Positions 1-45,089 of a stretch of 45,089 nt of DNA are shown piece by piece (position 1 is the first letter of the stretch; every line of letters starts with the position of its first letter). Both the position numbers and the translations under genes were made by a program. The stretch comes from Myxococcaceae bacterium (GTDB lineage: Bacteria > Myxococcota > Myxococcia > Myxococcales > Myxococcaceae), in the NCBI GenBank assembly GCA_019694595.1, contig JAIBBQ010000030.1:1-45089 (forward strand), read 5' to 3'. Below the pieces are notes generated by a model. That model worked only from the letters and a program-made list of their open reading frames with translations. It had not been told where the DNA came from and did not search any database.

Positions 1-1
1 G

Positions 2-514
2 GCGCAGGGGCTGCGCGGCGTGCGCACCGCGAGCGGCGAGGGCGCGGGCGAGGCGCTCAAGCGCAAGGCGCTGGTGCTGCGCGGGCTGGCGCGGCTGGCG
101 AAGCCCGCGGAAGCGGCGAAGCCCGACGACGCCGACACCAGCGCCGCGCGCCGCTTCCTGGCGGCCTGGCGGTCGGACCCGGTGCTGGCCGGCGACGTGC
201 GGCAGGCGTCGGCGGCGCCGCTCGCCTCGGGCCCGGAGCGCCTGCATTCCGCCTGGCTGGGCGTCGGGCGCCGCGAGCTGGCGGTGAGCTTCACCTCGGT
301 GCCGGATCTCGTCTCCACCGATGCGCCCCAGTCGCTGCGGGCCACCGCCGCCGAGCAGCGGTACCTGGTGCCGGTGGTGGTGACCACCAGCGCGAGCGCC
401 AGCGTCACCGCGCCGGTGCTGCCGCGCGCGAAGGTCCGCGAGTTGGTGGACTCGGCCAAGCGCGAGACCACGGCGGCGGCCGATGCCTTCCGCGCCGCAC
501 TCCCCAGGCCCTAG
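2..514 (+). CDS. C-terminal part of an unrecognised protein (5' truncated)
   Basis: The frame is open from the window edge and ends at TAG 512-514, so this is the 3' end of a gene that starts outside; about 170 codons are visible. A GTG at 20 is in frame but nothing marks it as a start. The visible protein is rich in Ala, Arg and charged residues, then has a Val/Thr/Ser-rich stretch (VPVVVTTSASASVTAPVLP) and a helical C-terminus. No domain, signal peptide or membrane segment is recognisable. Codon use matches the neighbours, so it is probably a real gene. The downstream peptidase starts 60 bp later and could be a separate unit. Function unknown. Confidence 0.6.
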   Translation, partial: AQGLRGVRTASGEGAGEALKRKALVLRGLARLAKPAEAAKPDDADTSAARRFLAAWRSDPVLAGDVRQASAAPLASGPERLHSAWLGVGRRELAVSFTSVPDLVSTDAPQSLRATAAEQRYLVPVVVTTSASASVTAPVLPRAKVRELVDSAKRETTAAADAFRAALPRP

Positions 515-535
515 CCGGCCCACCGCTGGTTGACG

Positions 536-564
536 TTGCACGGCGGCGCGCGCCGACCCATAAC
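536..564 (+). promoter_or_regulatory. candidate promoter of the M28 peptidase gene
   Basis: TTGCAC (536-541), 17 bp, then CATAAC (559-564); the chosen ATG lies 10 bp after the -10-like box, which would give a leader of only a few bases. Both boxes match the sigma-70 consensus weakly, so this is a suggestion based on spacing. Confidence 0.22.
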
Positions 565-574
565 CCGCGCGCCC

Positions 575-2212
575 ATGCGCCTCGCCACCTGCCTCGCCTT
601 GCTCGCCTCGGCGGCCTTCGCCCAGGCCCCCGCCGAGAAGCTGCTCACCAAGGAACAGCTCCTCGCGCACACGCGCTACCTGGCGTCCGACGGCCTGGAA
701 GGCCGCGGGCCCGCCACCCGGGGCGATGCGCTCGCGCAGGGCTACATCGCCGCGCAGCTCGAGAGCCTCGGGGTGCAGCCCGGCGCGCCCGACGGCGGCT
801 GGTTGCAGCCGGTGGAACTGGTGGGCATCACCGGCAACCCCAAGACGCTGGAGCTCTCGGGCAACGGCAAGGCCTTGAGCCTCAAGTACTGGGACGACAT
901 CATCGCCGTGTCGGGCACCCCGACCGAGACCACCAAGGTCGAGGGCGCCGAGGTGGTCTTCGTGGGCTACGGCATCCAGGCGCCGGAGTACCAGTGGGAC
1001 GACTTCAAGGGCCTCGACGTCAAGGGCAAGGTCCTGCTGGTGATGAACAACGACCCCGAGAGCGACCCTGCGCTCTTCGCGGGCAAGACGCGCCTCTGGT
1101 ACGGCCGCTGGGACTACAAGTACGACAAGGCGATGCGGCTCGGGGCCGCGGGCTGCGTCATCATTCACACCAAGGACTCCGCGGCCTACCCGTGGCAGGT
1201 GGTGCAGACGTCGTGGTCCGGCGAGCAGTTCGACCTGCCGCCCGCGCCCGGCGCGCCGTCGATGCCGCTGCGCGCCTGGGCCACCGAGGACGCCAGCCGC
1301 CGCCTGGTCGCGCTCGCCGGCAAGGACCTCGACGCGCTGCGCGCCGCCGCCCAGTCGCGCGACTTCAAGCCGGTGCCCCTGGGGGTGAAGCTCAGCACCA
1401 GCTTCAAGAACGTGGTGCAGACCAAGCGCACCGCCAACGTGCTGGGCGTGATCAAGGGCAGCGACCCCAAGCTCTCGCAGGAATGGGTGGTGATCACCGC
1501 CCACCACGATCACCTGGGCAAGAACGACGCCGCCAAGGCGGGCGAAGACGCCATCTTCAACGGCGCGGTGGACAACGCCTCGGGCGTGGCCACGCTGCTC
1601 ACCCTGGCCCGCGGGCTCACCGGCCTGCCCAAGGCCCCCAGGCGCAGCATCCTGCTCGCGGCGGTGGCGGCGGAAGAGCAGGGGCTCCTCGGCTCGCAGT
1701 TCCTGGTCGACCACCCGCCGATGCCCCACGCGCGCATGGCGCTCGACCTCAACGTCGACGGCATCAACATCTGGGGCAAGACCCGCGACGTCTCGGTCAT
1801 CGGCCTGGGTAAGTCGTCGGTCGACCTGGTCATCTCCAAGCTCGCCAAGGCGCAGGGGCGGGTGGTGAAGCCCGACCAGCGCAGCGACCGCGGCTTCTTC
1901 TACCGGTCCGACCAGTTCAACTTCGCCCGCGCCGGGGTGCCGTCGGCGTACTTCTCGAGCGGCAACGACTACGTGGGCAAGCCGGTGGAGTGGGGCCAGC
2001 AGCAGCGCGACCAGTGGGAAGAGAAGCACTACCACCAGCCGTCCGACGAGGTGGAGGCCAGCTGGAACCTCGACGGCGCCGTCGACGACCTGCTGCTCTA
2101 CTTCCGCCTCACGGTGGAGGTCGCCAACGCTCCCGCGATGCCCACCTGGAACAAGGGCGACGAGTTCGAGGCCGCCCGGCTGGAGTCGCTCAAGGTGGGC
2201 GCGCAGCGGTAG
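575..2212 (+). CDS. exported M28-family zinc aminopeptidase with PA-like insert
   Basis: Predicted 545-residue metallopeptidase that would remove N-terminal residues from peptides outside the cytoplasm. ATG 575 was chosen because it begins a clean signal peptide (MRLATCLALLASAAFAQA); the frame is also open upstream to TTG 530, but that extension is Arg/Pro-rich. The middle (about residues 110-270) resembles a protease-associated insert, with VVFVGYGIQAPEY and the GKVLLVMNNDP type of strand. The M28 zinc core follows: HHDHLG from residue 310 (His and Asp ligands), GAVDNASG with Asp 333 as bridging ligand, and AAEEQGLLGS with the Glu-Glu pair at 367-368. A late HYHQPSDE supplies the last His ligand. 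Length and motif order fit secreted M28 peptidases of Gram-negative bacteria. Substrate unknown. Confidence 0.9.
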   Translation: MRLATCLALLASAAFAQAPAEKLLTKEQLLAHTRYLASDGLEGRGPATRGDALAQGYIAAQLESLGVQPGAPDGGWLQPVELVGITGNPKTLELSGNGKALSLKYWDDIIAVSGTPTETTKVEGAEVVFVGYGIQAPEYQWDDFKGLDVKGKVLLVMNNDPESDPALFAGKTRLWYGRWDYKYDKAMRLGAAGCVIIHTKDSAAYPWQVVQTSWSGEQFDLPPAPGAPSMPLRAWATEDASRRLVALAGKDLDALRAAAQSRDFKPVPLGVKLSTSFKNVVQTKRTANVLGVIKGSDPKLSQEWVVITAHHDHLGKNDAAKAGEDAIFNGAVDNASGVATLLTLARGLTGLPKAPRRSILLAAVAAEEQGLLGSQFLVDHPPMPHARMALDLNVDGINIWGKTRDVSVIGLGKSSVDLVISKLAKAQGRVVKPDQRSDRGFFYRSDQFNFARAGVPSAYFSSGNDYVGKPVEWGQQQRDQWEEKHYHQPSDEVEASWNLDGAVDDLLLYFRLTVEVANAPAMPTWNKGDEFEAARLESLKVGAQR

Positions 2213-2251
2213 GGGGTGCTGAACGCCCGTACCGGTGTTAGAGGTCCGGTC

Positions 2252-4342
<2,091 letters not shown>

Positions 4343-4344
4343 CC

Positions 4345-6264
4345 ATGCGCGAGGCGGTCGCCCAGAAGCTCGAGACGCTCCCCAGCGCGCCCGGCGTCTA
4401 CGTGATGCGCGGCAAGGCCGGGGAAGTCATCTACGTCGGCAAGGCGGTCAACCTGCGCAACCGGGTGCGCTCGTACTTCACCCGCTCGTCCGACACCCGG
4501 GCCTTCGTCGCGGTGCTCGACCGCTACCTCTTCGACCTGGAGACGGTGGTCGTCTCCAACGAGAAGGAAGCGCTGCTGCTCGAGAACGAGCTCATCAAGA
4601 AGCACCGCCCGCGCTTCAACGTGCAGCTGCGCGACGACAAGAACTTCCTCAACCTGCGGCTCGACGTGAAGCACCCGTTCCCGCGGCTGGAGACGGTGCG
4701 GCGCACCCAGCGCGACGGCGCGCGCTACTTCGGGCCGTATTCCTCGGCGAGCTCGCTGCGCGAGACGCTGCGGGTGGTGAACAAGTACTTCCAGCTGCGC
4801 ACCTGCACCGATCACATGCTCGAGAGCCGGCGCCGCCCGTGCCTGCTCCACCAGATCGGCCGCTGCCCGGCGCCGTGCGTCTTCCCCATCGCCGAGAGCA
4901 AGTACCGCGAGAACGTGGAAGCGGTGGAGCTCTTCCTCGAAGGGCGCGCCGGTCCGCTCATCGAGTCGCTGCGCACGCGCATGAAGGCCGCCTCGTCGAA
5001 GATGGAATACGAGGAAGCCGCGCGGCTGCGCGACCAGGTGATCGCGCTCGAGCGCAGCCTCGAGCGCCAGAAGATCGCCTCGCCCGACGGCGTCGACCAG
5101 GACGTCTTCGGCTTCCACCGGGAGGCCGACCGGCTGGTGGTCTACGCGCTGTGGATCCGCGGCGGCCGCATCTCCGGGGGACAGGCCTTTCACTTCTCGG
5201 GGCAGGAGTTCCCCGACGAGGAGCTGCTGGGTTCCTTCGTCAACGGGTACTACGGCGAAGAGCACTTCGTGCCCCGCGAGGTGCTGCTCCCCTTCGAGCC
5301 GGGGGAAAGCGACCCGCTCGCCGAGGTGCTCTCGGAGCGCAAGGGCGAGAAGGTCAAGGTGCTCACCCCCCAGCGCGGCGCCCGGGCGGAGCTCCTGCGC
5401 ATGGCGCAGGACAACGCCGCCCGCGCGGCCAGCGAGCGCAAGCGCACCCGGGAAGAGACCGAGGCGGTGCTCGACCGGCTCCAGGACCGGCTGGGGCTCA
5501 GGCGGCGGCCCACGCGCATCGAGTGCTTCGACGTCTCGCACTTCCAGGGCAGGGCGCTGGTGGCGTCCCAGGTCGCGGCGCTGGAAGGCGAGCCCGACAA
5601 GTCGCGCTACCGCCGCTTCCACGTGAAGACGGTGGGCGGCAACGACGACTTCGCCTCGATGCGCGAGGTCCTCGGCCGTCGCTTCCGCCGCGGCAAGGCC
5701 GAAGGCGATCTGCCCGACCTCATCGTCATCGACGGTGGCAAGGGCCAGCTCGCCGCGGCCCACGCGGCGATGACCGACCTGGGCGTGGACGAGGTCGACC
5801 TGGTGGGCCTCGCCAAGTCGCGCGACCTCGAGGTGGCCGACCGCGACGTGGAGTCGAAGCGCTCGCCCGAGCGGGTCTTCGTGCTCAACCGCAAGGACCC
5901 GGTGGTGCTCAACCAGACGTCGCCCGAGCTGCTGGTGCTCACCCGCCTGCGCGACGAGGCGCACCGCTTCGCCATCACCTTCCAGCGCAAGCAGGCCCGC
6001 AAGTCGTCGCTCGCCAGCGAGCTGAGCGCCATTCCCGGCGTGGGCGAAGGCCGCAAGAAGGCGCTGCTGCGGCACTTCGGCTCGGTGAAGAAGGTGCGCC
6101 TGGCGACCATCGAGCAGCTCGCGGAGGTCGAAGGGCTGGGCCCGGCGGTCGCCGAGCGGGTGCACGCCCACCTCCACCACGCCAAGGACGCCGACGACGA
6201 GGTGCGCACCGCGTCGTTGGAAGACGCCGACGAAGGCCTTCCGCCGCCCGCCGCGCCCGGGTAG
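4345..6264 (+). CDS. uvrC: UvrABC system protein C (excinuclease subunit UvrC)
   Basis: Nuclease that makes both incisions flanking a lesion bound by UvrB. 639 residues. Domains in order: GIY-YIG nuclease at the N-terminus ([19 protein letters not shown], then YFGPYSS), a Cys cluster ([13 protein letters not shown]), a UVR motif for UvrB binding ([13 protein letters not shown]), the RNase H-like second nuclease ([12 protein letters not shown] and [15 protein letters not shown]), and a C-terminal double helix-hairpin-helix ([18 protein letters not shown] and [12 protein letters not shown]). ATG 4345 lies two bases after the uvrB stop and has GGAGG at 4336-4340. The frame stays open far upstream inside uvrB, but that part is a shadow. 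A HAD phosphatase follows after 9 bp, probably in the same operon. Confidence 0.97.
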
Positions 6265-6273
6265 GGGAGCGGC

Positions 6274-6915
6274 ATGCGCTGCCAGGCGATCATCTTCGAC
6301 CTCGACGGGACCCTCGCCGACTCGCTCGCCGACATCGCGGGGGCGATGAACGAGGCGCTCGCCGCCCGGGGGCTCCCCACGCACCCGCTCGACGCCTTCC
6401 GGCACTTCGTCGGCGAAGGCATCGAGAACATGGTGGTGCGCGCCTCGCCCGCGGGCACCGACATCGGCACGCTCATCACCGACTACCGCGCCCGGTACGC
6501 CGCGCGCGAAGACGCCGAGACCACGCCGTACCAGGGCATTCCCGCGCTGCTCGACGCGCTCGCTGCCCGGCAGGTGCCGCTCGCCGTGCTGTCCAACAAG
6601 CGGGACGACTTCACCGAGCGGCTGGTGGCCCGCGTCTTCGGCCGCTGGCCGTTCCGGCTGGTGCGGGGCGAGCGCCTCGGAGTGCCCAGGAAACCGGACC
6701 CCACCGCCGCGCTCGATCTCGCCCGCGCGCTCGACGCCCGGCCGGAGCGCACCGTCTTCGTCGGCGACACCTCCATCGACATGCGCACCGCGGCGCACGC
6801 CGGCATGACGTCGGTCGGCTGTGCGTGGGGCTTCCGCGGCCGCGCCGAGCTGGAGCGCGCGGGCGCCCACCACATCATCGACGCCCCGCTGGAGCTGCTC
6901 GAGCTCGGGCTCTGA
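6274..6915 (+). CDS. gph: HAD-family phosphatase, phosphoglycolate phosphatase-like
   Basis: Predicted cytoplasmic phosphatase of the haloacid dehalogenase superfamily, 213 residues. Motif I is FDLDGTLADS with nucleophile Asp 9 and acid/base Asp 11; motif II is AVLSNK; motif III is the Lys in PRKPDP; motif IV is FVGDTSIDM. A helical cap domain lies between motifs I and II, as in phosphoglycolate phosphatase, the usual assignment for this architecture. Phosphoglycolate arises when damaged 3' DNA ends are cleaned, so a place behind uvrBC makes sense, but other HAD substrates are possible. GGGAG at 6265-6269 precedes the ATG and the gap to uvrC is 9 bp. It converges on trxC. Confidence 0.82.
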   Translation: MRCQAIIFDLDGTLADSLADIAGAMNEALAARGLPTHPLDAFRHFVGEGIENMVVRASPAGTDIGTLITDYRARYAAREDAETTPYQGIPALLDALAARQVPLAVLSNKRDDFTERLVARVFGRWPFRLVRGERLGVPRKPDPTAALDLARALDARPERTVFVGDTSIDMRTAAHAGMTSVGCAWGFRGRAELERAGAHHIIDAPLELLELGL

Positions 6916-6928
6916 AGCGCCGGTTCAG
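6912..6928. terminator. inverted repeat spanning both stop codons of the gph/trxC convergent pair
   Basis: CTGAA (6912-6916), 7-base spacer, TTCAG (6924-6928). The repeat includes the TGA of the HAD gene and the opposite-strand TGA of trxC. An overlapping alternative hairpin is GCCGG/CCGGC at 6919-6933. No T tract on either side. A short possible bidirectional terminator. Confidence 0.3.
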
Positions 6929-7350
6929 CCGGCCACGCTGCCCAGCCAGCCGCCGAGCGCCAGCGGCGGAAGCGCGCCCACCTGCCGCTTCAGCTCGCGG
7001 CCCTCGCGGTAGGCGATGAGCGTGGGAATGCCGCGGATGTCGCGCGCCTGCGCGGGGCCCGGGTGGTCCTGGGTGTCGAGCTTGAGCACCACCACCTTGC
7101 CCTTGAGCCCGCGCGCCGCGGCGTCGAGGTGGGGCGCCAGCGCGACGCAGGGGCCGCACCAGGGCGCCCAGAAGTCGACCACCACCGTCACCGGGGCGCT
7201 GGCCACCGCGCGCTCCAGCGCCTCCGCGGTGACCGGCTGTGGCGCGCCGCTGACGTCGAGGGGCTGCCGGCACTTGCCGCAGACCGGGCTCGTCCCTTCG
7301 GGGACCGAGCCGAGCCGGTTGAAGGCACCACACTGCGCGCAGCGGTACAT
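6925..7350 (-). CDS. trxC: thioredoxin 2 with N-terminal zinc ribbon
   Basis: Cytosolic disulfide reductase of the TrxC type, 141 residues. The N-terminus carries two CxxC pairs (Cys 4/7 and Cys 24/27), the zinc ribbon that separates thioredoxin 2 from thioredoxin 1. The thioredoxin fold follows with VVVDFWAPWCGPC, active-site Cys 64 and Cys 67, and the conserved cis-Pro in RGIPTLIAYREG. ATG 7350 is the only start giving the zinc ribbon. A possible promoter (TGGACA, 16 bp, TATCGG) ends only 6 bp before the ATG. The FHA gene lies 55 bp upstream on the same strand. In other bacteria TrxC serves oxidative-stress repair; nothing here shows its reductase partner. Confidence 0.93.
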   Translation of the reverse strand: MYRCAQCGAFNRLGSVPEGTSPVCGKCRQPLDVSGAPQPVTAEALERAVASAPVTVVVDFWAPWCGPCVALAPHLDAAARGLKGKVVVLKLDTQDHPGPAQARDIRGIPTLIAYREGRELKRQVGALPPLALGGWLGSVAG

Positions 7351-7356
7351 GCAGTA

Positions 7357-7384
7357 CCGATACAGCAGGGTTCGGGCTTGTCCA
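7357..7384 (-). promoter_or_regulatory. candidate leaderless promoter of trxC
   Basis: Read on the minus strand: TGGACA (7384-7379), 16 bp, TATCGG (7362-7357), then 6 bp to the ATG at 7350. The -35 box matches the consensus at five of six positions and the -10 box at three. If used, transcription would begin at or next to the start codon. Confidence 0.33.
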
Positions 7385-7405
7385 GGCGGCCAGGACGAGG
7401 GCGGG

Positions 7406-7912
7406 TCAGCGGCGCCCCGGAGGGCTGCTGCGCACGAAGAGCGCGGTGACGCGGTTGAAGAGCCCTTCCAGCGTCAGGAAGGTGAGCGTCACGTCGCCGG
7501 CAGCGAGCTTGTCGCCGCTCGCGAGCAGCATCGGCACCCCGGGCCGCAGCGGGCGGCCGTTGATCAGCGTGCCGTTGCTCGAGCCCGCCTCTTCCACCGA
7601 CCACGACGTGCCGGTGGGCCGAAGCCGGAGGTGGGCCCGTGACAGCGTGGCGTCGTTCACCGGCAGCTCCGACTCCGGGGCCCGGCCGAGGGTCAGCGGC
7701 TTGCCGTCGGGGGACAGCAGCGCCATGGCCAGGCCTTCGGCGCCGGAGGCCTTGGTGATCGACTCCCGGCTGATGGCCACGGTCGCCTGCGCCGGCGGTC
7801 GCCACACGCCCGCTTCCCACACCAGCCAGTGCGGCGGATACAGCCGGGCGAGGGCGGGGAGTTGCTGGCCCGCGAACCCGGGGGCGAGGGCCGACAGCAG
7901 GTAGCTCTTCAT
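7406..7912 (-). CDS. FHA-domain protein (phosphothreonine reader)
   Basis: 168-residue protein whose central part is a forkhead-associated domain, a module that binds phosphothreonine peptides. The signature residues are all present: GR at 76-77, SRAH at 91-94 and SSNGT at 111-115, inside the expected beta-rich pattern. The first 60 residues are Pro/Ala/Trp-rich and unassigned; there is no signal peptide or membrane segment. The gene is divergent from a Ser/Thr kinase gene with only 113 bp between starts, so the two may be co-regulated and this protein may read phosphothreonines made by that kinase or on the kinase itself. That link is inference from position. trxC follows on the same strand after 55 bp. 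Confidence 0.88.
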   Translation of the reverse strand: MKSYLLSALAPGFAGQQLPALARLYPPHWLVWEAGVWRPPAQATVAISRESITKASGAEGLAMALLSPDGKPLTLGRAPESELPVNDATLSRAHLRLRPTGTSWSVEEAGSSNGTLINGRPLRPGVPMLLASGDKLAAGDVTLTFLTLEGLFNRVTALFVRSSPPGRR

Positions 7913-7987
7913 CGCGTCGAGCAGGAGGTTACGCCCTGCGGGGACAAAGCGCGCCTTCCTGTCGCCCCCGGGTGAGACGGCACCCGA

Positions 7988-8017
7988 TTGCCATGGACCG
8001 GGCCCCGGGCCTTAGAT
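7988..8017 (+). promoter_or_regulatory. candidate leaderless promoter of the Ser/Thr kinase gene
   Basis: TTGCCA (7988-7993, five of six to consensus), 18 bp, TTAGAT (8012-8017, four of six), then 8 bp to ATG 8026. Upstream in-frame starts at 7972 and 7993 would lie before or within the -35 box, so this element favours 8026. Confidence 0.4.
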
Positions 8018-8025
8018 CGCCCGCG

Positions 8026-9896
<1,871 letters not shown>

Positions 9897-9903
<7 letters not shown>

Positions 9904-9918
9904 CGGCGCGCTCAGGGC
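9897..9918. terminator. inverted repeat spanning both stop codons, kinase/GNAT junction
   Basis: GCCCTGA (9897-9903), 8-base loop CGGCGCGC, TCAGGGC (9912-9918): a perfect 7-bp stem. It includes the TGA of the kinase gene and the opposite-strand TGA of the acetyltransferase gene, and each gene ends Pro-stop (CCC TGA). No T tract. A plausible bidirectional terminator. Confidence 0.42.
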
Positions 9919-10451
9919 CTGCGCTTCCGGTAGAGCACGTGGCGCTGGAGCGGGTGCCCTGCCGGCAAGCTGGGGTGGTCGAAGTCGTCCGCGACGTCGT
10001 GACGCATTCCCAGCGCCTCCATCACCCGGCGCGAGCGGGCATTGCCCGGCACGGTCAGCGCCACCACCTCCGGCAGGTCGAGCACGTCGAAGCCGAACGC
10101 GAGTGCCGCGCGGGCCGCTTCCTGCGCGTACCCGTGGCCCCAGTGGACGCGCGCGAGGCGCCAGCCGATCTCCACGCAGGGCGTGAAGTGCGCCTCGAAG
10201 ATCGGCACGGTGAGGCCCACGAAGCCCGCGAAGGTGGCGACCCCCGGCAGCTCCAGCGCCCACAGCCCGAAGCCCCGTGCGGCCAGCCTGGTGCGGATGC
10301 GCGCGGCGAGCGCATCGCTCTCGGCCCGGGTGAGACAGGCCGGGAAGTGCTCCATCACCGCGGGGTCGGCGTTGAGGGCGGCGAAGGGCGCGAGGTCCTC
10401 GTCGCGCCAGTCGCGGAGCACGACCCTCGAGGTGGGGAGCGGGAGCTTCAT
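9912..10451 (-). CDS. GNAT-family N-acetyltransferase (RimJ/RimL type)
   Basis: 179-residue acetyl-CoA-dependent acyltransferase. The N-terminus MKLPLPTSRVVLRDWRDEDLAPFAAL and the later GYAQEAARAALAFGFDVL and VPGNARSRRVMEALGM segments are the standard RimJ/RimL-like GNAT pattern: RVVLR strand, acetyl-CoA loop at W-GHGYAQEA, and the N-x-x-S-x-x-V-M-E-x-L-G-M end. ATG 10451 starts at the expected place relative to the fold; the frame is open upstream through the NHL lipoprotein gene, but that is antisense to a convincing signal peptide. Such enzymes acetylate ribosomal proteins, antibiotics or small amines, and the target here cannot be told. Confidence 0.88.
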   Translation of the reverse strand: MKLPLPTSRVVLRDWRDEDLAPFAALNADPAVMEHFPACLTRAESDALAARIRTRLAARGFGLWALELPGVATFAGFVGLTVPIFEAHFTPCVEIGWRLARVHWGHGYAQEAARAALAFGFDVLDLPEVVALTVPGNARSRRVMEALGMRHDVADDFDHPSLPAGHPLQRHVLYRKRRP

Positions 10452-10554
10452 TCGAGGTTCGAGAGCGTCCTGCGGTCGGTCGACGGTACGCCTTCCCTTC
10501 GCAGCGCGCGACGTGAGAGTCTCCGCGCGGGCCGCTTCGTTGGACTTCCCCGCC

Positions 10555-12567
10555 ATGCGCTTTTCCATCGCGCTCGCTGCTCTGCTCGCCGCCGTGGGCT
10601 GCGGCCGCACCCAGCCGACCTCGCTCGGAGACCCCAAGCTCTCGGTCAGCCCGGCGCAGCTCGATCTGGGAGCCGTGCTCCCGGGAGGTGTGCTCCGCAG
10701 CAGGGTCACCTTGACCAACGTCGGCAGGGTCCCGGTGAGCCAGGTCCGGGTGCAGCTCGTCGGGGGAGGGGCTGGGCCGGGGCTCTGGTCGCTCGTGGGA
10801 GAGCGCCCGACCTCGCTTGGGGTCGGGCAGAGCGCGGACGTCACCGTCAGCTACGAGGCCGCGCTCCCGCCCGGACGTGGCTCCAGCTCGTTGCGGGTGA
10901 CCTCGGACGCCGCCCCAGGAACCGTGCAGCTCCTCGCCACCACGCTCGACCCGTGTTCACCCGAGAACTGCCGAGCGTCGGCAACGGCGTGCGAAGGTCC
11001 GGGCCGCTGCGTGGGAGGGCTCTGCGTGCACGACCCCCTCACCGGTCAGGCGTGCGACGACGCCGACCCGTGCACCCAGGGCGACGCCTGCTCCGCGACC
11101 GCGACCTGCGCCGGCACCGCGGTGAAGTGCGAGGCGCCGCCGCCCACGCGCTGCCTCGACCAGGACACGCTGTCCACCTACGCCCCGGGCGTCTGTCAGC
11201 AGGGCATGTGCCTGTACGCCCCCACGCAGACGAAGTGCCCCTTCGGGTGCGTCAACGACAAGTGCTTCGACCCCTGCGAGGGCGTCACCTGCGACCAGCC
11301 GCCGACCCAGTGCCACCAGGACAAGGGCACCTGCGTGCCGCAGAAACCCAAGGGCGTCTGCAGCTACCAGCTGGTGGAACAGAAGCCGTGCAACGACGGC
11401 GACGCCTGCACCGTCGACGACCGCTGCGCGATGGGCGTCTGCCAGGGCGCGCCGATGCAGTGCACCACGCCGCCCGCCGGCCGCTGCCTCGACATGGACA
11501 ACGCCGAGGTCTACGACCCCAAGGGCGTCTGCCAGGCGGGCACCTGCCAGTACACCAAGCAGTCGCTGTTCTGCGGCATCGGGTGCATGCGCGGCGGCTG
11601 TCTCGGCGGCTGCGACGTCTCGCTCGCCGCGGGGAACGGGCAGGTCGGCTCCAACGACGGGCCCGCCACCGGCGCCCGCTTCTCCGATCCCTACAGCCTG
11701 GTGGTCGACTCCAGCGGCACGGTCTTCATCAACGACACCGCCAACGGGGCCGTGCGCCAGCTCTCGGGCGGGCAGGTGAGCACCGTGCCCGGCGCCACCG
11801 GGCTCATCGGCCCCCACGACGTGGCGCTCGACGGCGCGGGCGGGCTCCTGGTGGGCGCGAGCGGGCGCGTGTACCGCGTCTTCAACGGCGTGCAGACCAC
11901 CCTGGCGGGCACCGGCGTGCAGGGCATGGCGGTCGACGGCCCCAGCCAGACCGCCGTCTTCGGCTCAGAGGTCAGCGTCGCCGGCTCCAGCGCCGGCACG
12001 GTGTACGTCACCGACGCCTCCAACGAGCGCATCCGCAAGATCGCCAACGGCGTGGTCACCACCTTCGCCGGCACCGGCGCCGTCGGCTTCCAGGACGGGC
12101 CCAACGCTTCGGCCACCTTCCAGCACCCGCACGACCTGGTGATCCTCCCCAACGGCGACCTCATCGTCGCCGAGACGCTCAACCACGCCGTGCGCCGGGT
12201 GACCGCCACCACCACCAGCAAGGTCGCCGGCACCGGGCAGATCGGCCTCAACAACGGCGCGCCGCTCATCTCCCGCTTCAACATCCCGCTCGACGTGGCG
12301 GTCGACGCCGAAGGCGCCTTCTACGTCGCCGACACCGGCAACCACTGCGTGCGCCGAATCGCGCTCGCCACCTTGAGCCCCACCCGGGTGTCGACCTTCG
12401 CGGGCACGTGCGGCACCCCGGGCTACCAGGAAGGCAACGCGACCTCGGGCGCCCGGTTCCGCGAGCCCGCAGGCATCGCCGTCGGCCCCGACGGCACCAT
12501 CTACGTGTCCGACACCCAGAACCAGCGGATCCGGCGGATCACCTGCCGCCCCTTGACGCCCCCCTGA
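10555..12567 (+). CDS. lipoprotein with duplicated Cys-rich modules and NHL beta-propeller
   Basis: 670-residue predicted surface lipoprotein. ATG 10555 gives a short signal peptide ending in the lipobox AVGC (Cys 16); the longer open frame upstream has no signal. Residues about 30-130 look like an Ig-like domain (LDLGAVLPGGVLRSRVTLTNVG, AGPGLW-containing strands). Residues 167-232 and 279-344 are two 66-residue Cys-rich units, starting CDDADPCT and CNDGDACT and sharing RCLD-x-D, GVCQ-x-G-x-C-x-Y and C-x-x-GC; they resemble Dictyostelium-type Cys repeats (Dicty_CTDC). From about 365 to the end, at least four NHL-type blades are visible (VYVTDASNERIRKI, LIVAETLNHAVRRV, FYVADTGNHCVRRI, IYVSDTQNQRIRRI). 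The architecture suggests extracellular binding. No partner gene in an operon. Confidence 0.85.
   Translation: MRFSIALAALLAAVGCGRTQPTSLGDPKLSVSPAQLDLGAVLPGGVLRSRVTLTNVGRVPVSQVRVQLVGGGAGPGLWSLVGERPTSLGVGQSADVTVSYEAALPPGRGSSSLRVTSDAAPGTVQLLATTLDPCSPENCRASATACEGPGRCVGGLCVHDPLTGQACDDADPCTQGDACSATATCAGTAVKCEAPPPTRCLDQDTLSTYAPGVCQQGMCLYAPTQTKCPFGCVNDKCFDPCEGVTCDQPPTQCHQDKGTCVPQKPKGVCSYQLVEQKPCNDGDACTVDDRCAMGVCQGAPMQCTTPPAGRCLDMDNAEVYDPKGVCQAGTCQYTKQSLFCGIGCMRGGCLGGCDVSLAAGNGQVGSNDGPATGARFSDPYSLVVDSSGTVFINDTANGAVRQLSGGQVSTVPGATGLIGPHDVALDGAGGLLVGASGRVYRVFNGVQTTLAGTGVQGMAVDGPSQTAVFGSEVSVAGSSAGTVYVTDASNERIRKIANGVVTTFAGTGAVGFQDGPNASATFQHPHDLVILPNGDLIVAETLNHAVRRVTATTTSKVAGTGQIGLNNGAPLISRFNIPLDVAVDAEGAFYVADTGNHCVRRIALATLSPTRVSTFAGTCGTPGYQEGNATSGARFREPAGIAVGPDGTIYVSDTQNQRIRRITCRPLTPP
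11053..11250 (+). repeat. Cys-rich module, copy 1 of 2 (66 codons)
   Basis: Residues 167-232 of the NHL lipoprotein. It runs from CDDADPCT to the CPFGC end and has exactly the same length as the copy at 11389-11586. The copies share the Cys spacing and RCLD-x-D, GVCQ-x-G-x-C-x-Y; many other positions differ, so the duplication is old. Confidence 0.7.
11389..11586 (+). repeat. Cys-rich module, copy 2 of 2 (66 codons)
   Basis: Residues 279-344 of the NHL lipoprotein, from CNDGDACT to CGIGC; same length and Cys pattern as copy 1. The two copies are separated by a 46-residue Cys-containing linker. Confidence 0.7.
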
Positions 12568-12607
12568 TCGCGGGATCACACCGGGCAGAAGCCCGCGCAT
12601 CTGCCCG
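12565..12607 (+). terminator. two tandem hairpins beginning at the stop codon of the NHL lipoprotein
   Basis: First TGATC (12565-12569), GCGG, GATCA (12574-12578), which starts with the TGA stop itself. Then a perfect 8-bp stem CGGGCAGA (12582-12589), 10-base loop, TCTGCCCG (12600-12607). No T tract follows. Together they are a good candidate for 3' end formation or mRNA protection. Confidence 0.42.
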
Positions 12608-12674
12608 AGACTGCTGGCCTTGTGCGCCTCGCTTGCCGGGGTGCGGATCGGTGTGGTGAACCAGCCGGTCCCAA

Positions 12675-12983
12675 ATGGAAGCCAAGGACAAGCACTCCCT
12701 GCTGGAAGCGGCGCAGCACCTGTGGAGCCAGGCGCTGGTGACCGCCGAGGAAGAGACCCAGAAGCTGATCGGCCGCGTCCAGGCCATCGCCGGGTCGACC
12801 CAGGCCCAGGCCCGCGAGCTCTCCGAGCGGCTGGTCACCCAGCGCAAGGACGCCGAGAAGGCCGTCGAGGACGCGGTGAAGAAGTCGCTCACCCGACTGC
12901 ACGTGCCCCGCCGGGAAGAGGTGCAGCAGATCAGCGCCCGCCTCGACGCGCTCACCAAGCGCGTGGAAGGCATGACCCGTTGA
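12675..12983 (+). CDS. phasin-family coiled-coil protein
   Basis: 102-residue, almost entirely helical and charged protein. The C-terminus (SLTRLHVPRREEVQQISARL, then LTKRVEGM) matches the end of the phasin/PhaF-PhaI family, where a short turn with VP-x-R is followed by a heptad coiled coil ending in a basic residue. Phasins coat polyhydroxyalkanoate granules and can also act as chaperone-like helical proteins. No PHA synthase is nearby, so a granule role is not shown. No clear Shine-Dalgarno precedes ATG 12675. The next gene starts 14 bp after the stop, so it is likely co-transcribed with the lytic transglycosylase. Confidence 0.65.
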   Translation: MEAKDKHSLLEAAQHLWSQALVTAEEETQKLIGRVQAIAGSTQAQARELSERLVTQRKDAEKAVEDAVKKSLTRLHVPRREEVQQISARLDALTKRVEGMTR

Positions 12984-12997
12984 GGAAGGTGGGGGCG

Positions 12998-13642
12998 ATG
13001 GCGCTGGGCTTCGCGGCGACGCTCGCCGTGGCCGGCGCCGTGTCCGCCCTCTGGCCCGCCGCCCCCGCGCCCGCGACGCAGCTGGTCGCCGAGGGGGCCC
13101 ACGAGGTGTTGCCTCCCGGCTTCGAGCTCGTCGAGCAGGTGCTGCTCGAGCGGGCCGACCTCGACGAGCCCGCGCGCCACCTGCTCGCCCTCGCCATCGC
13201 TCAGGAATGCGACCGCGCTCAGCTCGACCCGCTCCTGGTGCTGGCCGTCATCGAGGTGGAGTCCGAGTTCCAGCCTGACGCCGTCTCGCCGCTGGGCGCC
13301 CGGGGGCTCATGCAGCTGCGCCCCGCGACGCTGGAATTCGTGGCCCAGCGCGAAGGGCTGAGCGCCACCCCCGCGCACCTCCAGCGCGACCCGTCGCTCG
13401 AGGTCCGCCTGGGCGTGCGCTACCTGGCGAGCCTGGAGCAGCGCTTCGGCAGCGTCGAGCTGGGCCTGATGGCCTACAACATGGGCCCGGGAAAGCTCAT
13501 CGCCCAGGCCAAGGCGAAGGACCTCGACCGGTTCCGGAACTACCCACGGGTGGTGCTGCGGGAACGCCAGCGCCTCCTGGCCTGGGCCCAGCAGCGCGGC
13601 ACCGAGGTCGCCTGGCGCGGTTCCGATACGGCAGCCGAGTGA
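12998..13642 (+). CDS. lytic transglycosylase (SLT domain), membrane-anchored or exported
   Basis: 214-residue peptidoglycan-cleaving enzyme that would produce 1,6-anhydro-muropeptides in the periplasm. The N-terminus (MALGFAATLAVAGAVSALWP) is a signal peptide or anchor. The SLT signature follows: VIEVESEFQPDAVSPLGA with catalytic Glu 88, RGLMQLRPATLEF, then GVRYLASLEQRFG and AYNMGPG. ATG 12998 was chosen because GAGGAAGG at 12982-12989 sits 8 bases upstream; TTG 12980 and GTG 12989 are in-frame alternatives, and TTG 12980 would overlap the phasin stop and add a basic MRKVGA. The protein is short for the family, essentially the catalytic domain alone. Confidence 0.88.
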   Translation: MALGFAATLAVAGAVSALWPAAPAPATQLVAEGAHEVLPPGFELVEQVLLERADLDEPARHLLALAIAQECDRAQLDPLLVLAVIEVESEFQPDAVSPLGARGLMQLRPATLEFVAQREGLSATPAHLQRDPSLEVRLGVRYLASLEQRFGSVELGLMAYNMGPGKLIAQAKAKDLDRFRNYPRVVLRERQRLLAWAQQRGTEVAWRGSDTAAE

Positions 13643-13675
13643 GGCTGTGGTAAGCCGCTTCGCTGGTCTGGTCGG

Positions 13676-14521
13676 ATGACTCGGGAAAAGCGGAAGCACC
13701 AGCGGGTGCCAGCGAAGAACGTGTCGGCCCACTTGAACGTGGCGGACCGGTCTTCACCCTGCGTCATCCACAACATCTCCGCCGGCGGCCTCTTCGTGGA
13801 GACCGGCGACGCGCTCCCCGTCGGCATGCCGGTGGCCATCAACCTCGCCCGCCCGGGCTGGACGTCGGTGCTGCGCGTCTCGGGGCGCGTGGTGTGGGCG
13901 ATGGCCAGCCGCACCGCGCAGAAGAAGGGCGCCACGCCCGGCATGCGCATCAAGTTCGACGCGCTGCCGCGCGACATCGCCAAGTCGCTCGCCGAGCTGC
14001 TGCGCGACCTCGGCGCCGCGCCCAGCATCACCGTCGAAGAGAACAACCCGCCTCCCGGCAAGCCCGACGGGCACATCACCCAGCCGGTGTCGCTGCGCGA
14101 GATCCAGGCGCGGGTGTCCCAGCCCGAGATGCCCGCGGTGGTCCCGCCGCCCCAGGCCTCGCCCGAGCCGCCCGACGACTCCACGCTGCTCGCCCGCGGA
14201 GGGCCCGCCGATCGCACGCCGCTCGAGGTGACGCCGGTGGCCCAGGCGCCGTCGTCGCGGCTCTCCGAGCCGATGGCGGCCACCGTGCTCGCCCCGGCCA
14301 CCCAGGCCGCGGAAGGGCCTCGCCTCATCGTGCAGGTGCAGGGGCTCCTCATGCAGCTCGGTGAGCTGCAGCAGAAGCTCGAGGCCCGGGAGCGCGAGCT
14401 CGAAGGCGTGCGGCAGCGGCTCCACGACAAGGAACAGGAGCTGGAGAAGGCCGATCGCGAGCGGCGCGCGGCCGAGCTCGCCATTCAGCGGCTGTCGATG
14501 CAGCTCGCCGCCCGGCGATGA
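13676..14521 (+). CDS. PilZ-domain protein with long linker and C-terminal coiled coil
   Basis: 281-residue predicted c-di-GMP-responsive protein. The N-terminal PilZ domain (about 1-110) has both ligand motifs: R-KHQ-R near residues 6-10 and NISAGG (N-x-S-x-x-G) near 33-38. A Pro/Ala/Ser-rich linker (about 120-215) leads to a coiled coil (about 220-281) with heptads such as LQQKLEARERELEGVRQRL. No membrane segment. The stop overlaps the start of the next gene as ATGA (14518-14521), so translation is coupled to the sulfatase-fold membrane protein. This suggests, but does not show, that c-di-GMP binding here controls that enzyme. Several myxobacterial PilZ paralogues have this short basic N-terminus. 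Confidence 0.85.
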   Translation: MTREKRKHQRVPAKNVSAHLNVADRSSPCVIHNISAGGLFVETGDALPVGMPVAINLARPGWTSVLRVSGRVVWAMASRTAQKKGATPGMRIKFDALPRDIAKSLAELLRDLGAAPSITVEENNPPPGKPDGHITQPVSLREIQARVSQPEMPAVVPPPQASPEPPDDSTLLARGGPADRTPLEVTPVAQAPSSRLSEPMAATVLAPATQAAEGPRLIVQVQGLLMQLGELQQKLEARERELEGVRQRLHDKEQELEKADRERRAAELAIQRLSMQLAARR

Positions 14522-16470
14522 AGCTGCGCCGCTACGTCGGCGCCGCCGGCTTCGGGGTGCTGGTCGGCCTGGCGCTCTTCGCCGTCGAAGGCCTCGCCGC
14601 GCTGCGCTCCAGCGCGGTGGGGCTCGACTTCGCAACCCAGGGCCCGTTCCAGGCGGTCTTCGAGGCGGTGCGCCCGACGCTCCCGGAGCTCCTGGTGCGG
14701 GTGGCGGTGGTGTACGGCGCCGCCTTCGCGCTGCTGGGGCTCCTCGCCGAGTTCCTGGTGCGGCTCCTGGGCGTGACCGGGGCGTGGAAGCGCGCGCTCG
14801 CCTGGGCGCTCGAGGTGGTGGCGCTGGCAGCGCTGTGGGCCGCGCACGCGGCGGTGCTGCACCCGGCGCTCTTCGACGACGTGGGCTTCCTGCGGGGGCC
14901 GCTCACCTGGCTGTCGCTGGGAGTTCGGCCGGAACAGGTGGCCTGGGGGGCGGCGCTCTTTGGCGCGCTCCACCTGGTGGTGTTCTCCAGGCGCCGCACC
15001 TGGCTCGTGGTGCTCGCCGTTCCCGCCGCGGTGGCGGTGCTGGTGACCGCCGGGCACTTCGTGCTGCAGGCGCTCGCGCCGTCGCCGGGCCGCGGCCCGC
15101 TGGTGGTGCTCATCGGCGTCGACGCCCTGCGGGCGGACCGGCTCCAGGGGCACGGCGTGCTCCCCGCGCTCGAAGGCGTGCGCGACGGCGCCACCGAGTT
15201 CTCGTCCGCGTGGACCTCGCTCGCCCAGACCGAGCCCGCCTGGCGCTCGCTGCTCACCGCGCGCTGGCCGTTCGCCACCGGGGTGCGCACGCCGCTCACC
15301 CCCGAGGCGGCGTGGGCGAGCCTGCCCACGATGACCCAGGTCTTCTCGACCCACGGCTGGCGCACCCACTTCGAGACCGACTGCTCCCGCTTCAACTACC
15401 AGTCGGCGAACTCCGGGTTCCTCGAGCGGCGCCAGCCGCCCCGCGGCGCGCTCAACTTCGCGCTCGAGAAGCTGCGCTTCCGCTTCGCCGGGGTGGCCGG
15501 GGCCAACGCGCTCGGCGCGTGGTGGCTGCCCGAGCTGTTCGACAACCGCGCGCTCGCCGGGCTGTACGACGCCGACGGCTACGCCCGGCGCCTCGCGCAG
15601 CGGCTGGTGAGCCTCGAAGGGCCGGCGCTGTTCGCCTTTCACGCCACCGCCACCCACTTCCCGGGCGACCCCGGCTACCCGTACTACCGGCTGCGCCTGG
15701 GCCCCGAGGTGCCGCTCGAGCAGCGGGTGCGCATGCACTTCTCGCCCATCGACAAGGGCGGGCAGGCGCGCGGCGGCAGCACCGCCCAGGCGGAAGCGCT
15801 CTACGACGAGCTGCTCGCCCAGGCCGACGCCCAGGTGGGCACCCTGGTCGACGCGCTCAAGGCCGCCGGCCGGTGGGACGACGCGCTGGTGGTCGTCTTC
15901 AGCGACCACGGCGAGAGCTTTCACGCCGACCACCCCGAGCTCGCCGGCGCCACCCCCGTGCACGGCGCCCGGCTGACGGAAGAAGAGAACCGGGTGGTGC
16001 TGCTGGTGAAGCTGCCGGGGCAGAAGCAGGGCCACCAGGTGAAGCCGCTGGTGCGGCTCGTCGACGTGGGGCCCACGGTGCTCGAGGCGGCGCACCTGCC
16101 GCCGCTCGACGGCGCCGACGGGCGCTCGTTCTTCCCGCTGCTCCAGGGGCGGCCCATCGTCGCCGAGCCGGTGTACCTGGAGACCGGCTTCACCCACGCG
16201 AGCCCCCAGGCGTTCGACCCCGAGCACCTCTCGCTCGCCCCCCGGAGCTTCGAGGCCTACGTGGTGCGCGACGGCGGCGTGCTGGAGATGAGCGCCGCGG
16301 CGTACCAGGCCGCGCTCGCCGAGAAGGACCTGGGAGTCTTCGACGGCGAGCACTGGCTGGTGCGCAGCCCGCTGGTCGACGGCGGCGTGCGCACGCGGTG
16401 CACCGGCGACTGTGACGGCCTCGGCGCCTGGCTCGATGGGCTCGACGCCGGCAGGCCTGGTAGACCGTGA
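14518..16470 (+). CDS. membrane sulfatase-fold enzyme (alkaline phosphatase superfamily)
   Basis: 650-residue inner-membrane protein with about five N-terminal hydrophobic segments (residues 8-190) followed by an external catalytic domain. Alkaline phosphatase superfamily motifs: IGVDALRADRL with metal ligand Asp 201, AQTEPAWRSLLTARWP with Thr 238 where sulfatases have the modified Cys, and FSDHGESFHAD with Asp 463, His 464 and Glu 466. Thr as nucleophile matches lipoteichoic-acid synthase and phosphoethanolamine-transferase branches more than true sulfatases, so phosphotransfer to or from an envelope polymer is more likely than sulfate removal. The C-terminus has a CTGDC pair. The start overlaps the PilZ gene (ATGA); a thioesterase gene follows after 4 bp. 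Substrate unknown. Confidence 0.83.
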   Translation: MKLRRYVGAAGFGVLVGLALFAVEGLAALRSSAVGLDFATQGPFQAVFEAVRPTLPELLVRVAVVYGAAFALLGLLAEFLVRLLGVTGAWKRALAWALEVVALAALWAAHAAVLHPALFDDVGFLRGPLTWLSLGVRPEQVAWGAALFGALHLVVFSRRRTWLVVLAVPAAVAVLVTAGHFVLQALAPSPGRGPLVVLIGVDALRADRLQGHGVLPALEGVRDGATEFSSAWTSLAQTEPAWRSLLTARWPFATGVRTPLTPEAAWASLPTMTQVFSTHGWRTHFETDCSRFNYQSANSGFLERRQPPRGALNFALEKLRFRFAGVAGANALGAWWLPELFDNRALAGLYDADGYARRLAQRLVSLEGPALFAFHATATHFPGDPGYPYYRLRLGPEVPLEQRVRMHFSPIDKGGQARGGSTAQAEALYDELLAQADAQVGTLVDALKAAGRWDDALVVVFSDHGESFHADHPELAGATPVHGARLTEEENRVVLLVKLPGQKQGHQVKPLVRLVDVGPTVLEAAHLPPLDGADGRSFFPLLQGRPIVAEPVYLETGFTHASPQAFDPEHLSLAPRSFEAYVVRDGGVLEMSAAAYQAALAEKDLGVFDGEHWLVRSPLVDGGVRTRCTGDCDGLGAWLDGLDAGRPGRP

Positions 16471-16474
16471 GCCC

Positions 16475-16942
16475 ATGAGCGAGCCGAAGAGCCTCCAGGA
16501 GACCTACGCGCCCCACAACGCCTGCTTCGGGTGCGGCCCGGCCAACGAGAAAGGTCTGCGCATTCGCAGCTTCGAGCAGGGCGACGAGGTGGTGGCCACC
16601 TGGACGCCGCAGCCCCACCACGAGGCGTTCCCCGGGGTGCTCAACGGCGGCATCATCGGCGCGCTGCTCGACTGCCACCTCAACTGGGCAGCGTGCGTGC
16701 ACCTGATGCACCAGGCGAAGGCCTCGAGCCCCCCGTGCACCGTCACCGCGGACTACGCCGTGCAGCTCAAGCGGCCGTGCCCCACCGACGGGCCCATCTC
16801 GCTGCGGGCGAAGGTCGTGGAGTCGAGCGGCGACCGCGCGGTGGTGGAAGGCACGCTGGAAGCCGCGGGGAAGGTGCGCGCCACCTGCCGCGGCACCTTC
16901 ATCGCGGTGAAGGAAGGCCACCCCGCCTACCACCGCTGGTAG
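16475..16942 (+). CDS. PaaI-like hotdog-fold thioesterase
   Basis: 155-residue predicted acyl-CoA thioesterase of the hotdog superfamily. The core PGVLNGGIIGALLDCHLNWA matches the PaaI/4HBT pattern (H/N-GG, then Asp or Glu on the central helix; here Asp in ALLDCH), followed by beta-strands VTADYAVQLKRPCP and AVVEGTLEAAGKVRATCRGTFIAV. An N-terminal CFGCGPANEKGL motif, common in this subgroup, precedes the fold. ATG 16475 starts close to the fold; the frame is open back into the sulfatase-fold gene, but the extra residues are unlike the family. TAGACC at 16461-16466, 8 bp before the ATG, resembles a -10 box. Substrate not predictable. Confidence 0.85.
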   Translation: MSEPKSLQETYAPHNACFGCGPANEKGLRIRSFEQGDEVVATWTPQPHHEAFPGVLNGGIIGALLDCHLNWAACVHLMHQAKASSPPCTVTADYAVQLKRPCPTDGPISLRAKVVESSGDRAVVEGTLEAAGKVRATCRGTFIAVKEGHPAYHRW

Positions 16943-16945
16943 CGG
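16933..16945. terminator. small hairpin at the thioesterase/phosphoesterase convergent end
   Basis: CCGCT (16933-16937), GGT, AGCGG (16941-16945), overlapping the TAG stop of the thioesterase gene. A 5-bp stem with a 3-base loop and no T tract; weak candidate. Confidence 0.22.
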
Positions 16946-16946
16946 C

Positions 16947-17897
16947 TCACTCCTCGCCGAGCAGATCGCGCTCGGCGTCGTCCACCGTGGCGCCGGTCGA
17001 CGGCGACTCGTGCTCGCCAGACGACTCGGCGGTCATCGGTTCCAGGCCCTGCGGGTTGGGCGGCGGCGGCAGCAGCGGCGCGGGCAGCGACGAGGCGATG
17101 TTCGCCGGCGCTCCGGGCGGTGGGCGCAGGAGCGGCAGGCCGGAGTGGCGCCGCGCCGCTTCCAGCAGCGCGTTGTGGTTGCGGTAGCGCGCCTCGATCA
17201 TCTTGTGGATGAGGAGCGGCGCGCCGGGCACCTTCTTGTCGGTGAGCGCCTGGGTCGCGCGCCGGACCGGGTAGCGCACCCGGCGGATCTGCACCCGCCA
17301 CCCCTTGGGGGTGAAGGTGAAGAGGCCCCACGCCGGCCGCAGGTCACCGTCGCGGGGGATGCCTGCCGAGGCCACGTCGGCGATCACCATGCGCCCCAGC
17401 CGCCGCCGGTACGGGAAGTGGAGGTGCCCGAAGGCCACCGCCGCGGCGTCGAGGTGGTTGAAGAGCGCGCGCGCCGATTCTTCCGACATCGTGGGCTCGA
17501 CCGAGTCCTCGAGGTTGCGCGGGTTGGCGTGGCAGACGAAGAGGTCCTGGCCCTTGCGCGGGCTGTAGCGCAGCGAGAAGGGCAGGGTGCCCAGCTCCTT
17601 CACCCGTGCCTCGCCGAGCTGCGCGCGCGTCCATTCGAGCAGGTCGGTCTTCCAGTGATCGCGCTCGCGGTACGCGCCGCCCAGGTACCGGCCGGCGAGG
17701 TAGCAGTCGGTGTTGCCCATCAGCAGCCCGTCGCACTCGCTGAAGAGCAGGTCGCAGGTCTCCTTGGGCCAGGCGCCGCGCAGCGCGAGATCTCCCGCGG
17801 CGACGATGGCGTCGGGCGACTGCTTCTTGATGTCGTCGATCACCGCTTCGCAGGCCGGAAGGTTCCCGTGAATGTCGGCCAGGATCGCGACCCGCAT
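16947..17897 (-). CDS. calcineurin-like metallophosphoesterase (YfcE/MJ0936 type)
   Basis: 316-residue cytoplasmic phosphoesterase with the binuclear metal site of the family: DIHGN (Asp 8, His 10), AAGDLALRG (Asp 36), GNTD (Asn 62), VCHANP, and VAFGHLHFPY. Members of this group cleave phosphodiesters such as cyclic nucleotides or act as protein phosphatases. The usual length is 160-250 residues; here about 60 extra residues at the C-terminus are Pro/Glu/Ser-rich and look disordered. On the minus strand, TAGGAT lies 12 bp before the ATG and could be a -10 box. It is divergent from a PilZ gene; a second-messenger connection is possible but unproven. Confidence 0.87.
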   Translation of the reverse strand: MRVAILADIHGNLPACEAVIDDIKKQSPDAIVAAGDLALRGAWPKETCDLLFSECDGLLMGNTDCYLAGRYLGGAYRERDHWKTDLLEWTRAQLGEARVKELGTLPFSLRYSPRKGQDLFVCHANPRNLEDSVEPTMSEESARALFNHLDAAAVAFGHLHFPYRRRLGRMVIADVASAGIPRDGDLRPAWGLFTFTPKGWRVQIRRVRYPVRRATQALTDKKVPGAPLLIHKMIEARYRNHNALLEAARRHSGLPLLRPPPGAPANIASSLPAPLLPPPPNPQGLEPMTAESSGEHESPSTGATVDDAERDLLGEE

Positions 17898-17978
17898 GAC
17901 TCTTCGAGCATCCTAGTCACACGGCGTTGCCGCATGGGCGTGCATCGCTGGCGCACTTGAGCTATTCGCTGCCACCGC

Positions 17979-18284
17979 ATGTCGGACAAGCGCACGCAGA
18001 AGCGCATCCCGGTCGAGATCTGGATCGAGGCCGAGCGCGCGGGGGAGCTCTACTTCCAGCGCGCGTCGAACCTCTCGGTCGGCGGGGCGTACTTCACCCA
18101 GACCGTTCCGCTGCCGGTCGGGTCCGAGGTGGCGCTCAAGTTCTCGCTGCCCGGCGACCCGCACGAGATCAAGTGCCAGGGCGAGATCGTCACCGCCAAG
18201 GATCTCGGCATGGGCGTGAACTTCAAGAAGCTCGCGGCCGCCGATCGCGCCCGCATCCAGAAGTTGATCGACGCGCAGAAGTGA
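17979..18284 (+). CDS. stand-alone PilZ-domain protein
   Basis: 101-residue protein consisting only of a PilZ domain, the commonest c-di-GMP receptor module. Both binding motifs are intact: R-TQK-R near residues 5-9 (KRTQKRIP) and NLSVGG (N-x-S-x-x-G) near residues 28-33. The remaining beta-barrel strands follow (VALKFSLPG, IKCQGEIV, MGVNFKKL) and a short C-terminal helix. Single-domain PilZ proteins work as adaptors that bind a partner once loaded with c-di-GMP. It resembles the N-terminal domain of the PilZ-coiled-coil protein at 13676. Upstream GCTATTCG lies close to the ATG, but no convincing -35 is seen. Confidence 0.88.
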   Translation: MSDKRTQKRIPVEIWIEAERAGELYFQRASNLSVGGAYFTQTVPLPVGSEVALKFSLPGDPHEIKCQGEIVTAKDLGMGVNFKKLAAADRARIQKLIDAQK

Positions 18285-18301
18285 GCGCTGCGGTCACTTC
18301 T
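18277..18301. terminator. perfect 8-bp inverted repeat spanning both stop codons, PilZ/lipoprotein junction
   Basis: AGAAGTGA (18277-18284), 9-base loop, TCACTTCT (18294-18301). Each arm carries the final Lys codon and TGA of one of the two convergent genes. The flanks (ACGCGC and GACGCG) could pair further with a bulge. No T tract. The clearest example of a stop-codon-centred repeat in the window. Confidence 0.48.
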
Positions 18302-18797
18302 CGACGCGCGGATCGCAGGCCACCGGCGTCGCCAGCGGCTTGATGGTCTGGGTCAGCACCGCGGCGTTGGCGCCCGCGGTGATCTCCGGCACGTAGGTGC
18401 AGGAGCTGCCCACCAGGTTGGGGGGGCTCAGCTTCGAGAGCGCCTCCACCACCAGCGCGAAGTCCTTGCCGGGCGGCACGTTCCTGAGCTCGGTGTTCTG
18501 CGTGCTCGGGGTCCCCGCGACGAGCTTGAGCGGCACCACCACCGCCGCGTGCTCGACGCCGCTGGCGTCCTGCACCCGCACGAAGCGGTCGGCGCTCACC
18601 TGCTTCACCAAGCAGTTCTGCTGCACCTGGGTGCAGTCGAGGCTCGAGCCCTTGTTCACCAGCGAGACCTGGAAGCCGGAGATGGTGTCCGCCAGCGCCG
18701 CCGAGATGGTGAGCTCGAAGGGCAGCGCCGGCCCGTGCGGCGAAGGCCCGCACCCCGCGAGCAGGAGCCCACCGAGCGCCGCGAGCGCGGCCCTCAC
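18294..18797 (-). CDS. small lipoprotein of unknown function
   Basis: 167 residues from GTG 18797. The N-terminus is a textbook lipoprotein signal with lipobox LAGC (Cys 16). The mature part has no domain that I recognise; it is rich in short beta-prone segments (AVVVPLKLVAG, FALVVEAL) and has four more Cys (about residues 49, 57, 131, 159), possibly two disulfides. The long frame that continues upstream to 20513 is not a gene: GTG 18797 overlaps the stop of the upstream TPR gene as GTGA (18794-18797), which fixes the start and implies translational coupling. The pair probably works together at the cell envelope. Confidence 0.8.
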   Translation of the reverse strand: MRAALAALGGLLLAGCGPSPHGPALPFELTISAALADTISGFQVSLVNKGSSLDCTQVQQNCLVKQVSADRFVRVQDASGVEHAAVVVPLKLVAGTPSTQNTELRNVPPGKDFALVVEALSKLSPPNLVGSSCTYVPEITAGANAAVLTQTIKPLATPVACDPRVEK

Positions 18798-19678
18798 GGC
18801 ATGCCCTCGATGCGAATGGTGATGGGCAGCGTGCCCGTCTGCTTCTGGGTGGCGAGCACCACCGCGGTGGTGGTGACCGCGGCCACGCCCACGCCGACGC
18901 CGATCCACACCAGCGGGTTCTTGTACCAGGGGCTCGCCTTCTCGGCGCCGTCCACCCCTTCGAGCTCGGGCACCACGGGCAGCGACAGGGGGGCGTACGC
19001 GTCGCCCCGGCCGGCGAGGCGGCGCGCGGCGGCGTCGGACACTTCCACGTAGTACTCGAGCTGCCAGGTCGCCTTGTCCGCCGGCAGCTCGTACGCCGGC
19101 ACGGTGGCGGTGAACGACTCGCGCGAGCCCTTCACCCGCACGAAGTCCACCGAGCTGTACGACTGCCCACCCGCGCGGCGGAAGAAGAGCTTGGGCCGGG
19201 CGCCCAGGCTCAGGTCCTCGATGCGCGCCGCCAGCTCGAGGCTCTTGCCTTGCGCCACCGTCTCCGGGGGCACCAGGGTCAACGTCACCGGGCGCACCCG
19301 GCGCTTCTTGATGTCGTCCTTGAGGCGCGCGTACAGGGCGCGGATCTTGGGGGGCGTGCTCTTGGGCAGCTCGTAGTCGGGGCGCGCCTGCAGCAGCTTC
19401 TCGAAGGCGTCCCGCGCCTTGTCCTCGTTGCCCAGGTAGAGGTGCGCCAGGCCCAGGAGCCGCGACATCTCGGCGATCTGGTCGTCGGTGAGCTCGGGCT
19501 GGCTGAGGCCCCGCTGCAGGGTGGCCACCGCTTCCTCGAAGTCGCCCGCCTCGACCTGCGCGGTCGCCTGGTCCAGCTCGGGCACCCGGGGGGACACCTG
19601 CGCGAGCAACACCTCTCGCCGCAGCGGCGCGTCGGCCTGCGCCAGGCACAGCGCAACGATGAGGACGCCCCCGACCAT
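18794..19678 (-). CDS. exported TPR-type protein with C-terminal membrane segment
   Basis: 294 residues. A hydrophobic N-terminus (MVGGVLIVALCLAQADA) looks like a signal peptide. Residues about 35-110 have TPR-like helices (AGDFEEAVATLQRGL, LGLAHLYLGNEDKARDAFEKLL). A beta-rich middle (about 125-235) contains VTLTLVPPETVAQGKSLEL and a membrane segment lies near residues 255-275 (NPLVWIGVGVGVAAVTTTAVV). This order, TPR then Ig-like or beta domain then a transmembrane helix, recurs in myxobacterial proteins of unknown function. ATG 19678 follows a TAGAAC box by 9 bp on the minus strand. The downstream lipoprotein gene overlaps by 4 bp, so the two form an operon. Confidence 0.78.
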   Translation of the reverse strand: MVGGVLIVALCLAQADAPLRREVLLAQVSPRVPELDQATAQVEAGDFEEAVATLQRGLSQPELTDDQIAEMSRLLGLAHLYLGNEDKARDAFEKLLQARPDYELPKSTPPKIRALYARLKDDIKKRRVRPVTLTLVPPETVAQGKSLELAARIEDLSLGARPKLFFRRAGGQSYSSVDFVRVKGSRESFTATVPAYELPADKATWQLEYYVEVSDAAARRLAGRGDAYAPLSLPVVPELEGVDGAEKASPWYKNPLVWIGVGVGVAAVTTTAVVLATQKQTGTLPITIRIEGMP

Positions 19679-19734
19679 TCGTCAGGGGTTCTAGCCGCTT
19701 CCGCCCCCCACGCGTGTCGAGAAATGCCGCGGTC

Positions 19735-19764
19735 TTGCGCCCGCGAACGCAGGTCGGGTATTGG
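19735..19764 (+). promoter_or_regulatory. candidate promoter of the yceD-rpmF-fab block
   Basis: TTGCGC (19735-19740), 18 bp, TATTGG (19759-19764); ATG 19788 follows, giving a leader of about 18 bases. Boxes match the consensus at three of six positions each. Confidence 0.27.
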
Positions 19765-19787
19765 CGTCGGCGAGGCAGGCCGCACCC

Positions 19788-20348
19788 ATGCAGGTCAAAG
19801 TCGAAGAGATCCAGGCCAAGGGCCTGTCGCTCGAGGAGCCCATCAAAAGCTCGGTGCTCGAGGAGGCGCTCAAGGACAGCGCCGGCTACACGCTCGTCCG
19901 CTCGGCGCCGCTCAAGGTCGACTTCCGCAAGGTGTCGGGCAAGGTCTTCGTCGAAGGCCGCTTCACCGCCGAGCTCGAGGTGCCCTGCAAGCGCTGCCTC
20001 AAGCCGGTGGCGCTCAGCCAGCCGGTCGCCTTCTCGCTGCGCATGGAGTCCCAGGTGCGCGAAGGCCGGAGCGAGGAAGGCGACGACGACGAGGGGGGCG
20101 AGCGGGCGGGCTCCTTCGAGCTCGACGACGCCGACGTCGAGCTCTTCGACGGCAAGACCATCGCCCTGGACCCCATCGTCCGCGAGCAGCTGCTCCTGGC
20201 GCTGCCCACCGCGGTCCTCTGCCAGGACCAGTGCCGGGGCCTGTGCACCATCTGCGGGCAGGACCTCAACGAGCAGGAATGCGGTTGCGAGCGCAAGGCA
20301 GTCGATGTACGGCTCGCCGCCCTGAAGAACTTCAAGCTGCAGCAGTAG
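19788..20348 (+). CDS. yceD: YceD/DUF177 family protein, 23S rRNA accumulation factor
   Basis: 186-residue cytoplasmic protein of the DUF177 family, almost always encoded directly before rpmF as here; YceD has been linked to 23S rRNA maturation in bacteria and plants. Conserved Cys pairs are visible: PCKRCLKP in the middle and LCQDQCRGLCTICGQDLN plus CGC near the end, the usual C-x-x-C pattern for the bacterial family. A strongly acidic stretch lies between them. ATG 19788 gives MQVKVEEIQAKGLSLEEP, typical for the family; the TTG at 19761 would add nine unusual residues. It probably shares a transcript with rpmF, 34 bp downstream. Confidence 0.9.
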   Translation: MQVKVEEIQAKGLSLEEPIKSSVLEEALKDSAGYTLVRSAPLKVDFRKVSGKVFVEGRFTAELEVPCKRCLKPVALSQPVAFSLRMESQVREGRSEEGDDDEGGERAGSFELDDADVELFDGKTIALDPIVREQLLLALPTAVLCQDQCRGLCTICGQDLNEQECGCERKAVDVRLAALKNFKLQQ

Positions 20349-20382
20349 GCCGTCTTTTCTCCATTCGAAGGGCAGAACCGTC

Positions 20383-20571
20383 ATGGGCGTTCCCAAGAAG
20401 CGAACCTCGAAGATGCGCCGCGACACCCGCCGCGCCGGCAACAAGAAGGTGCGTACCGCGGTGCAGGTCAACGCCTGCTCCAACTGCGGCGCGCCCGTGA
20501 TGCCCCACCGCATCTGCGCGGCGTGCGGGCACTACGACGGCCGCCAGGTCGTCGCCGGCAAGGACGAGTAG
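20383..20571 (+). CDS. rpmF: 50S ribosomal protein L32
   Basis: 62-residue basic ribosomal protein, full length. The N-terminus MGVPKKRTSKMRRDTRRA is diagnostic. Two C-x-x-C pairs (CSNCGAPVMPHRICAACGHY) make this the zinc-binding form. AAGGG at 20371-20375 lies upstream of the ATG. It sits between yceD and fabH; in most bacteria plsX would come next, but here fabH follows after 69 bp that carry a candidate promoter. Confidence 0.96.
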   Translation: MGVPKKRTSKMRRDTRRAGNKKVRTAVQVNACSNCGAPVMPHRICAACGHYDGRQVVAGKDE

Positions 20572-20604
20572 CGCCCTTCGCGGCACCGCGTAACGCCATT
20601 CGCG

Positions 20605-20633
20605 GTGACAGCGCGCGTCGAGGTGTGTAGAGA
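20605..20633 (+). promoter_or_regulatory. candidate leaderless promoter of fabH
   Basis: GTGACA (20605-20610, five of six to consensus), 17 bp, TAGAGA (20628-20633, three of six), then 7 bp to GTG 20641. The -35 box coincides with an in-frame GTG at 20605, so the longer FabH start and this promoter exclude each other; FabH alignment favours the shorter protein. Confidence 0.4.
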
Positions 20634-20640
20634 GCCGCGC

Positions 20641-21624
20641 GTGCAACGGGCCCGCATCATCGGTACCGGCAGCTACGCGCCGGAGAAGGTGGTCACCAAC
20701 GCCGATCTGGCGAAGCTGGTGGACACCACCGACGAGTGGATCGTCGAGCGTACCGGCATTCGTGAGCGCCGCATGGCGGCGCCAGGAGAGTTCACCAGCG
20801 ACATGGCGCTGAAGGCCGCCGTGCGCGCGCTGGAGATGGCCAAGACCCGGCCCGAGGACCTGGACCTCATCGTCCTCGGCACCATCTCCCCCGACATGCC
20901 CATGCCGGCCTGCGCGGCCTTCCTGGCGCACAAGCTCGGGGCGACGAAGTGCTTCGCCTTCGACCTGTCCGCGGCCTGCGCCGGCTCGCTCTTCGGCATG
21001 TCGGTGGCCTCTCAGTACATCGCCACCGGCCAGGTGAAGCGGGCGCTGGTGGTCGGCGTCGAGCTCCTCACCCGGCTCATCGACTGGGACGATCGCAACA
21101 CCTGCGTGCTCTTCGGCGACGCCGCGGGCGCCATGGTGCTGGGCCCCAGCGAGGACCCGAACCGCGGCATCCTCTCGACGCACCTGCACACCGACGGCGC
21201 GCAGACCGGCATCCTCTGCATTCCCGGCGGCGGCTCGATGCACCCCCAGAGCCCCGAGGTGCTGAAGGAGAAGCTGCACAAGGTGGCGATGAACGGCCGC
21301 GAGGTCTACAAGTTCGCGGTGAAGAGCCTGACGTCGGCGGTGGAAGAGGCGTTCGCGGCCAACCAGATCACCGGGAAAGACGTGCAGCACCTCATCGCCC
21401 ACCAGGCGAACATTCGCATCATCGACGCGGTGCTGGAGCGGGTCGGCATTCCCCGCGAGCGCGCGTGGCTCAACATCGAGCGCTACGGCAACACCTCGTC
21501 GGCCTCGCTGCCCACCACGCTCGACGAGGCCAACCGCGCCGGCAAGCTCAAACCCAACGACACCATCGCGATGATGGCCATCGGCGCCGGCATGTCGTGG
21601 GGCAGCGGAGTGGTGCGCTGGTGA
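20641..21624 (+). CDS. fabH: beta-ketoacyl-ACP synthase III
   Basis: Starts fatty-acid chains by condensing an acyl-CoA primer with malonyl-ACP. 327 residues, normal length. Catalytic triad visible: Cys 113 in LSAACAGSLFG, His in AHQANIRI (about 252) and Asn in RYGNTSSAS (about 282). GTG 20641 was chosen because RARIIGTGSYAPEKVVTN is the family N-terminus; the frame extends to GTG 20605 with 12 non-conserved residues. In myxobacteria FabH can accept branched primers, but primer choice cannot be read from the sequence. fabD follows after 10 bp. Confidence 0.96.
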   Translation: MQRARIIGTGSYAPEKVVTNADLAKLVDTTDEWIVERTGIRERRMAAPGEFTSDMALKAAVRALEMAKTRPEDLDLIVLGTISPDMPMPACAAFLAHKLGATKCFAFDLSAACAGSLFGMSVASQYIATGQVKRALVVGVELLTRLIDWDDRNTCVLFGDAAGAMVLGPSEDPNRGILSTHLHTDGAQTGILCIPGGGSMHPQSPEVLKEKLHKVAMNGREVYKFAVKSLTSAVEEAFAANQITGKDVQHLIAHQANIRIIDAVLERVGIPRERAWLNIERYGNTSSASLPTTLDEANRAGKLKPNDTIAMMAIGAGMSWGSGVVRW

Positions 21625-21634
21625 GGAGCCTTCG

Positions 21635-22585
21635 ATGAGCGTCGCCTACGTCTTTCCAGGGCAGGGCAGCCAGGTGGTCGGCATGGGCAAGGCCCTGGCC
21701 GACGCGTTCCCCGAAGCGAAGGCGGTGTTCGACGCCGCCGACGACGCGCTGGGCGAGAAGCTGTCGACGCTGTGCTTCGAGGGCCCGGAAGACGCGCTCA
21801 AGCTCACCGCCAACACCCAGCCGGCGATTCTCACCGTGTCTGTGGCGGCGCACGCGGTGCTCAGGAAGCGCTTCGCCGCCGCCCCGGCCTTCGTCGCCGG
21901 CCACTCGCTGGGCGAGTACTCGGCGCTGGTGGCGGCCGGGGCGATGAAGCTGTCCGACGCCGTGCGCAGCGTGCGCGCCCGCGGCACCTTCATGCAGGAA
22001 GCCGTGCCCGCGGGGCTCGGGGCGATGTCGGCGGTGCTCGGGCTCGAGAGCGCGCAGGTGACCGCGATCTGCGCCCAGGCGCAGGCCGAGACGCAAGGCT
22101 GGGTGGTCTCGCCGGCGAACTTCAACGACCCGTCGCAGACGGTGATCGCCGGGCACGCCCCGGCGGTCGAGCGCGCGGCGGCGCTGCTCAAGGCCGCGGG
22201 CGCCAAGCGCGTGCTGCCCTTGCCGGTGTCCGCGCCCTTCCACTGCGCGCTGATGGCGCCGGTGGTGGAGCGGCTCAAGGGCACGCTGGGCGCGGTGACC
22301 ATCGCCCCGCTCGAGGTGCCGGTGGTGAGCAACGTGGAAGCCGCCCCCAACCAGGACGCCGCCAAGGTGGTGCCGCTGCTCCTGGCGCAGGTCACCGGCA
22401 GCGTGCGCTGGGTGGAGACGGTGCAGGCGCTGGAAGGCCTGGGCGTCACCAAGGTGGTGGAGCTCGGGCCCGGCAAGGTGCTCTGCGGGCTGGTGAAGCG
22501 CATCGCCAAGGGCATCGAGTGCGTCAACGTGGAGGACCCGGCGGGCCTGGAGAAGGCCGTCGCGTTCCTCGGAGGAACGCCATGA
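21635..22585 (+). CDS. fabD: malonyl-CoA:ACP transacylase
   Basis: Loads malonyl groups from malonyl-CoA onto acyl carrier protein. 316 residues. Motifs: FPGQGSQ at the N-terminus, TQPAIL, nucleophile Ser 91 in [14 protein letters not shown], the substrate Arg in RGTFMQEA, and the catalytic His in [11 protein letters not shown]. Start ATG 21635 lies 10 bp after fabH. The stop overlaps the start of fabG (ATGA 22582-22585). Confidence 0.97.
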
Positions 22586-23331
22586 GCCGGGACTTCGAAG
22601 GCAAGGTCGCGCTGGTCACCGGGGGCTCGCGCGGCATCGGGCGCGCCATCGGCGTCGAGCTCGCGCGCCGCGGCGCCACCGTGGTGCTCAGCTACATGGG
22701 CAACGAGGTCGCCGCCGCGGAAGCGGTGAAGCTGTGCACCGAGGCCGGCGGCAAGGCCAAGGCGGTGCGCTTCGACGTCGCCGACGCCAACGCCTGCACC
22801 CAGGCGGTCGACGAGCTGGTGAAGGAATTCGGCCGCCTCGACGTGCTGGTGAACAACGCGGGCGTGGCCATCGACGGCCTCATCATGCGGTTCAAGGACG
22901 AGGACTGGCAGAAGACCATCGACACCAACCTGAAGAGCGCCTTCGCGCTCATCCGCGCCGCCAGCCGCCCGATGATGAAGCAGCGGGGCGGGGCGATCGT
23001 GAACCTCACCTCGGTGGTCGGCGAGATGGGGAACACCGGCCAGGTGGCCTACGCGGCCTCGAAGGCCGGGCTCATCGGCCTCACCAAGTCGATGGCCCGC
23101 GAGCTCGCCTCGCGCGCCATTCGCGTCAACGCGGTGTCGCCCGGCTTCGTCGACACCGACATGACCAGCAAGATCAACCCGGAGATGCGCGAGAAGCTGC
23201 TCGCGGTGGTGCCGCTCAACCGCCTCGGCCTGGCGAGCGAGATCGCGCACGCCGTCGCCTTCCTCGCAAGCGAACAGGCCTCGTACATCACGGGCGAGGT
23301 CCTCAAGGTCAACGGCGGGATGTACATGTAG
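22582..23331 (+). CDS. fabG: 3-oxoacyl-ACP reductase
   Basis: NADPH-dependent reduction of 3-oxoacyl-ACP, the second step of each elongation cycle. 249 residues, short-chain dehydrogenase fold: cofactor loop TGGSRGIG (about 13-20), NNAG (91-94), catalytic Ser 144, Tyr 157 and Lys 161 (YAASK), and the C-terminal [15 protein letters not shown] 22582 overlaps fabD by four bases and has a perfect GGAGG at 22571-22575, one of the best ribosome sites in the window. The upstream open frame inside fabD is a shadow. Confidence 0.97.
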
Positions 23332-23334
23332 CTG

Positions 23335-23363
23335 TTGATTTCACCAGGGGTGGGAGATAGGCC
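23335..23363 (+). promoter_or_regulatory. possible promoter and leader of acpP
   Basis: TTGATT (23335-23340), 17 bp, TAGGCC (23358-23363) just after the fabG stop, in the longest gap of the fab block (83 bp). GTGGG/CCCAC (23352-23366 region) could form a small hairpin. acpP is often expressed above its neighbours, and an extra promoter here would explain the gap. The -10 match is poor. Confidence 0.22.
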
Positions 23364-23414
23364 CACTCCGCAACCACGGCTGTTTCGAAGTGAATTGAAA
23401 GGTTTGGAACCAGG

Positions 23415-23657
23415 ATGACTGCCACCAACATCGAGGCCAAGGTCAAGTCGATCATCGCGGACCAGCTGGGCGTCAGCGAAGACAAGGTGAAGCTCGAGAG
23501 CTCGTTCATCGAGGACCTGGGCGCGGACAGCCTCGACATCGTGGAGCTGGTGATGGCGATGGAAGAGGAGTTCGAGGTCTCGATCCCGGACGAAGAGGCC
23601 GAGAACATCAAGACCGTCGGCGACGCCATCAACTACATCAACACCCACAAGAAGTAG
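23415..23657 (+). CDS. acpP: acyl carrier protein
   Basis: 80-residue acidic carrier protein that holds the growing acyl chain on a phosphopantetheine arm. The attachment site is Ser 39 in [19 protein letters not shown]. Length and helix pattern are normal. ATG 23415 follows CCAGG and a relatively A/T-rich leader (GAATTGAAAGGTTTGG), unlike the rest of the window, as expected for a highly translated gene. fabF follows after 6 bp. Confidence 0.98.
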
Positions 23658-23663
23658 GTCGTC

Positions 23664-24917
<1,254 letters not shown>

Positions 24918-24919
24918 AC

Positions 24920-25368
<449 letters not shown>

Positions 25369-25369
<1 letters not shown>

Positions 25370-25719
25370 TGCCCATGCGCGCGCTCATGCTGCTGGTCTC
25401 GGTGGTCTCGTTGCTCGGCTGCCGCACCGGCATCCAGGCGCACCCGGTGCGAAACCCCAGCGACATCTTCAACCCGCCCGAAGGCGAGTGCCGGGTGCAC
25501 GACTACTCCGAAGCCTCCGACGTGCCCGAAGGCTCGAAGAACCTGGGCAAGGTGGAAGTCGAGCGCCAGGCGAGCGACGAGGAGACCTACCTCGCGCTCC
25601 GCCAGGTCATCTGTGCCAAGGGCGGCGATGCGCTGAGCAGCCTGCGCTGGGTGTTCGAGCTCGGCCAGCGGCAGGGTGAGCCCAAGGCGCTCGAAGCCAA
25701 CGCCTGGCTCCTGCCCTAG
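25369..25719 (+). CDS. small lipoprotein of unknown function
   Basis: 116 residues from ATG 25369 (TGATG overlap with rpiB) or 114 from ATG 25375, which has AGGAGAGG at 25359-25366 at better spacing. The signal peptide ends in the lipobox LLGC. The mature part has three Cys in total with the lipidated one, and a C-terminal pattern (VICAKGGDALSSLRW) that faintly recalls small DUF4156/RcsF-like envelope lipoproteins, where an Ala/Gly-rich helix is followed by beta-strands; this is a weak impression. Its TAG stop shares the palindrome CTAG with the opposite-strand stop of yggS. Confidence 0.75.
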
Positions 25720-26381
25720 GTGGGCCGCGCGCCGAAGAGCGCGGTCCCCACCCGCACCAGCGTGGCGCCTTCCTCGATCGCCACCTCGTAGTCGCCGGTG
25801 GTGCCCATCGACAGCGCCTCGAGCCCCAGCCCCCTGGCCAGCGTCGCCAGCGCCTGGAAGTACGGCCGCGAGGCGTTGGGGTCTTCGTGCAGCGGGGGCA
25901 GGGTGGTGAGCCCCACGACGGTGAGGTTGGGCAGCGCGCGGACCTGCTCGAGCAGCGTGCGCGCGCCTTCGGGCGAGATGCCTGCCTTGGTCGCCTCGCC
26001 GGCGACGTTCACCTGCAGCAGGCAGCGCAGGGGCGCGCCTTCCCGCCGCTGGCTCAGCGCCTGCGCCACGTCGAGCCGGTCGAGCGCGTGGAACACGGTG
26101 GCCGCCTTCGCCACGTACTTGGCGTTCTTGGGCTGCACCGGGCCGATGGCGTGCCACTCGAGGCCCGGGAGATCGGCGAGCGCGGCGTGCTTGTCGCGCA
26201 GCTCCTGGGCGTAGTTCTCGCCGAAGACCCGCTGACCCAGCCCGTGCGCCTCGCGGATGAGCTGGGGCGGGTGCAGCTTGCTCACCGCCACCAGCGTCAC
26301 CGCGCTGCGCGGCCGCCCGGCGCGCGCGCAGGCCGCCGCCACCCGGGCTTCCACCGCGGCGAAGGCCTCGCGCAGGCTCAC
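25716..26381 (-). CDS. yggS: YggS-type pyridoxal-phosphate homeostasis protein
   Basis: 221-residue single-domain PLP-binding protein of the YggS/PROSC family, which buffers PLP and affects amino-acid pools. The Schiff-base Lys 35 is in LVAVSKLHP; other family marks are RVFGENYAQEL, WHAIGPVQPKNAKYVA, LLQVNVAGEATKAG, LSMGTTGDYEVAIEEGATLVRVGTALFG. GTG 26381 overlaps the maf stop by four bases (GTGA) and fixes the start; the frame continuing upstream is antisense shadow. YggS is often next to proC or division genes; pairing with maf is also seen elsewhere. Confidence 0.93.
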   Translation of the reverse strand: MSLREAFAAVEARVAAACARAGRPRSAVTLVAVSKLHPPQLIREAHGLGQRVFGENYAQELRDKHAALADLPGLEWHAIGPVQPKNAKYVAKAATVFHALDRLDVAQALSQRREGAPLRCLLQVNVAGEATKAGISPEGARTLLEQVRALPNLTVVGLTTLPPLHEDPNASRPYFQALATLARGLGLEALSMGTTGDYEVAIEEGATLVRVGTALFGARPT

Positions 26382-26953
26382 CGGCTGCCCCAGGGCATCG
26401 GCACGCCGGCGCGCTCCAGCATCGCCACCGCTTCCGCCAGCGGCAGGCCGATGACCGAGGTGCTGCTGCCGGTCATCGCAGTGATGAAGGCGCCCGCCCG
26501 CGCCTGGCTGGCGTACCCGCCCGCCTTGTCGCGCCCTTCGCCGGTGCCGACGTACCAGGCGATCTCCGCCGCCGAGAGCGGCCGGAAGCGCACCGCGGTG
26601 CTCACCACCAGCGATTCGAGGCTCGCGCCCTGCACGGCCACCGCGGTGAGCACCTCGTGGGTGCGCCCGGACAGGAGCCCGAGCATGGCGCGGCCTTCGG
26701 CCTCGTCCGCCGGCTTGCCGAGGATGCGCTCGTCCACCACCACCGAGGTGTCCGCCGCCAGCACCGCGGCGCCCGGGTGGCGCCCCGCCACCGCCGCCGC
26801 CTTGGCGCGGGCCAGGCGCTCGACGTAGGCCCGGGGTGCTTCCCCGGGGTGAACCGCCTCGTCGAGGTCGGCCGGGTCCACCGAGAAGGTGAGCCCCAGC
26901 TGGCGCAGGAGCTCCTGTCTCCGGGGCGACGACGACGCGAGGACGAGGCGCAT
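26378..26953 (-). CDS. maf: Maf-family nucleotide pyrophosphatase
   Basis: 191-residue septum-associated Maf protein; the family hydrolyses non-canonical or modified nucleoside triphosphates (dTTP/UTP, or m7GTP for the YceF branch) and can inhibit division when overproduced. Motifs: LASSSPRRQELL (residues 5-16), catalytic Asp 68 in AADTSVVVD, GKPADEAEGRAML, SGRTHEVLTAV, and the DKAGGYA segment. It leads the maf-yggS operon. A perfect TTGACA lies upstream with spacing that would make the transcript leaderless. Confidence 0.95.
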   Translation of the reverse strand: MRLVLASSSPRRQELLRQLGLTFSVDPADLDEAVHPGEAPRAYVERLARAKAAAVAGRHPGAAVLAADTSVVVDERILGKPADEAEGRAMLGLLSGRTHEVLTAVAVQGASLESLVVSTAVRFRPLSAAEIAWYVGTGEGRDKAGGYASQARAGAFITAMTGSSTSVIGLPLAEAVAMLERAGVPMPWGSR

Positions 26954-26961
26954 GGGCGCAA

Positions 26962-26990
26962 GAAACAGTAGAAGCGGGGCGTGATGTCAA
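26962..26990 (-). promoter_or_regulatory. candidate leaderless promoter of maf-yggS
   Basis: Minus strand: TTGACA (26990-26985, perfect), 17 bp, TGTTTC (26967-26962, weak), then 8 bp to the maf ATG. The perfect -35 box and canonical spacing outweigh the poor -10. Confidence 0.33.
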
Positions 26991-27009
26991 TGCGGAAGGA
27001 CTGCGGCCG

Positions 27010-28047
27010 ATGAACCCCGCCGATCTCCTCGGTGCGCTGCAGCGCAACCTGAAGCAGCTCGCGGCGTTCAACGACATCGCCAAGGCGCTCACCTCGACGC
27101 TCGAGCTCAAGGAAGTGCTCAAGGTCATCGGCGCCACCGGCTCGCAGATGCTGGGCGCCGAGCGCTGGTCGCTCCTGCTCGCCGACGAAGGCGGCATGCT
27201 GAACTTCGAGATCGCCGTGGGCCCGGGCGCGGAACGGCTCAAGGCGCTCGCGGTGGTGGCGGGCGAAGGCATCGCGGGCACCGTCTACGCCACCGGCAAG
27301 GCCCGGCTGGTCGCCGACGTGAAGAACGACCCGGACTTCGCCCCGCGCTTCGACCAGGTCACCGCCCTGGCCACCAAGTCCATCGTCGCGGTGCCGCTCG
27401 CGGTGCGCGGCCGCACCCTGGGCGTGCTCGAGCTGGTGAACGGCCCGGGCTCACCCGACTTCACGCAAGACGACCTGCACGCGGCGACCGCGATCGCCGA
27501 CTTCGCGGCCATCGCCATCGACAACGCGCAGAACTTCCAGCGCGTGCAGGAACTCACGCTCATCGACGAGCACACCGGCCTGGGCAACGTGCGGGCGCTC
27601 AAGCTGCAGCTCGAGCGCGAGGTCGCCCGCTGCCGCCGCTTCGCCCGGCCGCTGTCGGTGTGCTTCATCGACCTCGACAAGTTCAAGCAGGTCAACGACA
27701 CGCACGGCCACCTCGCGGGCTCGAACATCCTCCGGCAGGTCGGAGGGCTGCTGCGGGAGACGGCGCGCGCGGTCGACCCCGCCTTCCGCTACGGCGGCGA
27801 CGAGTTCGCGCTGCTCTTGCTGGAGACCAACATGGAAGGGGCCCAGCGCGCCGGCCTGCGGGTGCTCGACGAGCTCTCGCGGCGCGCCTTCGAGATCTCG
27901 CCCGGGGTCACCGTGTCGCTCAGCGCCTCGATCGGCTGCGCGAGCTTCCCCGAGCACGGGCAGACGGCCGAAGGCCTCATCGAGGCCGCCGACCGCGCGA
28001 TGTACCGGGTGAAGCGCAGCGGCCGCAACGGCGTCGCGGTCGCCTGA
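27010..28047 (+). CDS. GAF-GGDEF diguanylate cyclase with intact I-site
   Basis: 345-residue cytoplasmic signalling enzyme that would make c-di-GMP from two GTP. Residues about 20-165 are a GAF sensor domain (GEGIAGTVYATGKARLVADV, SIVAVPLAVRGRTLGVLELVN), then a GGDEF domain from about 178. Substrate residues include CFIDLDKFKQVNDTHGH; the active site is GGDEF at 262-266. R-AV-D at 253-256 sits exactly five residues before it, the product-inhibition I-site. All essential residues are present. GGAAGG at 26995-27000 serves ATG 27010. The next gene, an MglA-like pseudo-GTPase, starts two bases after the stop, so the two are likely made together. Confidence 0.93.
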   Translation: MNPADLLGALQRNLKQLAAFNDIAKALTSTLELKEVLKVIGATGSQMLGAERWSLLLADEGGMLNFEIAVGPGAERLKALAVVAGEGIAGTVYATGKARLVADVKNDPDFAPRFDQVTALATKSIVAVPLAVRGRTLGVLELVNGPGSPDFTQDDLHAATAIADFAAIAIDNAQNFQRVQELTLIDEHTGLGNVRALKLQLEREVARCRRFARPLSVCFIDLDKFKQVNDTHGHLAGSNILRQVGGLLRETARAVDPAFRYGGDEFALLLLETNMEGAQRAGLRVLDELSRRAFEISPGVTVSLSASIGCASFPEHGQTAEGLIEAADRAMYRVKRSGRNGVAVA

Positions 28048-28049
28048 CG

Positions 28050-28766
28050 ATGCGGAACGACCCCAGGACCGGCGAGCTGCACTGCAAGGTGCTCCTCGTC
28101 GGGCCAGCCGGCTCCGGTCTGCGCGCCACCGTCTTTAGCCTCGTCGACGCGCTCGCCGATGGACCTCACGTTCGCTCGTCCGAGTTGCCCGGTACGCAGC
28201 GGCTCCCGGCGGGGCACATGCACCCGCGCGGCGCCGACCTGGCGCTGGCCAGCCTCGAACTCGCCGCGCTGGTGACCGACGATGGGCTCACGGCTCGGGT
28301 GCGGGGCTCGACGCTGGGCTTCGAGGCGGTCCGGACGCGGCTCCGCGCGGGGGGCCTGCCGGTGGTGATGCACCTGTTCTGGATTCCGGCGGAGCTCGCC
28401 GGCAACCGGTTCCAGGTCGGGCGCATGTCGCTCGACTGGTTGAGCCACGCCGACCTGGTGGTCTTTCACGGCGATTCGCGTCGCGAGCGCAGGCAGGACA
28501 ACGCAGCCGGCCTGCGGGAGCTGACGGCCTTCCTCGAGCGCTCAGGCGGGAAGATCGACCTGGTGCACGGCCGCACCGGCGCAGGCGCAGTGGCCGTCGA
28601 GGTGGACTCCGTGGGCGAGCTCGCGGAGCTCGTCTCCGCGGCGGTCGAGGCGCTGCTGCCTCCGGCCCCGCCCACCGCGTCGGTTCCCCGGCGGTCGAAG
28701 GCCCTGAAGCCTCCCGGGGCGCGCGAGCGCCCGGTCAGGAAGTCGCGGACGAAGAAGAAGCGCTGA
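28050..28766 (+). CDS. degenerate MglA-like small GTPase (pseudo-GTPase)
   Basis: 238 residues. By eye it follows the MglA polarity GTPase along most of its core: GELHCKVLLVGPAGSGLRAT (residues 8-27) matches the MglA start REINCKI-YYGPGLCGKTT, HLFWIPAEL (108-116) matches HLYTVPGQV, and LVVFHGDSRRERRQDN (136-151) matches VVFVADS-x-x-x-R-x-x-x-N. The nucleotide-binding residues are lost: P-loop GKT is GLR (23-25), switch II PGQ is PAE, and no N/TKxD is visible. It therefore probably does not bind or hydrolyse GTP normally. A basic, Pro-rich tail (about 200-238) is extra. It is coupled to the diguanylate cyclase. The homology call is my reading, not a search result. Confidence 0.68.
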   Translation: MRNDPRTGELHCKVLLVGPAGSGLRATVFSLVDALADGPHVRSSELPGTQRLPAGHMHPRGADLALASLELAALVTDDGLTARVRGSTLGFEAVRTRLRAGGLPVVMHLFWIPAELAGNRFQVGRMSLDWLSHADLVVFHGDSRRERRQDNAAGLRELTAFLERSGGKIDLVHGRTGAGAVAVEVDSVGELAELVSAAVEALLPPAPPTASVPRRSKALKPPGARERPVRKSRTKKKR

Positions 28767-28787
28767 CGGCGACGGCGCTCAGCCTTC
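28757..28787. terminator. inverted repeat spanning both stop codons, pseudo-GTPase/PPIase junction
   Basis: GAAG-C-GCTGA (28757-28766) pairs with TCAGC-CTTC (28779-28787) around a 12-base loop, giving 5 bp, a one-base bulge and 4 bp. Both TGA codons lie in the stem. No T tract. Candidate bidirectional terminator. Confidence 0.4.
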
Positions 28788-30362
28788 GGTGACGCGCTCG
28801 ATGGCGCGGTCGTTCACCACCACCGTGCCGGCCTGCTTGAGGCCCTTCACGAAGGACTCGCGCAGCTCGAACTGCTTGCCCTTGATGGCCTGGGTGGTGA
28901 GCGTTTCCTTCTGGGCCGCCCAAGCTTCCTCGGTCGGCTTGGTGCGCGCGTCGAGCACCACCACCGCGAGCCCGTCGCCCACTTCGTAGACCTTGTCGAG
29001 CGTGCCCGGGGCAGCGGCGTCGAAGACCGCCTTGAGCAGCTCGGGCTGCGCCCCCAGCTGGGGAATCGAGGTGACCCCGGCGTTGAACTCGCCGGTCTCG
29101 GTCGCCTCGGTCTTGCCGGAGTTGCCCAGCATCGCGAAGGGGTTGTCGTCTTCCTTCTTCTTCTCCTCGGGCGGGTAGAGCGATTTGAGCGTGCTCTTGC
29201 CCGACTTCACCGCGGCGAGCGCCTTCTCGGCGTCGGCCCTGGCGAGCGCCTTGGCCTGCTCGCGCGTCCACAGCTGGGTGGCGATCTCGGTGCGCACCTG
29301 GTCGAGCGTCTTGGTCTCCGGGGCCACCTTCTTCTCGACCTTGGCGAGGTGCCAGCCGAGCGGCGTCTCCACGGGAGCGGTCACCCCGCCGGCCGGAAGC
29401 GCGAAGGCCGCGTCGGCGAGCTTGGTGGGCAGCGAGACGCGCTCGATGAGGCCCAGGTCGCCGCCCTTGTCGCGGCTCTCGGTGTCGTCGGAGAACTGCT
29501 TGGCGAGCTCGGCGAAGTCCTTGCCCGAGTCGAGCTCCTTCTTGAGGTTCTCGATCTTCTGCTTGGCCTCGTCGCGCTTGGCCTTGGGGTCGTCGCTCAT
29601 CGCGCGGATGAGGATCTGCCGCACCTGGGCGCGCTCGGGCTGGAAGTAGCTCATCTTGTTCATCTCGTAGTACCCGGCGATGTCGGCCTCGTGGGCCTTG
29701 GCCCAGGCGTCGACCTGGCCCGGCTTGGCCGCGGGCACCTTGCTCACGTACGCGGTGGGCGAGAAGCGAACGAAGGTGGCCTTCGCGGTGTTGCCTTCCT
29801 TGAGGAACTTCGCGTGCACCTCGTCGTCGCTCACCACCGCGCCCGCCTCGACCAGGTCGCGCAGGTGATCGGCGGCGATGCGGCGGCGGAGCTTGTCCTC
29901 GTACTCGACGTCGGTCGACCGGTAGAAGTCGCGCAGCACCTGGCGGTACTGGTCGGGGTTGAAGGCCCCGTCCTTCTGGAAGTCGGGGTTCTTCTGCAGC
30001 ACCTCGAGCAGCTCCGCGTCGGACGCGGCCAGGCCCCGCGCCTCGGCGGCCTGCGCCAGGAGCTCGGAGTTCACCAGGTAGTCCACCACCTGCTTGTGCA
30101 TGCCGAGCTGCTTGGCGAGCTCCGCGGTGAGCCCCTGCGCGCGGTACTGGCGCAGCTGGTTCGAGTAGATGGTGGCGAACTCGGCGACGGGAATTTCCTT
30201 CCCGTTGACGGTGGCGATCGCCTCCTTGACGTTGGCTTCCGCCTGCTCCGCCCGGGTGCAACCCTTGGAACCGGGACCCCACTCGAGGGCGAACAGCACC
30301 GCGAGCACGAGGATGAAGAGGTAGGTGCCGGCCTGGCGCTTATCGAAGGTCTGATTTGCCAT
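28779..30362 (-). CDS. membrane-anchored PpiC/SurA-type peptidyl-prolyl isomerase (PpiD-like)
   Basis: 527-residue periplasm-facing folding factor. ATG 30362 begins MANQTFDKRQAGTYLFILVL: a short cytoplasmic basic stretch, then one membrane segment (about 13-28), as in PpiD. A SurA-N-like helical chaperone part follows (about 45-230), then a parvulin domain (about 238-350) with VRQILIRAM, FAELAKQFSDDTESRDKGGDLG and APVETPLGWHLAKVE, and a helical C-terminal part (about 370-527). It would help outer-membrane or secreted proteins fold after translocation. An earlier in-frame Met at 30596 lies inside mreC on the other strand and is rejected. It is divergent from mreC with 73 bp between starts. Confidence 0.9.
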   Translation of the reverse strand: MANQTFDKRQAGTYLFILVLAVLFALEWGPGSKGCTRAEQAEANVKEAIATVNGKEIPVAEFATIYSNQLRQYRAQGLTAELAKQLGMHKQVVDYLVNSELLAQAAEARGLAASDAELLEVLQKNPDFQKDGAFNPDQYRQVLRDFYRSTDVEYEDKLRRRIAADHLRDLVEAGAVVSDDEVHAKFLKEGNTAKATFVRFSPTAYVSKVPAAKPGQVDAWAKAHEADIAGYYEMNKMSYFQPERAQVRQILIRAMSDDPKAKRDEAKQKIENLKKELDSGKDFAELAKQFSDDTESRDKGGDLGLIERVSLPTKLADAAFALPAGGVTAPVETPLGWHLAKVEKKVAPETKTLDQVRTEIATQLWTREQAKALARADAEKALAAVKSGKSTLKSLYPPEEKKKEDDNPFAMLGNSGKTEATETGEFNAGVTSIPQLGAQPELLKAVFDAAAPGTLDKVYEVGDGLAVVVLDARTKPTEEAWAAQKETLTTQAIKGKQFELRESFVKGLKQAGTVVVNDRAIERVTEG

Positions 30363-30394
30363 GTGATTGAGAGGGGTTATCCGAAGGGAATGAC

Positions 30395-30423
30395 TTGACC
30401 TGTAGGATCCACCCCCTGAACAT
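30395..30423 (+). promoter_or_regulatory. candidate promoter of the mreCD-mrdA-rodA operon
   Basis: TTGACC (30395-30400), 17 bp, GAACAT (30418-30423), then 12 bp to ATG 30436. It lies in the 73-bp divergent gap shared with the PPIase gene. The -35 is good, the -10 weak. Confidence 0.3.
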
Positions 30424-30435
30424 GCAAGGGCTTTG

Positions 30436-31299
30436 ATGCGCGGACTGTTCGGCAGATATCGAGACGTCTTCATCGTGGGCGCGCTGCTCGTGTTTCCGTT
30501 CGTCACCTTCCTCTCGTCGGGCCACAAGGGGCGCGACCCCAACGTGGTGGACCGCGTGGTGCTCGCGGTGGCGGCGCCCATCCAGGGGGCGCTCACCTGG
30601 CTGGTCGACGGCGTGGGCGACGGCGTCGACGGCTACCTCACGCTGCGCGGCGCCCGCGAGGAAGCGCGCGCCTGCACGGTGGAGCTGTCGCAGACCCGCG
30701 CCGAGCTCAACACCTTGCGCGAGGCGTCGCTGGAGAACGAGCGGCTGCGCAAGCTCCTCGGCTACGTGGAGCGCTCGGTCGACACCGAGATCGCCGCCCG
30801 GGTGGTGGGGGTCAACCCTTCGCCCCAGTTCCTCTCGGTGCGGCTGAGCCGGGGCGAGAGCGACGGGGTGCACGTGGGCATGCCGGTGGTGACGCCCGAC
30901 GGGGTGCTCGGCCAGGTGGTGCGCACGGTGAGCGGCAGCGCCGACGTGATGCTGCTGTCCGACCCGGTGAGCCGCGTGGGCGCGGTGCTGCAGCGCACCC
31001 GCGTGCGCGCCACGGTGGTGGGCACCGGCGACGGCAAGCGGCTGGCGCTCGAGAACACCGGCCGCGACGCCGACGTGCAGGCCAACGACGTGGTGGTCAC
31101 CTCGGGGACCGACGGCATCTTCCCCAAGGGTCTGGTGCTGGGCACGGTGGAAGCGGTGCAGCGCGCGCCGTCGGGGCTCTTCCTGTCGGCGCAGCTCGCC
31201 CCCGCGGTGGTGCCCGGCACGGTGGAAGAAGTGCTGGTGGTGCCGGCGGTGGCCGCGGTGCCGCCGGCCGCCTTGCTGCCGCAGCGGAGCACTCCATGA
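30436..31299 (+). CDS. mreC: rod shape-determining protein MreC
   Basis: Periplasmic scaffold of the cell-elongation complex, 287 residues. One N-terminal membrane segment (FIVGALLVFPFVTFLSS, about 12-28), a coiled coil (about 70-108, ELSQTRAELNTLREASLENERLRKLLGY), and the two MreC beta-barrels, with AARVVGVNPSPQFLSVRLSRG and VVTSGTDGIFPKGLVLGTV. ATG 30436 gives MRGLFGRYRD; TTG 30433 directly precedes it. It overlaps mreD by four bases (ATGA 31296-31299). MreC binds PBP2 and RodA, which follow in the operon. mreB is not in the window. Confidence 0.94.
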   Translation: MRGLFGRYRDVFIVGALLVFPFVTFLSSGHKGRDPNVVDRVVLAVAAPIQGALTWLVDGVGDGVDGYLTLRGAREEARACTVELSQTRAELNTLREASLENERLRKLLGYVERSVDTEIAARVVGVNPSPQFLSVRLSRGESDGVHVGMPVVTPDGVLGQVVRTVSGSADVMLLSDPVSRVGAVLQRTRVRATVVGTGDGKRLALENTGRDADVQANDVVVTSGTDGIFPKGLVLGTVEAVQRAPSGLFLSAQLAPAVVPGTVEEVLVVPAVAAVPPAALLPQRSTP

Positions 31300-31802
31300 A
31301 GGTGCTCGCGCTGGTGGGCATCGGGCTGTTGCTCCTGTGCGTGGAGTCGGTCGCGGTGAAGAGCCTGGGCTTCAGCGTCACCCGGGTCGACGTGACGCTC
31401 TTGCTGGTGGTGTTCCTGTCGCTGTCGGCGGGGCTGGTGGAAGGCGCCTTCGCCGCCTTCGCGCTCGGCTACCTGCTCGACGTCTTCACCGGGCGGCCCA
31501 CGGGGCTCTTTCCCTTCCTCGCGGTGCTGACGTACCTCGTGGTCCGGCTGGGCTCGGTGGTGGTCGACGCCCGGGGCCGAGGGCTCTTCGCGCTGGTGAC
31601 CGGCGCCGCGGTGGTGGCCCACGGCCTGTTCGCCACCTTCTTCACCTGGCTCACCTCGCGCGCCGCGCAGTCGCCGGTGGCGTCGGTGTCGGGGCTGCCG
31701 CTGCAGGCGGTGCTCACCATGGCGGCCGCGCTCGCGCTGTGGCCGCTGCTGCAGCGACTCGACCCGGGCAAGGAACGGCCCGAGCCCGGAGCGCTGCGCT
31801 AG
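31296..31802 (+). CDS. mreD: rod shape-determining protein MreD
   Basis: 168-residue integral inner-membrane protein with about five hydrophobic segments (LALVGIGLLLLCVESV, VTLLLVVFLSLSAGLVEGAF and later ones). The motif GYLLDVFTGRPTGLFPFLA is the usual MreD loop (G-x-x-x-D-x-x-x-G-x-x-x-G). It partners MreC in the elongation complex. It starts within the mreC stop and its TAG is followed at once by the ATG of mrdA. Confidence 0.9.
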   Translation: MKVLALVGIGLLLLCVESVAVKSLGFSVTRVDVTLLLVVFLSLSAGLVEGAFAAFALGYLLDVFTGRPTGLFPFLAVLTYLVVRLGSVVVDARGRGLFALVTGAAVVAHGLFATFFTWLTSRAAQSPVASVSGLPLQAVLTMAAALALWPLLQRLDPGKERPEPGALR

Positions 31803-33863
31803 ATGGAGCTCGGACGCCAGAGCGACGGCCGCGACCTCAAGGTGCGCCTGTTCGTGCTGGGCGCCGCCTTCGTGCTGGGCCTGGTGGTGCTCGCGGTGAA
31901 CCTCTACCGCCTGCAGGTGGTGCGGTACGAGGAACTCCTGGCGCTGTCGACCGACAACCAGTTCAAGGACGTGCGGGTGCGCGCGCCGCGCGGCCAGATC
32001 CGCGACGCCCGCGGCGAGGTGCTGGTCGACAGCCGGCCCAGCTTCGACGTCGCCATCACCCCCGCCTTCTGCCAGCAGTGCGCGACGGCGGTCATTCCCG
32101 AGCTGGCGAGCTACCTGGGGTGGGACGAGACGACGCTCCAGCGCGTCACCGGGCAGGTGAAGGCGGCGCACGGGCCCCAGCGCTACCAGCCGATGGTGGT
32201 GCAGGTGGACCTCACCCGCGACGAGCTCGACCTGGTGAACGCGCACCTGCACGAGCTGTCGGGCGTCGACGTCGAGCCGGTGCCCCACCGCCACTACCGC
32301 GCCGGCGAGGCGCTCGCCCACGTGCTCGGCTACATGAACGAGGTCACCCAGGAAGAGCTCAACCGGCTCAACTCCAACCACGAAGGCGAGCGGCCGCCGT
32401 ACGCGCTCGGCGACTACATCGGCCGCCGCGGCGTCGAGCGCACGCTGGAGTCCACGCTGCGCGGCACCGACGGCTGGCGCAAGGAAGTGGTGAACGCGCG
32501 CGGCGAGGTGATGCGCGACGAGCTCGGCCGGGTGCTGCACGGCGACGAGGTGGCCCCGTCGGCGGGAAACTCGGTGGTGCTGTCGATCGACGCCCGCCTG
32601 CAGGCCGAGGCGGAGCGCGCGTTTCCGGGGCAGGCCGGGTCGATCGTGGTGCTGGAAGCGAAGACCGGCTTCGTGCGCGCGCTGGTGTCCCGGCCGTCGT
32701 TCGACCCCAACCTGCTCACCGGCCGCGTCTCGTCGTCGCAGCTGGCGGCGCTCACCAAGGACCCGCTGCAGCCGATGGTGTTCCGCGGCGCCGCGGAGCA
32801 CTACCACCCGGGGTCGACCTTCAAGCCGGTGTCGCTGCTCGCGGCGCTGCGCTCGGGGGCGTTCACCCCGCAGACCACCGTGGTCTGCCCCGGCGGCTAC
32901 CGGCTCGGCGCCCGCACCTGGCGCTGCCACAAGGAATCGGGCCACGGCCCGGTGCAGGCCCGCCAGGCGCTCCAGGTGAGCTGCGACACGTACTTCTACC
33001 GGGTGGCCGACACGCTGGGCATCGACCCCATCGCCCAGATGGGGCACCTGCTGGGGCTCGGGCAGGTCACCGGCCTCTCGGTCGCCGCGGAGGTGCCGGG
33101 CGTGATGCCCGACAGCGCGTACCACGACAAGCTCACCCCCGGCGGGTACACCAAGGGCATGGCGCTCAACACCGCCATCGGGCAGGGCGACGTCAACGTC
33201 ACCCCGCTGCAGCTCGCGGTGCTGTACGCGGCCATCGGCAACGGCGGGAAGGTGTTCCGCCCGCAGGTGGTGCGGCGCATCGAGTCGCCCGAAGGCCGGG
33301 TGATCGATCACTTCGAGCCCCAGCTGGTGCGCGACATCGAGCTCACCGACGAAGAACGACACGTGCTGGTCGACGCGCTCACCGCGGTGGTGAACGAGCC
33401 GGGAGGCACCGCCTTCCGCTCGCGGCTCGCCGACGTCACCGTCGCCGGCAAGACCGGGACCGCGCAGGTGGCGCGCCTGGGCGCGGTGCGCCTGAAGAAG
33501 GACCAGATGGACTACTTCGAGCGCGACCACGCGTGGTTCGCGGCCTTCGCCCCGGCCGAGGACCCCGAACTGGCGATCGTGGTGCTCAACGAGCACGGCG
33601 GCCACGGTGGCTCCGACGCCGCGCCGGCCGCTGCGGCGGTGTTCAAGCGCTACTTCGAGCTGCGCCACGCCGACGGCGAAGCGTTCGGCCGGTCGTGGTC
33701 GCCGCCGCTCCCGCAGAAGCCCAAGCCGCCCCCGCCGGCCGTCGCCCCCGCCACGGTGCCGCCGCCGGCCGAGGGCGCCCACCAGCTGGCGACGGTGCCG
33801 GCGCCCGACGCGGGGCTCCCGCTCGCCGGTGAGCCGCTGCCCGCGGCCGAGGTGCACCCGTGA
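31803..33863 (+). CDS. mrdA: penicillin-binding protein 2 (peptidoglycan transpeptidase)
   Basis: Class B PBP that cross-links peptidoglycan during elongation. 686 residues. An N-terminal membrane anchor (LFVLGAAFVLGLVVLAVNLY, about 17-36) is followed by the dimerisation domain (RGQIRDARGEVLVDSRPSFDV). Transpeptidase motifs: STFK with nucleophile Ser 338, SCD in QVSCDTYFY, and KTG starting at Lys 550 (VAGKTGTAQ). The last 50 or so residues are a Pro/Ala-rich tail not needed for catalysis. ATG 31803 follows the mreD TAG with no gap (TAGATG); the stop overlaps rodA (GTGA). Confidence 0.96.
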   Translation: MELGRQSDGRDLKVRLFVLGAAFVLGLVVLAVNLYRLQVVRYEELLALSTDNQFKDVRVRAPRGQIRDARGEVLVDSRPSFDVAITPAFCQQCATAVIPELASYLGWDETTLQRVTGQVKAAHGPQRYQPMVVQVDLTRDELDLVNAHLHELSGVDVEPVPHRHYRAGEALAHVLGYMNEVTQEELNRLNSNHEGERPPYALGDYIGRRGVERTLESTLRGTDGWRKEVVNARGEVMRDELGRVLHGDEVAPSAGNSVVLSIDARLQAEAERAFPGQAGSIVVLEAKTGFVRALVSRPSFDPNLLTGRVSSSQLAALTKDPLQPMVFRGAAEHYHPGSTFKPVSLLAALRSGAFTPQTTVVCPGGYRLGARTWRCHKESGHGPVQARQALQVSCDTYFYRVADTLGIDPIAQMGHLLGLGQVTGLSVAAEVPGVMPDSAYHDKLTPGGYTKGMALNTAIGQGDVNVTPLQLAVLYAAIGNGGKVFRPQVVRRIESPEGRVIDHFEPQLVRDIELTDEERHVLVDALTAVVNEPGGTAFRSRLADVTVAGKTGTAQVARLGAVRLKKDQMDYFERDHAWFAAFAPAEDPELAIVVLNEHGGHGGSDAAPAAAAVFKRYFELRHADGEAFGRSWSPPLPQKPKPPPPAVAPATVPPPAEGAHQLATVPAPDAGLPLAGEPLPAAEVHP

Positions 33864-35017
33864 TCGGCGTCCGCGTCGAGAAGCGCATGCTGCTCCACGT
33901 GCCGTGGACGCTCTTGGGCGCGACCCTGCTCATCTCGCTCATCGGCATCTACAACCTGGCCTCGGCTTCCCGGGCGCCGGCGGTGCCGCTGTGGGGGCCG
34001 CAGTCGGTGTACCTGGTGGTGAGCCTGCTCGCGGCGCTGGTGGTCGCGGTGCTCGACTACCGGCTCATCCAGCAGCTGGCGGTGCCGGTGTACGTGGTGA
34101 ACCTGGCGATGCTCATCGCGCTCAAGTTCTTCGGGCACACCGCGAAGGGGGCCGAGAGCTGGTTCGTGCTCGGCCCGCTGCGGCTCCAGCCGGCGGAGTT
34201 CACCAAGCTGGGCATGGTGCTGATGCTCGCCAAGTACTTCCACGACGACTACCGCCCGGGGAAAGACGGGCACTACGGCTTCCTGCGCTTGCTCGCGCCA
34301 CTGGCCCTGGCGCTGGTGCCGATCGTGATCGTGCTCAAGCAGCCCGACCTCGGCACCGCGCTGATGATGACCTTCACCGCGGGCACCATGATCCTCTTCG
34401 CGCGGGTGAAGGGCGTGGTGCTGGGCGCGGTCGGGGCGGTGGTGCTCCTGGGGTCGGTGGTGCTGTGGAACGACTGGGTGAGGCCGCAGAGCGAGCCGCG
34501 CACCACCTTCATTCGTCACCGGCTCGAGAAGCACCAGGACGGGCGCATCGCCACCTGGCTCGACCCCACGCTCGACCCCAAGGGCCGCAGCTACCACGCG
34601 CTGCAGTCGCGCATCGCGGTCGGCTCGGGCGGCATGACGGGCAAGGGGTGGCGCCAGGGCACCCAGACGTCGCTGCGCTACCTCCCCGAGCAGCACACCG
34701 ACTTCATCTTCTCGGTGTTCGCCGAGGAAGAAGGCTTCCTGCCGTGCCTGGTGCTGCTGGTGCTCTACGGGGCGCTGCTCCTGGGCGCGCTCGGCGTGGC
34801 CTTCACCGCGCGCGAGCGCTACGGCGCCTTCATCGCGGTGGGCGTCGCGGCGATGATCTTCTGGCAGGTGTTCGAGAACATCGGAATGGTGACCGGGCTG
34901 TTGCCCATCACCGGCATCACCTTGCCGCTGATGAGCTACGGCGGCAGCTCGGTGCTCTCGGTGATGCTGGGCATCGGCCTGCTGGTCAACATCGGCATGC
35001 GCCGACACATCTTCTAG
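33860..35017 (+). CDS. mrdB: RodA SEDS-family peptidoglycan glycosyltransferase
   Basis: Polymerises lipid II into glycan strands in partnership with PBP2. 385 residues with about ten membrane segments. SEDS motifs: AESWFVLGPLRLQPAEFTKL, the loop Asp in EQHTDFIFSVFAEEEGF (essential in the family), and ITGITLPLMSYGGSSVL near the end. GTG 33860 overlaps the mrdA stop by four bases. Its TAG stop (35015-35017) forms the palindrome CTAG with the opposite-strand stop of the MarC gene. Confidence 0.96.
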   Translation: MIGVRVEKRMLLHVPWTLLGATLLISLIGIYNLASASRAPAVPLWGPQSVYLVVSLLAALVVAVLDYRLIQQLAVPVYVVNLAMLIALKFFGHTAKGAESWFVLGPLRLQPAEFTKLGMVLMLAKYFHDDYRPGKDGHYGFLRLLAPLALALVPIVIVLKQPDLGTALMMTFTAGTMILFARVKGVVLGAVGAVVLLGSVVLWNDWVRPQSEPRTTFIRHRLEKHQDGRIATWLDPTLDPKGRSYHALQSRIAVGSGGMTGKGWRQGTQTSLRYLPEQHTDFIFSVFAEEEGFLPCLVLLVLYGALLLGALGVAFTARERYGAFIAVGVAAMIFWQVFENIGMVTGLLPITGITLPLMSYGGSSVLSVMLGIGLLVNIGMRRHIF

Positions 35018-35634
35018 AGCTTGAGCAGGGTGCGGACGCCCTCGGCGACGATCTGCACCGCCAGCGACGCGAGGATGAGGCCCGAGAGCCGCTGCAGCAC
35101 CGCGAGGCCGGTCTGGCCCAGCGCGCGCTTCACGTGGGCGGCGGCGCGCAGGAGCAGGTAGGTCGCGAGGAAGGTCAGCACCACCGACGCGGCCACCACC
35201 GCGCCGCTGAAGGCGTCTTTCCCTTCGGCCACCAGCACCATCACCGTGGCGATCGACCCTGGCCCGGCGAGCAGCGGCATCGCCAGGGGAATGATGGCGA
35301 TGTCGTCCTTCTCCTCGCCTTCGCGCAGCTCTTCTTCCGACGAGCGGGTCTGCACCGGCCGCGCGCGCAGCATGTCGAGCGCGGTGAGCATCAGGAGCAG
35401 GCCGCCAGCGACCCGGAACGCGGGGAGGGTGACCCCGAAGAACTTGAAGAGCAACGCCCCGAAGAAGGCGAAGAACAGCAGCAGCCCCGCGCCCGCCAGG
35501 CACGCCCGCAGCGCCATGCGGCGCACCTTCTCGGCGCTGTCCCGGGCCGTCATGGCGATGAACGCGGGGAGCACCCCCAGCGGGTCCACCACCACGAAGA
35601 CCGCCGGCAAGACGAAGGCCAGCTCGCGCACCAC
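35014..35634 (-). CDS. MarC-family integral membrane protein
   Basis: 206 residues, about six membrane segments. The pattern VFVVVDPLGVLPAFIAMT near the N-terminus and IIPLAMPLLAGPGSIATVMVL in the middle is the repeated MarC signature (P-x-G and P-L-x-x-P-L-x-x-G-P-G). A charged loop (RSSEEELREGEEKDD) separates the two halves. The family was once linked to multiple antibiotic resistance, but that link was not confirmed and its transport role remains unknown. Starts with GTG 35634, 9 bp after the glycosyltransferase stop, so the two may be one operon. Confidence 0.9.
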   Translation of the reverse strand: MVRELAFVLPAVFVVVDPLGVLPAFIAMTARDSAEKVRRMALRACLAGAGLLLFFAFFGALLFKFFGVTLPAFRVAGGLLLMLTALDMLRARPVQTRSSEEELREGEEKDDIAIIPLAMPLLAGPGSIATVMVLVAEGKDAFSGAVVAASVVLTFLATYLLLRAAAHVKRALGQTGLAVLQRLSGLILASLAVQIVAEGVRTLLKL

Positions 35635-35643
35635 GGCCCCCGG

Positions 35644-36348
35644 TCAGACGGTCAGCTTCAGCTTCCAGACCATGGTGAGCGCCTCGAGGAAGATCTTGCG
35701 GCTCATCTTCGACTGCCCGACCCGCCGGTCCTCGAACACGATGGGAATCTCGCGCACCTGGAAGCCGGCCTTGAGCGCCCGGTAGGTGAGCTCGATCTGG
35801 AAGGCGTACCCGCTGCTCTGGATCGCGCCCAGGTCGATGGCTTCCAGCACGCGCCGCCGGAAGCACTTGAAGCCGCCGGTGAGATCGCGCACCGACACCC
35901 CGAGGATCGAGCGCGCGTAGAGCGAGCCCCCGCGGCTGATGACCTTGCGTCCCGGGCCCCAGTTCACCGTGCCGCCGCCGTCGACGTACCGGCTGCCCAG
36001 CACCAGGTCGGCTCCGCCTTCGGCCGCGTCCAGGAGCCCGCGGAGGTAGCGCGGGTCGTGGCTGAAGTCCGCGTCCATCTCGATGAGGTAGTCGTAGCCG
36101 CGCTCGAGCCCCCAGCGGAACGCGTGCAGGTACGCCCGGCCCAGACCTTCCTTCTTGGCGCGGTGGAGCACCTGGATGCGGGGCTCCTTGGCGGCGAGCG
36201 CGTCGGCCAGCCGGCCGGTGCCGTCGGGGCTGTTGTCGTCGACGACCAGCACGTCGACCCGGGGCTCCGCCGCCAGCACCGCGCTGGTGATCGGGCCGAC
36301 GTTGTCCGCCTCGTTGTACGTCGGGATGATGACCAGGGCCTTCGGCAT
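35644..36348 (-). CDS. GT2 glycosyltransferase, polyprenol-phosphate mannosyl/glucosyl transferase-like
   Basis: 234 residues. It matches dolichol-phosphate mannose synthase-type GT2 enzymes: VIIPTYNEADNV, VDVLVVDDNSPDGTG, LIEMDADFSHDP (metal-binding D-x-D), LVLGSRYVDGGG, LTGGFKCFRRRVLEAI, SGYAFQIELTYRA and the basic RVGQSKMSRKIF. These transfer a sugar from a nucleotide donor to polyprenyl phosphate, making a donor for periplasmic glycosylation. No C-terminal membrane domain is present, so the protein is the soluble short form. ATG 36348 starts MPKALVIIPT; an upstream Met at 36381 adds only unlikely residues. It faces away from the kinase gene. Confidence 0.92.
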   Translation of the reverse strand: MPKALVIIPTYNEADNVGPITSAVLAAEPRVDVLVVDDNSPDGTGRLADALAAKEPRIQVLHRAKKEGLGRAYLHAFRWGLERGYDYLIEMDADFSHDPRYLRGLLDAAEGGADLVLGSRYVDGGGTVNWGPGRKVISRGGSLYARSILGVSVRDLTGGFKCFRRRVLEAIDLGAIQSSGYAFQIELTYRALKAGFQVREIPIVFEDRRVGQSKMSRKIFLEALTMVWKLKLTV

Positions 36349-36416
36349 CGCGCTGGGCCACCTAGCGAACGCCGACGCCAAACGCCCGCGAAAAAGGTGC
36401 TACACCGACGCGCGCG

Positions 36417-38387
36417 ATGGCCGACCGGCTGGGGCCCTATCTCCTCGACAAGCGCATCGGCGCCGGCGGCATGGCCGACGTCTTCCTCGCGCGTGGCCCC
36501 CACGGCGTCTGCGTCATCAAGCGGCCCCATCCGCACCTGTGCGCGACGCCCGAGTTCGTCCGCATGTTCCTCGACGAGGCCTCGCTCCTCGCGCAGCTGA
36601 ACCACGCCGGCATCGCGCGGGTCTTCGACCTCGGCCAGGACGGAGGCGTCTTCTTCCTGGCCATGGAATACGTGCCGGGCTTCGACCTGATGACCATCAG
36701 CCTCGAGCACGAGCGCCAGGGAGAGTTCATCGCTCCCGAGCTCGCCGCGCGGGTCATCGCCGACGCGGCCAGTGCGCTCCACTACGCGCACGAGGCGGTG
36801 GGCACCAACGGGCAGCCGCTCAACATCATTCACCGCGACGTCACCCCGCACAACATCCTGCTGTCGACGCGCGGCGAGGTGAAGCTCATCGACTTCGGCG
36901 TGGCCAAGGCCGCGCAGGGCATGCACAAGACCCAGGCGGGTCTGGTGAAGGGCAAGTACCCGTACATGGCGCCGGAGCAGATCACCGGCCAGGCCATCGA
37001 CCGCCGGGTCGACGTGTACGCGCTGGGCCTGGTGCTCTACGAGCTGCTCACCAACGCGCGCGCCATCGAAGGCGACACCGAGGTGCAGCAGATCGACAAT
37101 GCCCGCTCGGCGCGCATCAAGCCGGTGGAACAGCTGCGGCCCAACACCCCGATGCCGCTGCGCGCGATCCTCGCCGGGTGTCTGCACCCCGACCCGGCCG
37201 GGCGCTACCCGACGGCGGCGATGGTGGCGTCCGAGCTCGAAGGGTACCTGCGGACCGAGCGGCAGGTGGTGGGGCGGGAAGACCTGCTGCGGCTGTTCCG
37301 CGTGGTGGCCGCCGAGGCGTCGCACTTGAGCCCGATTCCGCTCGAGGCGCAGGTGGCGCCGCCGCTCGCGTCCCCGCAGCCGGGGTCGCCGCCCGACGAC
37401 CAGACGCTGCGCCGCATGCCCGCGGTCGAGCCGCACGCGACCGAGCCGTCGATGCTGGCCCAGCGGACTTCCACCGAGCCGCACTTCGGCCACGGGACGA
37501 ACCCCCAGTTCCCTCAAGGGATCGGGGGCAGCGCAGGGGCCGAAGGGCGGACCCTGCTCGAGAACCGGGTGCCCGACGCGGTGGCCCCTCAGCCGGCGCC
37601 GATCCAGCTCACCCAGACCGCGCTCGGCCCGCAGGCGCCGCTGCCAGCTCCCGCACCGATTCCGCTGACCAGCCCGGCGCCGGCTGGGCCCCGGCCGGGG
37701 TCGGGCGGCAAGGGCCTGGTGTTGGCGGCGGTCGGCGCGCTCGCACTCCTGGGCGCCGCCGTCACCTTCGTGCTCTGGCCTTCGGCGACGACCCCCGCGG
37801 TCGACCCGAAGGGCGTGCTGCTGGCGGTCGCCGACGCCGGGGAGACGCCGGAGCCGCTCGAGGACGCAGGCGCCGTCGCCGAGACCTCCGGGGAACCGGA
37901 CGCCGGTGTCGAACTGGCGCAGGCCGAGCCCGACGCAGGTGCCGCGGTGGTGGCGCCGGTGGCGCGGGACCCCGCGGTGCTGAGTGCCGACTGCACGCCG
38001 GCCTCGACGGTGGTGGTCGACGGCAAGCCGCGAGGGGCGACGCCGCTCGAGCTGCAGCTGCCGCCGGGCCAGCACACCGTGCTGTTCGTCAGCGAGAAGG
38101 ACGGCTTCCGCCGGTTGACGTCGGTGAAGCTCGACCCGGGTGAGCGCCGTCAGCTCGCCATTCGCGCCCAGCGCGCCACGCTCGAGGTCTCGCTGGAGCC
38201 CTTCGGCCGGCTCTCGCTCGACGGCAAGGTCATCGCGCCGGCCACCAGCTTCAAGGAGATCCAGACCTGGGACGGCCGCCACGTCCTCGAGGGCTTCCAG
38301 GCGGAGCTGAAGAAGACGGTGCGCGAGACCGTCGACCTCAAGCCCGACGAGACCCGCAAGGTCACCCTGCGGTTCGGCGCTCCCTGA
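36417..38387 (+). CDS. transmembrane Ser/Thr protein kinase with C-terminal PEGA domain
   Basis: 656 residues. Kinase domain (about 1-280): IGAGGMADVFLA, Lys 35 in CVIKRPH, helix-C Glu in FLDEASLL, HRDVTPHNILL with Asp 141, DFG at 159-161, and GKYPYMAPEQ. HRDVTPHN and GKYPYMAPEQ are the variants common in myxobacteria. A long Pro/Ala-rich linker leads to one membrane segment (about 431-455, GLVLAAVGALALLGAAVTFVLW), a second acidic linker, and a PEGA domain (about 522-580; VVVDGKPRGATPLELQLPPGQH) outside the membrane. An extended -10-like TGCTACACC (36398-36406) lies 10 bp before the ATG. Unlike the kinase at 8026 it has an external domain that could sense envelope state. Confidence 0.94.
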   Translation: MADRLGPYLLDKRIGAGGMADVFLARGPHGVCVIKRPHPHLCATPEFVRMFLDEASLLAQLNHAGIARVFDLGQDGGVFFLAMEYVPGFDLMTISLEHERQGEFIAPELAARVIADAASALHYAHEAVGTNGQPLNIIHRDVTPHNILLSTRGEVKLIDFGVAKAAQGMHKTQAGLVKGKYPYMAPEQITGQAIDRRVDVYALGLVLYELLTNARAIEGDTEVQQIDNARSARIKPVEQLRPNTPMPLRAILAGCLHPDPAGRYPTAAMVASELEGYLRTERQVVGREDLLRLFRVVAAEASHLSPIPLEAQVAPPLASPQPGSPPDDQTLRRMPAVEPHATEPSMLAQRTSTEPHFGHGTNPQFPQGIGGSAGAEGRTLLENRVPDAVAPQPAPIQLTQTALGPQAPLPAPAPIPLTSPAPAGPRPGSGGKGLVLAAVGALALLGAAVTFVLWPSATTPAVDPKGVLLAVADAGETPEPLEDAGAVAETSGEPDAGVELAQAEPDAGAAVVAPVARDPAVLSADCTPASTVVVDGKPRGATPLELQLPPGQHTVLFVSEKDGFRRLTSVKLDPGERRQLAIRAQRATLEVSLEPFGRLSLDGKVIAPATSFKEIQTWDGRHVLEGFQAELKKTVRETVDLKPDETRKVTLRFGAP

Positions 38388-38410
38388 GGTCCGCTCACCC
38401 CTGAGGGAGC
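38379..38410. terminator. 10-bp interrupted inverted repeat at the kinase/lpxB convergent end
   Basis: GCTCCCT (38379-38385) pairs with AGGGAGC (38404-38410); after one G/G mismatch, AGG (38387-38389) pairs with CCT (38400-38402), leaving a 10-base loop. The kinase TGA (38385-38387) lies in the left arm and the lpxB stop in the loop. The longest stem among the convergent junctions. Confidence 0.45.
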
Positions 38411-39510
38411 AGCTCGAGCACGGCCTGTGCTGCCCGCTGCGCTGCACCCGCGGGGCCCAGCACCGCACGGACCTCGTCGAAGCCGCGGAGCATGCGCTCG
38501 CGCGCTTCACCCGCCCACAGGGGGGCCAGCGCCTCCAGGACCTTGGGCGCCGTGAAGTCGTCCTGCAGGAGCTCGGGGACCACCCCGCGACCGGCGAGCA
38601 GGTTCACCAGGCACACGTGGGGCACCTTCACCAGCCGACGCCCGATGGCGAAGGTCAACGGTGAGACCCGGTAGACGCACACCATCGGGCAGCCCATGAG
38701 CGCCGTCTCCAGGGTGGCGGTGCCGGACGCCACCACCGCGGCGTCGCTCGCCCCCACCACCTCGGGCGCCCGACCGGAGAAGAACGTGCAGCGCACGCCC
38801 TTGGCCGCGACGGCTTGCTCCAGCTCGGCGCGGGGCAGGCCGGGGGCGACGGGCATCACCAGCTGCACGTCGCCGGCGCCCGCAGCCACCTCGAGCAGGG
38901 TGGGGAGAATGCGCGAGAGCTCGGAGCGGCGGCTTCCCGGCAGGAGCGCCAGCGTGCGGCGCTCTTCCAGCCCGAGGCGGCGGCGCAGCTCGGGCGCCGG
39001 AGCCCGCGCGGGCAGCTGCTCGACGGTCGGGTTGCCCACGTAGCGGGCCTCGAGGCCCCGGTCCCGGTAGAACCGTTCCTCGAAGGGGAGAATGCAGAGC
39101 ATGCGGTCGACCCGCCGGCGGATGACTTCCACCCGCCCGGGCCGCCACGCCCACACCATCGGGCTCACGTAGTACGCGACCTGGACCCCGAGGCGCTTGA
39201 GGTCCTTCGCCAGCCGGAGGTTGAAGTCGGGCACGTCGACCAGGATGGCGACCGAGGGCTTCCGGGCGGCCGCCGCGCGCACCAGGTTCCGCTTCACCGC
39301 GAAGAGCCGGGGGAGCTTGGGGAGCACCTCGACGATGCCCATCACCGAGAGCTCGGACGAGGAATGGATCAGCTCCACGTCGGCCGCGGCCATCTTCTCG
39401 CCGCCCATGCCGAAGAAGCGCAGGCCCGGGCGCGCGCGGCGCAGGGCGGCCACCAGGTCCGCCGCGTGTGCGTCGCCGGAGGCTTCCCCCGCCACCACCA
39501 TCACGTCCAT
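38395..39510 (-). CDS. lpxB: lipid-A-disaccharide synthase
   Basis: Peripheral inner-membrane GT19 enzyme that joins UDP-diacylglucosamine and lipid X to form the lipid A disaccharide. 371 residues. Family motifs: VVAGEASGDAHAADLV at the N-terminus, FGMGGEKM, ILVDVPDFNLRLA, YYVSPMVWAWRPGR, LLPGSRRSEL, and VASGTATLETALMGCPMVCVYR. In many bacteria lpxB follows lpxA or lpxI; here it stands alone, divergent from the ABC exporter across 50 bp. A minus-strand TTTACA/TACGGG pair upstream could be its promoter. Confidence 0.96.
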   Translation of the reverse strand: MDVMVVAGEASGDAHAADLVAALRRARPGLRFFGMGGEKMAAADVELIHSSSELSVMGIVEVLPKLPRLFAVKRNLVRAAAARKPSVAILVDVPDFNLRLAKDLKRLGVQVAYYVSPMVWAWRPGRVEVIRRRVDRMLCILPFEERFYRDRGLEARYVGNPTVEQLPARAPAPELRRRLGLEERRTLALLPGSRRSELSRILPTLLEVAAGAGDVQLVMPVAPGLPRAELEQAVAAKGVRCTFFSGRAPEVVGASDAAVVASGTATLETALMGCPMVCVYRVSPLTFAIGRRLVKVPHVCLVNLLAGRGVVPELLQDDFTAPKVLEALAPLWAGEARERMLRGFDEVRAVLGPAGAAQRAAQAVLELLPQG

Positions 39511-39517
39511 GCAGGAG

Positions 39518-39547
39518 CCCGTACCGTCGGCCGCCAGCGCGTGTAAA
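39518..39547 (-). promoter_or_regulatory. candidate leaderless promoter of lpxB
   Basis: Minus strand: TTTACA (39547-39542, five of six), 18 bp, TACGGG (39523-39518, weak), then 7 bp to ATG 39510. The same bases read forward as TGTAAA could act as a -10 box for the divergent ABC gene (GTG 39561). Confidence 0.28.
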
Positions 39548-39560
39548 GGGCGAGCTGTCC

Positions 39561-41249
39561 GTGGAAACCGTGAGCCCAGCCCAGGCCGTCAGGCGCTTGC
39601 TCGAGCTCGGGCGCCCGCACGCTCGCTTCCTGTGGCTCGCCTTCGCGGGCATGGCCGTGGTGGGGGTGGCGACGGGCTTCTTCGCCTTCCTGGTGGGGCC
39701 GATGGTGCGCTGGCTCCTCACCGGGGGCGCGAGCGGCCTGGGCTTCGCCGCGGCGCTGCTGCCGGAGCTCGATCGGGACCAGGTGGCCACGGCGCTGCCG
39801 CTGGTGCTGGTCGCGGTGGCGGTGGTCCGGGGCCTCGGGTACCTGGCGCAGTTCTTCTTCGCCGGGTGGTACGGGCAGCGGGTGGTGGTGGACCTGCGGC
39901 GCGCGCTGCTGGAGCGCTTCCTCGGCTTCGGCCCGGCGCGGCTCACCCGCGAGCGCTCGGGCGAGCTGCTGGCGAGGTTCTCGGGGGACGTGGCCGCGGT
40001 GGAGCAGGCCGCGACCTACACCGTGGCGTCGTGGCTGCGCGACTCGTTCCAGATCGCCGTGCTGGCCGCGGTGGCGTGCGCCGTATCGTGGAAGCTGGCG
40101 CTGGCCGCCGCCATCACCGTGCCGCTGGCGGCGTGGCCGGCCTTCCGGCTCACCCGGGGCGCGCTCGGCCGGGTGGTGGAATCGAGGCAGCGGCTGGGCG
40201 TGCTCACCGCCCAGCTCAAGGAGCACCTCGACGCGGTGCAGCTGATCCAGGCTTCCAGCGGGGCGCTCGCCGCACACGCCCGCTTCGAGAGCGAAGGCAC
40301 GGCGCTCGAGCGGGCGCTGATCGGAGCAGGGTGGCTGCGCGGGGCGGTGCCTGCGGTGATGGAGCTGCTCGCCGCGGTGGCGCTCGCCTCGGCGGTCATC
40401 GCGGCCACGGTCTTCCACCTCGCCGCGCCCGACGAGCTCGTCTCGTTCCTCACCGCGCTGATCCTGGTCTACCAGCCGGCGAAGGACCTGGGCCGGGTGT
40501 CCCAGTTCGCGCTCCAGGCCCAGGCCGCGCTGGCCCGGCTCGAAGGGCTGCTCGCGGCGGCGCCGCCGGTGGGCTCGCCGCCCGCCCCCGCCTTCACGCG
40601 CTCCATCGGGCTCGACGGCGTGCACTTCGCGTGGGCCGAAGCCCCGGTGCTGCGCGGGGTGACGCTCACGCTCGCGCGGGGCGAGCGGGTGGCGCTGGTC
40701 GGCCCCAGCGGCGGAGGCAAGAGCACGGTGGCGGCGTTGTTCGCGGGCTTCGAGCGGCCACAGCGGGGCGCGGTCCTGATCGACGGCCAGGAAGCGGCCC
40801 CCGCGGCACTGCGCGGACAGGTGGCACTGGTCACCCAGGAGCCGCTCCTGTTCTCCGACACCATCGAGGCCAACCTCCGGCTGTCCCGGCCCGCCGCGAC
40901 CGCTGCCCAGCTGGACGCCGCGCTGGAGCAGGCGGGGGCGCTGGGCTTCGTCCGCGCGCTGCCGTCGGGGTTGAAGACGCGCCTGGGCGAGCGGGGGCAC
41001 AGCCTCAGTGGAGGTCAGCGGCAGCGGCTGTGTCTGGCGCGCGCGCTCCTCAGCCCGGCCCCCTTGCTGGTGCTCGACGAGCCGACCAGCAACCTCGACG
41101 AGCAAGGGCAGCGTGACTTCGACGAGGTCATGGCGACCGCGCTCGACGGGCGCACCGCGCTGCTCATCACCCACCGGGTGAGCTCGGCGCTGCGGGCGGA
41201 CCGGGTGGTCACGCTCGCCGAAGGTCGCGTCGAAGCGAGCGGCGGCTGA
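39561..41249 (+). CDS. MsbA-like ABC exporter (lipid A-core flippase candidate)
   Basis: 562-residue half-transporter: an N-terminal six-helix membrane domain (about 20-310) fused to an ATPase. All nucleotide motifs are intact: Walker A GPSGGGKST (381-389), Q-loop VTQEPLLF, signature SLSGGQRQR (about 481-489), Walker B LLVLDEPTSNLDE (about 500-512) and H-loop ITHR. GTG 39561 is preceded by AAAGGG at 39545-39550; GTG 39570 is also possible, and the longer upstream frame is Arg/Pro-rich and antisense to lpxB. Position between lpxB and a Kdo-transferase gene makes lipid A-core the likely cargo, as for MsbA, but the sequence alone does not prove it. Confidence 0.9.
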   Translation: METVSPAQAVRRLLELGRPHARFLWLAFAGMAVVGVATGFFAFLVGPMVRWLLTGGASGLGFAAALLPELDRDQVATALPLVLVAVAVVRGLGYLAQFFFAGWYGQRVVVDLRRALLERFLGFGPARLTRERSGELLARFSGDVAAVEQAATYTVASWLRDSFQIAVLAAVACAVSWKLALAAAITVPLAAWPAFRLTRGALGRVVESRQRLGVLTAQLKEHLDAVQLIQASSGALAAHARFESEGTALERALIGAGWLRGAVPAVMELLAAVALASAVIAATVFHLAAPDELVSFLTALILVYQPAKDLGRVSQFALQAQAALARLEGLLAAAPPVGSPPAPAFTRSIGLDGVHFAWAEAPVLRGVTLTLARGERVALVGPSGGGKSTVAALFAGFERPQRGAVLIDGQEAAPAALRGQVALVTQEPLLFSDTIEANLRLSRPAATAAQLDAALEQAGALGFVRALPSGLKTRLGERGHSLSGGQRQRLCLARALLSPAPLLVLDEPTSNLDEQGQRDFDEVMATALDGRTALLITHRVSSALRADRVVTLAEGRVEASGG

Positions 41250-41253
41250 GGCG

Positions 41254-42711
41254 TCACGGCGCGAGTGCCGCTTGCAGGAACGCGCGGATCGCCTCGTCGG
41301 CGGCGCGATTCGCGTGGCCGCGGCCCTCGGCGGTCCCTCCGAGGACCAGCACGACGCCAGGTCTGGCCATGGAGTACCCGTCGGCGGTGGGGTACCCGGG
41401 CGCGCCGATGAGGTGGCCGGCGCCCGGGACGCAGAGCTTCCGGTCGAGCGGGTGCGTGCGCTGGTGACCGGCATCGGCGAGCGCGTTCCACGCGTCGTCG
41501 ATGAAGCGGCACGAAGGCCAGAGCCCGTCGTCGTCGCCGCCGATCATCAGCACCGCGGCGCCCGCGTCCTCGACCGCGATGCGGGCCGCCGACCGCTCGG
41601 CGCCCGAGGCCGCCGCGAGCTCCCCGAGGAAGACGGGGGTGAAGCGGTAGCCCGTCTGCCCGTCGGGCAGGAACTCGGGCACCGGCTGCTCCTGGGGTCG
41701 ACGGGGAATGGACGGCAGCCCGGCGTCGGCGCGCGTCCAGGCCGCGCCGTCGCCCGTGCGGGTGTCGCTCCAGCGGTACGAGCTGGGCGCGACCGCGACG
41801 GCGCCGCGGAGCCACGGGAGATCGGCCGCGAGCTGGAGTGCGAGCTCACCGCCCCGTGAGCCACCGAGCACCGCGAGCCGCCCGCGGTCGATGTCCTGCT
41901 GCGCCCCCAGCCAGTCGAGCGCCGCTTCCAGGCGCTCCAGGGGAATGCGCTCGATGAAGCCCTGGTCACAGTAGTCGACCGCGAGGGCATCGAAGCCCAT
42001 GGTGGACACCCACGCGGCCTCGAAGAGCGTGGCGTTCAGGCTGCAGTCCGACCCTCCGAGCACCAGCACCGCGCCGCGCGCTCCGGCGTCGGGGCGGGTG
42101 AGGAACTTCGCCGGCAGGCCTCCCGCCGACACGTCGCGCAGGGTGAAGCCGGTGCCCATCGCTGGCCGGGCCAGCGTGGCGGTGGCCCCCGCATCCCCGC
42201 TCGCCGCGGTGACCACCACGTCGAAGCCCGCCGGCGGGGGAAGCGGACTGTCCTCGGCCGACCAGAGCAGGCCATCGACGTCGACGCCGCGGTAGGTGCC
42301 GCTCACCGGAGCGTCGCGACCGGTGTCGACCGTGCCATCGGCCGCGGCGACGAACGAGCCCTTGCCGACGAACTCGAAGGCGCGCGCGGTCAGGTGCACC
42401 AGGGCACCTGGCTCGGCCCCGGAGACGCGGACGCTGAAGGCGCGCGCGTAGATCTCGCTCGTGGTGGAGCCGCCGTCCGACGCGCGGAAGGCGAGCGTGA
42501 ACGGGCCGGCGTCGAAGGCCTGGCGGCCGGCATCGGCGCCGGCATCGGCTCCCGCGTCCGCGGCCCCGGCGTCGTCTCCGGCATCGGCGCCACCGGCGTC
42601 GAGGTCGCCAGCGTCCTGGCGTGGCCGCTCGCCAGCGCCACAGGCGAGCTGGCAGGCGACCAGGCCCGCCAGCGCCACCGTCCTGGCAGGAATCGGGAAG
42701 GCGCGGAACAT
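41254..42711 (-). CDS. lipoprotein with BAAT/acyl-CoA thioester hydrolase-family alpha/beta hydrolase
   Basis: 485 residues from ATG 42711. The signal peptide ends in the lipobox LVAC (Cys 20), then a 30-residue Asp-Ala-Gly linker (33-62) typical of myxobacterial lipoproteins. Residues about 70-215 look like the beta-rich N-terminal domain of bile-acid-CoA:amino acid N-acyltransferases and acyl-CoA thioesterases (FSVRVSGAEPGALVHLTARA). The alpha/beta hydrolase domain has VLVLGGSDCSLN, IPLERLEAALDWL, the nucleophile elbow GGSRGGELAL (Ser), IGGDDDGLWPS (Asp) and PGAGHLI (His), a complete triad. Two further in-frame Mets (42729, 42789) give worse signals. The enzyme sits, unusually, outside the cytoplasm, where acyl-CoA is absent, so an acyl ester or lipid substrate is likelier. 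It lies between lipid A genes but on the opposite strand. Confidence 0.8.
   Translation of the reverse strand: MFRAFPIPARTVALAGLVACQLACGAGERPRQDAGDLDAGGADAGDDAGAADAGADAGADAGRQAFDAGPFTLAFRASDGGSTTSEIYARAFSVRVSGAEPGALVHLTARAFEFVGKGSFVAAADGTVDTGRDAPVSGTYRGVDVDGLLWSAEDSPLPPPAGFDVVVTAASGDAGATATLARPAMGTGFTLRDVSAGGLPAKFLTRPDAGARGAVLVLGGSDCSLNATLFEAAWVSTMGFDALAVDYCDQGFIERIPLERLEAALDWLGAQQDIDRGRLAVLGGSRGGELALQLAADLPWLRGAVAVAPSSYRWSDTRTGDGAAWTRADAGLPSIPRRPQEQPVPEFLPDGQTGYRFTPVFLGELAAASGAERSAARIAVEDAGAAVLMIGGDDDGLWPSCRFIDDAWNALADAGHQRTHPLDRKLCVPGAGHLIGAPGYPTADGYSMARPGVVLVLGGTAEGRGHANRAADEAIRAFLQAALAP
42526..42615 (-). repeat. Asp-Ala-Gly coding repeat in the lipoprotein linker
   Basis: Codons 33-62 of the BAAT-family lipoprotein encode degenerate DAG triplets with spacer residues. 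At DNA level this is an imperfect array of GCATCGGCGCCG-like units. It is a flexible tether between the lipid anchor and the enzyme and could change length by slippage. Confidence 0.65.
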
Positions 42712-42787
42712 GTGGCCGCCGTCGAGCATCAAGCGTGCCAACTGGTTGCCGAGGGCCGTGAGGTGCGCCACGGTGCGCGCGAAGGTC

Positions 42788-44053
42788 ATGCGCTTCGTCT
42801 ACGTCCTCGCTTCGTGGGTGCTCTTCGGAGCCGTGTGGCCGCTGCTGTGGCTGATGCGCAAGACCCGCGACGGGTGGCGTCAGCGCCTCGGGTTCCTGCG
42901 TCCGGAAGAGATCCCTCCCGGTGACGGACCGCTCGTCTGGCTGCACGGCGCGAGCGCGGGCGATCTCCTGGCGCTCTCTCCGATGATCCGCAAGCTGCGG
43001 CAGCGCTCGCCGGGGACCCGGGTGCTCCTGTCCACCATCACCAACACCGGCATCTTGATGGCGCGCGAGCGGCTGCGCGGCGACGTCGACGGCGCCATCT
43101 ACGCCCCGTGGGATCTCCTGGGCTCGACCCGCCGCGCGGTGCAGGCGCTCAAACCCAAGGTGCTGGTGCTCGAGTACACCGAGATCTGGCCCAACCTGAT
43201 TCACGCCGCGAAGGCGCACGGGGCCCAGGTGGTGCTCACCAACGGCCGCTTCGGTGAGCGGCGGCTCGGCCAGTACCGGGCGCTCTTCGCGTTGATCGGC
43301 AACCCGCTGCGCGAGCTCGCGGCGTTGCTGATGCGCGACGAGAGCGAGGCCGAGCGGGCGCTCAAGCTCGGCGCGCCCGCAGGGCGAGTGCAGGTGACCG
43401 GCAACACCAAGTTCGACGCGCTGATTCCCCCGGCCGACGGGGGCGATCTCGCCGAGCTGCGCCAGGCGCTCGCGCTGCCCGAGACCGCGCGGGTGCTGAT
43501 GGCCGGCAGCACCCACGAAGGCGAGGAGCCGCTGATCCTCGAGGCCTACGTGTCGCTGCTGCAGGCCTACCCCGATCTGCGCCTGGTCATCGCGCCCCGG
43601 TACCTCGAGCGCGCCGAGCGCGTGGCCGCGCTGGTGCGGGAACGCGGCCTGTCCGTGGGGCTGCGGTCCCGCCCGGGTGAGGTGCAGGCGCGGGTGATGA
43701 TCCTCGACACCATCGGCGAGCTCGCCCGCGCGTACCGGCTGGCCACCCTGGTCTTCGTCGGCGGGTCGTTCACCACCCGCGGAGGCCAGAACATCCTCGA
43801 GCCGGCGGCCCAGGGGCGGCCGGTGCTCTTCGGGCCGCACATGGAGAACTTCCGCGACAGCGTCACCGCGCTGCTCGGGCGCGGCGGCATCCAGGTGAAG
43901 GACGCGCAGCAGCTCGCGAAGGTGGTGGGCGAGCTGCTCTCGCGGCCCGATCAGCTCCAGTCGCTGGGGTCGATGGCCAAGGCGGCGGTCGCCCAGCTGG
44001 CCGGTGCGAGCGATCGCAACGTCGACCAGCTCTGCCGGCTCCTCGAGGCGTGA
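42788..44053 (+). CDS. waaA: 3-deoxy-D-manno-octulosonic acid (Kdo) transferase homologue with altered active site
   Basis: 421-residue GT30 enzyme homologue that would add Kdo to lipid IVA at the inner membrane. Family landmarks: an N-terminal membrane segment (FVYVLASWVLFGAVWPLLWL), WLHGASAGD, STITNTG, VLEYTEIWPNLI, VQVTGNTKFD, AGSTHEGEEPLI, DTIGELARAYRLA and FVGGSFTTRGGQNILEPAA. Two conserved spots differ from what I recall of E. coli WaaA: the general-base Glu in HSVSVGE is Asp 59 (HGASAGD), and PRHPER is PRYLER (271-275). The rest is well kept, so it is probably an active divergent enzyme rather than a relic. ATG 42788 begins the membrane segment; upstream in-frame sequence is antisense to the lipoprotein gene. 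The GT4 gene starts immediately after its stop. Confidence 0.88.
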   Translation: MRFVYVLASWVLFGAVWPLLWLMRKTRDGWRQRLGFLRPEEIPPGDGPLVWLHGASAGDLLALSPMIRKLRQRSPGTRVLLSTITNTGILMARERLRGDVDGAIYAPWDLLGSTRRAVQALKPKVLVLEYTEIWPNLIHAAKAHGAQVVLTNGRFGERRLGQYRALFALIGNPLRELAALLMRDESEAERALKLGAPAGRVQVTGNTKFDALIPPADGGDLAELRQALALPETARVLMAGSTHEGEEPLILEAYVSLLQAYPDLRLVIAPRYLERAERVAALVRERGLSVGLRSRPGEVQARVMILDTIGELARAYRLATLVFVGGSFTTRGGQNILEPAAQGRPVLFGPHMENFRDSVTALLGRGGIQVKDAQQLAKVVGELLSRPDQLQSLGSMAKAAVAQLAGASDRNVDQLCRLLEA

Positions 44054-45070
44054 GTGCGCATCGTCCACCTCCTCGCCAGCCCGGTGTTCAGCGGTCCGGC
44101 CGAGCTGGTGCTCGAGCTGGCGCTCGCGCAGCGGGCCCTGGGCCACGACGTGCAGGTGGCGGTCGACCGCACCCGCGCGCCTCGCAGCGAGGAGCCCGCG
44201 CCGCCTCGCTTCGCCGACGCAGGCCTGCTCCACGACGGGCCCCTCGAGGTGTCGGTGAAGTCGTCGCCGCTCGCGATGCTGCGCGACGTTCGCCACCTGT
44301 GGCAGCTCGCCCCCGACGTGCTGCACGCGCACTTCAGCCACGATCACCACCTCGCAGCGCTCGCCACCCACGGCACCACCGTGCTGGTGCGCTCGGTGCA
44401 CGCGCCGCGGAGCTTCGGCTGGGCGACGCCGCGGGCGCACGTCTACACCGCTCCGTATGCCGCGCTCACCCAGCGGCTGCGTCGCCGCAAGGTGCCGGTG
44501 CTCGAGCACCCGGCGCTGGTGAGCGCGGGGTTCCGGCCGGGCTCGCGCGAGGCCGCCCGGCTGGCGCTCGGGGTCCAGGGCGCGCCGCTGGTGGGGCTCG
44601 TCTCCAGCTTCCAGCCGTCGCGGCGCCTCGACGTGGCGCTGGAGGCCTTCGCGCTGCTCCGCCGGGATCGCCCGGGCGCCCACCTGGTGCTCGCCGGCGA
44701 CGGCGAGCTCGCGGCCGCGTTGCAGGCGCGCGCCGCGGCCGACGACCTGCGCGGTGCGGTGACGTTCCTCGGCTACCGCTCCGGCGAGGCCTTCGTCGAG
44801 GTGCTGCAGGCGGTCGACCAGGTGTGGCTCCTCGGGCTGGGCAACGACTTCAGCGGCCGCGCTGCGGTGCAGGCGAAGGCCTGCGGCGCGCTGGTGCTCG
44901 CGGTGCGGGAGGGCGCGCTGGCGGGCGTCGCCGACGCGCTGGTCGAGCCGACCCCCGCGGCGGTCGCCCACGCCGCCGGGATCGTGATGGCCCGGCCGGT
45001 GCGACTGCCCGACGCTGCCGCCTTCGCCCAGGACCTGATGGCCGCGGTGAGCCGGGTGCACGACCGATGA
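44054..45070 (+). CDS. GT4-type glycosyltransferase with altered E-x7-E motif
   Basis: 338-residue GT-B glycosyltransferase, probably for the LPS core. Motifs: MRIVHLLASPVFSGPAELVL (N-terminal domain start with the Gly loop), DVLHAHFSHDHHLAA, VGLVSSFQPSRRLDVALEAFALL, LVLAGDGELAAAL, and VTFLGYRSGE. In most GT4 enzymes the donor site reads E-P-F-G-x4-E-A-x-A-C-G; here it reads D-F-S-G-R-A-A-V-Q-A-K-A-C-G, so both Glu are replaced (Asp 265, Gln 273). Donor specificity or activity may differ. GTG 44054 follows the waaA TGA with no gap; the stop overlaps another ATG (45067). Confidence 0.85.
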   Translation: MRIVHLLASPVFSGPAELVLELALAQRALGHDVQVAVDRTRAPRSEEPAPPRFADAGLLHDGPLEVSVKSSPLAMLRDVRHLWQLAPDVLHAHFSHDHHLAALATHGTTVLVRSVHAPRSFGWATPRAHVYTAPYAALTQRLRRRKVPVLEHPALVSAGFRPGSREAARLALGVQGAPLVGLVSSFQPSRRLDVALEAFALLRRDRPGAHLVLAGDGELAAALQARAAADDLRGAVTFLGYRSGEAFVEVLQAVDQVWLLGLGNDFSGRAAVQAKACGALVLAVREGALAGVADALVEPTPAAVAHAAGIVMARPVRLPDAAAFAQDLMAAVSRVHDR

Positions 45071-45089
45071 GCCGGGCGCTCGAGCGGCT
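45067..45089 (+). CDS. start of a further gene, cut by the window end
   Basis: ATG 45067 overlaps the GT4 stop (ATGA 45067-45070) and the frame stays open for the seven codons left (MSRALER). The overlap pattern is the same as between other genes here, so a co-transcribed gene, perhaps another LPS-core function, is likely. Nothing about the protein can be said. Confidence 0.45.

Follow-up and report, generated by a model that had tools for sequence, protein, structure and literature searches.

Locus organisation

The window analysed here is a stretch of 45,089 nucleotides on contig JAIBBQ010000030.1 of a Myxococcaceae bacterium (genome G000; 7.28 Mb, 394 contigs), the sole member of its genus among the genomes compared. 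The original prediction had assigned positions 27010–28766 to a diguanylate cyclase together with, two bases further on, a nucleotide-blind MglA-like protein, hereafter P0001. Direct reading of the sequence bore out both the coordinates and the spacing, with the cyclase stop codon TGA at 28045–28047, the ATG of P0001 at 28050 on the same strand, and its stop codon at 28764–28766. The cyclase was likewise confirmed as a complete GAF-GGDEF enzyme with intact active site and I-site (Table 1). P0001 is almost certainly co-translated from the cyclase transcript, the two genes being, as we infer, co-transcribed. A Pfam scan of ten neighbouring proteins identified Maf, a YggS-like protein and PpiD but no Robl_LC7 (roadblock/MglB) domain; nor were the genes typical of Group 1 Rup neighbourhoods (coiled-coil, OmpA-domain, DGC/PDE or kinase set) present among these ten.

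Table 1. Coordinates of the features discussed; L numbers denote separate loci with their own numbering, all other positions being those of the window. Export is predicted from sequence by eye.
Feature	Position	Strand	Basis
Maf, divergent from the cyclase, conserved neighbour	26378..26953	-	Pfam Maf 4e-58
GAF-GGDEF diguanylate cyclase, 345 aa	27010..28047	+	Pfam GAF 1.6e-20, GGDEF 4.8e-40
I-site RAVD (RxxD), five residues ahead of GGDEF	27766..27777	+	Direct reading
A-site GGDEF, intact	27793..27807	+	Direct reading
P0001, putative MglA-like pseudo-GTPase, 238 aa	28050..28766	+	MglA profile E 2.5e-6; best structural matches MglA
P-loop equivalent GPAGSGLR, Lys and Thr/Ser lost	28101..28124	+	Alignments
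~50 residues (38-87) replacing switch I, low confidence, likely flexible	28161..28310	+	pLDDT; alignment gap
Switch II equivalent WIPAEL replacing TVPGQ	28380..28397	+	Alignment
KIDLVHGRT replacing NKxD, degenerate base-specificity region	28551..28577	+	Alignment, ambiguous here
Pro-rich, strongly basic C-terminal tail (RRSK...RKSRTKKKR)	28665..28763	+	Direct reading; outside structurally aligned domain
PpiD/SurA-like peptidyl-prolyl isomerase, convergent	28779..30596	-	Pfam
PocR-coupled MglA paralogue	L111:1366-3593	+	
PocR-coupled MglA paralogue	L093:17-2178	-	
PocR-coupled MglA paralogue	L105:1426-3645	+	
PocR-coupled MglA paralogue	L118:1-2139	-	
PocR-coupled MglA paralogue	L098, L100, L123		
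Exported MglA derivative	L161:2319-3008	-	
Exported MglA derivative	L160:2118-2768	+	
Exported MglA derivative	L162:2488-3159	+	

Homology and fold of P0001

P0001 gave a single, insignificant NCBIfam match and no Pfam match, the latter attributable to its divergence because the intact MglA of G000 does score in Pfam (Arf, 2.3e-9). A profile of 37 MglA-family sequences, taken from the loci fetched during the analysis, recognised P0001 with 25.3 bits (E=2.5e-6), most strongly over residues 87–166. The decoy set comprised 5,010 sequences (2,000 shuffled sequences and 3,010 further reading frames, with the two longer frames containing P0001 excepted), of which the top unrelated member reached 4.9 bits, so the likeness to MglA exceeds chance. 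A single-sequence search of the phylum yielded weak matches (E ~0.01) over the same stretch in seven related genomes; five of these were translated, and all corresponded to an intact MglA paralogue. A phmmer search of PDB sequences returned only an unrelated oxidase.

A model computed from the single sequence, with no MglA in the input, was of low confidence (pLDDT 50). Searched with Foldseek, it retrieved Ras-like GTPases as nearly all top matches, and the first six rows of VIA-align were all MglA structures, including that of M. xanthus (Z 10.9–10.2, ~155 residues, 17–20% identity). An MglA-seeded model, also of low confidence (pLDDT 58), attained Z 12.3 against MglA, a value that is partly circular. 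Residues 39–91 and 41–90 had pLDDT below 50 in the two models. The MglA scaffold proposed at the outset is thus upheld, if remotely, with MglA as the top structural match of a low-confidence model (Z ~10.9), and the profile and model data together indicate that P0001 is a remote MglA-family homologue with a small GTPase fold.

Loss of the nucleotide-binding motifs

In P0001, the G1 consensus GxxxxGK[ST] is replaced by GPAGSGLR, the catalytic Arg of G2 by Ser with retention of Thr88, and the G3 motif PGQ (TVPGQ or GTPGQ in the family) by PAE within WIPAE. The G4 motif, [NT]KxD, is degenerate: one alignment pairs GKID (residues 167–170) with NKRD, the other reading assigns KIDLVHG to strand β5, the Asn/Thr is absent under both, and ~35 residues around the motif are missing. 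Of the losses first described, those of the P-loop Lys and of PGQ hold in the alignments, whereas N/TKxD is better termed degenerate than cleanly absent. P0001 is therefore a predicted pseudo-GTPase, from which the nucleotide motifs have gone while the GTPase fold is kept, and it would be unable to bind GTP in the usual way. Its basic Pro-rich tail recalls the polybasic C-termini found on small GTPases of eukaryotes.

It is very improbable that P0001 binds a nucleotide, perhaps c-di-GMP, by an unusual route and so acts as a non-canonical switch or receptor. Changes in G4 are tolerated in some MglA groups (PMC4316618), GKID could replace NKxD, and the tail is basic, but both the Lys and the Thr of G1 are lost together with G3, and inspection by eye revealed no known c-di-GMP motif.

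Relationship to MglA paralogues and the polarity machinery

Over 166 columns, P0001 is 30–35% identical to an MglA paralogue coupled to a PocR histidine kinase, compared with 23.5% to the motility MglA of its own genome and 19–25% to other groups, and it has the segments REL-x-x-K-V/I and GAVA-V in common with that paralogue. FastTree positioned P0001 inside the PocR-coupled clade, with a branch length of 2.6 substitutions per site; its exact position there is unsupported (0.33). The paralogue occurs across Myxococcales, with a copy in G000 itself (contig C189, L123), and a PocR-HisKA-HATPase gene overlaps or abuts it in all six loci tested. Both it and P0001 adjoin the gene of a ligand-sensing signalling protein. 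The paralogue, however, retains GKT, PGQ and NKxD intact and is followed by the PocR kinase gene, whereas P0001 is without all three motifs, carries a basic tail and lies downstream of a cyclase. A text search found neither a paper on this PocR-kinase-coupled MglA-like GTPase nor a name for it. As judged from these comparisons, the nearest kin of P0001 is this paralogue and not primarily the polarity GTPase.

Judging from the MglA–MglB structures, MglB would be expected to bind at switch I and switch II. With a low-confidence stretch in the position of switch I, and with switch II gone, canonical binding of MglB or RomR by P0001 appears unlikely. The original prediction had cast the protein as a possible scaffold or decoy for MglB, RomR or other MglA partners that would link c-di-GMP to cell polarity. 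In favour of such a link are the MglA fold, the true mglB–mglA pair of G000, in which the motility mglA adjoins mglB (L125), and the effect of c-di-GMP on M. xanthus polarity via the cyclase DmxA (PMC11255338). Against it, the closest relative of P0001 is the PocR-kinase-coupled paralogue rather than motility MglA, both switches are lost, the ten neighbours scanned include no roadblock gene, and the cyclase–P0001 pair is not conserved (see below). The proposal is thus unsupported, and we regard it as improbable.

Conservation of the locus

No orthologue of P0001 was found among 195 Myxococcota genomes searched (class and phylum), nor was P0001 detected in genome contigs by exact 8-mer patterns or on plasmids. 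The only matches with E <0.001 (L004 and L005) were judged to be noise, one being of antisense type and the other lying within a large unrelated protein. The remaining weak matches examined were unrelated, except for intact MglA paralogues of family f2. Two ORFs with weak MglA scores were also discarded, one beside ppiD in genome G089 as a FeoB-like transporter (named by eye) and one at L200 as a T2SSE-type ATPase, and a 588-base gap in genome G086 (L033) was occupied by a lipoprotein-like ORF on the opposite strand, with no MglA.

With a cut-off of E 1e-40, relatives of the GAF-GGDEF cyclase were present in 121 of 145 genomes from the class; the weaker matches include some other GGDEF proteins, and the best were 57–62% identical. 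They are usually divergent from maf. Of the 29 best relatives, 20 are followed by a convergent ppiD within the stretch examined, 19 of them at a distance of ~80 bases or less. In G000, the corresponding gap measures 734 bases and is occupied by P0001. In the nearest relative, G089, ppiD adjoins the FeoB-like gene and the contig bearing the cyclase ends inside the cyclase gene. In genera g4 and g26 (G049:C460, G053:C75, G131:C262, G132:C9 and G133:C217), maf and ppiD are directly adjacent with no cyclase between them, so the cyclase has been gained or lost at this site. The GAF-GGDEF cyclase at maf/ppiD is of ancient origin, with ppiD as its usual immediate neighbour in convergent orientation; its M. 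xanthus orthologue may be MXAN5791 (348 aa), as judged by length only.

No MglA-like ORF was found nearby at any other of 51 cyclase loci (G000 included), nor at the 80 loci that another database search, with the cyclase as query, retrieved. In other genera, the slot after the cyclase was occupied by an FAD-linked oxidase-like gene (L008, L010 and L016; named by eye), by a lipoprotein-like ORF at L033 and by further genes at L019 and L027, all unrelated as judged by eye. This slot appears as a variable site, with different unrelated genes in each genus. The anticipated conservation of a GGDEF–pseudo-MglA pair across Myxococcota was accordingly not borne out, as the pair exists in one genome only among the 51 and 80 cyclase loci and 195 genomes; the original prediction had itself named such an outcome as refuting it. 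With the pair absent elsewhere and the slot variable, the arrangement is a novelty of local scope, and proximity by itself argues only weakly for a shared function.

P0001 might thus be a functional pseudo-GTPase unrelated to the cyclase, inserted incidentally into a permissive slot and merely using the cyclase promoter. Unrelated genes fill the same slot elsewhere and the cyclase works without P0001 in more than 100 genomes, but the two-base spacing implies tight co-expression and the intact relatives share operons with sensor enzymes. On balance, we consider an incidental arrangement rather unlikely.

Coding status and constraint

The frame of P0001 is coding-like, with a codon score of +0.188 bits per codon while the other five frames are negative, and no stop or frameshift interrupts its 238 codons. 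That the frame is open means little, however, because high GC keeps frames open by chance; the window, at ~73% GC, contains 114 ORFs that reach 120 aa or more. Among the 20 genes of the window, P0001 ranks lowest both in codon log-score (0.24 vs 0.50–0.84 in its neighbours) and in synonymous codon adaptation (0.58 vs 0.70–0.85 for 19 neighbours), the latter falling under the 1% point for gene segments of equal length. Its GC3 is 90% and its GC2 53%, compared with ~45–50% in most neighbours. Status as a divergent paralogue does not suffice to explain the low score, because an exported MglA derivative of G000 (see below) has a normal adaptation of 0.80. Conversely, low codon scores alone do not prove decay, since the genome's own mglB is also low (0.66). 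The scores probably reflect relaxed constraint or a recent origin, and outright decay is possible.

Under decay, a duplicated MglA-like gene behind the cyclase would be losing its function while its frame is held open by high GC. The lack of any orthologue in the 195 genomes, the lowest codon scores of the window, the disappearance of all catalytic motifs, the very long tree branch and the abundance of chance open frames all speak for this. It is harder to reconcile with 238 uninterrupted codons, with a GC3 still at 90% and a small shift in GC2, and with a secondary-structure order and buried pattern kept well enough for the single-sequence model to match MglA. We rate decay as a serious possibility, though not a probable one.

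Comparison with known systems

Precedents exist for small GTPases encoded next to c-di-GMP enzymes, for changes of G4 within MglA groups and, in eukaryotes, for pseudoGTPases. Within the MglA family, 390 of 449 members have a roadblock (MglB) partner within about four genes, orphan members exist, and groups with altered G4 have been described (PMC4316618). The motility MglA (Group 1; M. xanthus MXAN_1925, PDB 6h17 and 6izw) is the best structural match to P0001, with the whole domain aligned, from which P0001 differs in its low sequence identity, the absence of nucleotide motifs and the lack of an MglB neighbour. Group 1 Rup small GTPases share their loci with DGC/PDE fusions or histidine kinases (PMC4316618) and, like P0001, place a small-GTPase-fold gene beside that of a c-di-GMP enzyme. 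In contrast to P0001, the G1–G5 motifs of Rup resemble those of eukaryotic Ras (Group 1 lacks only the Gln of G3) and the genes form a conserved four-gene set (PMC4316618), whereas P0001 is one of just two paired genes, in a single genome.

Eukaryotic pseudoGTPase domains, as in p190RhoGAP (PMC5593906) and degenerate septins (PMC10731463), resemble P0001 in combining a GTPase fold with the loss of nucleotide binding, which for P0001 is deduced from sequence. Unlike P0001, they are evolutionarily conserved and bench-studied, and they are not homologous cases. DmxA of M. xanthus (GAFx2-GGDEF), which is linked to polarity, is a GAF-GGDEF enzyme from the same bacterial family as the present cyclase but is membrane-bound and has two GAF domains rather than one; no partner pseudo-GTPase was seen described for it (PMC11255338). 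A text search combining pseudo-GTPase and MglA found no paper on a pseudo-GTPase in the bacterial MglA family.

Proposed origin and role of P0001

P0001 is best read as a lineage-specific, fast-evolving pseudo-GTPase, and we tentatively favour a role as a non-switching docking protein that is made with the cyclase and most probably serves a signalling partner, with the cyclase as first candidate. Gene decay and an incidental arrangement compete closely with this reading. On this view, the MglA-like GTPase whose usual partner is a PocR sensor histidine kinase gave rise, presumably by duplication, to a copy that landed in the permissive slot behind the ancient maf/GAF-GGDEF pair. The relocated copy would then have shed its nucleotide site and diverged fast, so that no GTP switch would be possible. 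Made from the cyclase mRNA, if the genes are co-transcribed as supposed, its small-GTPase fold and basic tail might dock constitutively on a signalling partner; were this the GAF-GGDEF cyclase, docking could set its place or activity.

With P0001 in a single genome, conservation offers no argument for its function or partner, and its adjacency to the cyclase may be incidental because unrelated genes take this position in other genera. Its lowest codon adaptation and raised GC2 fit relaxed constraint, a point against a functional docking protein. The narrower proposal, that P0001 is a nucleotide-free MglA-like subunit of the diguanylate cyclase, with a Ras fold and a constitutive docking or regulatory role, co-translated with the GAF-GGDEF enzyme, is doubtful. 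If P0001 does act on the cyclase, a second-messenger enzyme would have gained a fixed subunit from what was once a Ras-fold switch.

Putatively exported MglA derivatives

A second family was found in G000 at C188:23080-23727 (L152:5078-5728, minus strand), where a Sec-type signal sequence precedes an MglA body without P-loop, PGQ and NKxD. Relatives occur in three more genomes (G043, G051 and G052; Table 1), so that the derivatives span four genomes of three genera, with all three motifs lost in each. The signal sequences, judged by eye, end in the relatives right where the MglA N-terminus starts. A profile trained on these four members scored them at 342–362 bits and everything else in the 195 genomes at 240 bits or less. 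In FastTree, they form one clade (0.999) that is sister to motility MglA (0.988). We propose that they constitute a small family of exported, putatively nucleotide-blind derivatives of motility MglA with a single origin, which is better supported than P0001 and perhaps the more interesting lead. Nucleotide binding thus appears to have been lost at least twice among Myxococcaceae MglA proteins, in P0001 and in this family, and such repeated loss is a wider point with more genomes behind it than the finding on P0001.

Another divergent MglA-like domain was observed in a 447-aa protein (L128:1652-2995, plus strand; contig C96 of G000, L126), whose gene adjoins small roadblock-like genes and a PDZ-like gene (named by eye).
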